This document shows positions 1-48,064 of a stretch of 48,064 bases of DNA, piece by piece. This DNA comes from an uncultured Gemmiger sp. (GTDB lineage Bacteria > Bacillota > Clostridia > Oscillospirales > Ruminococcaceae), in NCBI GenBank assembly GCA_949295035.1, contig CASFJO010000023.1, positions 1 to 48,064 on the forward strand. Direction: 5' to 3'. The first letter of the stretch is position 1, and every line of letters starts with the position of its first letter. The position numbers and the translations under genes were made by a program. The notes beneath the pieces were generated by a model that did not search any database, was not told where the DNA came from, and worked only from the letters and a program-made list of their open reading frames with translations.

Positions 1-109
1 CAAAGCCCGGGGTGGCCGGAACGGCCATTTATCCCGCTGCCGTACCGCTCGGGAGCGGCCCGGGGCGGCAACACCAACAAGCCCGCCACCCAAAACGGGG
101 CGCGCAGCC
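1..109 (+). repeat. Direct repeat copy A in the origin region
   Basis: Positions 1-109 match 224-332 with only a few substitutions (for example gctgccgtaccgctcggga against gccgccgtaccgcccggga). The left edge is cut by the window, so the unit may be longer. It carries GC-rich inverted segments such as GGGAGCGGCCCGGGG and codes for nothing recognisable. Confidence 0.85.
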
Positions 110-223
110 TTTCTTTAACGGGGGGCTACAGCTGCGAGATGAATCGGTCCTCAAAGAGGGCCGATGAATCCGCAGATGTCTCCTTACCCAGCGGACGGGC
201 GGAGAGGACGGCGGGGGCCCGGG

Positions 224-332
224 CAAAGCCCGGGGTGGCCGGAACGGCCATTTATCCCGCCGCCGTACCGCCCGGGAGCGGCCCGGGGCGGCAACACCAA
301 CAAGCCCGCCACCCAAAACGGAGCGCGCAGCC
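224..332 (+). repeat. Direct repeat copy B in the origin region
   Basis: Second copy of the ~109-bp repeat, offset 223 bp from copy A. It starts inside a small GC-rich hairpin (CCCGGGC aaa GCCCGGG, 218-234). A shorter related phrase, gccgaYgaatccgcag, also occurs near 161 and 433, so this stretch is locally repetitive. Confidence 0.85.
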
Positions 333-609
333 CATACAAGGCCCACCATCCCCCACCGATTTGCAGCCCCCATCCTTTTTTGAAAATCGTACAATACCAA
401 CCCCCCTGCGGATTTATCAGCCCCTTTTTCGGGCCGACGAATCCGCAGCCGTCCTGTCCGGGGGACGGAGATATCCCCGGCTTTTCCCCCGCCAGGCGGG
501 AAAACTCTCTATATAAATGGTAGCGGCTGTGCATCAAATGTGCAAAATTTTGCCGCAAAAACCCGCCCGGAAAGGCCCGGGAGAAACCGGGCGTAAACAG
601 AGAGGATAG

Positions 610-776
610 TTTTCCACATTTTCAACAGAGTTTTCAAGATTCAACATTCGCCTTTCCACACCCGGTGTGGACAAAGTTTGGCTTTCCACAGTTTGCACAA
701 TCTCTGCACAAAATCCGTGGAATATTCCACAGCCCGCAGATCCGCCCGACGGCTGGCTCTGCACGGGTTTTCCACG
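610..776. promoter_or_regulatory. Cluster of DnaA-box-like sites
   Basis: Near-consensus DnaA boxes (TTATCCACA, one or two mismatches) are TTTTCCACA at 610-618, CTTTCCACA at 652-660 and 682-690, TATTCCACA at 723-731, TTTTCCACG at 768-776, and reverse-strand TTGTCCACA (read as tgtggacaa, 666-674). A perfect 14-bp palindrome, GTGGAATATTCCAC (717-730), places two box halves face to face. Density and position upstream of dnaN fit an initiator-binding region. Confidence 0.7.
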
Positions 777-941
777 GTTTTCACGGCCCCTATTACTCCG
801 GCTACATACCAGTTTGGTTTTACCGCAAGGCAAGGCTCTGGTACAAATTTTCCCACCGACCGTTCCGCAAGGCCCGCCAGGGCCAACAGGAACGATCCAA
901 CGAACTTTCCGGCTACCAACAAAAGGACAGGTGAAAACGAC

Positions 942-2045
942 ATGAACATTCTCTGCGACAAAGCGCTGCTCAGCGCCGCCATCGACGGCGTGTCCCGGGC
1001 GGTGACCCTTCGCTCGTCCATCCCGCAGCTGGAGGGCATCCTGCTGCAGGCCGACGGCTTTCAGCTGACCCTCACCGGCTACGACATGGAGATGGCCATT
1101 ATCACCACCATCGAGGCCAATGTGCGGGAGGCCGGCGAGATCGTGCTGAACGCGAAACTGCTGGGCGACATGGTGCGCCGACTTCCCGGCGGCGAGATCG
1201 CCATCAGCACCGACACCGCCGGCAGCGCCACCGTCAAAGGCGGGGTGGCCGAATTTGACATCAACGCCATGAGCGCCGGCGACTATCCGCCGCTGCCCAA
1301 CCCCGGCGCGGATCACACCCTGACCATGCCCTGCAGCCAGCTGAAAGAGATCATCGACCGCACCATCTACGCGGTGAGCCAGGACGACAAGCGCCCCGCC
1401 CATACCGGCGAGCTGTTCATGATCCAGCCCCAGCAGCTGACGGTGGTGGCGCTGGACGGCTTTCGGCTGGCCATCGTGCAGCGGGATGTGCAGGCCCAAA
1501 AAGAGATCCGGATCGTGATCCCCGGCAAGACCCTGCTGGAGGTGAACAAGCTTCTGCCCGACGATCCCGAGGAACAGGTGCAGATCAGTGCCAACCGGCG
1601 GTTCGTGGTGTTCGCGGCCCGGGGTTACACCATCATGAGCCGGCTTTTGGAGGGCGAGTTCCTCAACTATGAGACGGTGATGCCCCACGGCTGCCGCACC
1701 CGGGTGGAGGTGGATACCCGCGCCTTCTGCGAGACCATTGAGCGGGCCAGCCTCATCATCACCGAGCGGCTGAAAAATCCGCTGCGCATCCAGATCGACG
1801 ACCATCTGACCGTTCGCTGCCAGACCGCCCTGGGCAAGGTGGTGGACGAGATGGAGGCAAACGTGGAGGGCGAGCCGGTGGAGATCGGCTTCAACAACCG
1901 CTACCTGCTGGACGCCATGCGCAACGCCCGGTGCGAGCGGGTGGTGCTGGAGATCAGCGGGCCGCTCAGCCCGGTCAAGATCCTGCCCGCCGAGGGCAGC
2001 GATTTCACCTATCTGGTGCTGCCGGTGCGGTTCAAGAATGACTGA
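942..2045 (+). CDS. dnaN: DNA polymerase III subunit beta (sliding clamp)
   Basis: Encodes a 367-residue protein, the usual length for the clamp that forms a dimeric ring around DNA and tethers the replicative polymerase. The protein starts [20 protein letters not shown], and typical clamp phrases follow, such as [20 protein letters not shown] and the C-terminal YLVLPVRF. The open frame extends upstream through the origin region, but ATG 942 has an AAAGGAC ribosome site and gives the family N-terminus. It heads the dnaN-rlbA-recF-remB cluster next to the origin; the next gene begins 16 bp downstream. Confidence 0.97.
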
Positions 2046-2061
2046 AAGGCGGAGCACTGAC

Positions 2062-2277
2062 ATGGAGAGTATTCTCATCCACACGGAATTTATCAAACTG
2101 GACAGCCTGCTGAAATTTGCCGGGCTGGCCGAGACCGGCGGCGAGGCCAAGGCCCTGGTGCAGCAGGGGCTGGTGAAGGTGAACGGCGAGGTATGCACCC
2201 AGCGGGGCAAAAAGATCCGCCCCGGCGACACGGTGGAGACCGACGGCCGCGCCGTGCAGGTGCGGGACGGCCAATGA
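2062..2277 (+). CDS. rlbA: S4 domain protein YaaA/RlbA
   Basis: A 71-residue protein made of a single S4-type RNA-binding fold, seen in [21 protein letters not shown] and the [19 protein letters not shown] turn. It sits between dnaN and recF exactly as yaaA (rlbA) does in Bacillus, where it is linked to ribosome assembly. ATG 2062 is preferred over an in-frame ATG at 2038 that would overlap the dnaN stop, because a GGCGGAG ribosome site lies seven bases before 2062. Its stop overlaps the recF start (ATGA), which suggests translational coupling. Confidence 0.9.
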
Positions 2278-3362
2278 AGCTGACCGGCTTTTCCGCCGTG
2301 GGGTTCCGCAACCTGGAACCGCTGGAATTTGCCCCCGGCGCGGCGCTGACCGTGATCTGCGGGCGCAACGGCCAGGGCAAGACCAACCTGCTCGAGGCAA
2401 TATGGCTGCTGACCGGAGGCAAGAGTTTCCGGGGCGCCAGGGACGCCGAACTGGTGGGCCGGGGCAGAGAGTTCGCGGTGCTGGAGGGCAACGCCGACGA
2501 CGGCGAGCGGGACCAGCGCATCCAGCTGACCGTGGGTCTGCCCGGCACCAAACGCCCCGGCCGCACCGCCCGGGTGAACGGGGTGGAGATGGGCCGGGCC
2601 GGGGCGATCGCCGGCACCTTCACCGCGGTGGTGTTCGAGCCCGGGCACCTGAGCCTGGTCAAGGGCAGCCCCGGCGGGCGGCGCAACTTTCTGGACGCGG
2701 CGCTCTGCCAGCTGTACCCCGGGTATCTGGGGCTGATGCGCCGGTATCTGCGGGTGGTGACCCAAAAAAACGCTCTGCTCAAAGCCTGGAACCGCACCCC
2801 CGGCGCCGGCGAGATGCGTCAGATCTTTGACGAGCAGCTGATCCGGCTGGGGGAGGAGATCGAAAAACGGCGCGCCGATTACCTGGCCGCCCTGGCCGGG
2901 CCGGCCTGCCGGTGCTACGCCGAGATCAGCGGCGGCAGCGAGGCGCTGACCCTGGCCTACCAGCCCTCCACCCAGCCGGGGGAGAGCCTGGTCGCGGCGC
3001 TGGACCGGCTGCGGGTGGCCGAACTGCGGGCCGGCTGCTGCCTGGCCGGCCCCCACCGGGACGATTTTTCCGTGCTGCTGGACGGGCAGCCCGCCCGGGT
3101 GTTCGGCAGCCAGGGCCAGCAGCGCAGCGTGGTGCTGAGCCTCAAGCTGGCCGAAGCCGAACAGGCCCGCCAGGTGACCGGCCGCCATCCGGTGATGCTG
3201 CTGGACGACGTGCTCAGCGAACTGGACGCCGGCCGGCAGAACTACCTGCTGACCCGGATGGAGGGCAAGCAGACCTTTGTGACCGCCTGCGAGAGCGCGG
3301 CGTTTCTGCGCACCGACGGGGTCATCTACACCATGGAGGCCGGGCGGCTGGCCCGCGCCTGA
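2274..3362 (+). CDS. recF: DNA replication and repair protein RecF
   Basis: A 362-residue SMC-like ATPase that helps load RecA at single-strand gaps. The N-terminus [19 protein letters not shown] is typical, followed by Walker [10 protein letters not shown] (about residues 30-38), the signature-like [20 protein letters not shown], and Walker B/D-loop [22 protein letters not shown] 2274 overlaps the rlbA stop by four bases. The conserved order rlbA-recF-remB-gyrB supports the call. Confidence 0.96.
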
Positions 3363-3381
3363 AGGAAAGGAGCGAGGCGCC

Positions 3382-3651
3382 GTGTATCTGCATCTGGGGC
3401 AGGACTTTATCCTGCACACCCGGGACATCATCGGCATCTTTGACATGGAGACCGCCACCCTCTCCCGCCACACCCGGGATTTTTTGCGCCGGGCCGAGAC
3501 CGAGGGCGCGGTGGTGAGTTTGAGCAACGACCTGCCCAAGAGTTTCGTGCTGGCCGACTGGCCGGACGAGGCGGTCTTTGTGAGCCCCATCTCCGCCGCC
3601 ACCCTGAAAAAGCGGTGCGGCGCGCTGCCCGGCGGCGACGGGGAGGAATGA
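3382..3651 (+). CDS. remB: DUF370 / RemA-like regulator (YaaB type)
   Basis: An 89-residue protein starting VYLHLGQDFILHTRDIIGIF (GTG read as Met), matching the small DUF370 family. Family members form DNA-binding rings (RemA) or act in biofilm matrix regulation (RemB/YaaB in Bacillus). The GTG start is supported by a strong AAGGAAAGGAG ribosome site just upstream. Position between recF and gyrB is that of yaaB/remB. Its exact role in this organism is unknown. Confidence 0.85.
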   Translation: MYLHLGQDFILHTRDIIGIFDMETATLSRHTRDFLRRAETEGAVVSLSNDLPKSFVLADWPDEAVFVSPISAATLKKRCGALPGGDGEE

Positions 3652-3684
3652 TTCCGGCGGCCGCGCGCTGCCCAAACTCTTTGA

Positions 3685-5751
<2,067 letters not shown>

Positions 5752-5763
5752 GGGAGGAACAAC

Positions 5764-8319
<2,556 letters not shown>

Positions 8320-8320
8320 T

Positions 8321-8482
8321 GGCCAATATGGGGATATAACCAAAGGGCTGCGGGCGCAACAAGGAAGCGCCCGCCCGGCTTGGCCGACCGCCCTGCCGGT
8401 CCAAGGCCCCACCGGGGCCTTGGCTGCTTCGCAGACTCGGCCCCCATACCCCCGAAATCGCGGACCGAAACAATTCGGTCCG
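8321..8482 (+). repeat. Structured intergenic element, copy 1
   Basis: Starts ggccaatatgggg directly after gyrA and contains three hairpins: GCGGGCGC/GCGCCCGC, AAGGCCCC acc GGGGCCTT and GGACCGAA/TTCGGTCC, with gcccccatacccc between the last two. An inverted copy at 23773-23934 keeps the single-stranded parts but has compensating changes in the stems. It is followed by the gyrA terminator. No coding capacity is evident. Confidence 0.7.
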
Positions 8483-8505
8483 CAGGGAAACAGACAGATA
8501 CAGCA

Positions 8506-8545
8506 GCGCCCCCCGCCGGGCTTTCCGGCGGCGGGGCGTTTTTTT
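8506..8545 (+). terminator. Terminator downstream of gyrA
   Basis: GC-rich hairpin GCCCCCCGCCGG..CCGGCGGCGGGGC followed by a run of seven T, a strong intrinsic terminator closing the gyrBA unit. Confidence 0.85.
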
Positions 8546-8631
8546 GGCAAAAATTTGGCAAATACCGAAAAAACCGCTTTCCAACCGGGTCTCCAAGGCA
8601 AAACCGGCAAAAATCTGCACGAGATTTTCGC

Positions 8632-8660
8632 TTTACTTTAGCCCCGGTTTTTGGTATCAT
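8632..8660 (+). promoter_or_regulatory. Promoter for nifJ
   Basis: TTTACT (8632-8637), 17-bp spacer, TATCAT (8655-8660). Initiation near 8667 would give a leader of about 250 nt before the nifJ start. Confidence 0.5.
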
Positions 8661-8710
8661 AAGGGCATAAGAGGCAGCGATCCGAACGCGCCGCCGGGGC
8701 CATGGGGGCG

Positions 8711-8835
8711 CCGGCGTTTGCGGCTTGAGGTTCGGCGCGTGCGGGTGCCACCGGAGGCCCGGTTTCTCCTTCGCGGGAGAGGGGTCTCCGGGCAGCCGCG
8801 CGCCCCGCACCTTGCGCCACCGAACGCCGGTTTTT
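8711..8835 (+). promoter_or_regulatory. Structured nifJ leader, possible attenuator
   Basis: Nested pairings are visible: CCGGCG 8711-8716 with CGCCGG 8825-8830, GTTCGG 8730-8735 with CCGAAC 8820-8825, GTGCGGG 8739-8745 with CCCGCAC 8804-8810, CCGGAG 8751-8756 with CTCCGG 8786-8791, and TCTCC 8765-8769 with GGAGA 8776-8780. Five T follow directly (8831-8835), giving a terminator-like end about 80 nt before nifJ. Whether it responds to a signal is unknown; no known riboswitch class was recognised. Confidence 0.45.
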
Positions 8836-8916
8836 CCAAAGACGCGCGCGGCGCGGGCCCGCTCCGGTCCCGGGGCGGGGGAGGGCGCTGTCAATCTGAA
8901 GTATGGAGGAAGAAAA

Positions 8917-11900
8917 ATGCCCAGAGCAAAACAGTCCATGGACGGCAATACCGCTGCGGCACACGTTGCATACGCGTTTACCGAAGTGGCTGCCATCTAC
9001 CCCATCACCCCGTCCAGCCCCATGGCGGACAGTGTGGATCAGTGGTCCGCGGTTGGCCAGAAGAACATCTTCGGCTCCGAGGTCAAGGTCATGGAGATGC
9101 AGTCCGAGGCGGGCGCCGCGGGCGCTGTGCACGGCAGCCTGGCTGCCGGCGCCATGACCACTACCTTCACTGCCAGCCAGGGCCTGCTGCTGATGATCCC
9201 CAACATGTACAAGATCGCCGGCGAACTGCTGCCCTGCGTGTTCCATGTGTCCGCCCGTACGGTGGCCAGCCACGCGCTGAACATCTTCGGCGACCACAGC
9301 GACGTCTACGCCTGCCGGCAGACCGGCTTTGCCATGCTGGCCGAGTCCAACCCCCAGGAGGTTATGGACCTGGCCGCGGTGGCCCACCTGGCTTCCATCG
9401 AGGGCCGCGTGCCGTTCATCAACTTCTTTGACGGTTTCCGCACCAGCCACGAGATCCAGAAGATCGAGAAGTGGGATTACGCCGATCTGGCCGATATGGT
9501 CAACTGGGACGCCGTGCAGGCGTTCCGCGATCATGCCCTGAACCCCGAGCATCCCGCCATGCGCGGCAGCCACGAGAACGGCGACATCTTCTTCCAGCAT
9601 CGCGAGGCCTGCAACAAGTACTACGACGCGCTGCCCGCCGTGGTGGAGAAGTACATGGCCAAGGTCAACGAGAAGCTGGGCACCAACTACGACCTGTTCA
9701 ACTACTACGGCGCGCCCGACGCCGAGCGGGTCATCATCGCCATGGGCTCCATCTGCGACGTGGCCGAGGAGGTCATCGACTACCTGACCGCCCAGGGCGA
9801 GAAGGTGGGCCTGGTCAAGGTGCGGCTGTACCGCCCCTTCCTGCCCGAAAAGCTGCTGGCCGCCATCCCCGCCACCGCCACCAAGATCGCCGTGCTGGAC
9901 CGCACCAAGGAGCCGGGCGCTCTGGGCGAGCCCCTGTATCTGGACGTGGTGGCCGCTCTGCGTGAGGCCGGCAACAACGCCACCGTCATTGGCGGCCGTT
10001 ACGGTCTGGGCAGCAAGGACACCCCGCCGGCCAGCGTGTTCGCCGTGTACGAGGAGCTGACCAAGGCCGAGCCCAAGGCCCGCTTCACCATCGGCATCGT
10101 GGACGATGTGACCGGCCTGTCCCTGGAGGAGAAGCCCGCCCCCAACACCGCTGCCGAGGGCACCGTGGAATGCAAGTTCTGGGGTCTGGGCGGCGACGGC
10201 ACCGTGGGCGCCAACAAGAACAGCACCAAGATCATCGGCGACCATACCAACAAGTATATTCAGGCATACTTCCAGTATGACTCCAAAAAGACCGGCGGCG
10301 TGACCATCAGCCACCTGCGCTTTGGCGACAAGCCCATCCGCGCCCCCTACTACATCAACAAGGCGGATTTTGTGGCCTGCCACAATCCCAGCTACGTGAT
10401 CAAGGGCTTCAAGATGGTCAACGACGTCAAGCCCGGCGGTATCTTCATGATCAACTGCCAGTGGACCGACGAGGAACTGGATCACCACATGCCCGCTGAG
10501 GCCAAGCGGTACATCGCGGCCAACAACATCCAGCTCTACACCATCAACGCCATCGACAAGGCCATCGAGATCGGCATGGGCAAGCGCACCAACACCATCC
10601 TGCAGTCGGCCTTCTTCAAGCTGGCCAACATCATGCCCGCCGAGGACGCCATCACCTACATGAAGCAGGCCGCCAAGAAGAGCTACGGCAAGAAGGGCGA
10701 CGCGGTCGTGGAGATGAACTACAAGGCCATCGACTGCGGCGCCGAGGCGCTGCACAAGGTGGAGATCCCCGCCTCCTGGGCCACCGCCGAGGACGCCCCC
10801 GCCAACAAGGCCATGACCGGCTATGCCCCCACCCTGGAGATGGTGGAGAAGATCCTGGAGCCGGTGGACCGCATGGACGGCGACAGCCTGCCGGTCAGCG
10901 CCTTCACCAAGTATGTGGACGGCCAGTTCGAGCAGGGCGCTTCCGCCTATGAGAAGCGCGGCGTTGCCGTGACCGTGCCCGAGTGGGATCCCAGCAAGTG
11001 CATCCAGTGCAACCAGTGCTCCTATGTATGCCCCCACGCCACCATCCGTCCCTTCGCTTTGACCGCCGAGGAAGTGGCCGCCGCGCCCGCCGCGTTCAAG
11101 AGCAAGAAGATGAACGGCAAGGGCTGCGAGGACTACCAGTTCGCCGTGACCGTTTCCCCGCTGGACTGCATGGGCTGCGGCGTCTGCGTGAACGTCTGCC
11201 CGGCCCCCGGCAAGGCCCTGACCATGGTGCCGCAGGAGAGCCAGGCCGCCCAGCAGGAGGTCTTTGACTACTGCGTCGAGAACATCCGCAAGAAGCCCGG
11301 CATGATGGCCGAGACCACCGTCAAGGGCAGCCAGTTCAACCAGCCGCTGCTGGAGTTCTCCGGCAGCTGCGCCGGCTGCGCCGAGACCAGCTACGCCCGC
11401 CTGATCACCCAGCTGTTCGGCGAGCGGATGTTCATCTCCAACGCCACCGGCTGCTCCTCCATCTGGGGCGGTCCCGCCGCGACCTCTCCCTACACCCGCA
11501 ACAAGGTGTCCGGCCATGGTCCCGCCTGGGCCAACAGCCTGTTTGAGGACAACGCCGAGCATGGTCTGGGCATGTACCTGGGCCAGAAGTATATCCGCGA
11601 CGGCCTGATCGAGAAGGTCAAGGAACTGGCGGAAAAGACCGAGATCGCCGAAAAGAAGGCCGCCTGCGAGCAGTACCTGGCCACCCTGAACGACGGCAAG
11701 GCCAACGCGGAGGCCACCAAGGCCCTGATCGCCGCGCTGGAAGCCGATCCCGACTGCCGGTACAGCAAGGAGATCCTCTCCAAGAAGCAGTACCTGAGCA
11801 AGAAGAGCGTCTGGATCTTCGGCGGCGACGGCTGGGCCTACGACATCGGCTTTGGCGGTCTGGACCATGTGCTGGCTTCCGGTGAGGACGTCAACGTGAT

Positions 11901-12456
11901 GGTCTTTGACACCGAGGTGTACTCCAACACCGGCGGACAGGCCTCCAAGGCCAGCCAGATCGGCCAGGTGGCGCAGTTTGCCGCCGCCGGCAAGGCCATC
12001 GGCAAGAAGAGCCTGAGCGAGATCGCCATGACCTACGGCTACGTCTATGTGGCCCAGATCGCCATGGGCGCCGACATGAACCAGACCATCAAGGCCATCG
12101 CCGAGGCCGAGGCTTATCCCGGCCCGTCCCTGATCATCGGCTACGCCCCCTGCGAGATGCACGGCGTCAAGGGCGGCATGACCAACTGCCAGGCCGAGAT
12201 GAAGAAGGCCGTGGCCGCCGGGTACTGGAACATGTTCCGGTTCAACCCCGCGCTCAAGGCCGAGGGCAAGAATCCGTTCACCCTGGACTCCAAGCCCGCC
12301 ACCGCGGATTACAAGGAGTTCATCGCGGGTGAGACCCGTTACAGCCGCCTGAAGCTGGCCTTCCCCGAGCGTGCCGAAAAGCTGTTCGAGCTGGCCGACG
12401 AAAAGAGCAAGGAGCGCTACGAGCACCTGCTCAAGCTGGTCGATCTGTACAAGTAA
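8917..12456 (+). CDS. nifJ: Pyruvate:ferredoxin (flavodoxin) oxidoreductase
   Basis: A 1179-residue single-chain enzyme that converts pyruvate and CoA to acetyl-CoA and CO2 while reducing ferredoxin or flavodoxin, the central step of fermentative anaerobes. The N-terminus has the TPP-pyrimidine domain motif YPITPSSPMAD. Two [4Fe-4S] motifs, CIQCNQCSYVC (about residue 695) and CMGCGVCVNVC (about 751), form the ferredoxin-like domain; a further cysteine pair lies in SCAGCAETSYARL. The TPP-pyrophosphate domain shows GDGWAYDIGFGGLDH and TEVYSNTGGQASK. ATG 8917 follows GGAGGAAG. The gene is monocistronic, between its own promoter and terminator. Confidence 0.97.
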   Translation: MPRAKQSMDGNTAAAHVAYAFTEVAAIYPITPSSPMADSVDQWSAVGQKNIFGSEVKVMEMQSEAGAAGAVHGSLAAGAMTTTFTASQGLLLMIPNMYKIAGELLPCVFHVSARTVASHALNIFGDHSDVYACRQTGFAMLAESNPQEVMDLAAVAHLASIEGRVPFINFFDGFRTSHEIQKIEKWDYADLADMVNWDAVQAFRDHALNPEHPAMRGSHENGDIFFQHREACNKYYDALPAVVEKYMAKVNEKLGTNYDLFNYYGAPDAERVIIAMGSICDVAEEVIDYLTAQGEKVGLVKVRLYRPFLPEKLLAAIPATATKIAVLDRTKEPGALGEPLYLDVVAALREAGNNATVIGGRYGLGSKDTPPASVFAVYEELTKAEPKARFTIGIVDDVTGLSLEEKPAPNTAAEGTVECKFWGLGGDGTVGANKNSTKIIGDHTNKYIQAYFQYDSKKTGGVTISHLRFGDKPIRAPYYINKADFVACHNPSYVIKGFKMVNDVKPGGIFMINCQWTDEELDHHMPAEAKRYIAANNIQLYTINAIDKAIEIGMGKRTNTILQSAFFKLANIMPAEDAITYMKQAAKKSYGKKGDAVVEMNYKAIDCGAEALHKVEIPASWATAEDAPANKAMTGYAPTLEMVEKILEPVDRMDGDSLPVSAFTKYVDGQFEQGASAYEKRGVAVTVPEWDPSKCIQCNQCSYVCPHATIRPFALTAEEVAAAPAAFKSKKMNGKGCEDYQFAVTVSPLDCMGCGVCVNVCPAPGKALTMVPQESQAAQQEVFDYCVENIRKKPGMMAETTVKGSQFNQPLLEFSGSCAGCAETSYARLITQLFGERMFISNATGCSSIWGGPAATSPYTRNKVSGHGPAWANSLFEDNAEHGLGMYLGQKYIRDGLIEKVKELAEKTEIAEKKAACEQYLATLNDGKANAEATKALIAALEADPDCRYSKEILSKKQYLSKKSVWIFGGDGWAYDIGFGGLDHVLASGEDVNVMVFDTEVYSNTGGQASKASQIGQVAQFAAAGKAIGKKSLSEIAMTYGYVYVAQIAMGADMNQTIKAIAEAEAYPGPSLIIGYAPCEMHGVKGGMTNCQAEMKKAVAAGYWNMFRFNPALKAEGKNPFTLDSKPATADYKEFIAGETRYSRLKLAFPERAEKLFELADEKSKERYEHLLKLVDLYK

Positions 12457-12485
12457 GACCCGCTGCCTGACGGCATATTGACCCA

Positions 12486-12521
12486 AACACCCCCGGAGGG
12501 TTTCCTCCAGGGGTGTTTTTT
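12486..12521 (+). terminator. Terminator downstream of nifJ
   Basis: AACACCCC-GGAGG hairpin with CCTCC-GGGGTGTT, then a T-run; a clean intrinsic terminator. Confidence 0.9.
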
Positions 12522-12548
12522 GTCTATGTTCGGAATTTGTGGTATACT
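12520..12548 (+). promoter_or_regulatory. Promoter for the PIG-V-like gene
   Basis: TTGTCT (12520-12525), 17-bp spacer, TATACT (12543-12548), 24 bp before the start codon. The -35 uses the last bases of the nifJ terminator T-run. Confidence 0.6.
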
Positions 12549-12572
12549 GGCAGGGTGAAAGGGGAAAAGAGG

Positions 12573-13805
12573 ATGCAGTTTGGGTTTTTGACGCTGGCAG
12601 CGGTTTGCGCTGTGGTTTTTGTTGTTCTTACCTTGCGGGCTCTGTGGGCTTTGCGGCGGCAGGAAACACCGGGGCCGGCGCCTGCCCGGGAGACACAGCT
12701 GCGGGCGATGGCGGCAGCCTTGGCCTTCGGTGTGGCGGTGGAACTGGTTTTTGTAGTGATAGCCCTCATGCAAAGCCCGGGCGTGGGATGGGGAGAGGCC
12801 GTTCAGCGTTTTTTTGAACGCTATCCGATCGACGCAAACCACTATATACGGATCGCCCGTTACGGGTATAGCGCTGACAATGCTGCATTTTCCAATCAGG
12901 AATTGATGATCGTCTTTTTCCCCCTCTATCCGCTCCTGCTGCGTATGATCAATCCATTTGGATCGTTTCCCTGGTACCTGTGCGGGATGCTGTTGCAGTT
13001 GGTGCTGTTTCCGGTGGGGGCGGGATTGTATTATCGGCTGGCCTATCGTCTGTTGGGACCTGAGAGGGCCGGATGGGCACTGGCTTTTTTGATGGCGCTG
13101 CCCGGAAGTTTTTTCTTTTTAGTGCCCATGAGTGACAGTTTGCTTCTGCTGTTGGGGTCTGCTTTCTTTCTGCTTCTTCTGGAAGGGCGGGCGCTGACGG
13201 CAGGAATCTGTGGTTTTCTGGCGGCGTTTTGCCGTTCACCGGGCGCTCTGCTGACAGGGGCTGCCGGGGCTTTGTATCTGTCTGTTCTGCTTTGCCGGAA
13301 GGATCGGTTCCATCTTCGCTGGCTGCTGCCGGTATTGGGCCCAATCGGCGGGCTGGGGGCGTATCTGGCGCTCAATCTGGCTGTATACGGCGACCCGTTC
13401 AGGTTTTCTTTTTATCAGGCCAGTCATTGGGGCCAGCGGCTGGGGTTATTCTGGAACACCATTCTGTATCACGGGCAGAATTTTATGATCTGGATGAACG
13501 ATAATCCTCAACTGGCTTTCTGGCTATGCCTGTGGGCGGTGGGCACACTGGTGGTCGGGCTTGTGGCCTTGATACCAGGCCGGAGGTTGCCTGCCTGCAT
13601 GCAGTTGTATGGGCTGGCCTATTATGCTTTTACCAACGGGGTGACCTGGCTGCTCAGCGCCCCGCGTTACGCGCTGAACAATCCGGCGATCTCTATGGGC
13701 TTTGCCTGTCTGCCCCGCGGTGTGCGGTATGTGGTTTGGGCTCTGCTCGCGATCGCCTGGACGGCCTTTTTCGTGGCATTCTTGCAGGGCTTGCCCATCT
13801 TTTGA
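12573..13805 (+). CDS. PIG-V-like integral membrane mannosyltransferase family protein
   Basis: A 410-residue polytopic membrane protein with about ten hydrophobic segments. An early loop carries DANHYIRIARYGYSADN, like the D-x-x-HY-x-x-IA-x-x-GY motif of PIG-V-type (GT76-like) lipid-linked sugar transferases, followed by FFPLYPLLLR and a PGSFFFLVPMSDSLLLLL segment. Family members use polyprenyl-phosphate sugars on the outer membrane face; the donor and acceptor here cannot be read from sequence. Start ATG 12573 has a purine-rich GGGGAAAAGAGG site. Codon use is less GC-biased than the neighbours. Confidence 0.7.
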   Translation: MQFGFLTLAAVCAVVFVVLTLRALWALRRQETPGPAPARETQLRAMAAALAFGVAVELVFVVIALMQSPGVGWGEAVQRFFERYPIDANHYIRIARYGYSADNAAFSNQELMIVFFPLYPLLLRMINPFGSFPWYLCGMLLQLVLFPVGAGLYYRLAYRLLGPERAGWALAFLMALPGSFFFLVPMSDSLLLLLGSAFFLLLLEGRALTAGICGFLAAFCRSPGALLTGAAGALYLSVLLCRKDRFHLRWLLPVLGPIGGLGAYLALNLAVYGDPFRFSFYQASHWGQRLGLFWNTILYHGQNFMIWMNDNPQLAFWLCLWAVGTLVVGLVALIPGRRLPACMQLYGLAYYAFTNGVTWLLSAPRYALNNPAISMGFACLPRGVRYVVWALLAIAWTAFFVAFLQGLPIF

Positions 13806-13866
13806 CCTCGTGATACAATAAAACGGGCAGAGACCCTGGTCCCTGCCGCTGGAAAGGTGGTATAGT

Positions 13867-14574
13867 ATGATCGACCGGGACCGTCTGGCGGCCAAGTGCG
13901 CCGCACGGGACATTCTTCTCACCCCCGCCTGCCTGGAACAGCTGGATGTCTACGCCCAGATGCTGGTGGACTACAACGCCCACGTGAACCTGACCGCCAT
14001 CACCGATCCGGAGGGCATCGAGGACAAGCACTTTCTCGACAGCCTGCTCTTTGCCTGCCAGCCGGAGGTGGCCGGCAGCCTGGTGGACGTGGGCACCGGG
14101 GCGGGGTTTCCCGGCCTGGTGGCCCGCATCTACAAACCTGACCTGGATGTGACCCTCATGGAACCCACCGGCAAGCGGGTGGAGTTTTTGCGCCAGGTCT
14201 GCGAGCGGCTGGGCTTTGCCGACGTGAAGCTGGTCAAGGAGCGGGCCGAGGAGGCCGCCCGCAAGCAGTGGCGGGAGCAGTTCGACCTGGCCTGCGCCCG
14301 GGCGGTGAGCGCCCTGCCCCAGCTGGCCGAGTTCTGCCTGCCGCTGGTGAAGGTGGGCGGACGGTTCATCGCCCTCAAGGGAGCTTCCGCGGAGGAGGAG
14401 CTGGCCGCCGCCGCCGGTGCCATCCGCAAGCTGGGCGGGCGCAGGGAGGAGTTGCGCCGGCTGCGGCTGCCCGCCGGGGACGAACGGGCCCTGGTGATCT
14501 GTGAAAAAATATCGCAGACTCCGCCCGCATACCCGCGAAACGGCGGGAAAATCGCCAAATCCCCGCTGAAATGA
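13867..14574 (+). CDS. rsmG: 16S rRNA (guanine527-N7)-methyltransferase RsmG
   Basis: A 235-residue SAM-dependent methyltransferase that modifies G527 of 16S rRNA. The family phrases NLTAITDPEGIEDKHFLDSL, the SAM-binding VDVGTGAGFPGLVARIYKPD, TLMEPTGKRVEFL and ARAVSALPQLAEFCLPL are all present. The start ATG 13867 follows GGAAAGGTGG. It sits immediately upstream of noc, as in Bacillus. Confidence 0.95.
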   Translation: MIDRDRLAAKCAARDILLTPACLEQLDVYAQMLVDYNAHVNLTAITDPEGIEDKHFLDSLLFACQPEVAGSLVDVGTGAGFPGLVARIYKPDLDVTLMEPTGKRVEFLRQVCERLGFADVKLVKERAEEAARKQWREQFDLACARAVSALPQLAEFCLPLVKVGGRFIALKGASAEEELAAAAGAIRKLGGRREELRRLRLPAGDERALVICEKISQTPPAYPRNGGKIAKSPLK

Positions 14575-14677
14575 GCCCTCCGGCGCGAAACCGGGGGATG
14601 GAAAATACTGGAAAATAAACCGGTTCTGTGGTACGCTGAAGCCAGAAGAAAGGCAGGCGCGGGCACGGAGCCGGTTT

Positions 14678-14707
14678 TTTGTATGAAAAAAGGATTTTCC
14701 ATACAAA
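14678..14707. promoter_or_regulatory. Inverted repeat upstream of noc
   Basis: TTTGTATG (14678-14685) and CATACAAA (14700-14707) form perfect 8-bp arms around a 14-bp A/T-rich centre that can extend the stem. It lies in the 204-bp gap between rsmG and noc and could be an operator or a leader hairpin. Confidence 0.4.
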
Positions 14708-14778
14708 TGGTCAGGCCGCCCCCGTCTGCGATGGGACAAGCAGGGAAGGGCAAAAGGCCCCGGAAGGAGGAAAGCGAT

Positions 14779-15594
14779 ATGGGATGGAAAGGCGCGAAGG
14801 TCTGCGGCAAGGTGTGGCAGCTGCCGGTAGAGCAGATAGAACCGTCGCCCTATCAGGCGCGGCGGGAATTTGACGAGCAGGAGATCGCCCGTTTGAGTTT
14901 GAGCATTCTGCAGAACGGATTGCTTCAACCGGTAACGGTGCGTCGCACCGGCAAGGATCGGTATGAACTGGTGGCGGGGGAGAGACGGCTGCGGGCTTGC
15001 AAAATGGCGGGAATGACCACGGTGCCGGCTATCGTATGCGATTACGGTGACGATCAGACCGCCGCGCTGGGGTTGCTGGAGAACATCCAGCGGCAAAATC
15101 TCAATCCTTTTGAGCAGGCCCGCGGCATCCGGGAGGTGATCGACCGGTGGGGCTGCACCCAGGAGCAGGCGGCCAAACGGCTGGGTCTGGCCCAGCCCAC
15201 CCTGAACAACAAACTGCGGCTGCTGCAGCTGACTGAGGAACAGCAGCAGTTTTGTCTGGCGGCGGGGCTGACCGAGCGGCACGCCCGGGCGGCGCTGCGG
15301 CTGCCCCCGGAAAGACGCAGCGCCGCGCTGGAGCACATTGCCCGGCAGGGAATGAACGCCCGGCAGGCGGACGCCTACATACAGTCTCTGCTGGACGCGG
15401 CCGAAAAGCACCGTCCCCGGGTGATGGTGCGGGATGTGCGGTTGTTCGTCAACACCATCAACCGGGCGGTGCGCCTGATGGTGGACGCGGGGGTGCCGGC
15501 CCGCTGCCAGCGCACCGAGGACGAGGAGTGCATTGAATATCGGGTGCGCATTCCCATGACGGCGGCCTGCCGGGGGGATTCCGCGAAAAAATGA
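14779..15594 (+). CDS. noc: ParB/Noc-family nucleoid occlusion protein
   Basis: A 271-residue ParB-family protein. The ParB N-terminal domain is seen in EQIEPSPYQARREFDEQE, VTVRRTGKDRYELVAGERR and the CTP-binding-type ENIQRQNLNPFEQARG; the HTH is TQEQAAKRLGLAQPTLNNKL. The position after rsmG and before parA-parB is that of Bacillus noc, which binds its own palindromes and blocks division over the nucleoid. A second true ParB follows at 16807, which favours Noc for this one. ATG 14779 has AGGAGG upstream; the frame is open further 5' without a ribosome site. It could be a second ParB rather than Noc. Confidence 0.8.
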   Translation: MGWKGAKVCGKVWQLPVEQIEPSPYQARREFDEQEIARLSLSILQNGLLQPVTVRRTGKDRYELVAGERRLRACKMAGMTTVPAIVCDYGDDQTAALGLLENIQRQNLNPFEQARGIREVIDRWGCTQEQAAKRLGLAQPTLNNKLRLLQLTEEQQQFCLAAGLTERHARAALRLPPERRSAALEHIARQGMNARQADAYIQSLLDAAEKHRPRVMVRDVRLFVNTINRAVRLMVDAGVPARCQRTEDEECIEYRVRIPMTAACRGDSAKK

Positions 15595-15818
15595 GGCCGG
15601 TAGAGGGACTGGTACTTTTTTAGAAGAGGACCAGAGAGGTTTTCCTCTCTGCAAAAAAGCCGAGAACGCCGGAGAGAAATTGTCCGGCGTGCGCCGGTCA
15701 AAGAGCGGCGCAGGGTACAAAAACAGAACGGCCGGTTTTCGGCCGCGGCGCTCCGGCTTCCTGGATATGACCGCAAGGCCCGACGGGTTCTTCCGCCGGG
15801 CCTTGTGCTTTGTAAAAC
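15595..15818. other. noc 3' region with hairpins
   Basis: No gene is seen. Three inverted repeats occur: AGAGAGG/CCTCTCT (15633-15650), ACGCCGGA/TCCGGCGT (15666-15690) and AAGGCCCG/CGGGCCTT (15775-15804). The last is the best candidate for the noc terminator, although its T-tract is poor (gtgctttg). Confidence 0.5.
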
Positions 15819-15834
15819 TGTTCCACGTGGAACA
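15819..15834. promoter_or_regulatory. parS site 1
   Basis: Perfect 16-bp palindrome TGTTCCACGTGGAACA, matching the bacterial parS consensus bound by ParB/Spo0J. First of three copies within 98 bp. Confidence 0.95.
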
Positions 15835-15861
15835 TTGAAAATCTGGCGCCCGGGGCTTGCG

Positions 15862-15877
15862 TGTTCCACGTGGAACA
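15862..15877. promoter_or_regulatory. parS site 2
   Basis: Identical copy of TGTTCCACGTGGAACA, 43 bp from site 1 (start to start). Confidence 0.95.
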
Positions 15878-15900
15878 TTTCCGGGCGGCCGTTCACTGCT

Positions 15901-15916
15901 TGTTCCACGTGGAACA
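15901..15916. promoter_or_regulatory. parS site 3
   Basis: Third identical copy, 39 bp from site 2 and 45 bp upstream of the parA promoter, so ParB loading here could also influence parAB transcription. Confidence 0.95.
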
Positions 15917-15940
15917 TTTGCGGCAAAATCACGCCGACGG

Positions 15941-15969
15941 TTTTCTTTCCCCCGAAAGTATGCTATAAT
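15941..15969 (+). promoter_or_regulatory. Promoter for parA-parB
   Basis: Extended -10 TGcTATAAT (15961-15969) with a weak -35 TTTTCT (15941-15946) at 17-bp spacing; start codon about 60 bp downstream. Confidence 0.6.
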
Positions 15970-16031
15970 AGTGCTTGCACCGAAAAAATCGGGCCGAAAG
16001 ATGAATCAAATCCGTGCGGGAGGCTGAAACA

Positions 16032-16793
16032 GTGGGCAAGGTAGTGGCAATCGCAAATCAGAAGGGCGGCGTGGGCAAGACCACCACCGCCGTCAATCTG
16101 GCCGCCTGCGTGGCCGAAGCGGGCAAAAAGGTGCTGCTGGTGGACATGGACCCCCAGGGGAACACATCCAGCGGCTACGGTGTGGCCAAGCGCGGGGTGG
16201 AGAACAGCGTTTACGACCTGCTGATCGGCGAGGAGACGGCTGAAGCCTGCATCCTGCACACCCAATACGGGGTGGATCTCATCCCTTCCAACACCCAGCT
16301 GGCCGGCGCCAGCATCGAACTGGTGAGCCTGCCCCGGCGGGAGAGCCGCCTGCGGGAGGGCCTGGCCCCGGTGGCCGGCCAATACGATTTTGTGTTTATC
16401 GACTGCCCGCCCAACCTGGACCTGCTCACCCTGAACGCCCTGTGTGCCTGCGATACGGTGCTGATCCCCATCCAGTGCGAATTTTACGCGCTGGAAGGTC
16501 TGAGCGAGCTGATGGCGACCCTGAAAAACGTCCGCAAAAAGTACAACAGCTACCTGGACGTGGAGGGCGTGGTCTTTACCATGTACGCCGGGCGGCTGAA
16601 TCTGACCCTTCAGGTGGTGGAACAGGTGAAAAAGTACTTTGGAAACAAGGTCTATAAGACCACCGTTCCCCGCAATGTACGGCTTTCCGAGGCGCCCAGC
16701 TACGGGATGCCGGTGAACCAGTACGACCCGGGATGCACCGGCACCGCCGCCTACCGGGAGATGGCCGCCGAATTTTTAAAAAACAACCGATGA
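16032..16793 (+). CDS. parA: Chromosome partitioning ATPase ParA/Soj
   Basis: A 253-residue deviant-Walker ATPase that moves ParB-parS complexes over the nucleoid and, in Bacillus, modulates DnaA. The N-terminal KGGVGKTTTAVNLAA is the deviant Walker A, followed by VDMDPQGNTSSGYG and FIDCPPNLDLLTLNAL. The start is taken as GTG 16032, eight bases after GGGAGG; a GTG at 16014 is in frame but precedes that site. The next gene parB starts 13 bp after the stop, so they form an operon downstream of the parS cluster. Confidence 0.95.
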   Translation: MGKVVAIANQKGGVGKTTTAVNLAACVAEAGKKVLLVDMDPQGNTSSGYGVAKRGVENSVYDLLIGEETAEACILHTQYGVDLIPSNTQLAGASIELVSLPRRESRLREGLAPVAGQYDFVFIDCPPNLDLLTLNALCACDTVLIPIQCEFYALEGLSELMATLKNVRKKYNSYLDVEGVVFTMYAGRLNLTLQVVEQVKKYFGNKVYKTTVPRNVRLSEAPSYGMPVNQYDPGCTGTAAYREMAAEFLKNNR

Positions 16794-16806
16794 AAGGGGA
16801 GAGGGT

Positions 16807-17688
16807 ATGGCGACAAAACGAAAAAGCGGCCTGGGCCGCGGGCTGGACAGCCTGTTTGAGGACGCGACCGGTCTTGTGACCAGCGATTCCGATCAGATAC
16901 AGACCCTGCCCTTGCGGGAGATCGAGCCTGACCGGGATCAGCCCCGCAAGGTGTTTGAAGAAAATTCCCTGGCCCAGCTGGCCGAGAGCATTGCCCAGCA
17001 CGGGCTGCTGCAGCCCATCGCGGTGCGCTCCAACCCGGCGGGGGGCTACAAGATCATCGCCGGCGAACGCCGCTGGCGCGCCGCCCGGATGGCCGGTCTG
17101 ACCGAAGTGCCGGTGGTGGTGCGGGAGGTCACCGACCAGCAGGCCATGGAACTGGCCCTGATCGAGAACCTCCAGCGGGAGGACCTGGACCCGGTGGAGG
17201 AGGCCATGGGGTACCGGCAGCTGATGGACCGGTGCGGCCTGACCCAGGAGGAAGTGGCCAAAAAGCTGGCCAAGAGCCGAAGCGGCATCGCCAACAGCCT
17301 GCGTCTGCTGGCCCTGCCCGCCCCGGTGCTGGACCTGCTGCGGCAGGACGCCCTGACCGCCGGCCACGCCAAGGCCATTCTGGGGCTGCCGAGTGAGGAA
17401 TTGCAGTGCCAGGCGGCCAGCCAGGTGGTGGCCCAGCAGCTGAATGTGCGCCAGACCGAGGCCCTCTGCCGCCGTCTGGCCCGTCCGCCGGCGGAAAAAC
17501 CGGCGGTGCTGCGGCCCGCCCTGCCCACCGAGGTGGAGGTGAGCCTGCGGGAGGTGCTGGGCAACGAGGTCAAGGTGGACTACAAGGACGGAAAGGGCTC
17601 TCTGACCCTGCATTTTTACTCCGACGACCAGCTGCGGGCCTTTGCCAATCTGCTGGGACAGTACAACAAGGAACAGCCCAACGGCTGA
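16807..17688 (+). CDS. parB: Chromosome partitioning protein ParB/Spo0J
   Basis: A 293-residue ParB. The N-terminal GLGRGLDSLFED is the typical ParA-interacting segment; then LPLREIEPDRDQPRKVFEE, GYKIIAGERRWRAARMAGL and the CTP-binding ENLQREDLDPVEEAMGYRQL box, and the HTH TQEEVAKKLAKSRSGIANSL. The C-terminal KVDYKDGKGSLTLHFYSDDQ is the dimerisation region. The three upstream palindromes are its expected targets. Ribosome site AAAGGGGAGAGGG. Confidence 0.96.
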   Translation: MATKRKSGLGRGLDSLFEDATGLVTSDSDQIQTLPLREIEPDRDQPRKVFEENSLAQLAESIAQHGLLQPIAVRSNPAGGYKIIAGERRWRAARMAGLTEVPVVVREVTDQQAMELALIENLQREDLDPVEEAMGYRQLMDRCGLTQEEVAKKLAKSRSGIANSLRLLALPAPVLDLLRQDALTAGHAKAILGLPSEELQCQAASQVVAQQLNVRQTEALCRRLARPPAEKPAVLRPALPTEVEVSLREVLGNEVKVDYKDGKGSLTLHFYSDDQLRAFANLLGQYNKEQPNG

Positions 17689-17717
17689 CAAACACAACAA
17701 AAAGGGGATAGAAAACC

Positions 17718-19007
17718 ATGCTGGATATTCGATTTGTCCGGGAGAACCCGGAACTGGTCAAGGAAAACATCCGCAAGAAGTTCCAGGAGGCCAAGCTGCC
17801 GCTGGTGGACCAGGTGATCGCGCTGGACGCCGAGAACCGGGCCGCCATGACCGAGGCCAACACCCTGCGGGGGAACCGGAACACCCTGTCCAAGCAGATC
17901 GGCGCGCTGATGGGCCAGGGCAAAAAGGAGGAGGCCGAGGCTGTCAAGGCGCAGGTGGCCGCCCAGGCAGACCGGCTGAAGGAACTGGAGGCCCGGGAGG
18001 CCGAACTGGAGGAGCAGATCCGCACCATCATGCTCACCATCCCGAATATGATCGACCCCAGCGTGCCCATCGGCCCGGACGACAGCTGCAACGTGGAGGT
18101 GCAGCGGTTCGGGGGGGCGAAGGCGCCGGAATTTGAGATCCCCTACCACACCGAGATCATGGAGCGGTTCGACGGCATCGACCTGGACAGCGCCCGCCGG
18201 GTGGCCGGCAACGGGTTCTATTATCTGATGGGGGACATCGCCCGGCTGCACTCGGCGGTACTGAGCTACGCCCGGGACTTTATGATCGACAAGGGCTTCA
18301 CCTATGTGATCCCGCCCTTTATGATGCACGGCGCGGTGGTGCAGGGGGTCATGAGCTTCCCCGAGATGGACGCCATGATGTACAAGATCGAGGGTGAGGA
18401 CCTGTACCTGATCGGCACCAGCGAGCATACCATGATCGGCCGGTTCGTGGATCAGATCATCCCCGAGGCCAAGCTGCCCCAGACCCTGACCAGCTACAGC
18501 CCCTGTTTCCGCAAGGAAAAGGGCGCCCACGGCCTGGAGGAGCGGGGCGTCTACCGCATCCACCAATTCGAGAAGCAGGAGATGATCGTGGTCTGCAAGC
18601 CCGAGGAGTCGATGGACTGGTACGACAAGCTGTGGCACAACAGCGTGGAGCTGTTCCGCAGCCTGGATATTCCGGTGCGCCAGCTGGAGTGCTGCTCCGG
18701 CGATCTGGCCGACCTGAAGGTCAAGAGCTGCGACATCGAGGCCTGGAGCCCCCGGCAGCAGAAGTATTTTGAGGTGTGCAGCTGCTCCAATCTGGGCGAC
18801 GCCCAGGCTCGCCGGCTGAAGATCCGCGTCAAGGGCGAGGACGGCCGCAACTACCTGCCCCACACCCTCAACAACACCTGTGTGGCCCCGCCCCGGATGC
18901 TGATCGCCTTTTTGGAGAACAACCTCCAGGCCGACGGCACCGTGCTCATCCCCGAAGTGCTGCGCCCCTACATGGGCGGCAAGGACAAGCTGGTGCCCAA
19001 GCACTAA
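17718..19007 (+). CDS. serS: Seryl-tRNA synthetase
   Basis: A 429-residue class II synthetase charging tRNA-Ser. The N-terminal ~110 residues form the charged coiled-coil arm that grips the long variable arm of tRNA-Ser. Motif 2 is seen in SPCFRKEKGAHGLEERGVYR and motif 3 in NNTCVAPPRMLIAFLENN. It begins 29 bp after parB with an AAGGGGATAG ribosome site, so it may be partly cotranscribed with the partition genes. Confidence 0.97.
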   Translation: MLDIRFVRENPELVKENIRKKFQEAKLPLVDQVIALDAENRAAMTEANTLRGNRNTLSKQIGALMGQGKKEEAEAVKAQVAAQADRLKELEAREAELEEQIRTIMLTIPNMIDPSVPIGPDDSCNVEVQRFGGAKAPEFEIPYHTEIMERFDGIDLDSARRVAGNGFYYLMGDIARLHSAVLSYARDFMIDKGFTYVIPPFMMHGAVVQGVMSFPEMDAMMYKIEGEDLYLIGTSEHTMIGRFVDQIIPEAKLPQTLTSYSPCFRKEKGAHGLEERGVYRIHQFEKQEMIVVCKPEESMDWYDKLWHNSVELFRSLDIPVRQLECCSGDLADLKVKSCDIEAWSPRQQKYFEVCSCSNLGDAQARRLKIRVKGEDGRNYLPHTLNNTCVAPPRMLIAFLENNLQADGTVLIPEVLRPYMGGKDKLVPKH

Positions 19008-19064
19008 GAAATACCAAAAATTACCAATTCAGCCGATCCGGGGTCGCGGACCCCGGACCCCTTT

Positions 19065-19098
19065 CGCGGGCCGGAAATTTCCGGCCCGCGGTTTTTTT
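19065..19098 (+). terminator. Terminator downstream of serS
   Basis: Perfect 26-bp inverted repeat (19065-19090, arms beginning CGCGGGCCGGAAA) followed by gttttttt. A second small hairpin, CCGGGGTC gcg GACCCCGG, lies just upstream at 19038-19056. Confidence 0.9.
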
Positions 19099-19184
19099 GC
19101 AAAAAAGGGGAGATACTAGCCGGGTAAGGAAGGGCGCGAAGCCCGGAAAAGGGCGGATATCCGGCAAAAAATCGGAAAAAACCC

Positions 19185-19214
19185 TTGACAAACGCCCTGC
19201 TTGTCCCGTATAAT
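19185..19214 (+). promoter_or_regulatory. Promoter for the tRNA-Met/tRNA-Glu unit
   Basis: TTGACA (19185-19190), 18-bp spacer, TATAAT (19209-19214): the best consensus promoter in the window, 34 bp before tRNA-Met. Confidence 0.85.
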
Positions 19215-19248
19215 AATAAGGCGCTCTTGGCGCGGCAATTTGATATGT

Positions 19249-19325
19249 GGCGGTATAGCTCAGTTGGCTAGAGCATTCGGTTCATACCCGAAGTGTCACC
19301 GGTTCGAATCCAGTTACCGCTACCA
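19249..19325 (+). tRNA. tRNA-Met (CAU), elongator type
   Basis: A 77-nt cloverleaf: acceptor GGCGGTA/TACCGCT, anticodon stem TTCGG/CCGAA around loop TTCATAC (anticodon CAU), T-loop TTCGAAT and encoded CCA. It lacks the three G-C pairs in the anticodon stem typical of initiators, so elongator Met is preferred; a lysidine-modified tRNA-Ile with CAU anticodon cannot be excluded. Confidence 0.88.
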
Positions 19326-19327
19326 TT

Positions 19328-19408
19328 TACAGGGTTTCGCTAAAACACTCGGGGGGTAGCCCGCAACAGTGGGTGAAAAAGAGCTTGCTGTTTTAGCAAA
19401 ACCCTGTA
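19328..19408. repeat. Long inverted repeat between two tRNA genes
   Basis: TACAGGGTTTCGCTAAAACA (19328-19347) pairs with TGTTTTAGCAAAACCCTGTA (19389-19408), 19 of 20 positions, around a 41-nt spacer. It fills almost the whole gap between the tRNA-Met and tRNA-Glu ends, so the precursor RNA would carry a long stem between the two tRNAs. Confidence 0.85.
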
Positions 19409-19413
19409 GCTTT

Positions 19414-19488
19414 GGCCCGTTGGTCAAGCGGTCAAGACATCGCCCTTTCACGGCGGTAACCCGGGTTCGATTCCCGGACGGGTCACCA
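19414..19488 (+). tRNA. tRNA-Glu (UUC)
   Basis: A 75-nt cloverleaf with acceptor GGCCCGT/ACGGGTC, anticodon loop containing TTC, T-arm CCGGG TTCGATT CCCGG and encoded CCA. Cotranscribed with tRNA-Met from the promoter at 19185. Confidence 0.93.
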
Positions 19489-19492
19489 AACA

Positions 19493-19543
19493 AAACAAAT
19501 CCGAACCTTGCGCCGGTGGGCGAGGGGTTCGGATTTGTTTTTT
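19493..19543 (+). terminator. Terminator of the tRNA unit
   Basis: AAACAAATCCGAACC (from 19493) pairs with GGTTCGGATTTGTTT (19526-19540), followed by T residues. It also separates this unit from the convergent PH-domain genes. Confidence 0.85.
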
Positions 19544-19565
19544 GTCCGTTTGCGGGAACAAAAGA

Positions 19566-20957
19566 TCATTCGTCCAGTGGAAGATGGGCGGCCCGGTACC
19601 GGTTGACGCTGCGCACCCGCATCCGGCTGCCGCAAGGCAGGCAGACGGTCAGGTTGCACCGGCCCACCGCCTGGGCGAAGGGGGAGGCGAACAGCGTCAG
19701 GTTCACATCCGGCGTAAACACGCAGACCCAGTGCCGGGTAAAGGCCCGGCTGTACTGCACCGTCAGCACCCGGCCCGGGGTGCGGGCCGCGCCCTCCAGC
19801 CGATAACCTTCCGCCGCGACCAGCAGCGCCGCCGCGCTCAAAAGGCAGGGGATGGCCAGAAGGCCGGTCACCGCCGGCAGCTGCCACACCGACACCCCGG
19901 TCACCGCCAGGCTGAAGGCCAGGCACAGGCCGCTTTTCCAGAAAAACACCGGCGCGGAACGGCCGATCCGGTTTTCGCTGGCGCCGCTTGGCGGCACAAA
20001 ACCCGGCATCAGCGCGCCCAGCAGGTCGGTCTGCCCCTTTTTGTACACCAGCACCGGCACGTCGCTGGCATGGTAGGCGCCGGCGGTCAGGTAGACCGGG
20101 TACCGGCGCAGCAGCCGGGCCACCGGGGTCACCCGCAGATAGCAGGCGCTCACCGCCGAGGCCAGGATCCGCCGCTCGGTGTGCAGAAGAAAGCCCCCGT
20201 GGCACAGGATCACCCCGCCGCTGCAGGCCACCGAGAATCCCACCGTGCGCAGCAAACTCACCGCCAGGCTGGCCCCCCACAAAACGAACGCCGCCGTGAA
20301 CAGCCAGGCCACGCCGGTGGGCACCACCTGCTCCACCAGCTGTTCCAGCCTTGTCAGGTTGTCCCGCAAAGGTAGGGTCACCGCCGCGCCCAGCAGTTCT
20401 TCGGTCTGGCGAAGGCTCACCATCAGCAAAAGCGCCGTGCTGATCAGATTGGCGCTGACCATCACGAAACTCAGCCGCTGCGCGCCCACCGGTTTGAAAA
20501 GCGGGGCTTTTCGGGGCGGGGGCAGCAGCGCGTCGGCCAGGGCCGCCGCGTCCCGCCGGGTCAGGTAGAGGGTCACGGTCTGGCGGGAACGGCAGCCGTA
20601 CAGGGTCACCCGGGCGGCGCCCAGCAGCTTCAAAAAGGGGTTGCGGGCGATCTCCACCACCGCCAGTTCGCTGCGCCGCAGCACCCGCGCCCGGTGCAGC
20701 ACCAACCCGCTGTGCATCTCCAGCCGGTCCGGATACTGGCGCCAGCCGGTGCGCCGCCACAAAAACAGCGAGACCGCTACCAGCGCCAGCAGGATCAGCG
20801 CCTCCTGCTGCAGCACTCCGTACAGGCTGGGCAGGTCCCAGCGCAGCAGCGCCTGCAGCAGCGGCACCAGGCAGAAGATCAGGCCGTTTTTCAGCAGATG
20901 CAGGGAATAGACGATGTGGAACCGGCCTTGCGCCGCCGGAGAGCGCGGGGCGGTCAC
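19566..20957 (-). CDS. PH-domain (YdbT-like) membrane protein
   Basis: A 463-residue membrane protein with several hydrophobic segment pairs, alternating with soluble stretches such as RTGWRQYPDRLEMHSGLVLHR and YRLEGAARTPGRVLTVQYSR. These resemble the repeated bacterial PH (YdbS/YdbT, bPH_2) fold, in which the domain follows a two-helix hairpin; here there seem to be three such repeats. The GTG start at 20957 overlaps the upstream gene's stop, a GTGA coupling. Family function is poorly known; in Bacillus ydbST is linked to envelope stress and antimicrobial resistance. Confidence 0.7.
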   Translation of the reverse strand: MTAPRSPAAQGRFHIVYSLHLLKNGLIFCLVPLLQALLRWDLPSLYGVLQQEALILLALVAVSLFLWRRTGWRQYPDRLEMHSGLVLHRARVLRRSELAVVEIARNPFLKLLGAARVTLYGCRSRQTVTLYLTRRDAAALADALLPPPRKAPLFKPVGAQRLSFVMVSANLISTALLLMVSLRQTEELLGAAVTLPLRDNLTRLEQLVEQVVPTGVAWLFTAAFVLWGASLAVSLLRTVGFSVACSGGVILCHGGFLLHTERRILASAVSACYLRVTPVARLLRRYPVYLTAGAYHASDVPVLVYKKGQTDLLGALMPGFVPPSGASENRIGRSAPVFFWKSGLCLAFSLAVTGVSVWQLPAVTGLLAIPCLLSAAALLVAAEGYRLEGAARTPGRVLTVQYSRAFTRHWVCVFTPDVNLTLFASPFAQAVGRCNLTVCLPCGSRMRVRSVNRYRAAHLPLDE

Positions 20958-21364
20958 GGGCGGCCTCCCGTCAGGGCAGATTCCAGCCGGCGGGCGTCGT
21001 CCGCGTCCAGGGCGGGCAGCAGCAGCGCGCCCGCCGGGCTGTGCACCACCACCAGGCTGGCGTGGAACCGGCGCAGCAGCGGCGTTTCCAGCCGGGTGAC
21101 CCCGCTGATGAACCGGGTGGGCATCCGGCGGGTGGTCTGAAACAGCACCCCCCGGCTGACCGAGAGTTCCCCGGCCCGCACCCGGCCCCGAAGGCTGCCC
21201 AGCCGGACGCGGCAGGTCAGCAGCGCCGCGCCGCACCAGCCCAGCACAAACACCGCGCCCGCCGCCAGGCTTTGCCAAAACACGAACGGGCTCAGCGCCA
21301 GGCCGGGGACGCACCACCAGAGCCCGAATACCAGCGCGGCGCCCGGGCTGCAGCGTATCTCCAT
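20954..21364 (-). CDS. PH-domain (YdbS-like) membrane protein
   Basis: A 136-residue protein with two N-terminal membrane helices (LVFGLWWCVPGLALSPFVFW and the next AGAVFVLGWCGAALL) and a C-terminal PH-like domain (ELSVSRGVLFQTTRRMPTRF, then LVVVHSPAGALLLPALDADD). It pairs with the longer downstream protein as YdbS does with YdbT. ATG 21364 has a GGGAGGT ribosome site; the frame is open farther upstream through the divergent promoter region, which is not expected to be translated. Confidence 0.72.
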   Translation of the reverse strand: MEIRCSPGAALVFGLWWCVPGLALSPFVFWQSLAAGAVFVLGWCGAALLTCRVRLGSLRGRVRAGELSVSRGVLFQTTRRMPTRFISGVTRLETPLLRRFHASLVVVHSPAGALLLPALDADDARRLESALTGGRP

Positions 21365-21404
21365 GGCGGGGACCTCCCTTCGATGCCAAGCGGCGTTTTC
21401 TATC

Positions 21405-21433
21405 AGTATACCGTATTTTTGCCGAAAGAACAA
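21405..21433 (-). promoter_or_regulatory. Promoter for the PH-domain gene pair
   Basis: On the minus strand TTGTTC (21433-21428), 17-bp spacer, TATACT (21410-21405), 41 bp before the first start codon. Divergent from the uppP promoter. Confidence 0.65.
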
Positions 21434-21457
21434 ATCGAAAGAGGGCGCGGCGGCCAC

Positions 21458-21486
21458 TTCTGTTTTGGGCGGCGGTGTGCTATAAT
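21458..21486 (+). promoter_or_regulatory. Promoter for uppP
   Basis: Extended -10 TGcTATAAT (21478-21486) with a weak -35 TTCTGT (21458-21463). Transcription would begin about 48 bp before uppP. Confidence 0.6.
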
Positions 21487-21540
21487 GTACCAGTACGAAA
21501 ACCAGACGCGGCCCCGGCCGCGGCAAACGGGAGGTTTTGC

Positions 21541-22362
21541 ATGGATTTCCTGATAGCGGCCGTCATGGGCCTGATCGAAGGCATTACCGAATGGCTGCCG
21601 GTGAGCAGCACCGGGCACCTGATCCTGGCCGAGCGCATCTTTTTTTTTGACCAGCCGGCGGAGTTCGTCTCGATGTTCCGGGTGGTGATCCAGCTGGGGG
21701 CGATCCTGGCGGTGGTGGTGCTGTTCTTCAAAAAGCTCTGGCCCATCGGCAAACGCACCACCCGGGACGGGGAATTTCTCATGTTCAAGATGCCGGTGCT
21801 GCGGCTGTGGGGCCGGGTGCTGGTGGGCACCGTGCCGGCGCTGGTGCTGGGCCTTTTGCTGGACGACTGGCTGGACGCCCATCTCTACAACTACATCGTG
21901 GTGTCCGCCATGCTGGTTCTGTACGGCATCTTCTTCATCCTGGTGGAGCGGTTTCCCCGGCCGGTGAAGGTGCGCAGCGTGAAGGAGATCACCCTGACCC
22001 AGGCGCTGATCATCGGGTTCTGGCAGGTGCTGGCCATGATCCCCGGCACCTCCCGCAGCGGCGCCACCATCGTGGGCGGCATGCTGCTGGGACTGAGCCG
22101 GGCCGCCGTGGCCGAGTTCACCTTTTATCTGGCGATCCCGGTAATGGCGGGGGCCAGCTTTTTGAAGGTGCTCAAGTTCCTGCTGGGGGCGGGCAGCTTC
22201 ACCCTGGCCCAGCTGGGCATTCTGGCGGTGGGATGCCTGGTGGCCTTTTTGGTGAGCCTGTTTGCCATCCGTTTTTTGATGAACTATGTAAAAAAGCACA
22301 CCTTCACGGCGTTTGGCTGGTACCGCATCGCCCTGGGCGTGCTGGTATTGCTGGTGATGTAA
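21541..22362 (+). CDS. uppP: Undecaprenyl-diphosphatase UppP/BacA
   Basis: A 273-residue integral membrane enzyme that recycles the undecaprenyl lipid carrier of peptidoglycan synthesis and gives bacitracin tolerance. Both catalytic motifs are present: EGITEWLPVSSTGHLIL near the N-terminus and MIPGTSRSGATIVGGMLLG near residue 170. About seven to eight membrane helices are evident. ATG 21541 follows GGGAGG. The protein ends at the conserved FGWYRIALGVLVLL. Confidence 0.96.
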   Translation: MDFLIAAVMGLIEGITEWLPVSSTGHLILAERIFFFDQPAEFVSMFRVVIQLGAILAVVVLFFKKLWPIGKRTTRDGEFLMFKMPVLRLWGRVLVGTVPALVLGLLLDDWLDAHLYNYIVVSAMLVLYGIFFILVERFPRPVKVRSVKEITLTQALIIGFWQVLAMIPGTSRSGATIVGGMLLGLSRAAVAEFTFYLAIPVMAGASFLKVLKFLLGAGSFTLAQLGILAVGCLVAFLVSLFAIRFLMNYVKKHTFTAFGWYRIALGVLVLLVM

Positions 22363-22414
22363 AGCCGCGCCGGGTTCGCAGGGACCCGGCGTTCATACAA
22401 GGAGGAGAAAGACT

Positions 22415-23542
22415 ATGGAAAAAGCAAAGGTATGGTTCACCGATCTGCGGGCGGTGCCCGGCACCAATCTGCAGGGAAAACTGTGCCGGCTGCTGAACGC
22501 GGCGGGTTTTGCCGAACTGGATCTGGAAAAGAAGTTCGTGGCCATCAAGATCAATTTTGGCGAGCCGGGCAACCTGTCCTATCTGCGGGCCAACTGGGCG
22601 CGCACGGTGGTGGAGATGGTCAAGGCCAAGGGCGGCATCCCGTTTTTGACCGACTGCAACACCCTGTATGTGGGCCGGCGCAAAAACGCGGTGGAACACA
22701 TCGAGACCGCCTGGGAAAACGGGTTCGGCCCGCTGGCCGCCGGCTGCCCGGTGATCATCGCCGACGGCCTCAAGGGTACCGACGAGGTGGAGGTGCCGGT
22801 GGAGGGCGGCGTCTACTGCAAGACCGCCAAGATCGGCCGGGCCGTGATGGACGCGGACGTGGTGATCGATCTGACCCATTTCAAGGGGCATGAGAGCACC
22901 GGGTTCGGCGGGTCGCTGAAGAATCTGGGCATGGGCTGCGGCAGCCGCGCCGGCAAGATGGAACAGCACAACAGCGGCAAGCCGGTGGTGCATACCGACG
23001 TGTGCCGGGGCTGCCACGCCTGCGCCCGGGTCTGCGCCCAGAGCGCCATCTCTTTTGACGAAAACAACCACGCCCATATCGACCACGACAAGTGCGTGGG
23101 CTGCGGCCGCTGCCTGGGCATGTGCAACTTTGACGCCATCGAGAACGAGAACTGGTGCGCCAACACCGACCTGGTCTGCAAGATCGCCGAGTACGCCAAA
23201 GCGGTGGTGGACGGCCGGCCCTGCCTGCATGTGAACTTTGTGATGGATATCAGCCCCTACTGCGACTGCCATCCGGAAAACGACCTGCCCATCCTGCCGG
23301 ACGTGGGCATCTTTGCCTCCGCCGACCCGGTGGCGGTGGATCAGGCCAGCGTGGACGCCTGCCTGGCCCAGGCCCCGGTGCCCGGCAGCCTGCTGTATGA
23401 GCGGGTGCATGCGCCCGGGTTCCGGGATAAGGGGGACCATTTCACCAACACCACCCCCGAGGTGGAGTGGAGGGCCGGCCTGGAACACGCCGAGAAGATC
23501 GGCCTGGGCACCCGGGCCTATGAGGTCACCGTGGTGAAGTGA
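22415..23542 (+). CDS. DUF362 domain protein with two [4Fe-4S] ferredoxin motifs
   Basis: A 375-residue iron-sulfur protein. The DUF362 region includes FVAIKINFGEPGNLSYLR, LTDCNTLYVGRRKNAVEH and DLTHFKGHESTGFGGSLKN. Two ferredoxin clusters, CRGCHACARVCAQSAI and CVGCGRCLGMCNFDAI, lie around residues 190-245. Such proteins are common in anaerobes and presumably transfer electrons; the substrate is unknown. ATG 22415 follows AAGGAGGAGAAAG. It starts 52 bp after uppP and may share its promoter. Confidence 0.88.
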   Translation: MEKAKVWFTDLRAVPGTNLQGKLCRLLNAAGFAELDLEKKFVAIKINFGEPGNLSYLRANWARTVVEMVKAKGGIPFLTDCNTLYVGRRKNAVEHIETAWENGFGPLAAGCPVIIADGLKGTDEVEVPVEGGVYCKTAKIGRAVMDADVVIDLTHFKGHESTGFGGSLKNLGMGCGSRAGKMEQHNSGKPVVHTDVCRGCHACARVCAQSAISFDENNHAHIDHDKCVGCGRCLGMCNFDAIENENWCANTDLVCKIAEYAKAVVDGRPCLHVNFVMDISPYCDCHPENDLPILPDVGIFASADPVAVDQASVDACLAQAPVPGSLLYERVHAPGFRDKGDHFTNTTPEVEWRAGLEHAEKIGLGTRAYEVTVVK

Positions 23543-23772
23543 TGGGGCCGATCCCAATGCCGACAGCCGACCTGGGGGACCAGTCCCCCAGCCCCTCATC
23601 CGGGGATGGAATACTCCGGCCCCGGGGAATGCAGCAAGACCAGGGTGTATCCCCATTCGGCGTTGCCTGACTTTGTTTTCCACAAGGATTTGACAAATTG
23701 TGGAAAAGAAGGTGTACAGAAAAAGCAGAGACCTGCCGCAAAAACGGCAAGTCTCTGCTTTTTTATCTTCTC
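23543..23772 (+). terminator. Hairpin and terminator after the DUF362 gene
   Basis: A short hairpin CTGGGGGAC/GTCCCCCAG (23572-23591) is followed by a strong terminator near 23723-23766: AGCAGAGACcTGCCG caaaaa CGGCAaGTCTCTGCT then TTTTTT. No gene is seen between. The second structured intergenic element begins right after. Confidence 0.8.
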
Positions 23773-23934
23773 CCGGGGCCAAAGTATTTTGGTCCCTGTT
23801 TCTGGGGTATGGGGGCCCGGGTCCGCGAAGCGGCCGGGTCTCCGGTGGAGACCCGGCCCGGCAGGACGGTCGGCAAAGCCGGCCGGGCGCATCGTTGTTG
23901 CGCCCGCAGCCGATGTTGTCCCCCATATTGGCCT
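23773..23934 (-). repeat. Structured intergenic element, copy 2 (inverted)
   Basis: Read on the minus strand it begins aggccaatatggggg and aligns along its length with 8321-8482. Shared landmarks are gctgcgggcgcaacaa, the acc loop, and gcccccatacccc. The stems differ but stay paired: GGGTCTCC acc GGAGACCC here against AAGGCCCC acc GGGGCCTT, and GGGACCAAA/TTTGGCCCC against GGACCGAA/TTCGGTCC. It ends 11 bp from the stop of the lipoprotein gene. Confidence 0.7.
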
Positions 23935-23945
23935 ATTGACCTATG

Positions 23946-24491
23946 TCACTTTCCGGTGCTCCGGTTGACCGCGTTGTAGAGCTTTGTGTAGTTGTCCAGG
24001 CTGTAGGCGGTTTTGCTCAGGGTGACGCCGGCGCTTTCCAACAGATCCTTCTGGGAAGCGGGGTCCTCGATCATCTGGCGGCACAAGGGGTCCAGCTTGG
24101 CCCAGTTGTTCCAGAACTTTTCATAGTTCTGCTCGTCCAGGCCGCTGACCCAGTCCGCCACCAGTACGGCCATGGTATCGCCGTCCATGCCGGCGGCGTT
24201 GGCCTCGCTCCATTCCACCAAACCGGCGGCGGCCTTAAGGCTCTTCAAACTGGAGCCGGACTCACCCTGCCCATAGGCCACGCAGGCGTCCAGCGCGGCG
24301 GACAGTTCCGGATAATCCCCGATCACCGGTACCGGCGTGGGGGAGGCGGTGGGTTCGGGTTCCGGCGTGGGGGTCGCCGCTGAGGGGGTGGGGGTGGGCT
24401 GCGCGCTCTGGCTTTCGGGTTCCTGTCCGCATCCGGTCAGCAGCCCCAGGGTCAACAGAGCTGCCGCCAGACAGATTCCAAACCGTTTCAT
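23946..24491 (-). CDS. Hypothetical lipoprotein
   Basis: A 181-residue secreted lipoprotein. The signal peptide MKRFGICLAAALLTLGLLTG ends in a lipobox with the modified Cys at residue 21. A disordered linker rich in Pro, Thr, Glu and Ser follows (about 22-58), then a helical domain of ~120 residues (WNNWAKLDPLCRQMIEDPAS, LDNYTKLYNAVN) with no family recognised. ATG 24491 is preferred over an in-frame TTG two codons upstream. It is anchored outside the membrane; function unknown. Confidence 0.75.
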   Translation of the reverse strand: MKRFGICLAAALLTLGLLTGCGQEPESQSAQPTPTPSAATPTPEPEPTASPTPVPVIGDYPELSAALDACVAYGQGESGSSLKSLKAAAGLVEWSEANAAGMDGDTMAVLVADWVSGLDEQNYEKFWNNWAKLDPLCRQMIEDPASQKDLLESAGVTLSKTAYSLDNYTKLYNAVNRSTGK

Positions 24492-24667
24492 ATCCAATTA
24501 CCTGCCTTTCCCGGCCCGGGCGGGCCATCGTTTCGGGGTTGCGCCTCCGGCCCTGCCCTCGTATAATAAAGGCAGTGCGCAAAGGACTTCCCCATCATTA
24601 TATACTATATGCGCCAAATCGGCAAAATATTTCAAAAATCCGCGATTGGAAAGGAAGTTATCGTCCC

Positions 24668-25954
24668 ATGTCCCTGGAATCCCTGTTCGCATTTCTGAAC
24701 GAAAGCCCCAGCCCCTACCACGCCGTGGCCGCCGCCGCCCGCCGCCTGGAGGCCGCGGGCTTTGCGCCGCTGGCCGAACATGAGGCCTGGACCCTGGAGC
24801 CCGGCAAGGGCTACTATGTCACCCGCAACCAGAGCAGCCTGATCGCCTTCCGGCTGCCCGGCGGGCCCCTGACCGGCTGGCGTATCACCGCCGCCCACGG
24901 GGACGCCCCCACCTTTTATCTGAAAAACACCGCTCTGGGCCGCGACAAGCTGTATGAGCGCTGGGAGGTGGAGGGCTACGGCGGCATGAACTGTGCCACC
25001 TGGCAGGACCGCCCCCTGGGGGTGGCCGGGCGCCTGGTGGTGCGCACCCCCGCCGGGGTGGAGAGCCGTCTGGCGGCCAGCGACCGGCCGGTGGCGGTGA
25101 TCCCCAGCCTGGCCATCCACATGCAGCGGGATGTGAACAAAGGCCACGAATACAACATCCAGCGGGATATGCAGCCCCTGGCCGGCATGAACGGCGGCTG
25201 CCCGGATCTGTATGAGGTGCTGGGCGCCGTGGGGGAAGGGGAGACCCTGCTCAGCGCCGACCTGGTGCTTTTTCCCTGGCAGGAACCCTGCCGGGTGGGC
25301 GGCGGGCTGTTCATGGCCCCCCGCATCGACGACCAGGCCTGCGCCTGGGCCACCCTGGAGGGCCTGCTTACTGCCGATCCCCATCCCTTCGCCGGGCAGG
25401 TATACTGCCTGTTCGACAACGAGGAGGTGGGCAGCGGAACCCGGCAGGGCGCGCTGAGCAGCTTTTTGCCCGACGTGCTGGCCCGGGCCGGGCAGGCCCT
25501 GGGCCTGGACGAGGAACAGCGCCGCCGGGCGCTGGCCGCCTCCTTCGCCCTGAGCGCCGACAACGGCCACGCGGTGCATCCCAACTTCCCCGATAAATCC
25601 GACCCGGAGAACAAGGTCTGGCCCAACAAGGGGGTGGTGGTCAAGTTCAGCGCCGCCCAGAAATATACATCCACCGGCCTGACCATCGGGCTGTTCCGGG
25701 CCATCTGCCAGCAGGCCGGCGTGCCCACCCAGGTATTCGCCAACCGGGCCGACGAGCCCGGCGGCAGCACCCTGGGCCACCTGCTGGGCCAGCAGGTGAG
25801 CATCCCCATGGTGGACATCGGCATGGCCCAGCTGTCCATGCACGCCGCCGTGGAGACCGCCGGCGCCGATGACCCTCAGTACATGGCCGACGCAGTAAAA
25901 GCTTTCCACAACAGCCGTTTCGCCCCCGCCGCCGACGGCAGCTGGACCCTGTAA
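24668..25954 (+). CDS. apeB: M18 family aminopeptidase (aspartyl aminopeptidase-like)
   Basis: A 428-residue zinc aminopeptidase that removes N-terminal residues from peptides. Family motifs run in order: SPYHAVAAAARRLEAAGF, the first metal-ligand region ITAAHGDAPTFYLK, RIDDQACAWATLEGLL, the catalytic FDNEEVGSGTRQGA, SADNGHAVHPNFPDKSDP, and the C-terminal VDIGMAQLSMHAAVE. ATG 24668 has an AAGGAAG site; the frame is open upstream through the divergent promoter region. Transcribed divergently from the lipoprotein gene. Confidence 0.94.
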   Translation: MSLESLFAFLNESPSPYHAVAAAARRLEAAGFAPLAEHEAWTLEPGKGYYVTRNQSSLIAFRLPGGPLTGWRITAAHGDAPTFYLKNTALGRDKLYERWEVEGYGGMNCATWQDRPLGVAGRLVVRTPAGVESRLAASDRPVAVIPSLAIHMQRDVNKGHEYNIQRDMQPLAGMNGGCPDLYEVLGAVGEGETLLSADLVLFPWQEPCRVGGGLFMAPRIDDQACAWATLEGLLTADPHPFAGQVYCLFDNEEVGSGTRQGALSSFLPDVLARAGQALGLDEEQRRRALAASFALSADNGHAVHPNFPDKSDPENKVWPNKGVVVKFSAAQKYTSTGLTIGLFRAICQQAGVPTQVFANRADEPGGSTLGHLLGQQVSIPMVDIGMAQLSMHAAVETAGADDPQYMADAVKAFHNSRFAPAADGSWTL

Positions 25955-26000
25955 CCCCCGGCAACCACCGGTTGCGTAAACAGATCGTATAGGATTTACA

Positions 26001-26061
26001 TAATGTATAAACAACGATAGGGCTGGAAACGGGTCAAAATCAACATCTTGTAAATACATTA
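26001..26061. repeat. A/T-rich inverted repeat upstream of gluQ
   Basis: TAATGTATAAACAA (26001-26014) and TTGTAAATACATTA (26048-26061) are inverted copies matching at 12 of 14 positions, 33 bp apart. A TTTGTATAAA word follows at 26064 and recurs just after gluQ (27165). These look like operator half-sites or a promoter region in the 255-bp gap; no regulator can be named. Confidence 0.45.
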
Positions 26062-26133
26062 CTGTTTGTATAAAATGGCGGTATCAAGCCAATAGAGGGG
26101 CAGAAAGCCCTGCGCAAAGAATTGATTTTACCC

Positions 26134-26182
26134 GCGGGCCAATGAATTGGCCCGCCAAATGGGGTCTGGGGTCATTGACCCC
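26134..26182 (+). other. Two hairpins in the gluQ leader
   Basis: GCGGGCCAAT ga ATTGGCCCGC (26134-26155) is a perfect 10-bp stem, followed by GGGGTC att GACCCC (26168-26182) 10-15 bp before the ribosome site. Neither has a T-run. They could shape translation of gluQ. Confidence 0.4.
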
Positions 26183-26209
26183 GGATCGGCCTAAAGGAGC
26201 GTGAACCCA

Positions 26210-27157
26210 TTGTCGCAAGTTGTGGGGCGGTTTGCCCCGTCGCCCAGCGGGCGGATGCACCTGGGCAACCTGCTGTGCAGTCTGCTGGCCTGGCTCAGCG
26301 CCCGCAGCGCCGGCGGCCGGGTGGTGCTGCGCATCGAGGACCTGGACGCCATGCGCTGCCCCCGCGCCTTTGCCGACCTGCTGGAACAGGACCTGACCTG
26401 GCTGGGCCTGGACTGGGACGAGGGCGGCAGCAAGGGCGGCCCCCATGGCCCCTACTACCAGAGCGAACGCAGCGAAATATACAATTTGTATTATCAACGC
26501 TTAGTAGAACGCGGGCTGGTCTATCCCTGTTTTTGCAGCCGGGGCCAGCTGCACGCGGCCAGCGCCCCCCACCGGGCGGACGGGCAGGTGGTCTATCCCG
26601 GTACCTGCCGCGGCCTGACGGCGAGCCAGGCGGCCGAGGCCGCCCGCCGCCGTCCGCCCGCCTGGCGGCTGCGCCTGCCAAAGGAACTGACCCTCTCCTT
26701 CACCGACGGGCACCTGGGCCCGGTGACCGAGGACCTTCCCGCCGACTGCGGCGACTTTGTGCTGCGCCGGGCGGACGGGGTGTTCGCCTACCAGCTGGCC
26801 GTGGTGGTGGACGATGCCCTGATGGGGGTCACCCAGGTGGTGCGCGGCGGCGACCTGCTCTCCAGCACCCCCCGGCAACTCTGGCTCTACCGGCTTTTGG
26901 AACTGCCCGCGCCGGAGTTTTACCACCTGCCCCTGCTGCTGGCCCCCGACGGCCGCCGCCTGAGCAAGCGGGACGGGGACCAGAGCCTGGAACACCTGCA
27001 AGACCGCTATTCCCCCGAAGAGATCGTCGGCCGCCTGGCCTACGCCGCCGGCCTGCAAAGCGCCCCCGACCCGGCCCGCCCGGCCGACCTGCTGCCCGGC
27101 TTTTCCTGGGACAAGGTGCCCACGCAGGACATCCGCCTGTCGGAAGGTTTGTTTTGA
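26210..27157 (+). CDS. gluQ: Glutamyl-Q tRNA(Asp) synthetase
   Basis: A roughly 315-residue truncated GluRS paralogue without an anticodon-binding domain, which attaches glutamate to queuosine of tRNA-Asp. It shows the HIGH-like GRFAPSPSGRMHLGNLL, RIEDLDAMRCP, and the KMSKS-like RLSKRDGDQSLEHL. The zinc site typical of this family is visible in CFCSRGQ and YPGTCR. The start is uncertain: TTG 26210 lies 11 bases after AAAGGAG, while an in-frame GTG 26201 is too close to that site. Confidence 0.9.
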   Translation: MSQVVGRFAPSPSGRMHLGNLLCSLLAWLSARSAGGRVVLRIEDLDAMRCPRAFADLLEQDLTWLGLDWDEGGSKGGPHGPYYQSERSEIYNLYYQRLVERGLVYPCFCSRGQLHAASAPHRADGQVVYPGTCRGLTASQAAEAARRRPPAWRLRLPKELTLSFTDGHLGPVTEDLPADCGDFVLRRADGVFAYQLAVVVDDALMGVTQVVRGGDLLSSTPRQLWLYRLLELPAPEFYHLPLLLAPDGRRLSKRDGDQSLEHLQDRYSPEEIVGRLAYAAGLQSAPDPARPADLLPGFSWDKVPTQDIRLSEGLF

Positions 27158-27193
27158 TACTACGGTTTGTATAAATTGCTGTACATACAACAA

Positions 27194-27226
27194 AAAGGAC
27201 GCGCCCAAAAGACGCGTCCTTTCGTT
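27194..27226. terminator. Terminator between convergent gluQ and ptsI-like gene
   Basis: AAAGGACGCG cccaaaaga CGCGTCCTTT, with A/T runs on both sides, able to end transcription from either direction. Confidence 0.8.
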
Positions 27227-27317
27227 TGCCAAAACAAGATCTTCGCATCTCGCCAAAAGGGGAGAGGGCGGGAGAGGATCATCCAACCCCCTCCTCGCTG
27301 CCGCATCCCCGTGTTTC

Positions 27318-28943
27318 TCATACCCGGGAGGGTACATCCCGCAGGTCGGTGCCGAGCAGCAGTTCCTTGATATCCAGCAAACTCTGGCTGGCCATGGACA
27401 GACTGTCCACCCCCAACTTTACGTAGAGGGGGGCAAATTGCGGATTGGCGGCGGCCCGCCCGCAGACGCAGACCGGGATGCCGGCCTCCTTGGCGGCCTT
27501 CACCGTCATGGCGATCATCCGCTGGATGGCCAGGCTGTCCGCTTTGTAGTATCTGTCCAGCCGGGAATCCATCCGGTCCACCGCGTGGGTGTACTGGATC
27601 AGGTCGTTGGTGCCGATGCTGAAGAAAGCCGCCCCCGCCTGGGCCAGTTCCGCCGCGCAGATCGCCGCCGACGGCACCTCGATCATGCAGCCGAACCGGA
27701 GATCCTCGTCAAACGGCTGGCCCCGCATCCGCAGATTCTCCCGGGCCTTCTCCACCTCGTCCATCGCCATGCGGAAATCCATCACGCCGCCCACCATCGG
27801 GAACATCACTTCCATGGGGCCCTTGGCGGCCGCCCGCAGCAGCGCGCAGAGCTGATCCTGAAACAGGTCCCTGCGCTCCAGACAGAACCGCAGCCCCCGC
27901 AGCCCCAGTGCCGGATTTTTCTCCGGCAGCATCAGGCCCTCCACCAGTTTGTCTGCGCCCACGTCGAAGGTGCGCACCGTCACCGGCCGCCCCTGCGCCG
28001 CCGTCAGACAGCTGAGATAAAAGTAATACTGCTCCTCCTCATCGGGGATGGAGCCCTTCATCAGGAGAAACTCGGTGCGCAGCAGGCCGATGCCCTCGGC
28101 CCCTTCGGCCACCGCCTGTTCGATGCCGCCCGGTTCGCTGCAGTTGCCCTGCAGGGACACACGCGTTCCGTCCCGGGTGACGCAGGGCGTATTCAGCAAA
28201 CCGGCCAGCCGGGCCTTCTTTTTGGCCAGCGCCTGCCACTTGTGGTCTACCTCCTGCTGCAGCGCCTCGTCCGGGTCCAGGATCAGCCGGCCCTCCCGCG
28301 CGTCCAGCACCGCCTGGTGGCCGTCGCAGTGGATCAGAAATTCCTCCCCCAGCTGGATCAAGGCCGGAATGCCCATGGTGCGGGCCACGATCGCCGCATG
28401 GCTCTGGGCGCTGCCTTTGCTGGTGGCGATCCCCAGCACCATCCCCCGGTCGATCGAAATGATGTCGCTGGGCAGGATGCTCTCCGCCGCCAGGATCATG
28501 GGCTGGTCCAGTTCCAGCTTCTGGCGTGGCTTACCGTCCAGGATCTCCACCACCCGGCTGCACACGTCCAGCACATCCGCGCCCCGCTGGCGCAGATACT
28601 CGTCCGGCAGATCCCGGATGCGCCGGGCAAAGATCTGCCCCGCCCGCTCGGTGGCGGCGGCGCTGCCCGCCCCCGCCGCTATGTAGTTGCTGATCTCGGT
28701 GAGCAGCGCCTGATCGTCCAGCATCACAAGCTGGAACCGAAGAATGTCCCGCTCCTCGCCGTCGGCCTGTTCCATCAGGCCGCGCAGTTCGTCTTTGGCC
28801 AGCACCACCGCCGCTTCAAACAGCGCACGCTCCTTGCTGCGGTCGTGGATCAGCCGCCCCAGGCCGCTGACCCCCCGGTCGATGCGGCGTACCGGGCCCA
28901 TGACCAAACCTTCCGATACAGTAACACCAGTGTATTCCCGCAT
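27318..28943 (-). CDS. ptsI: PEP-protein phosphotransferase (PTS enzyme I-like)
   Basis: A 541-residue enzyme I-type protein, which takes phosphate from PEP onto a histidine and passes it to HPr. The phospho-histidine is about residue 182 in GSAQSHAAIVARTMGIPAL; the PEP-binding barrel has GIGLLRTEFLLM, PALGLRGLRFCLERRD, MFPMVGG, CMIEVPSAA and SIGTNDLIQYTHAVDR. The C-terminal active-site Cys is in VCVCGRAAANP, where most enzymes I have CGE. The His motif (SAQSH) also departs from the usual RTSH. No HPr gene is nearby. The upstream gene is a patatin, 69 bp away on the same strand. Confidence 0.85.
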   Translation of the reverse strand: MREYTGVTVSEGLVMGPVRRIDRGVSGLGRLIHDRSKERALFEAAVVLAKDELRGLMEQADGEERDILRFQLVMLDDQALLTEISNYIAAGAGSAAATERAGQIFARRIRDLPDEYLRQRGADVLDVCSRVVEILDGKPRQKLELDQPMILAAESILPSDIISIDRGMVLGIATSKGSAQSHAAIVARTMGIPALIQLGEEFLIHCDGHQAVLDAREGRLILDPDEALQQEVDHKWQALAKKKARLAGLLNTPCVTRDGTRVSLQGNCSEPGGIEQAVAEGAEGIGLLRTEFLLMKGSIPDEEEQYYFYLSCLTAAQGRPVTVRTFDVGADKLVEGLMLPEKNPALGLRGLRFCLERRDLFQDQLCALLRAAAKGPMEVMFPMVGGVMDFRMAMDEVEKARENLRMRGQPFDEDLRFGCMIEVPSAAICAAELAQAGAAFFSIGTNDLIQYTHAVDRMDSRLDRYYKADSLAIQRMIAMTVKAAKEAGIPVCVCGRAAANPQFAPLYVKLGVDSLSMASQSLLDIKELLLGTDLRDVPSRV

Positions 28944-29012
28944 GGATACCCCTCCTCTTCGGGGCGGGCCGGGACCCGCCGTGTACCTCTATGCTGTCCG
29001 GCCGCGGCCGGT

Positions 29013-30161
29013 TCAGTCGGGAAGTTCCGGGCCCCGGATCGCCCAAAAGACCGCCGCCGAGACAAATTCGGCCGGCTGCAGGGAGGCCAGGGCCCCTTCG
29101 GCCCCTGCCTTGCCCTCAAACAGCGGCCAAAGCCGCCGCGCGGGCGCCGGGTCCCAGGCGGAGAGAAACGCCTGTTCCAGCTCCTCCAGGGTGTAGGCCC
29201 GGGCAGGGTCCACCCCGGCGGTCAGCGCCGCCAGTTCCAGCGGCGCCAGCGCCCGGTCCGCCGCCGGGCCCAACCGGTTCAGCGCCAGCCCTTCGGTCAG
29301 GGCCAGGGTGGGCCAGCGCCGCAGCACCGGCCCCATCACCTCCGCGTAGGGCGCCGCGAAGGTGCGCTCCGGGTCGGTGCAGCGCACCCCGTAGGCCACC
29401 CCCCGCAGCCGCCCGAACGCCCGATAGGCGTCCAGGTAGCCCAGCGCGATGTTCCGCCGGGCGGTATCCGGTTCAAACTGCAGGATGCTGCCCAGTTCCC
29501 AGAAGCTGCGGATCAGGGTGGTGGGCAGCCCCGACCGGTTTTTGCGGGTGACGCCCACCCCGTCCACATCCACCGCCACCAGTTCCTCGGCCCCCATACG
29601 GGCCGCCAGGGCGATGGGCATATTGTCGTTGTATCCTCCGTCGATGAACTCCACACCGTCGATCTGCCGGGGCCGGAACGCCGGGAAACACGCCGCCGAC
29701 GCCAGCAGGTACTGGGCCAGCTGCCCGTGAGGGATCTCCTCCAGGGTCAGCTGCCGGGGCCTGAGGCCCCGCAGTTCCACCGTCACCAGGCCGAACCGGA
29801 TGGGGGAGGCCCGCAGCGCGTCCTCGTCCAGCACCCGGTCCACGATGCCCTCCAGCGGGGTCACGTCCAGGCCACCCTGCTCCACGAACTGCCGCAGCAT
29901 CACCCCGGCGGGGTCGGCCGCCCGGTCGCCCGGCAGGGCCATCACGTCGTGGCTGTTGATGGTCAGCCACATATCCCGGGCCACCTCGGTCAGCCCCAGC
30001 GCGAACATCGCCCCGTTCAGGCATCCCACCGAGGTGCCGGCGATCACCCCCGGCGCCCAGCCCATCTCCTGCAGCGCCTGCCATACGCCTACCTGGTAGC
30101 TGCCCCGGGCCCCGCCGCCCGCCAGTACCAGCCCGCGCACCGGGCTCTCACGCCGCGTCAT
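29013..30161 (-). CDS. Patatin-like phospholipase family protein
   Basis: A 382-residue protein with the patatin Ser-Asp dyad. The oxyanion loop is LAGGGARGSYQVGV, the nucleophile elbow IAGTSVGCLNGAM (Ser in GTSVG), and the catalytic aspartate lies in FIDGGYNDNMPI. A C-terminal ~150-residue extension has no recognised domain. Patatins hydrolyse lipid acyl chains. No signal peptide is evident, so it is probably cytosolic or peripheral. Start ATG 30161; it precedes the PTS enzyme I-like gene and probably shares its transcript. Confidence 0.9.
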   Translation of the reverse strand: MTRRESPVRGLVLAGGGARGSYQVGVWQALQEMGWAPGVIAGTSVGCLNGAMFALGLTEVARDMWLTINSHDVMALPGDRAADPAGVMLRQFVEQGGLDVTPLEGIVDRVLDEDALRASPIRFGLVTVELRGLRPRQLTLEEIPHGQLAQYLLASAACFPAFRPRQIDGVEFIDGGYNDNMPIALAARMGAEELVAVDVDGVGVTRKNRSGLPTTLIRSFWELGSILQFEPDTARRNIALGYLDAYRAFGRLRGVAYGVRCTDPERTFAAPYAEVMGPVLRRWPTLALTEGLALNRLGPAADRALAPLELAALTAGVDPARAYTLEELEQAFLSAWDPAPARRLWPLFEGKAGAEGALASLQPAEFVSAAVFWAIRGPELPD

Positions 30162-30215
30162 GCGCCCACCTCCGGCGGGCGATCTTGCACCGCGATCCAG
30201 TTTTGTAACAAGTGT

Positions 30216-30244
30216 ATCATAATTCCCTCAAAAAAGATAGTGAA
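30216..30244 (-). promoter_or_regulatory. Candidate promoter for the patatin gene
   Basis: Minus strand TTCACT (30244-30239), 17-bp spacer, TATGAT (30221-30216), 55 bp before the start. Another minus-strand TATAAT word lies near 30290. Confidence 0.45.
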
Positions 30245-30373
30245 ACCGCCGGGCAGGAGGCCCGAGATCCTTGTTGGTTTTATTTATTATACCATACCGT
30301 TTTGGCGGTTGTGTGTCGGAATCGTTAACCCGGGCGGTTTTTCGTCCCTGCGCCGGGTTTGCCGGCAAAAAGA

Positions 30374-30402
30374 TTGACGCAGGCGGCCGCGTTTGGTATA
30401 AT
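30374..30402 (+). promoter_or_regulatory. Strong promoter upstream of tRNA-Ser
   Basis: TTGACG (30374-30379), 17-bp spacer, TATAAT (30397-30402). It lies 226 bp before the tRNA-Ser 5' end, much farther than usual for a tRNA promoter. Confidence 0.75.
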
Positions 30403-30628
30403 TAATCGTAACCTTCGCCGCGGCGGGCAGCGCGCACAAGGCATCGTACCCAGGCCGCGGAGGCTGCGTGACTCGAAAGTTTGAGGCTTTCTGGCTGATT
30501 TGTTCGCAGGGTTTGGCTTCACATGGGGCTGAATCCGGGGTGTGTATCGAAAATTTTCCCGCTTATCTTGCATCGAAATCTTGCATTTTTCCAAATGTCT
30601 TGCAAGGCGGTGCTTGAAAATTAAATAT
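30403..30628 (+). ncRNA. Possible leader or small RNA before tRNA-Ser
   Basis: About 220 nt of non-coding sequence between a good promoter and tRNA-Ser. It begins GC-rich (cgccgcggcgggcagcgcgc) and becomes A/T-rich near the tRNA. No known RNA class (6S, SRP, tmRNA, RNase P) was recognised and no convincing ORF is present. It may be only a tRNA precursor leader or a dispersed repeat. Confidence 0.3.
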
Positions 30629-30719
30629 GGAGACGTATCGAAGTGGTCGTAACGAGAACGACTCGAAATCGTTTTGTCCAGAGATGGGCACGTGGGTTCG
30701 AATCCCACCGTCTCCGCCA
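30629..30719 (+). tRNA. tRNA-Ser (CGA)
   Basis: A 91-nt gene with acceptor GGAGACG/CGTCTCC, anticodon stem AACGA/TCGTT around CTCGAAA (anticodon CGA), a long variable arm typical of Ser tRNAs, T-arm GTGGG TTCGAAT CCCAC and encoded CCA. The adjoining integrase indicates that its 3' end served as the attachment site for the element to the right. Confidence 0.93.
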
Positions 30720-30722
30720 GAA

Positions 30723-30764
30723 AATGGCGCTATGTCAAGGTTTATCGGCATAGCGCCGTTTTTT
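30723..30764 (+). terminator. Terminator after tRNA-Ser
   Basis: AATGGCGCTATG (30723-30734) pairs with CATAGCGCCGTT (30749-30760), then TTTT. It starts four bases after the tRNA CCA. Confidence 0.85.
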
Positions 30765-30796
30765 ATCGTCCTGACGCCGACAGCATTTTTTCTGCC

Positions 30797-31984
30797 TTAC
30801 CACCGGCTTTCCGGCAGTTCCTCGGGCAGCGCCAGGGCTTTTTCCATTGTGGCGGCGCTCAGCTGTTTCGACTGGGAATCCAGATGGGCGTAGATGTTCG
30901 CCGTGGTGGAGATGTCGCTGTGGCCCAGCCATTCCTGAATCTGCTTCATGGGCACCCCCTGTTTCAGCAGCAGGCTGGCACAGGAGTGGCGCAGATCGTG
31001 GAAGCGGATATGTCGCAGACCATGTGCTTTCAGGAGCTTTCCAAAATTCTCGGAAACTGCATTGGGAAGAATGAGATTTCCCATCTCATCTACGAATAGA
31101 TATCCTTTGTATTTTTTGTTATAGCAGTTTCCGCAGAGCTGCTCGTTGTATTCCTGCTGCTCCTTCAACTCCTTCAGCCGCTGGACGAAACCCTCCACCA
31201 GCGGCAAAGTCCGCAGGCTGGACTTGGTCTTGGCCCGGTCGGCCTGGATGAGAACGTGCTTACCTTCAATATTCGCACTGGTGACGATGTGACGGATGGT
31301 CAGCGTTCCAGCCTCAAAGTCGATGGCGTCCCACCGCAGGCCCAGCACTTCGCTGCGGCGCAGTCCATAAAATGCCGCAAATTGGATGATCAGTTCCAGA
31401 CGACTGCCTCGGGCCGCCTGAAATAACTTCTCCATCTCCTGGGCAGTATAGTAAGATGCCATATACTTCTGCAGTTTAGGCCGCTCTACTTTGTCCACTG
31501 GGTTGCCGGGGATGAGATCCAGCTTTACCGCATACTTCAAAGCCTTGTGCATGTTAGCATGCTGCTTGATCACGCTTGTGGCTTTGAGGGTCTCCAACTC
31601 ATGAAGGTAGAAACTTTGGATATGGCTGGCTTTCAATCCTCCCAGCGTGATGCCGGTAGGCTCGAAGTACGGCACGATATGGTCCTTCACGTTGAAGCAG
31701 TAGCTGGACCAGGTGGTTGGCTCCACAGAAGTACGGATGATTTTCAGCCAGTAGAGCATATAATCACTGAACAGCATGTCTGGACTTAGGTCAGTGGAAC
31801 GATCAGGTGCAGGCGGGGTAAAGCTATGGCGGGCCTGACGCAGTAGATCCTCGGCCTTTTTCTTGTTGCCTTTCACCGGCAGCCCGGTACCCTGCCATTT
31901 CTGCACCCGCTTGCCGTTGGGGCCTTTGTAGCTGAGCACAATATAAAAATATCCGTTTTTTTCGGTCAGTCGACCAGATACCAT
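30797..31984 (-). CDS. int: Site-specific tyrosine recombinase (integrase)
   Basis: A 395-residue phage/ICE-type integrase. The N-terminal arm-binding domain has GRLTEKNGYFYIVLSYKGPN; a SAM-like core-binding domain follows (TTWSSYCFNVKDHIVPYFEP). Catalytic residues are in GLRRSEVLGLRW (Arg), FHDLRHSCASLLLKQG (His-x-x-Arg), EWLGHSDISTT (His) and IYAHLD (Tyr nucleophile). ATG 31984 is preferred over ATG 31990 because the AGGAGGA ribosome site would abut the latter. The gene ends 77 bp from tRNA-Ser, the usual arrangement for a tRNA-targeting element. Confidence 0.95.
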   Translation of the reverse strand: MVSGRLTEKNGYFYIVLSYKGPNGKRVQKWQGTGLPVKGNKKKAEDLLRQARHSFTPPAPDRSTDLSPDMLFSDYMLYWLKIIRTSVEPTTWSSYCFNVKDHIVPYFEPTGITLGGLKASHIQSFYLHELETLKATSVIKQHANMHKALKYAVKLDLIPGNPVDKVERPKLQKYMASYYTAQEMEKLFQAARGSRLELIIQFAAFYGLRRSEVLGLRWDAIDFEAGTLTIRHIVTSANIEGKHVLIQADRAKTKSSLRTLPLVEGFVQRLKELKEQQEYNEQLCGNCYNKKYKGYLFVDEMGNLILPNAVSENFGKLLKAHGLRHIRFHDLRHSCASLLLKQGVPMKQIQEWLGHSDISTTANIYAHLDSQSKQLSAATMEKALALPEELPESRW

Positions 31985-32112
31985 GGACATTCCTCCTTTG
32001 GATTATTGGTGTTCTCCGGGTCCGATACAAGAATACCCGGAAGTTGCCTCGAAAGCTATTCACAAAACTGCACAAGGTCACGCGCCTGGAATGGGTACAT
32101 ATCCACCAGACT

Positions 32113-32144
32113 GCCCGCGCCGGTTTGCCCGGCGCGGGCGTTTT
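32113..32144 (+). terminator. GC-rich hairpin with T-tract between int and relaxase
   Basis: GCCCGCGCCGG/CCGGCGCGGGC (32113-32139) followed by gtttt on the plus strand, four bases from the relaxase stop. The T-tract suits plus-strand transcription although the flanking genes are on the minus strand; it may instead be a processing or transfer-related stem. Confidence 0.45.
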
Positions 32145-32148
32145 GGCT

Positions 32149-33522
32149 TTAGCGGATTCGGTCTTTGTCCCGGTGTTTCTGGCGGGGCTTGTCCTGCTCC
32201 TGCTGGCGGCGGTATTCCTCATGGCAGGCGGCGGTCTTTTCCACTTTTTCGATGATGCGTTTGGCGGCTGCGTCCTCTTTGCGCAGGGCGGCGATTTGGC
32301 GGGTCAGTTCCGCCCGCCTTTGGGCTACTCCGGGCGGCGGCTCCTTCCACCGCAGTTGCCGGGCGCAGTCCGCCCGTTCTTTGAAGAGGGCGGTGATTTG
32401 CCCGGCCAGAACTTCCCGGTGGGCTTTTACCTCCGCCACCGTGGAAAAGCCCCGCTCACTGGTCAGGTGCAGTTCCTCCAGTGTCTTGTCGATGTCCCGC
32501 CACAGGGCATTGATCTCCGGCCAGTTCACTCGCGGCGCGGGCCGCTTCGGGTAGATGCCCAGCTGGTAGCAGTAGTAGAGATACAGCCGGAAAAGGCTGT
32601 TCGTTTGGCCGGTCAGCGGGCCTTTGCAGCGGCAGCGGCGCGGGGCTGGCCTGGGCCGTGGCACGGGCCGCAGGCTGTACTTCGGGTTGAAATTCAGATC
32701 ATAGAAGTGGGGACCGTACCGGGCAAAGTTTTTGGCCAGCGCCCGCTCCAGGGCGGGCCAGTCGTATTCCGCCCCCAGCCGGTACACCCGCACCGCCCGG
32801 CCGCCGTCCAGCGAACGGAGGGTGGCGTACTTGCGCCCTTCCTCCCGCCGCCAGAGATACCCCTGCTGCCGCAGCACCCGTGCAAAGTCCCGCTCGGTGC
32901 TGGTCTGGGCCAGAGCCTTGCGAATGGCCCGGCGCATCGCCTCGTACCGGGTCTGCCCCTCGCCCTGGTAGAGCGGCCGGGGCTTTTTGCCGCCGGGCTG
33001 CTGAATCACGGAGAGGGCGTGTTCCCGGCACAGCTGGTCGGACACCCGGCGCATCTCCCGGTATTGGTCCCGCCGCTGCTCGTATTTCTTGCCATCCACA
33101 TAGGACACCGCATTGATGACGAAGTGGTTGTGCAGGCAGCCGGTGTTCAAATGAGTGGCCACCAGCACCTGGAACCGCCCGCCCCACACCCGGCGGGCCA
33201 ACTCCACCCCGATGGCGTGACACTGCTCCGGGGTCACCTCCCCGGGCTTGAAACTCTGGTAGGCGTGCATGGCCACCACTCCCTCGGTTTTGCCGAACTG
33301 CTCCTGCACCGCCCGCATCTCCGCCCAGGCAGTCCCCGGGCGGCAGTGGATGCCGCTCACCAGCTGGGCCGTTTCCTGTAAAGTGGTCTTGGCATCGTTC
33401 TCCGCGTAATGCAGCGCCTGGGCAAGGCCGCTGTACTCGGTCTTGTCCGGGTTGGCGGCGTAGTCCACCACCCGGCGCAGGCTGTCCCGCACCGGCCAGA
33501 TCTTAGTGGTCGCCAGAGGCAT
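32149..33522 (-). CDS. Relaxase/mobilization nuclease (MobA/VirD2-like, MOBP type)
   Basis: A 457-residue relaxase that would nick oriT and pilot the transferred strand. The N-terminal region shows VSGIHCRPGTAWAEM, HAYQSFKPGEVTPEQ, and the metal-binding histidines in ATHLNTGCLHNHFVINAVSY, followed by DGKKYEQRRDQYREMR. The C-terminal ~130 residues are basic and helical (HREVLAGQITALFKERAD). The start overlaps the MobC-like gene by 20 bp; GGAAGGAGG directly abuts the ATG, so initiation slightly downstream is possible. Confidence 0.9.
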   Translation of the reverse strand: MPLATTKIWPVRDSLRRVVDYAANPDKTEYSGLAQALHYAENDAKTTLQETAQLVSGIHCRPGTAWAEMRAVQEQFGKTEGVVAMHAYQSFKPGEVTPEQCHAIGVELARRVWGGRFQVLVATHLNTGCLHNHFVINAVSYVDGKKYEQRRDQYREMRRVSDQLCREHALSVIQQPGGKKPRPLYQGEGQTRYEAMRRAIRKALAQTSTERDFARVLRQQGYLWRREEGRKYATLRSLDGGRAVRVYRLGAEYDWPALERALAKNFARYGPHFYDLNFNPKYSLRPVPRPRPAPRRCRCKGPLTGQTNSLFRLYLYYCYQLGIYPKRPAPRVNWPEINALWRDIDKTLEELHLTSERGFSTVAEVKAHREVLAGQITALFKERADCARQLRWKEPPPGVAQRRAELTRQIAALRKEDAAAKRIIEKVEKTAACHEEYRRQQEQDKPRQKHRDKDRIR

Positions 33523-33799
33523 CCTCCTTCCGCAGGAGGCTGTCCAGAAGACCTTCCCGACAGCGGCGGTACTCTTCCGCCAGAGGCGGGTCCAACCGGG
33601 CCAGCTGATCGGTCAGGTTGTCCATCCAGGTCAGGTAACTGAAAAACGCCTGGGGCGGATGGAACCGGGGCGTATACCCCAGCGCCCGCTGGCGCAAATA
33701 TTCCGACAGAGTCAGACCGCACCGGCCGGCCGCTGTTTGGATTCGTTGTTTCTCGGCGGGGCTCACCCGCACATTGAGGCCCACGCTTCTTGTTCTCAC
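33503..33799 (-). CDS. MobC-like relaxosome accessory protein
   Basis: A 98-residue basic protein with an RHH-type N-terminus (VGLNVRVSPAEKQRIQTAAG then LTLSEYLRQRALGY), as in MobC/plasmid mobilization proteins that help the relaxase melt oriT. The GTG start at 33799 has GGAGG seven bases upstream and overlaps the stop of the preceding ATPase gene (GTGA). Its own end overlaps the relaxase start, so the three genes are translationally linked. Confidence 0.8.
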   Translation of the reverse strand: MRTRSVGLNVRVSPAEKQRIQTAAGRCGLTLSEYLRQRALGYTPRFHPPQAFFSYLTWMDNLTDQLARLDPPLAEEYRRCREGLLDSLLRKEDASGDH

Positions 33800-34959
33800 A
33801 AGGCCACCTCCGCACGGGGGTTCGGGGCGCTCCCCGTACCGGCGAAGGGTTGCCCGGCGGCAACACAAAGCCCATGCTTGTTACCCCGAAGCGCCTGCCG
33901 TGACGACGATGACGGTACTGACGGTGTTTCCGGGATACCCCCGCCGTCCGGGGGTGTGCCGGTTTTGTCGTCATTCGCGTCATCACCGTCATACCAGAGC
34001 CGAAGCTGCCGGGCACTGGCGGTGCGGCGGCTCTCGCAGCGGATACCCAGGGGCGCCAGGTCGGTGGGATAAAATTCCACCAGCTTGCGGGTCAGCTGGT
34101 TGGGCTGCACGTCGGCAATGCCGGCGGCGGCCAGCAGTTCGGTGGAGGTGCCCTGCCAGCACTTCTGCCGCTGAACAAACGCGGCCACCGCCCACACGCA
34201 GGCGGGCACAGCTCGCTGGGCCATCTGCTCGGCACGTTCTTCCTCGATCAGCCCCCAGATGCATCCCTCGCTTTGCAGGTGGAGAGTGCGACTGTCCATG
34301 TCCCGACCGGTCACCAGCAGGCGGGCAGTGTTGCTCATACGCTGGCGCTGCAGCAGCCAGATGGTATCGGCGGCGCCCATCAGGCCGTTGGAGCCGGAAA
34401 TTTGCTGGAACGGGTCGGCGGCGCCCTGTTTGCGCAGATGATGCACCAGTAGCAGGGCAATGTTGTGGCGGTCAGCCAGGGCTTTCAGCACGCTCATGTC
34501 CTGGTAGTCACTGGCGTAGATGCCGGTGGTCGGATCGGCCTCACGGACTTTTTGAAGCGTGTCGATGATAATCAGACCCGTTTCGGGGTGCCGGGTCAGA
34601 AAGGTTTCGATCTGTCGCTCCAGCCCCTGCCCGATGGCCTCGCAGGCGGTCTGGAAGTAGAGCCGGTCGGGAGCGGCATCCTCGGTCAGGCGGAACAGGC
34701 GGTTCTGGATGCGGGCGTATGTATCTTCCAAACACAGATACAGCACCGTCTGGGCGGGAACAATTCGGCCCCAGAATTCGCCGCCCTGGCTAAGCTGCAG
34801 GCTCAGCCACAGGCAGAGCCAACTTTTGCCGCTTTTGCTGGCACCGGCCAGCAGCGCCAGCCCGGTAGGCAGCAAATCGGGAATAAACCACCGCACCGGC
34901 GGCAGCGGAGTGGACAGCAAGGTTTGCGCATCAATGGGTTCGAATTTCGTCAAAAGCAT
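33796..34959 (-). CDS. RepA-like AAA (RecA-fold) ATPase
   Basis: A 387-residue protein with Walker A GASKSGKSWLCLWLSLQL (about residues 38-45 for the loop), CLEDTYARIQNRL, Walker B GLIIIDTLQKVRE and LLLVHHLRKQGAADPFQQISGS, matching the hexameric RepA/AAA_25 helicases of plasmids and integrative elements. The C-terminal ~130 residues look like a winged-helix region followed by a disordered tail. ATG 34959 has AAAGGAG. It probably unwinds the element's replication origin; the tandem-repeat block nearby is a candidate target. Confidence 0.85.
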   Translation of the reverse strand: MLLTKFEPIDAQTLLSTPLPPVRWFIPDLLPTGLALLAGASKSGKSWLCLWLSLQLSQGGEFWGRIVPAQTVLYLCLEDTYARIQNRLFRLTEDAAPDRLYFQTACEAIGQGLERQIETFLTRHPETGLIIIDTLQKVREADPTTGIYASDYQDMSVLKALADRHNIALLLVHHLRKQGAADPFQQISGSNGLMGAADTIWLLQRQRMSNTARLLVTGRDMDSRTLHLQSEGCIWGLIEEERAEQMAQRAVPACVWAVAAFVQRQKCWQGTSTELLAAAGIADVQPNQLTRKLVEFYPTDLAPLGIRCESRRTASARQLRLWYDGDDANDDKTGTPPDGGGIPETPSVPSSSSRQALRGNKHGLCVAAGQPFAGTGSAPNPRAEVAL

Positions 34960-35137
34960 TTCTCCTTTTCGGTTGGTTTGTTGGATGGGGCGGGACGCGG
35001 CCACAGCGGCCCCAAACAGGCCCGCAAAACGGCCTTGACCCCGGCGCGGGGGAAAACACACCTGCACCGCCTGTCAGGCCCCGCACAGGGCGAACACCGG
35101 GCGGACAGCGGCAAGGGGCGTTTTGGCGCGCTCTGGG

Positions 35138-35380
35138 TCAGGAGCCGGCGGCCCGGGCGGCGGGCTGCACGCCGTTCTCCACCACATAGCGGATCACGTT
35201 GATCTTGGGGATCTTGTAGGCGTTGCCCAGCTTGAGGCCCCGGATGCTGCCGTCTGTCAGCAGGTCGTAGGCTGCGTGGCGGCTGATGCCCAGCATGACC
35301 TGCAGCTGGCGCACCGTCACGATGTCGGGATAGTCGGCGAACAACAATTTGTAAAGGGTCTGGATGTCAAAATTCTTCAT
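35138..35380 (-). CDS. Excisionase-type HTH protein
   Basis: An 80-residue protein with the MerR-like HTH_17/excisionase fold: YPDIVTVRQLQVMLGISRHA, AAYDLLTDGSIRGLKLGNAY and KIPKINVIRYV. Such proteins direct excision or regulate the element. It is first in the minus-strand mobility operon, about 180 bp before the ATPase gene. The C-terminal tail (QPAARAAGS) is unstructured. The role as Xis is inferred from family and context. Confidence 0.8.
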   Translation of the reverse strand: MKNFDIQTLYKLLFADYPDIVTVRQLQVMLGISRHAAYDLLTDGSIRGLKLGNAYKIPKINVIRYVVENGVQPAARAAGS

Positions 35381-35502
35381 CGATCACCTGCTCTCAAAAG
35401 TTTTCACGGCGCAAAAAACGCGCCTGGGCGGATAAACGGACAGCGGACGCCGGCCGGAAGCGGCGGTACCCCTCCTTTCTGTGAGGTTGATGGGCAGCGG
35501 CC

Positions 35503-35632
35503 AAGGATTCCTTATGCAGGATTCCTTGTTTCGGATGTGACGGGATTCCAGGGTTCCTTATGTAGGGTTCCCCATGCCGCGGCGGGCGGCAGAGTTTACC
35601 CGAACAAGGAACCCATCATGCAGGGTTCCTTG
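35503..35632. repeat. Short TTCCTTATG repeats and hairpin left of the tandem array
   Basis: GGATTCCTTATGCAGGATTC (from 35505) and GGGTTCCTTATGTAGGGTTC (from 35541) are related direct repeats. They are followed by a perfect hairpin CAAGGAACCC (35605-35614) / GGGTTCCTTG (35623-35632) whose loop is ATCATGCA. Confidence 0.75.
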
Positions 35633-35651
35633 ACGCGGTGTTCTGGCTGGG

Positions 35652-36070
35652 AAAAAAGTCCTCCCATTATATACCAGTAGCTGAGACCCCCTCAGAATTT
35701 CACCCTTCCAAAAATAAATTCGGAAGTTTGTCAAATTTGACGGGGAGTCAACCACAGAAAAAGTCCCCTCGTTATATATCAGTAACACGGACCCCCGAAA
35801 ATGAAACACCCCCCAAGAAAAAACGGTAAAGTTCGGTAGTTTTGACGATGCCGCGGGTCATGAAAAAAATACCCTCCATCTTATATAAGTTACAAAGACG
35901 CCTGAAAACGAAACACCTTCCAAAAAAATAAAAAAAGTTTGGCCATATTGACGGTTCCACGCATCATGAAAAAAATACCCTCTATCTTATATAAGTTACA
36001 CAGACCCCTCAAAACGGCCACCCTTCCAAAAATAAATTTGTAAGTTTGGCAATTTTGATATATCTTATGG
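35652..36070. repeat. Four tandem ~106-bp imperfect repeats (iteron-like)
   Basis: Units start at about 35652, 35758, 35863 and 35969. Each runs A-tract, ccctc, a TTATATAAGTTACA-like core, gacccc, aaaacgaaacacc, ttccaaaaataaa, and ends agtttggc-attttgacg. Units 3 and 4 are most alike; units 1 and 2 have diverged. The period (105-106) is not a multiple of three, and stops fall in all frames, so it is not a coding repeat. Confidence 0.88.
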
Positions 36071-36092
36071 CCCCCAACGCTTTTCCCGTCCA

Positions 36093-36118
36093 CAAGGAAG
36101 CCTAATTAGGCTTCCTTG
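36093..36118. repeat. 26-bp perfect palindrome right of the tandem array
   Basis: CAAGGAAGCCTAA and its reverse complement meet at 36105/36106. The outer CAAGGAA...TTCCTTG matches the hairpin on the left side of the array (35605-35632), so related palindromes bracket the four repeats. Confidence 0.85.
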
Positions 36119-36150
36119 TCGGGTCGAAAGAGCAAATTGTAAGCAAAAGT

Positions 36151-36175
36151 GGAAGCCTTATTAGGCTTCCTTTTT
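36151..36175 (+). terminator. Terminator-like hairpin sharing the palindrome stem
   Basis: GGAAGCCT tatt AGGCTTCC followed by TTTTTCTTTTT. The stem repeats the inner part of the palindrome at 36093-36118. Confidence 0.7.
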
Positions 36176-36244
36176 CTTTTTGCGGAGATCTGCCAGTGAC
36201 GCTCACCAGCTGCGAAATACCCTGAGCACAGTTTCCCGCTGCGG

Positions 36245-36565
36245 CTACATGAACAGCGCAGCGCCGGCCAAAAGAACAGCGCCTGCAGCCCGCAAACCTC
36301 GCAAAACAGCCATTCCAGCCGTATATCCACCGTCCCAAAGCCTGCGAAAGATACAGTTTGTGATACACCCAGCATACAGAGCAAAATTCGCGGCCAGGCC
36401 ATCGCCGTCCATGGGGATTTGGCGCTTTGTTCGTTCCAGCGGGTAATACAGTACATAGGTCCTCCTTTTCGTGACCGGGAGAAGGACCGCCGAAAACCAT
36501 GTGAGCAGGGCAACAAAAAGAGCCGCATGAACAAAGGCTTCGGGAAAACCCAAACACCTGCTCAC
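36245..36565 (-). CDS. Possible small membrane protein
   Basis: An open frame of 106 residues with a hydrophobic N-terminal half (AFVHAALFVALLTWFSAVLL), a charged middle (KRRTYVLYYPLERTKRQIP) and a second hydrophobic end (VLRGLRAAGAVLLAGAALFM). No family is recognised. The GTG start at 36565 has no clear ribosome site, and two overlapping minus-strand frames cover the same DNA, so it may be spurious or a gene remnant. Confidence 0.35.
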   Translation of the reverse strand: MSRCLGFPEAFVHAALFVALLTWFSAVLLPVTKRRTYVLYYPLERTKRQIPMDGDGLAANFALYAGCITNCIFRRLWDGGYTAGMAVLRGLRAAGAVLLAGAALFM

Positions 36566-36690
36566 ACGGCCCTGGTAGTCTTGGCTTCGAAAAGCCAGCT
36601 TCTGATCACTCGTTGTTTGCTGTTCAGTTGTGAATCGTATGTTGGCTATGACCTCCGATTCATGAGTTTAGAATAGCATAAATATAGAAA

Positions 36691-36913
36691 ATCGCAATAG
36701 TGCTGAGCAAAGGTTCTTCGGAATTTATCAATTACCAACTTTACTTACAAAAAAGGAACATCAGTTGATGGGATATGGCAGAATTGTGATATAAAGCTAA
36801 TTATGCGACTGTATTAATCCGATTTAATGTACATCAAATAAGATATAATTTTAATAGACAAGTCGCAACTAATGCGTAGCTTATATAGGTAGTGTGGAAG
36901 GAGAGTCGCAATA
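36691..36913. promoter_or_regulatory. Repeated AGTCGCA operator-like words
   Basis: ATCGCAATAG (36691), inverted TTATGCGACT (36801), AGTCGCAACT (36861) and AGTCGCAATA (36904) share a TCGCA core with A/T flanks. They lie 30-250 bp upstream of the promoter of the HTH regulator gene and are candidate binding sites for it. Confidence 0.4.
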
Positions 36914-36940
36914 TTAAGTTCGAGAACTCATCAAAAAGAA

Positions 36941-36969
36941 TTGATGTCTCGATGACTCAATAGTATAAT
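36941..36969 (+). promoter_or_regulatory. Promoter for the regulator-methyltransferase operon
   Basis: TTGATG (36941-36946), 17-bp spacer, TATAAT (36964-36969), 51 bp before the HTH gene. The -35 sits in a hairpin arm (CATCAA/TTGATG). Confidence 0.7.
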
Positions 36970-37019
36970 ATATTTATTGTAAAAATGCACTTGGGCTAAT
37001 AATAAAGACGAGGTGTATT

Positions 37020-37220
37020 ATGGGAGTTAACTATAAGCGGCTTTGGAAACTCTTGATTGACAAAGACATGACAAAAACTGATTTGCGAAAAAAGACAGAT
37101 ATTGCCACAAGCACAATTGCTAAAATGAGCCGAAACGAATTTGTTTCGCTTGAGGTTCTTGTTCGAATTTGTTATGTCCTTGACTGTGAATTAAGTGATA
37201 TAGCAGAAATTGAAAGGTAA
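37020..37220 (+). CDS. Cro/C1-type HTH regulator (R-M controller-like)
   Basis: A 66-residue XRE-type DNA-binding protein: YKRLWKLLIDKDMTKTDLRK, then KTDIATSTIAKMSRNEF and LEVLVRICYVLDCELSDIAE. Its size and place 15 bp before a cytosine methyltransferase fit a controller (C) protein that times expression of restriction-modification genes. A weak GAGGTG ribosome site precedes ATG 37020. The cognate restriction gene appears to be lost. Confidence 0.85.
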   Translation: MGVNYKRLWKLLIDKDMTKTDLRKKTDIATSTIAKMSRNEFVSLEVLVRICYVLDCELSDIAEIER

Positions 37221-37235
37221 AGGGTATAAAGACTA

Positions 37236-38297
37236 ATGAGCAAGAAAATTATAGCTGTTAGCCTGTTTTCTGGCGCAGGTGGTTTAGACGTAGCCAGTTT
37301 TATGGCAGGCATTCCAGTTGCTTCTAGCACTGATTTCGATGCCGACTGTATTCAAACCTTAAAAATGAATGACCTATATAAAAATAGTGAAATCATCCAA
37401 GGGGATCTTCACAAGATTGATAGCCAGGTTTTTCAAGACATCGTTGACCGTACACCACATGATAAATTCATCGTTATTGGAGGCGCTCCATGTCAACCGT
37501 TTTCAAAGGCGGGTTATTGGGTAGGAAATAATACGCGTCGAGGGATTAATGATCCACGTGCAACATTGGTAGATGAATATTTGCGTGTGGTTACGGATTT
37601 GCATCCTGACGGCTTTGTGTTTGAGAACGTCGAAAGTTTACTTCATCCCACAAATAAAACAATCGTAGATCGCTTCATAGAAATCATTACTGAACATGGC
37701 TATAAGTACAAAATCGTAAGGGCTAATGCACTTGACTATGGTGTCTCACAGCGCCGAAAAAGGTTGTTTATTATCGGGACAACCGGGGATTTCAAGGCGG
37801 ACGAACCAAGAAAAACTCATTGTCCACCTGATGAGTGTAAAAAAACAGGGCTGTTGCCGTATGTCCCAGTTGGTGAAGTAATTGCTGGCTTTGATGGGCC
37901 GGAATATTTTGAACCAGAAGAAAGAACTGAGGGGGGCACTTATTATGCTGACTTATGTGAAGTCCCCCCTGGAATGAATTATAAAGCACTGACCGCTTGG
38001 TATGGATACCCTAATCCTAAATTTGTGGCAGACAAAAGGTTCTGGAGTTTTCTATTAAAACTATCTCCTGACGTTCCTTCCTGGACAATTACCGCTCAAC
38101 CAGGGCCTTGGGTTGGACCATTCCATTGGGACAATAGAAGATTGCGAGTTCCTGAAATTGCCGCAATTCAATCTTTTCCAAGTAATTATAAATTTTTCGG
38201 TAATAGAAGATCCATTCAAAAACAAATCGGTAATGCAGTGCCCTCCCTTATGGGCAAAGCGATGATAGAATTTCTGAAAGAGAGCATCGATGAATGA
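37236..38297 (+). CDS. DNA (cytosine-5)-methyltransferase, intact
   Basis: A 353-residue C5 methyltransferase. Motif I is SLFSGAGGLDVASF, motif IV GGAPCQPFSKAG (catalytic Cys), motif VI FVFENVESLL, motif VIII SQRRKRLFIIG, and motifs IX-X are represented by RVPEIAAIQSFPSNYKFFGN and KQIGNAVPSLMGKA. It has all elements needed for activity; the target sequence cannot be read. The region is A/T-rich, unlike the chromosome. The stop overlaps the start of the next methyltransferase (ATGA), so the pair is coupled. Confidence 0.94.
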   Translation: MSKKIIAVSLFSGAGGLDVASFMAGIPVASSTDFDADCIQTLKMNDLYKNSEIIQGDLHKIDSQVFQDIVDRTPHDKFIVIGGAPCQPFSKAGYWVGNNTRRGINDPRATLVDEYLRVVTDLHPDGFVFENVESLLHPTNKTIVDRFIEIITEHGYKYKIVRANALDYGVSQRRKRLFIIGTTGDFKADEPRKTHCPPDECKKTGLLPYVPVGEVIAGFDGPEYFEPEERTEGGTYYADLCEVPPGMNYKALTAWYGYPNPKFVADKRFWSFLLKLSPDVPSWTITAQPGPWVGPFHWDNRRLRVPEIAAIQSFPSNYKFFGNRRSIQKQIGNAVPSLMGKAMIEFLKESIDE

Positions 38298-39163
38298 ATG
38301 TTTTAAGTATATTTTCCGGCGGTGGAGGAATTGACTGTGGCTTCAAAAAAGCGGGATATGATATTTGCTTTTCCACTGATTTTTGGCAGCCGGCATGCGA
38401 AACCCTTGAAAAAAATAGAGTTGGTAGACTAGTAAAATGTGCTGATATTCGGACAATCAACTATGCTGAGGAATTAGCAAAAATCGGAATGGCAGTGGAC
38501 GATATTGATGTTTTGGTGGGTGGCCCACCTTGTCCTGCATATTCAAAATCACGCTTTTACAGGAAAGACAAAAAGAGGGCGCTGGAGGACGAGAACTCTT
38601 TCACGTTATATGAGTATTTTAGAGCCCTGAAAGAAATTCGCCCTAAAGTGTTTTTCTTCGAAAATGTGTTTGGCTTTGTATACAAACCCCACAAAGCCGC
38701 TTTTGACCTTTTAAAGGAAAGGGCAAGCACGTTAGGCTATGAAATTAGTTACAAAGTAATTAATGCTGCAAATTACGGGGTTCCCCAAATTCGAGAACGC
38801 TTTATATGTGTTGGCGTGAAACGGGAGTATGGTAAAACTTTTGTGTTTCCAGCAGAAACTCACTACAATCCAGAAAAGATTAGCGGGAAAGCTACGAGAG
38901 GGAAAAAGCCTTGGGTAACTTGCGGCGATGCAATTGGTGACTTGGACTATGATTTGCCTGAAGATAAGGATATGCAGGCTGGGTCAAAACACAAGGATTT
39001 GCTTAAATTAGTGCCACCAGGTGATAATTATCTTTACTTCACCGCAGAACGTGGTTATCCTGAACCGATTTTCAAATGGAGATCTCGCTATTGGTCTTTC
39101 CTTTTGAAACTTTCACCAGAAAAGCCTTCTTGGACAATTCAAGCAATTTCTCGCAAGCAGTAA
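38294..39163 (+). pseudogene. Second DNA (cytosine-5)-methyltransferase, C-terminally truncated
   Basis: 289 residues with motif I SIFSGGGGIDCGF, motif IV GGPPCPAYSKSRF, motif VI FFFENVFGFV and VIII PQIRERFICVG, followed by the SFLLKLSPEKPSWTIQA segment seen in its neighbour (SFLLKLSPDVPSWTITA). It then ends in ISRKQ and stops, losing motifs IX and X (the QIGNAVP region, about 60 residues). Without these, activity is unlikely. The junction coincides with entry into an unrelated fragment, suggesting a deletion between two genes. Confidence 0.85.
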
Positions 39164-39399
39164 TCGTGCCACTCGAAAAAAATGGCCTAATTGAACATCA
39201 GCGTGCAACGAGGGGGCGTGGAGGACGATCCCCGCTGGTTCGACCTACGGAACTTGCAAAACGCGAGATAGTGATTCCTTTATTGCAGCAGCTGGAAACG
39301 GTTATTGGTAAAGAAGTCTCTGAGCATTTACAAAAGCCTTTAACTGAACTAAGAAATGATATCAATTCCAATGATTCCGGACACTGCAGACCATTATAG
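39150..39399 (+). pseudogene. Fragment resembling a winged-helix end of a restriction protein
   Basis: In a different frame from the truncated methyltransferase, the DNA encodes AVIVPLEKNGLIEHQRATRG, then GRGGRSPLVRPTELAKREIV and a helical end to a stop at 39397-39399. The PLEKNGLIE...GGRSPLVRPTE pattern looks like a winged-helix segment, as found in some restriction endonucleases; that identity is a guess. It has no start of its own and was probably fused here by deletion. Confidence 0.4.
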
Positions 39400-39796
39400 T
39401 GCAGTTTACCACACTGGTTACCAGAGCAGCTATCCGCGCAACCGGATTTTGTTTGGTGCTCCTGGTACAGGCAAAAGTTTTACTTTGAATCGGGATAAGG
39501 GTCTTTTGCTCGCAGGTGGTGGTGACTATGAACGTGTAACATTCCATCCGGACTATTCTTATGCAAATTTTGTTGGTACATATAAACCGGTGCCTGCCAA
39601 AGATGGCGATGGAAAAGAGATAGGCGTCTCTTACTCCAAAGAACATTTTCGCCAAATGGAAAAGGAAAGTAATGAAGGTTGTAAAGAACAGACAGTTTTT
39701 AAAAAAATCATGAGCCACCTGCAAGAGTATGGCTGGTTTTATGGTGCGCTCATACAGCTTGTCGGAACAGTTGTGTTTGAAATGATTGTTTCCTAA
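39356..39796 (+). pseudogene. McrB-like AAA+ GTPase, N-terminal fragment
   Basis: A 146-residue product with Walker [20 protein letters not shown] and the McrB-type [20 protein letters not shown]. Family members continue with Walker B (VFIIDEINRAN-like) and NxxD motifs for another 200-plus residues, which are absent: the reading frame runs out in [15 protein letters not shown]. McrB works with McrC to cut modified DNA; no mcrC is present. A truncated relic of a modification-dependent restriction system. Confidence 0.75.
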
Positions 39797-39834
39797 GCAG
39801 CTGTGTAACACCAGCCAAAACGCTAAATCACACA

Positions 39835-40255
39835 TCAGAACAGCTGAATATACCCTAGTCCGTTTTTGGCAATACCACCCCACTCCAAAACGGCAGCCAA
39901 CACAAACACCGGGTCAAAGCAAGACTCACCAGGCTTCTTGCCAAAGTAGTGGATCGCAATGGCGCCGACCACTGTGTCCGCCGTGCAGCGGCCGCGGCCG
40001 ACTTTATCCTCCGGACCGCGGGAATTTCCCTTGCAGGCCCTCCCTGCGGAGAATGCTGCAGCAGTTCTACGATCACATCAAAAACGTATAACTATACCGG
40101 AATCCGTTCAGCTTGTCGCTGGTAATGGCACGCTCCTTGTCTACAAGCATGATCGTGCAGGGTTCACCTCTTTGAAGAGAGATCACGGCGGTGCCGCCAC
40201 TTTCCAAAAGTTTTTCGCGCAGGATGGCAGATGCCTTTTCGACGGAAGTCAGCAC
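39835..40255 (-). pseudogene. Frameshifted accessory gene
   Basis: Three consecutive pieces on the minus strand read as one protein if two frameshifts (near 40075 and 40035) are allowed: VEKASAILREKLLESGGTAV ... GEPCTIMLVDKERA, then DVIVELLQHSPQG, then ADTVVGAIAIHYFGKKPGES and FDPVFVLAAVLEWGGIAKNG to a TGA at 39835. A GTG at 40255 follows AAAGGAGG. The conserved-looking tail suggests a real family common in mobile elements, but I cannot name it. As written the gene is broken. Confidence 0.55.
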
Positions 40256-40274
40256 TGTATTTTTCCTCCTTTGA

Positions 40275-40973
40275 TTACGGTTCAGGCGCCGCCTCAAACT
40301 CGTGGAACAAGAAATGCATCCGCCGGATCCGCTTGTTGATGTGCCAGTGCCCGCAATACCAGACGTTGCAGGTCAGACGGTCGTCGATGGTATCCAGCCA
40401 CCGCTCGGTAGAGGCGTCCACGCTGCTCTGGTCGATGCCGGGCAGGAAGGCTTCCACCGGCTCATACTTAAAGGGGCAGGTGTGGCTCAGCACCACCGGC
40501 ACCTGCCAGCCCCGGGCGGCCAGCACCTGCTCCACCTTGGCTTTGGTGGCTTCGTCGGGCTGCTCATCCTCCCACCAGCGGAAGCCCCGCATGAGGCGGT
40601 AGTACTTGTCCACGCTGTAGGCGCCACCGATTACCAGGTGATCCTGCCCTTCCAGCGTGTAGACCTCGCCGTCCACGGCGAACAGGACATGGGGGAACTC
40701 CGGCTGGACATACACCTGACCGCCGTTCCAATCCTGCAACACATAGCCGGGCACATGGGCGGGCCGGCACTCATGGTTGCCGTGGATGCACAAAACCGTT
40801 GGGCCGCAGGCATTGAGCGGCTCCTTGACGTAGATATCCCGCTCGTTCAGATAGTAGTTGGCCCCCACGTCGCCCAGGATCACCAGGGTGTCGGCGGGTT
40901 GCAGCCGCATCTGCCGACAGAACTCCACGATCTCTGCCACGTCGCCGTGGGGATCACCCGTGTAGAACACCAT
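40275..40973 (-). CDS. Metallophosphoesterase family protein
   Basis: A 232-residue calcineurin-like phosphoesterase. Metal-ligand motifs are in order: FYTGDPHGDVAEI, VILGDVGANYYLN, CIHGNHECRPAH, VLSHTCPFKYEP and VWYCGHWHINKR. Such enzymes hydrolyse phosphodiesters or phosphoproteins; in mobile elements this type is common but its substrate is unknown. The start is taken as ATG 40973, eight bases after GGAG; a GTG three codons upstream overlaps that site. High GC, unlike the restriction relics to its left. Confidence 0.9.
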   Translation of the reverse strand: MVFYTGDPHGDVAEIVEFCRQMRLQPADTLVILGDVGANYYLNERDIYVKEPLNACGPTVLCIHGNHECRPAHVPGYVLQDWNGGQVYVQPEFPHVLFAVDGEVYTLEGQDHLVIGGAYSVDKYYRLMRGFRWWEDEQPDEATKAKVEQVLAARGWQVPVVLSHTCPFKYEPVEAFLPGIDQSSVDASTERWLDTIDDRLTCNVWYCGHWHINKRIRRMHFLFHEFEAAPEP

Positions 40974-41134
40974 ACCGCTCACTCCTTTTTTCCATTATAG
41001 CAGAGAGCTGGTCCCATAGTGTGGACTATCAGAAAACAGGGGGCGTGAAAGCACACAACTTTGTCCGCTCAGCGAACGGAAAGCGGCAAAAGTTGTGCAG
41101 AAGTTTGGCAGGCTATAGAGTATGCACCAGAGGT

Positions 41135-41168
41135 ATTCTAACAATTTGCTGACAATGATTGTTAGAAT
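41135..41168. promoter_or_regulatory. Inverted repeat ATTCTAACAAT / ATTGTTAGAAT
   Basis: Perfect 11-bp inverted arms (41135-41145 and 41158-41168). The same boxes recur at the promoter of the AlbA_2 gene 490 bp downstream, so both are probably targets of one regulator. Confidence 0.65.
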
Positions 41169-41610
41169 AATGAGCAGAAAGGCAAATTGCGTCGCTTGAA
41201 AAACGCATATCTCTTGCCACAAAGCATTCTCATGGTGTACGGGCTTCTGTTGACCACCGTCACAATATGGAGTGTAATATTATGGTGTAGGGAAACGGGA
41301 TATACATTGAGCCACGGTGATGGGCAGTCATATTGTGGGCAATCAGCGAAGGCTTTGCGGGAAAGAAAGTTCGCTACACTGGATTTTTAATAAAAGTGTG
41401 ATTACAAAGCACCAAAACCCGTAGAAAAGTGTGATTTCGAGTCAGGTGGCTTTGTGCGCCATTAAAGCCGCAGGGCGGTGACCCCTTTGAAAAGAAGACT
41501 GTTTGGCGGGAAACTGGTTACCGCATTTTATACCTGCTCCCGGCCTGCTGCAGAAGAAAACCAATGCCCTTGTCGCGGGCAACAAAGAAGCCACCCAAAA
41601 ACTGTAACGA
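41169..41610. other. Degenerate region without a supported gene
   Basis: Short frames only. Two places read KKTVWRETGY- or WCRETGY-like peptides, and NALVAGNKEATQKL followed by a stop ends at about 41607, which looks like debris of former genes. No intact gene can be supported. Confidence 0.4.
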
Positions 41611-41617
41611 ATGACCC

Positions 41618-41669
41618 TTGCATTCTTTCTAACAACCGTTATAATAATTGTTAGAACCGATTGTTAGGA
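41618..41669 (+). promoter_or_regulatory. Promoter with three operator-like boxes for the AlbA_2 gene
   Basis: TTGCAT (41618-41623), 16-bp spacer, TATAAT (41640-41645). TTCTAACAAC (41627-41636) lies in the spacer, ATTGTTAGAA (41647-41656) just after the -10, and ATTGTTAGGA (41660-41669) next to the ribosome site. Occupation of these would block transcription, pointing to autorepression. Confidence 0.7.
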
Positions 41670-41683
41670 TGGAGGACAGTTCC

Positions 41684-43003
41684 ATGATGGAGGGCAAGAC
41701 CACAGAATTCAAACGGGAATATGTGGAGGATATCAAATACACGGCAGTCGCGTTTGCTAACACCGACGGCGGCAAAATTTATATTGGCATCAACGACGAC
41801 GGCAGCGTTCAGGGCGTAGGGGACACCGACGCCGTGATGCTCCGCGTCACCAATATGATCCGTGACACGATCCGCCCGGATGTCACCATGTTTACCGAGT
41901 GCGGCGTGGAGACAATCGACGGGAGATCGGTGGTGGTCCTCACGGTGCAGCGGGGCACTGCCCGGCCCTATTATCTGGCGGGGAAAGGGATCCGGCCGGA
42001 AGGCGTGTATCTGCGCCAGGGTGCGTCCTCGGTGCCGGCGTCGGAGACGGCCATCCTGAACATGATCAAGGAGACCAGCGGCGATTGCTATGAGGACGCC
42101 CGCTCCCTGAATCAGCAGTTGACCTTCCGGAAGGCGGAGGACTATTTTGCCCGCCACGAACTGCCCTTTGGCGAGAGCCAGAAGCGGACCCTGGGCATCA
42201 TTGGCGAGGATGGGATGTATACCAACCTTGGGCTGCTGCTCTCCGATGAGTGTGTTCACACCATCAAGCTGGCCGTGTTTGAGGGGAGCAAAAAGACCAC
42301 CTTCCGGGACCGGCGAGAGCTGGGCGGCTCGCTGCTGGAGCAGTTGGAAGATGCCTATGCCTATATTGACCAATTCAACCGCACCCGGGCGGAGTTTGCC
42401 GGCCTAGACCGTATCGACAAGCGGGATTATCCGCCGGAGGCGGTGCGCGAGGCGCTGCTCAATGCGATCACCCACCGGGACTACAGCTTCAGCGGCTCCA
42501 CTCTCATCAGCATTTTTGACGACCGCATCGAGTTCGTGACCATCGGCGGTCTGGTGCGAGGGCTGACCTTCGACGACATCATGCTGGGTGTGTCGGCGCT
42601 GCGGAACAAGAAGCTGGCCAATGTGTTCTACCGCCTGCGGCTGATCGAGGCGTATGGCACCGGCATTCTGCGGATCAACGAGTGCTATGCGGACAGTGAA
42701 GTGAAGCCCCTGTTTGAAGTGACCGACAACGCCTTCAAAATCACCCTGCCGAACAGGAATTTCACCGGTGAACGAAAAGAGACAACATCCGCTGTGCCGG
42801 CAAGGACTAAGGACAAGGCGCAGCGGCAGGATACCATCCTTCGCCTGGCGAAAAAGCAAGGGGCGGTGACCCGCAAGGACGTGGAAGCGGCTTTGAAGGT
42901 ATCCCAGTCTTCCGCCATTCTCGTTCTTCGGGAGATGGTGGACAAGGGTCTGCTGGTAAAGGACGGGACAGGTAAACAGCTGAAATACCGGACAGTAGAG
43001 TGA
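41684..43003 (+). CDS. AlbA_2/Schlafen-type ATP-binding regulator (RecG-like family)
   Basis: A 439-residue protein of the family often labelled ATP-dependent DNA helicase or transcriptional regulator. The N-terminal AlbA_2 domain shows EGKTTEFKREYVEDIKYTAV, AFANTDGGKIYIGINDDG and GVYLRQGASSVPAS. The middle has the GHKL-like PPEAVREALLNAITHRDYSF and GTGILRINECYAD. The C-terminal ~70 residues form a winged helix (KDVEAALKVSQSSAILVLRE). It likely binds its own upstream boxes. ATG 41684 follows GGAGGA; ATGs upstream overlap the operator. Confidence 0.85.
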   Translation: MMEGKTTEFKREYVEDIKYTAVAFANTDGGKIYIGINDDGSVQGVGDTDAVMLRVTNMIRDTIRPDVTMFTECGVETIDGRSVVVLTVQRGTARPYYLAGKGIRPEGVYLRQGASSVPASETAILNMIKETSGDCYEDARSLNQQLTFRKAEDYFARHELPFGESQKRTLGIIGEDGMYTNLGLLLSDECVHTIKLAVFEGSKKTTFRDRRELGGSLLEQLEDAYAYIDQFNRTRAEFAGLDRIDKRDYPPEAVREALLNAITHRDYSFSGSTLISIFDDRIEFVTIGGLVRGLTFDDIMLGVSALRNKKLANVFYRLRLIEAYGTGILRINECYADSEVKPLFEVTDNAFKITLPNRNFTGERKETTSAVPARTKDKAQRQDTILRLAKKQGAVTRKDVEAALKVSQSSAILVLREMVDKGLLVKDGTGKQLKYRTVE

Positions 43004-43008
43004 ATCTG

Positions 43009-43166
43009 GACAACGCGGAATCTAAAGAAAAGGCGAGAATTGGCGACCAATGGGCCGAGTTAGTGGGAAAGCAGTACAAATACTACGGGTTTTCCAGACC
43101 AAGCAGCCGGATTATCCGGGAGCATATTCGATGGAGTGGTTTGTGGAAATCGTTAAGGGATTGTAA
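43009..43166 (+). pseudogene. Frameshifted 3' fragment, possibly a type III-like restriction helicase
   Basis: DNAESKEKARIGDQWAELVG then KQYKYYG in one frame, continuing after a shift near 43090 as VFQTKQPDYPGAYSMEWFVE and IVKGL to a TAA. The pattern WAELxGxxYxYY-VF...GAYSxxxFxxIVxxL resembles the extreme C-terminus of DEAD/DEAH restriction subunits; this is recognition from memory, not a search. Only about 50 residues remain. Confidence 0.4.
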
Positions 43167-43222
43167 CTGGTGAGTGCCCACTGGATAAAAGGATAGGCTT
43201 TGTAAAAGTAGGGAGAAGTCTT

Positions 43223-44674
43223 ATGACAGTAAATTATTGGATGAAATGTCCAGTTTGCCAAAAAGTAACAAGGTTACGCTCACCTGCGGGATATGTATAT
43301 AGAACTCCGGTGAGAATTCACTGTGGAAATTGCGGAACCTTGATGACAGGGTATTTTATTTCAGACAATAAGAAAATACGGGCATTTTATGAGCCAGAAA
43401 ATGCAAGTGAAGTAAGAAGAGACGCTGACAATTTAGAAGCGGATTATTATGGCGAGGTCTCGGCTGAAGTATTAACGCATAAAGTTTGCAATTTTACAGA
43501 AATGGAATCAGCGCAGTTTCCTTGCCAATCACCAGCAATGATTTCTCTTAGAAAGATTGACATAGAGGATAATGAAGCTTTTATAAATTATATATGCTAT
43601 TTAGAAGATACCTGTTCTAATTGGAGTGTCATAAAACCCGAGTATGATTTGTTCATTAATCGGAAATATGATTTTATCAAGGATCGCTGCAAAAACGAAG
43701 CTGCAAAAAAAGGATATGTTTTAACATCTGAATTTCAAATTCAACGATTTTTTGCTTGGAAATTCTTCTATGAGGTAGCAGGCTTATGGAAACCAGGAGA
43801 AATATCGTCTGCATTAAGAAGTGTAAATTATGAATTTCAGCATTTAAATAAGTTGGAAATACAACGAATTCTCGAGGTTGTTCCACCAGAAAAGCTGCAA
43901 GATATGCAAAACAAACTATTTGGTATTTTGTTTAATTATATTCGTATCTCGTTGTATTTGGCACCGGCGCTATCTACCTTTTACTACAAGGATGTGGATG
44001 ATATAGACTATGAAAAATACGGATTGTCTACATGTTCCTTTGAAGACATTAAAGGGTTTTATCAAGACACATTTGAGGATTTGTGTCGGTATTGCTATAT
44101 TATCAAAATGTTAGACAATATTAAATACAGAGGAAAATATGATGTAACAAACGGTTGTATGGATTTAACAGAGTTTCAGAATAGCTCTAACGGCGTCAAA
44201 ATTAAAAATTTGCCTAGTGATGAGTTCTTTTCTAAAACATTTGGGGTTAATCCAGACATGAATGTTTTACGGAATGGAATTGGCCATAATAATTACACCT
44301 ACGATGGAATAGGGCAAATGCTTGATTTTGTGCCAAACCCGAAAAAACCTGATGTACATCAGAAATTTTATCTTCTTGAAATAGCTCAACGCTGCTTGAA
44401 ATTAATGCAGTCTACGGCTATATTGGAGTTTTATATACATGAATTGCTCAGAGAACATTATCGTGCCAAAGAGGAAAATATGAGCTTTCCCAAGTGGATG
44501 TATAACGGAGTCTCGTCGCAATCACATTGCCCATGCGGAAGCGGCAAAAAGTATGGAAAATGCTGCAAAAAGGTAATAAAGCCACAGCCTCAAAATATAT
44601 GGGATTATCCCCACAAGGCGTGTATGCGAATGGAAATGTCACATTTTCCGAAGCAGAATGTTTTCGGATTCTAA
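43223..44674 (+). CDS. Zinc-ribbon, HEPN-like and SEC-C motif protein
   Basis: A 483-residue protein from A/T-rich DNA. The N-terminus is a zinc ribbon with Cys pairs at about 9/12 (CPVC) and 34/37 (CGNC). A long helical middle follows. Near residue 350 is LRNGIGHNNYTYDGIG, whose R-N-x-x-x-H matches the catalytic RxxxxH pattern of HEPN ribonucleases. Near 436 is a SEC-C zinc motif, CPCGSGKKYGKCC. I do not recognise the full-length family. The mix suggests an RNA-targeting defence protein, which is an inference. ATG 43223 has a GGGAGAAG site. Confidence 0.75.
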   Translation: MTVNYWMKCPVCQKVTRLRSPAGYVYRTPVRIHCGNCGTLMTGYFISDNKKIRAFYEPENASEVRRDADNLEADYYGEVSAEVLTHKVCNFTEMESAQFPCQSPAMISLRKIDIEDNEAFINYICYLEDTCSNWSVIKPEYDLFINRKYDFIKDRCKNEAAKKGYVLTSEFQIQRFFAWKFFYEVAGLWKPGEISSALRSVNYEFQHLNKLEIQRILEVVPPEKLQDMQNKLFGILFNYIRISLYLAPALSTFYYKDVDDIDYEKYGLSTCSFEDIKGFYQDTFEDLCRYCYIIKMLDNIKYRGKYDVTNGCMDLTEFQNSSNGVKIKNLPSDEFFSKTFGVNPDMNVLRNGIGHNNYTYDGIGQMLDFVPNPKKPDVHQKFYLLEIAQRCLKLMQSTAILEFYIHELLREHYRAKEENMSFPKWMYNGVSSQSHCPCGSGKKYGKCCKKVIKPQPQNIWDYPHKACMRMEMSHFPKQNVFGF

Positions 44675-44747
44675 AAAGGAATTTGTCAATTGCATTGCTT
44701 ACAGTGGCCTTTTGCGCAACAAAATGATTCTTATGGGCAACCAAACA

Positions 44748-44780
44748 GGGGAGCATTTTCCTTACCGGAAAATGTTCCCC
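44748..44780 (+). terminator. Hairpin downstream of the zinc-ribbon/SEC-C gene
   Basis: GGGGAGCATTTTCC (44748-44761) pairs with GGAAAATGTTCCCC (44767-44780) over 14 positions with one G-T pair. No proper T-run follows, so termination efficiency is uncertain. Confidence 0.55.
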
Positions 44781-44795
44781 TGCTCTAGCTTTCAA

Positions 44796-44925
44796 CTATT
44801 CTTCCTTGCTCTTTTTCGTGATGCTGTTGTAGTCCTCTGAGGTGAGGAACTCCAGCAGCCACTTCTTCAGCACCTTATAGGTGTGTTGATACTCTGATCG
44901 GAACTGTGGGCATCCCGAAAGCAGT
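44796..44925 (-). pseudogene. 3' remnant of an unknown minus-strand gene
   Basis: Minus-strand reading QFRSEYQHTYKVLKKWLLEF then LTSEDYNSITKKSKEE to a TAG at 44796-44798 looks like a genuine helical C-terminus. Upstream the frame degrades; another frame reads GDAVYCFRDA. No start is present. Family unknown. Confidence 0.4.
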
Positions 44926-44961
44926 ACACCGCATCCCCCGGCGTATTTTTAAGGAACAGTC

Positions 44962-44989
44962 TTGCAATTCAGTCCAGTTTCGCTATAAT
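44962..44989 (+). promoter_or_regulatory. Promoter for the TetR gene
   Basis: TTGCAA (44962-44967), 16-bp spacer, TATAAT (44984-44989), about 50 bp before the start codon, in an A/T-rich stretch. Confidence 0.65.
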
Positions 44990-45040
44990 ACAAATAAATA
45001 CTATTTTTTGATTTTGTATTTTAAATGGCGGTGACGGCTT

Positions 45041-45658
45041 GTGGCAAGAAAGGCGTATTCCGATGAGGAGAGAGAACAGGTAAAGCAGGCCCTGATGGCC
45101 ACCATGATCCGGTGTATCGCGGACCGGGGCTTGATCCACAGCAGTATTGATGTTCTATGCAGAGAAGTAGGGATCTCCAAGACCTTCTTCTACAGTTTTT
45201 TCTCATCCAAGGAAGAACTGGTGCTTCACGCTTTGCGCTACCAGCAGCCCCAGCTGCTGGACCATGCCAGGTCCCTGATGGAGGATCCCGGGCTCAGCTG
45301 GCGGGCGGGAGTGGAAATCTTCCTAAAAAACTGCTGTTATGGAGCCAAAAGTGGAGTCGCTGTCCTGTCCATCGAGGAGGAGCAGCAGGTACGCCGATGC
45401 CTTTCCGAGGAGAATTTCCAGGCTTTCCGACAGGACCAGGTCGGTTTTTATGGGAAGTTGCTTTCCATTTTTGGCCTCCCTGTGGAAAGTATGGATCCCC
45501 GGCTGTTTGGCAATCTGGCCCTCAGCATGATGATGGTGCACAAGGCCATCCCCGACACCATGCCGTTTCTGTTCCCGGAAGTGTCGGAGGACATGGTGGA
45601 CTTCCAGGTCAGGGCTCTGGTGGACGAGATGGAGCGGATAAAAGCGGGCGGGCGGTAG
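45041..45658 (+). CDS. TetR/AcrR family transcriptional regulator
   Basis: A 205-residue regulator. The HTH is KQALMATMIRCIADRGLIHS, SIDVLCREVGISKTFFYSFF and SSKEELVLHAL; the rest is the ligand-binding helical domain. The GTG start at 45041 gives the usual MARKAYSDEEREQ onset but has a weak ribosome site. TetR genes usually neighbour the genes they control, here the unknown tandem paralogues or a lost transporter. Confidence 0.9.
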   Translation: MARKAYSDEEREQVKQALMATMIRCIADRGLIHSSIDVLCREVGISKTFFYSFFSSKEELVLHALRYQQPQLLDHARSLMEDPGLSWRAGVEIFLKNCCYGAKSGVAVLSIEEEQQVRRCLSEENFQAFRQDQVGFYGKLLSIFGLPVESMDPRLFGNLALSMMMVHKAIPDTMPFLFPEVSEDMVDFQVRALVDEMERIKAGGR

Positions 45659-45668
45659 GTGAAAGCAA

Positions 45669-45800
45669 ATGGATAGAGATCAGTACCCATGTCCAAACGG
45701 ACGGGAAAGACAGAAGAATATCGTCAGGCACAGGGCCTTGGGAAAACAGGTCTTGGTTCTGTGCGGCCTTTTCACGCCCTGCGTCGGCCTGTCCAAGTGA
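45669..45800 (+). CDS. Possible 43-residue peptide after the TetR gene
   Basis: ATG 45669 lies 10 bp after the TetR stop, with a GGTAGGTGAAAG site. The product MDRDQYPCPNGRERQKNIVR continues to HRALGKQVLVLCGLFTPCVG and ends LSK, a charged start and a short hydrophobic end. It could be a small membrane peptide or the relic of a larger gene. An overlapping 39-residue frame also exists, so evidence is thin. Confidence 0.3.
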   Translation: MDRDQYPCPNGRERQKNIVRHRALGKQVLVLCGLFTPCVGLSK

Positions 45801-45848
45801 CAGGATAACGCGGGGCGATTTTGATTCTTTGGAAAGAGGTGGCCTAAA

Positions 45849-47324
45849 ATGAATTTACCAAAACGAAACAGTGCGGACGGACGCTGCTACTGGATGAAGC
45901 CCGAGGTACAGGAGGAACTGCAACCGCTTTTTGATCAGTGCATTCAGGACGCCATTGACGGCAGAATCACGCGTCTTGATTCCCTCTGGCCACCGGTAGT
46001 GGTCAGCAGCGAAGGCGCACCCTTTGAGGTGCACGCTCTGGTGAGAAAATGGACCGAAGCGCAGCAGGCCGAAACCTTGGATGCGGAAAAGGCCATCGCC
46101 TTCAGCGAAAACCTGCGCCGCCAGAGCCGATGGGGTGAAATTGATTACTATTTACTTGGCCTGTTGGAACGGGAGCTGCAGGAGAAGTATTTTGTCGTGA
46201 CCGGTCGTAAAGATGACCACCGCTGGAATCGGGAGTACTCCCTGAAACCAGGTATCCGTGCAGAGGAGGTTCCGGAGCCGCTGTTGCGTTTCGCCTGCTA
46301 TGTGGCAGTGAACTATAAAGTATATGGTATGGACTTTGAGTATTTGGACACCAATTACCTCTTTGGATTGGTGGAGAAAGTCCGTCCAGATATGGTGAAA
46401 AAGCTCCGGGAAAATGGAACCGGCAGGCTGCCGCTCTCTCTGCAAAAGCGGAAAACAAAGCACTTCACCGCATCGGCCAACGATGCCTTTGCCGTTATCA
46501 GAATCACTGCCAGGGACAACACGGAGGAATGCTGCCGCGAAGTGCTGAACTACCTGTGTGAGCTTCTGGAGCAGGAGGATTTTCCCCGCAGCTACGCGGT
46601 GGAGTTCAAAGGGCCGGAAAAGAGTTATCTTCCCATCACAGGCCTGCCCAAAAAGGGAGTAAACCAGCTCTTTGCCTGTGCCGTGCGGTACCCTGGCCTC
46701 CATTCCCTGATGGAACGGTACGCCCGGCTTGCCATGCGGCAATATGAGCAGTACACCAATCTCAGCGCTGAGCAGTGCGCGCTCCCCGGAAGTTTTGCCG
46801 TGGTCGCCCTGGGAATGCTGGGGCAAGAGTGGCAGCAGCTGGTATGGGATTATCTCGATCTCTGTGATGATGAGCACTCCCACTTACAGGAAAAATTCCT
46901 CCGGGAGTATGTGAAACAGTTTGGATTTACCGCCGATACCGTCCCTGTATTTGTCCGTGGGGTGCTGTCCATGCAGAACATGAAGTATTCCAAGGACTAT
47001 ACAGCGTGGATGGCAAATGCAGAAAGCCTGGGCGCTCTGCTGGAGGCAAAAATCCACCTGTCCGAGATCGTTCCAAGCGGTTTTTCCTCTGACGAGGATG
47101 ACGATGATGACGAGGGCGAGGAACCCGCCGAAGAAACAGAAGCCAGCCCGGAGGAAGTGCTGCAATACGCATGGGAGACGGTCTGCTATGTGATCTGGGG
47201 CAAAGCCAGCGCCAAGGGTGGTCAGAAAGTGGTGGAAGCAGCTCCGGAGGAACTGAAGGAACTTTACCGACAGTTTTTTATTCCGATAACGGAGAACCTG
47301 GAAGGAAGTGGTGGCCTGCTATGA
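45849..47324 (+). CDS. Unknown protein with tandem paralogue, full-length copy
   Basis: A 491-residue soluble protein; no family recognised. It begins MNLPKRNSADGRCYWMKPEV and includes PEPLLRFACYVAVNYKVYGM, KRKTKHFTASANDAFAVIRI and a strongly acidic run in SSDEDDDDDEGEEPAEETEA near residues 418-437. No signal peptide or membrane segment is present. ATG 45849 has a GGAAAGAGGTGG site. The next gene overlaps by four bases and is a paralogue of its first half. Tandem paralogues are often seen with immunity or defence proteins, but nothing here proves that role. Confidence 0.8.
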   Translation: MNLPKRNSADGRCYWMKPEVQEELQPLFDQCIQDAIDGRITRLDSLWPPVVVSSEGAPFEVHALVRKWTEAQQAETLDAEKAIAFSENLRRQSRWGEIDYYLLGLLERELQEKYFVVTGRKDDHRWNREYSLKPGIRAEEVPEPLLRFACYVAVNYKVYGMDFEYLDTNYLFGLVEKVRPDMVKKLRENGTGRLPLSLQKRKTKHFTASANDAFAVIRITARDNTEECCREVLNYLCELLEQEDFPRSYAVEFKGPEKSYLPITGLPKKGVNQLFACAVRYPGLHSLMERYARLAMRQYEQYTNLSAEQCALPGSFAVVALGMLGQEWQQLVWDYLDLCDDEHSHLQEKFLREYVKQFGFTADTVPVFVRGVLSMQNMKYSKDYTAWMANAESLGALLEAKIHLSEIVPSGFSSDEDDDDDEGEEPAEETEASPEEVLQYAWETVCYVIWGKASAKGGQKVVEAAPEELKELYRQFFIPITENLEGSGGLL

Positions 47325-48028
47325 GTTTGCCGAAACGTGATGGCGTACATGGCCGTTATTACCTGATTCATAAACCAGATACGGATCCCGAAGTGCTGGA
47401 ACAAGCCGATCAGTGCATCCAGGATGTGTTGGATGGAACCGCAAAAGAAAACCATTCCGGCTACCCGGTGGTTGTTCGGAATCAAAACGGAACACCCTTT
47501 CTTCCCAGCCAGCTGCTGGAGCGGTATCTGTCCAAACTGCCTTTGAAGGGATTTCCCTATGAGGACGCGGTCACCTTCTGCGATGCCCTGCGGCGTCTGG
47601 CGGGCTGGAAGGAGATTGATTACACACTACGGCAGTACATCGAAAAGCAGGTGCAGGATCGGTACTTTGAGGTCGGAGAGCGGGAGGATGGTTTTACGGT
47701 TTTCCCGCCCTACACCGTGTGGCCCGAGCTGCGGCCGGAGGATGTGGACGAGGGCCTGCTGCGCTTTGCCTGCTATGTGGCGGTCTGCTATACCGTGTAC
47801 GGCCTGAGTTTTGAGTACCTCACCACTGAGCATATCCTCGGCCTGGTTTCCCAGCTCCGCCCGGATATGGTGAAGGAGCTGAAAACCAACGGCAGCGGCA
47901 AACTGCCGCCTAACATCCAAAAACGGAAAACAAAGCATCTGACTGCCTCGGCCAACGACGCTTTCGCCACCATCCGCATCACCGCCAGAGACTGCACCGA
48001 GGGGTGCTGCGACGAGGCGCTGAGCTAA
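47321..48028 (+). pseudogene. Truncated second copy of the unknown paralogue
   Basis: 235 residues matching the first half of the preceding protein: MSLPKRDGVHGRYYLIHKPD, EGLLRFACYVAVCYTVYGLS and the near-identical KRKTKHLTASANDAFATIRI followed by TARDCTEGCC. It then stops after DEALS, where the longer copy continues EVLNYLCELLEQ for another 250-plus residues. The 36 bases to the window end do not visibly resume the homology in another frame, so truncation by recombination is favoured over a simple frameshift. Its start overlaps the upstream stop (ATGA). It may still make a stable protein. Confidence 0.7.
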
Positions 48029-48064
48029 TCAGAGATTCTTTGATCATGAAATTCAGATGAGCGG

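Follow-up and report, generated by a model that had tools for sequence, protein, structure and literature searches.

Long-period, iteron-like repeats upstream of a RepA-like ATPase operon: a candidate replication origin or control region in a Gemmiger integrative mobilizable element

In the IncQ-like replicons, which use a RepA helicase, RepC, and a RepB primase, as in RSF1010, the primase is often fused to MobA. The crr of the satellite phage P4 is a cis-acting replication region with long direct repeats of ~120 bp. Iterons are given as 17–22 bp, and up to 76 bp in R478, in passages of PMC4980987, where the second winged-helix domain of π is said to contact a GAG in the iteron. According to sections of PMC7433901, SGI1 is an integrative mobilizable element with int and xis that is excised and has an iteron origin, oriV, with four 17-bp iterons, deletion of which abolishes replication. 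The helicases of SaPI and SCCmec recognise their own short origin repeats, as stated in part of PMC7581432. A 2017 review noted that nobody had yet investigated how integrative mobilizable elements replicate once excised, though many of them encode RepA-like proteins (PMC5704250); the replication of SGI1 was studied after that review, as sections of PMC7433901 relate. In the open-access literature, a coverage outside which most subscription journals fall, we found no description of an array like the one reported here.

The window analysed is a stretch of 48 064 nucleotides from an uncultured Gemmiger sp. (contig CASFJO010000023.1, assembly GCA_949295035.1). It contains four direct repeats, 105–107 bp apart, at 35639–36061, reading on the − strand. 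Unit 1, the distal one, lies at 35957–36061, unit 2 at 35851–35955, unit 3 at 35744–35848, and unit 4, proximal to the HTH gene, at 35639–35743, all on the − strand; their cores start at 36001, 35895, 35788, and 35683, with spacings of 106, 107, and 105. The maximal self-match over 60 nt is 88% at an offset of 106, while dinucleotide shuffles (n = 100) reach at most 57% (z = 19.1), and none of the 100 equals the repetitiveness of the array. TRF reports a period of 106 over 35775–36016, a 99-nt repeat pair occurs at the same offset of 106 bp (35828/35934), and direct-repeat matches fall at 35652, 35757, and 35970. These results bear out a preliminary description of this DNA, which had noted four repeats with a period of ~106 bp about 270 bp from an excisionase-type gene (35380 to 35652, 272 bp). 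Its shared core stands in part: the repeats do share a core, but the form TTATATAAGTTACA is present in only two of the four units, the remaining two having TTATATATCAGTAAC and TTATATACCAGTAGC. Units 1 and 2 both carry the variant GTGTAAC..TATATAAGATAGAGGG, and unit 3 carries GTGTTAC..ATATAACGAGGGGAC; unit 4 has AGCTACTGGTATATAATGGGAGGAC and matches the shared motif at 9.2 bits.

The A+T content of the array is 60%, compared with 42% for the element part 30720–36700, and the A/T-richness noted previously is thus real. Its non-coding character is supported too: the period is not divisible by 3, the overlapping ORFs are short, and relatives conserve the DNA motif. These ORFs have at most 83 aa, except for one of 185 aa on the + strand, which is antisense to the HTH gene and ends at 35680. 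We rejected a coding repeat on the grounds that the period is no multiple of 3 and that there is no long or conserved ORF; the decayed coding repeat, raised at the outset as a competing explanation, finds no plausible frame. As in iteron origins, then, the repeats are direct, non-coding, A/T-rich, and in a single orientation. Across the window, Rfam gives only tRNAs at the gathering score; at a lax threshold there are six weak matches near the array, all below the gathering score. A blastn search of the array against 72 556 plasmid records gave no match.

The array lies 5′ of an operon for an HTH (excisionase-like) protein, an RSF1010-RepA-like ATPase, a NikA-like MobC, a relaxase, and an integrase, all on the − strand and adjoining a tRNA-Ser gene. 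The 80-aa HTH_17/excisionase-family DNA-binding protein (35138–35380, −) is 97–99% identical in five array relatives. The RepA-like (AAA_25) ATPase, a candidate replicative helicase, is at 33796–34959 (−), with the start codon taken from the sequence. The NikA-like MobC, a relaxosome accessory protein (33503–33868, −), the MobA/VirD2-type relaxase (32149–33522, −), and the tyrosine integrase (30797–31990, −) follow, and tRNA-Ser(CGA), the presumed attachment gene, is at 30629–30719 (+). The best solved match of the ATPase is RSF1010 RepA, ahead of RadA, with E = 1.4e-5 for the single sequence and 5e-7 with six sequences, which supports its previous designation as RepA-like. In the relaxase, Pfam shows a relaxase domain only and no primase domain, and none of the operon proteins was recognisable as an iteron-binding Rep of a known family. 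The integrase, relaxase, and NikA-like protein at tRNA-Ser suggest an integrative mobilizable element, a class with no full transfer machinery of its own; neither the far end nor the far attachment copy was found, which leaves room for transfer genes in the rest of the element.

A leader on the − strand (35500–35638) parts the array from the HTH gene. It has repeated AAGGAAYCCTRCAT/GGAACCC blocks, is conserved in all six elements with an array of the same type (window-type elements), and at 35500–35640 folds strongly as a single strand (z = −4.5). There are five occurrences of the leader pattern in the window's genome, always here or upstream of a second RepA-like ATPase (G000:C87, L205). This second RepA-like element of the genome has three 46-bp leader-repeat copies ~500–640 nt before the ATPase, and no 105-bp array was found upstream of that ATPase. 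Immediately past the array, at 36092–36172, are a 28-bp palindrome and a terminator-like hairpin, and beyond them an HTH gene and then DNA methylase genes. At 37020–39163, a VanU-like HTH gene and two C5-methylase-like frames adjoin the array; another array, that of L193, also adjoins an HTH-plus-methylase-like frame.

Searched at the DNA level, nine of 297 family genomes gave matches, the window's own genome among them. Whole arrays are present in four further genomes (G008, G110, G152, and G221) and on a Gemmiger MAG contig (L016). A unit profile run on 396 genomes recovered the same set of arrays and, besides three weak matches, a single isolated unit of G127 (L031). The six window-type elements have 21 units in total, three or four each, at spacings of 103–107 bp, with unit variants shuffled across unit positions. 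The N-terminal 200 residues of the window ATPase are 69–70% identical to those of the other five, which are 96–97% identical to one another, and the remainder of the window module is 85–97% identical to its relatives. The N-terminal part is thus a diverged allele, and the pattern reads as a swap of ATPase alleles in which the array was not carried along.

With the iteron-type plasmid origins (RK2, F, P1, R6K, and IncQ), the array shares same-orientation repeats, A/T-rich non-coding DNA, and a position beside replication genes. The core also has GAG/GRG in the same sense as the π contact described in those passages, a likeness that is no test of homology. Unlike iterons, the units in these arrays are 55–134 bp long with one core each, and there is neither a nearby DnaA box nor a recognised iteron-binding Rep. 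Exact DnaA boxes (TTWTNCACA) number five in the window, with none from 23.7 kb to the end and none within 10 kb of the array; a DnaA box is not required of every iteron origin. The ATPase resembles RSF1010 RepA in sequence, but RepC is unrecognised here and the relaxase has no Pfam primase domain. P4 crr differs in having two copies, with several iterons per copy, and other proteins. SGI1 is similar as an integrative mobilizable element with an iteron origin, but has another Rep protein and short, adjacent iterons. The SaPI and SCCmec helicases belong to other families, and their origin is downstream of the helicase gene.

A 24-bp weight matrix was made from 30 cores of four loci (L104, L108, L102, and L059), chosen by eye and pattern, with the window-type units excluded. 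When each locus in turn was left out, there were 14, 5, 2, and 5 matches, respectively, upstream of the HTH gene on the gene strand; the rest of the gene strand gave 0–1, and the opposite strand upstream gave none. The ratios of forward to reverse upstream matches are 14:0 for L104, 5:0 for L108, 5:0 for L059, 7:0 for L157, 6:1 for L159, and 5:0 for L161. Among loci not used for training, L157 has seven matches, L159 six, L161 five, L162 three inside its array, and L158 two; in L193 and L194, four and two matches fit the repeat, and two more are far upstream in each. The 36 HTH-only loci scanned have 0 or 1 upstream match each, and none has a repeated motif. For the window-type units, also outside the training set, 15 of 21 score above the 99th background percentile of their own loci at the expected offset; the other six, including window units 1 and 2, fall below it, and with the threshold fixed at 8 bits no more than 7 of these 21 have matches at the expected place. 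A covariance-type model of the core (R2), with default filters, found no match in 26 + 36 sources, window-type loci included, so the core result depends on the weight-matrix scan. Unit spacings across families show no common helical phase (resultant 0.36 at 10.5 bp, n = 46). Since the motif recovers arrays of other periods and 15 of the 21 window-type units, the array is, on motif evidence, an iteron-like core at long, clade-specific spacing. The term 'iteron-like' was therefore apt: the 106-bp unit contains one ~24-bp core, and this core appears again at other periods, in a single orientation, 5′ of other RepA-like ATPase genes.

These other arrays came from a wider survey. The HTH profile matched 95 of 396 family genomes at 1e-9, and 60 stretches were taken for analysis; the ATPase profile matched 95 of 394 genomes of the order at 1e-20, and 60 stretches were taken from the matches listed. 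Further arrays at the same place 5′ of the genes were seen in L104, L108, L159, L161, L059, L157, and L162. L104 has 14 units over 0.8 kb, spaced mostly 52–68 bp; the spacings in L108, L159, and L161 are about 55–65 bp and also 110–116 bp, and the period of these three and of L104 is put at about 52–74 bp; L059 and L157 have a period of ~70 bp with seven units; and L162 has three units. L193 and L194 have a period of 134 bp with the final unit 30 nt before the ATPase gene, and no HTH of this profile was found in their genomes at E = 1e-3, which makes the ATPase, and not the HTH protein, the common partner there. L102 and L158 have weak arrays. L113, with a weak 86-bp pair (z = 3.2) whose cores look similar, was scored as having no array. 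Two candidates were rejected: in L125 the repeat score is high enough (z = 8.5), but the 79-bp pair behind it lacks the motif and is a leader hairpin of an unrelated kind, and L166 (z = 13.7) is a coding repeat. The non-coding repeats upstream of the ATPase in L213 are irregular, carry TTTGTCCATATA cores (z = 5.9), and may be a further family of arrays. Viral contigs yielded no relative of the ATPase and one of the HTH protein (L057).

An array is present in 13 (and weakly in 2 more) of 31 HTH+ATPase loci, and in 2 (and weakly, with other motifs, in 2 more) of 52 ATPase-only loci, 50 of which are without a clear array. With loci clustered at 80% ATPase identity, the counts are 5 of 14 HTH+ATPase clusters and 1 of 36 ATPase-only clusters; at 70% identity, 4 of 10 HTH+ATPase clusters have an array. 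The repeated motif is found in 0 of 28 HTH-only clusters versus 5 of 14 HTH+ATPase clusters (Fisher p = 0.002), with an upstream span of 2.8 kb for the ATPase set and 1.0–1.3 kb for the HTH-only set. Of the 74 loci with the HTH gene, 25 also have the ATPase, a figure that includes a second copy each of L099 and L101. Of the 49 HTH-only loci, 36 were used in the shuffle and motif tests; the other 13 (short upstream, copies, no neighbour seen) show no period. The counts do not include a further eight ATPase loci (L060–L067), which came from records of phages and plasmids and had no HTH match or, for L066, the HTH untried. On the ATPase tree, the array needs five changes (at least four forced), compared with a mean of 15.7 for shuffled labels; this tree includes a wrong-frame row for L023 (branch 8.2), omits L113 and L204, and scores L102 and L158 as having the array. 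The array thus follows descent, yet sits in separate parts of the tree, and since the tree is compatible with few gains, the array loci are not independent.

We favour, with middling confidence, the view that the array is a cis-acting replication origin or control region for the helicase system of the excised element. What we observed are the repeats and their conservation, the core, the array's location 5′ of HTH-ATPase-mob-int, the homology to RepA, and the association with the ATPase, and from them we infer binding, melting, and replication at the array. We counted in favour of an origin the same orientation and place, the one core at several periods, the ATPase association, the ATPase as common partner in L193 and L194, the RepA match, the A/T-richness, and the position of the array downstream of an intact promoter in L027 and L030; the 9 of 14 HTH+ATPase clusters without an array count against an essential origin. 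Also counted against it were the 50 ATPase-only loci with no clear array, the palindromes that some array-less elements have instead, the missing DnaA box and iteron-binding Rep, the lack of a common helical phase, the empty covariance-type search, the low scores of window units 1 and 2, the non-independence of the loci, and the promoter-like units of the window-type elements. The array would be an iteron-like region of an integrative mobilizable element, serving as its vegetative replication origin or as the control part of that origin. Each 105-bp unit may offer one ~24-bp core to a protein of the replication module, which could be the small HTH protein, the RepA-like helicase, or the two together. 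Once the element has excised, the protein-bound array could start the loading of helicase onto the A/T-rich DNA, and the circle would thereby be maintained and multiplied ahead of transfer or in the course of it; the array might also set copy number and exclusion between elements. The preliminary description had left the choice between a replication and a transfer origin; nothing in the array points to transfer, and replication is the better of the two, as a candidate. If the array is an origin, a common, uncharacterised group of gut Clostridia elements gains a defined origin, a core motif, and a testable helicase, and the origin design is one with binding sites ten helical turns apart.

The leading alternative, appreciably less probable than an origin, is that the array is a set of repeated operator or activator sites that control expression of HTH-ATPase-mob-int, with no origin role. 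The array immediately precedes the structured leader and the operon, its direction is that of the genes, and four of the six window-type elements lack a divergent repressor beside the array, with contig ends limiting two (L016 and L029). The sister elements L017, L018, L019, L023, and L025, in which the HTH protein is 58–74% identical, are without the array; immediately 5′ of their HTH gene lie a divergently oriented gene for a Cro/CI-type repressor and a promoter (TTGACG/TTGACA) with TTCGCA..TGCGAA sites. However, L027 and L030 keep a homologous repressor (41–47% identical) and the promoter (sigma-A matches of 11/12 at −1031 and 12/12 at −910, respectively), with the array still downstream, between promoter and HTH gene. 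Thus, the array is not simply a repressor-type promoter, nor is it the repressor's operator region itself; it was probably inserted into, or lost from, the promoter–gene interval. Furthermore, up to 14 sites in 0.8 kb (L104) are many for an operator. A lack of the array in homologous elements had been named as evidence against an origin; the five closest relatives have it, but the next sisters and 9 of the 14 HTH+ATPase clusters do not. Even as a regulatory sequence, the array would be a portable cis element and a marker of these modules.

A bolder version of the origin reading, tentative and rather unlikely as a whole, is that gut Oscillospirales integrative mobilizable elements have long-period iteron origins, with the 24-bp core at a clade-specific period of 55–134 bp. 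The core would be read directly by the RSF1010-RepA-like helicase and not by the HTH protein, so that the helicase would itself recognise the origin, and incompatibility between elements would depend on the type of unit and its spacing. The HTH protein is set aside as the reader because it is missing in L193 and L194.

It is improbable that the array consists of tandem promoters, each unit being a sigma-A promoter. Nine of the 21 window-type units have at least 9/12 promoter matches, versus 9% in shuffles, and three of them read TTGGCA-17-TATAAT (11/12). Against this, the other 12 are below 9/12, the other array families have 0 of 30 units at 9/12 (shuffles, 11%), and a simple scan of the window gave no promoter-like site on the − strand. 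Because 9 of the 21 units resemble sigma-A promoters, a mixed role is likely in the window-type elements.

Very doubtful is a partition (centromere-like) site for a small DNA-binding protein: direct repeats do adjoin the genes for a small HTH protein and an ATPase, but the ATPase is like RepA and RadA, not ParA, and no ParB-type partner was found among the operon proteins scanned. We give scarcely any weight to an array of RNA or single-strand hairpins acting as priming sites or regulatory RNA. Many cores have pairable pyrimidine and purine arms and unit 4 folds with z = −3.2, but shuffled sequences fold as well as units 2 and 3, the arm-swap test was negative (458 of 5000 swaps pair as well as the matched arms), and the alifold consensus energy is −0.31 kcal·mol−1. 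An origin of transfer or a neutral recombination relic, which the variable number of units (3–4) and the shuffling of variants between them might recommend, is just as improbable, since the MobC–relaxase pair is at least 1.7 kb from the array and the same core is kept across genera and recurs in elements of other periods.

Some other features were seen near these modules. The isolated window-type unit of G127 (L031:3996–4369) is directly upstream of a pemK RNA (RF02913, 53.8 bits), near a serine recombinase-like frame, and in L103, L111, and L113 pemK RNAs are likewise found close to the HTH gene. L017, L098, L103, L105, and L106, all without the array, have two or three palindromes, GTGAATCA-N5-TGATTCAC, between the HTH and ATPase genes, which are candidate alternative control or origin sites; L017, L103, and L105 are among the HTH+ATPase loci whose clusters lack the array. 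In the window, 36490–36625 has a long inverted repeat, GTGAGCAGG..CCTGCTCAC, followed by CCTGGTAGTCTTGGC, and a 29-base piece of this stretch recurs exactly beside the isolated unit of G127 (L006/L031). A transfer origin and a structured RNA are both conceivable for this inverted repeat.
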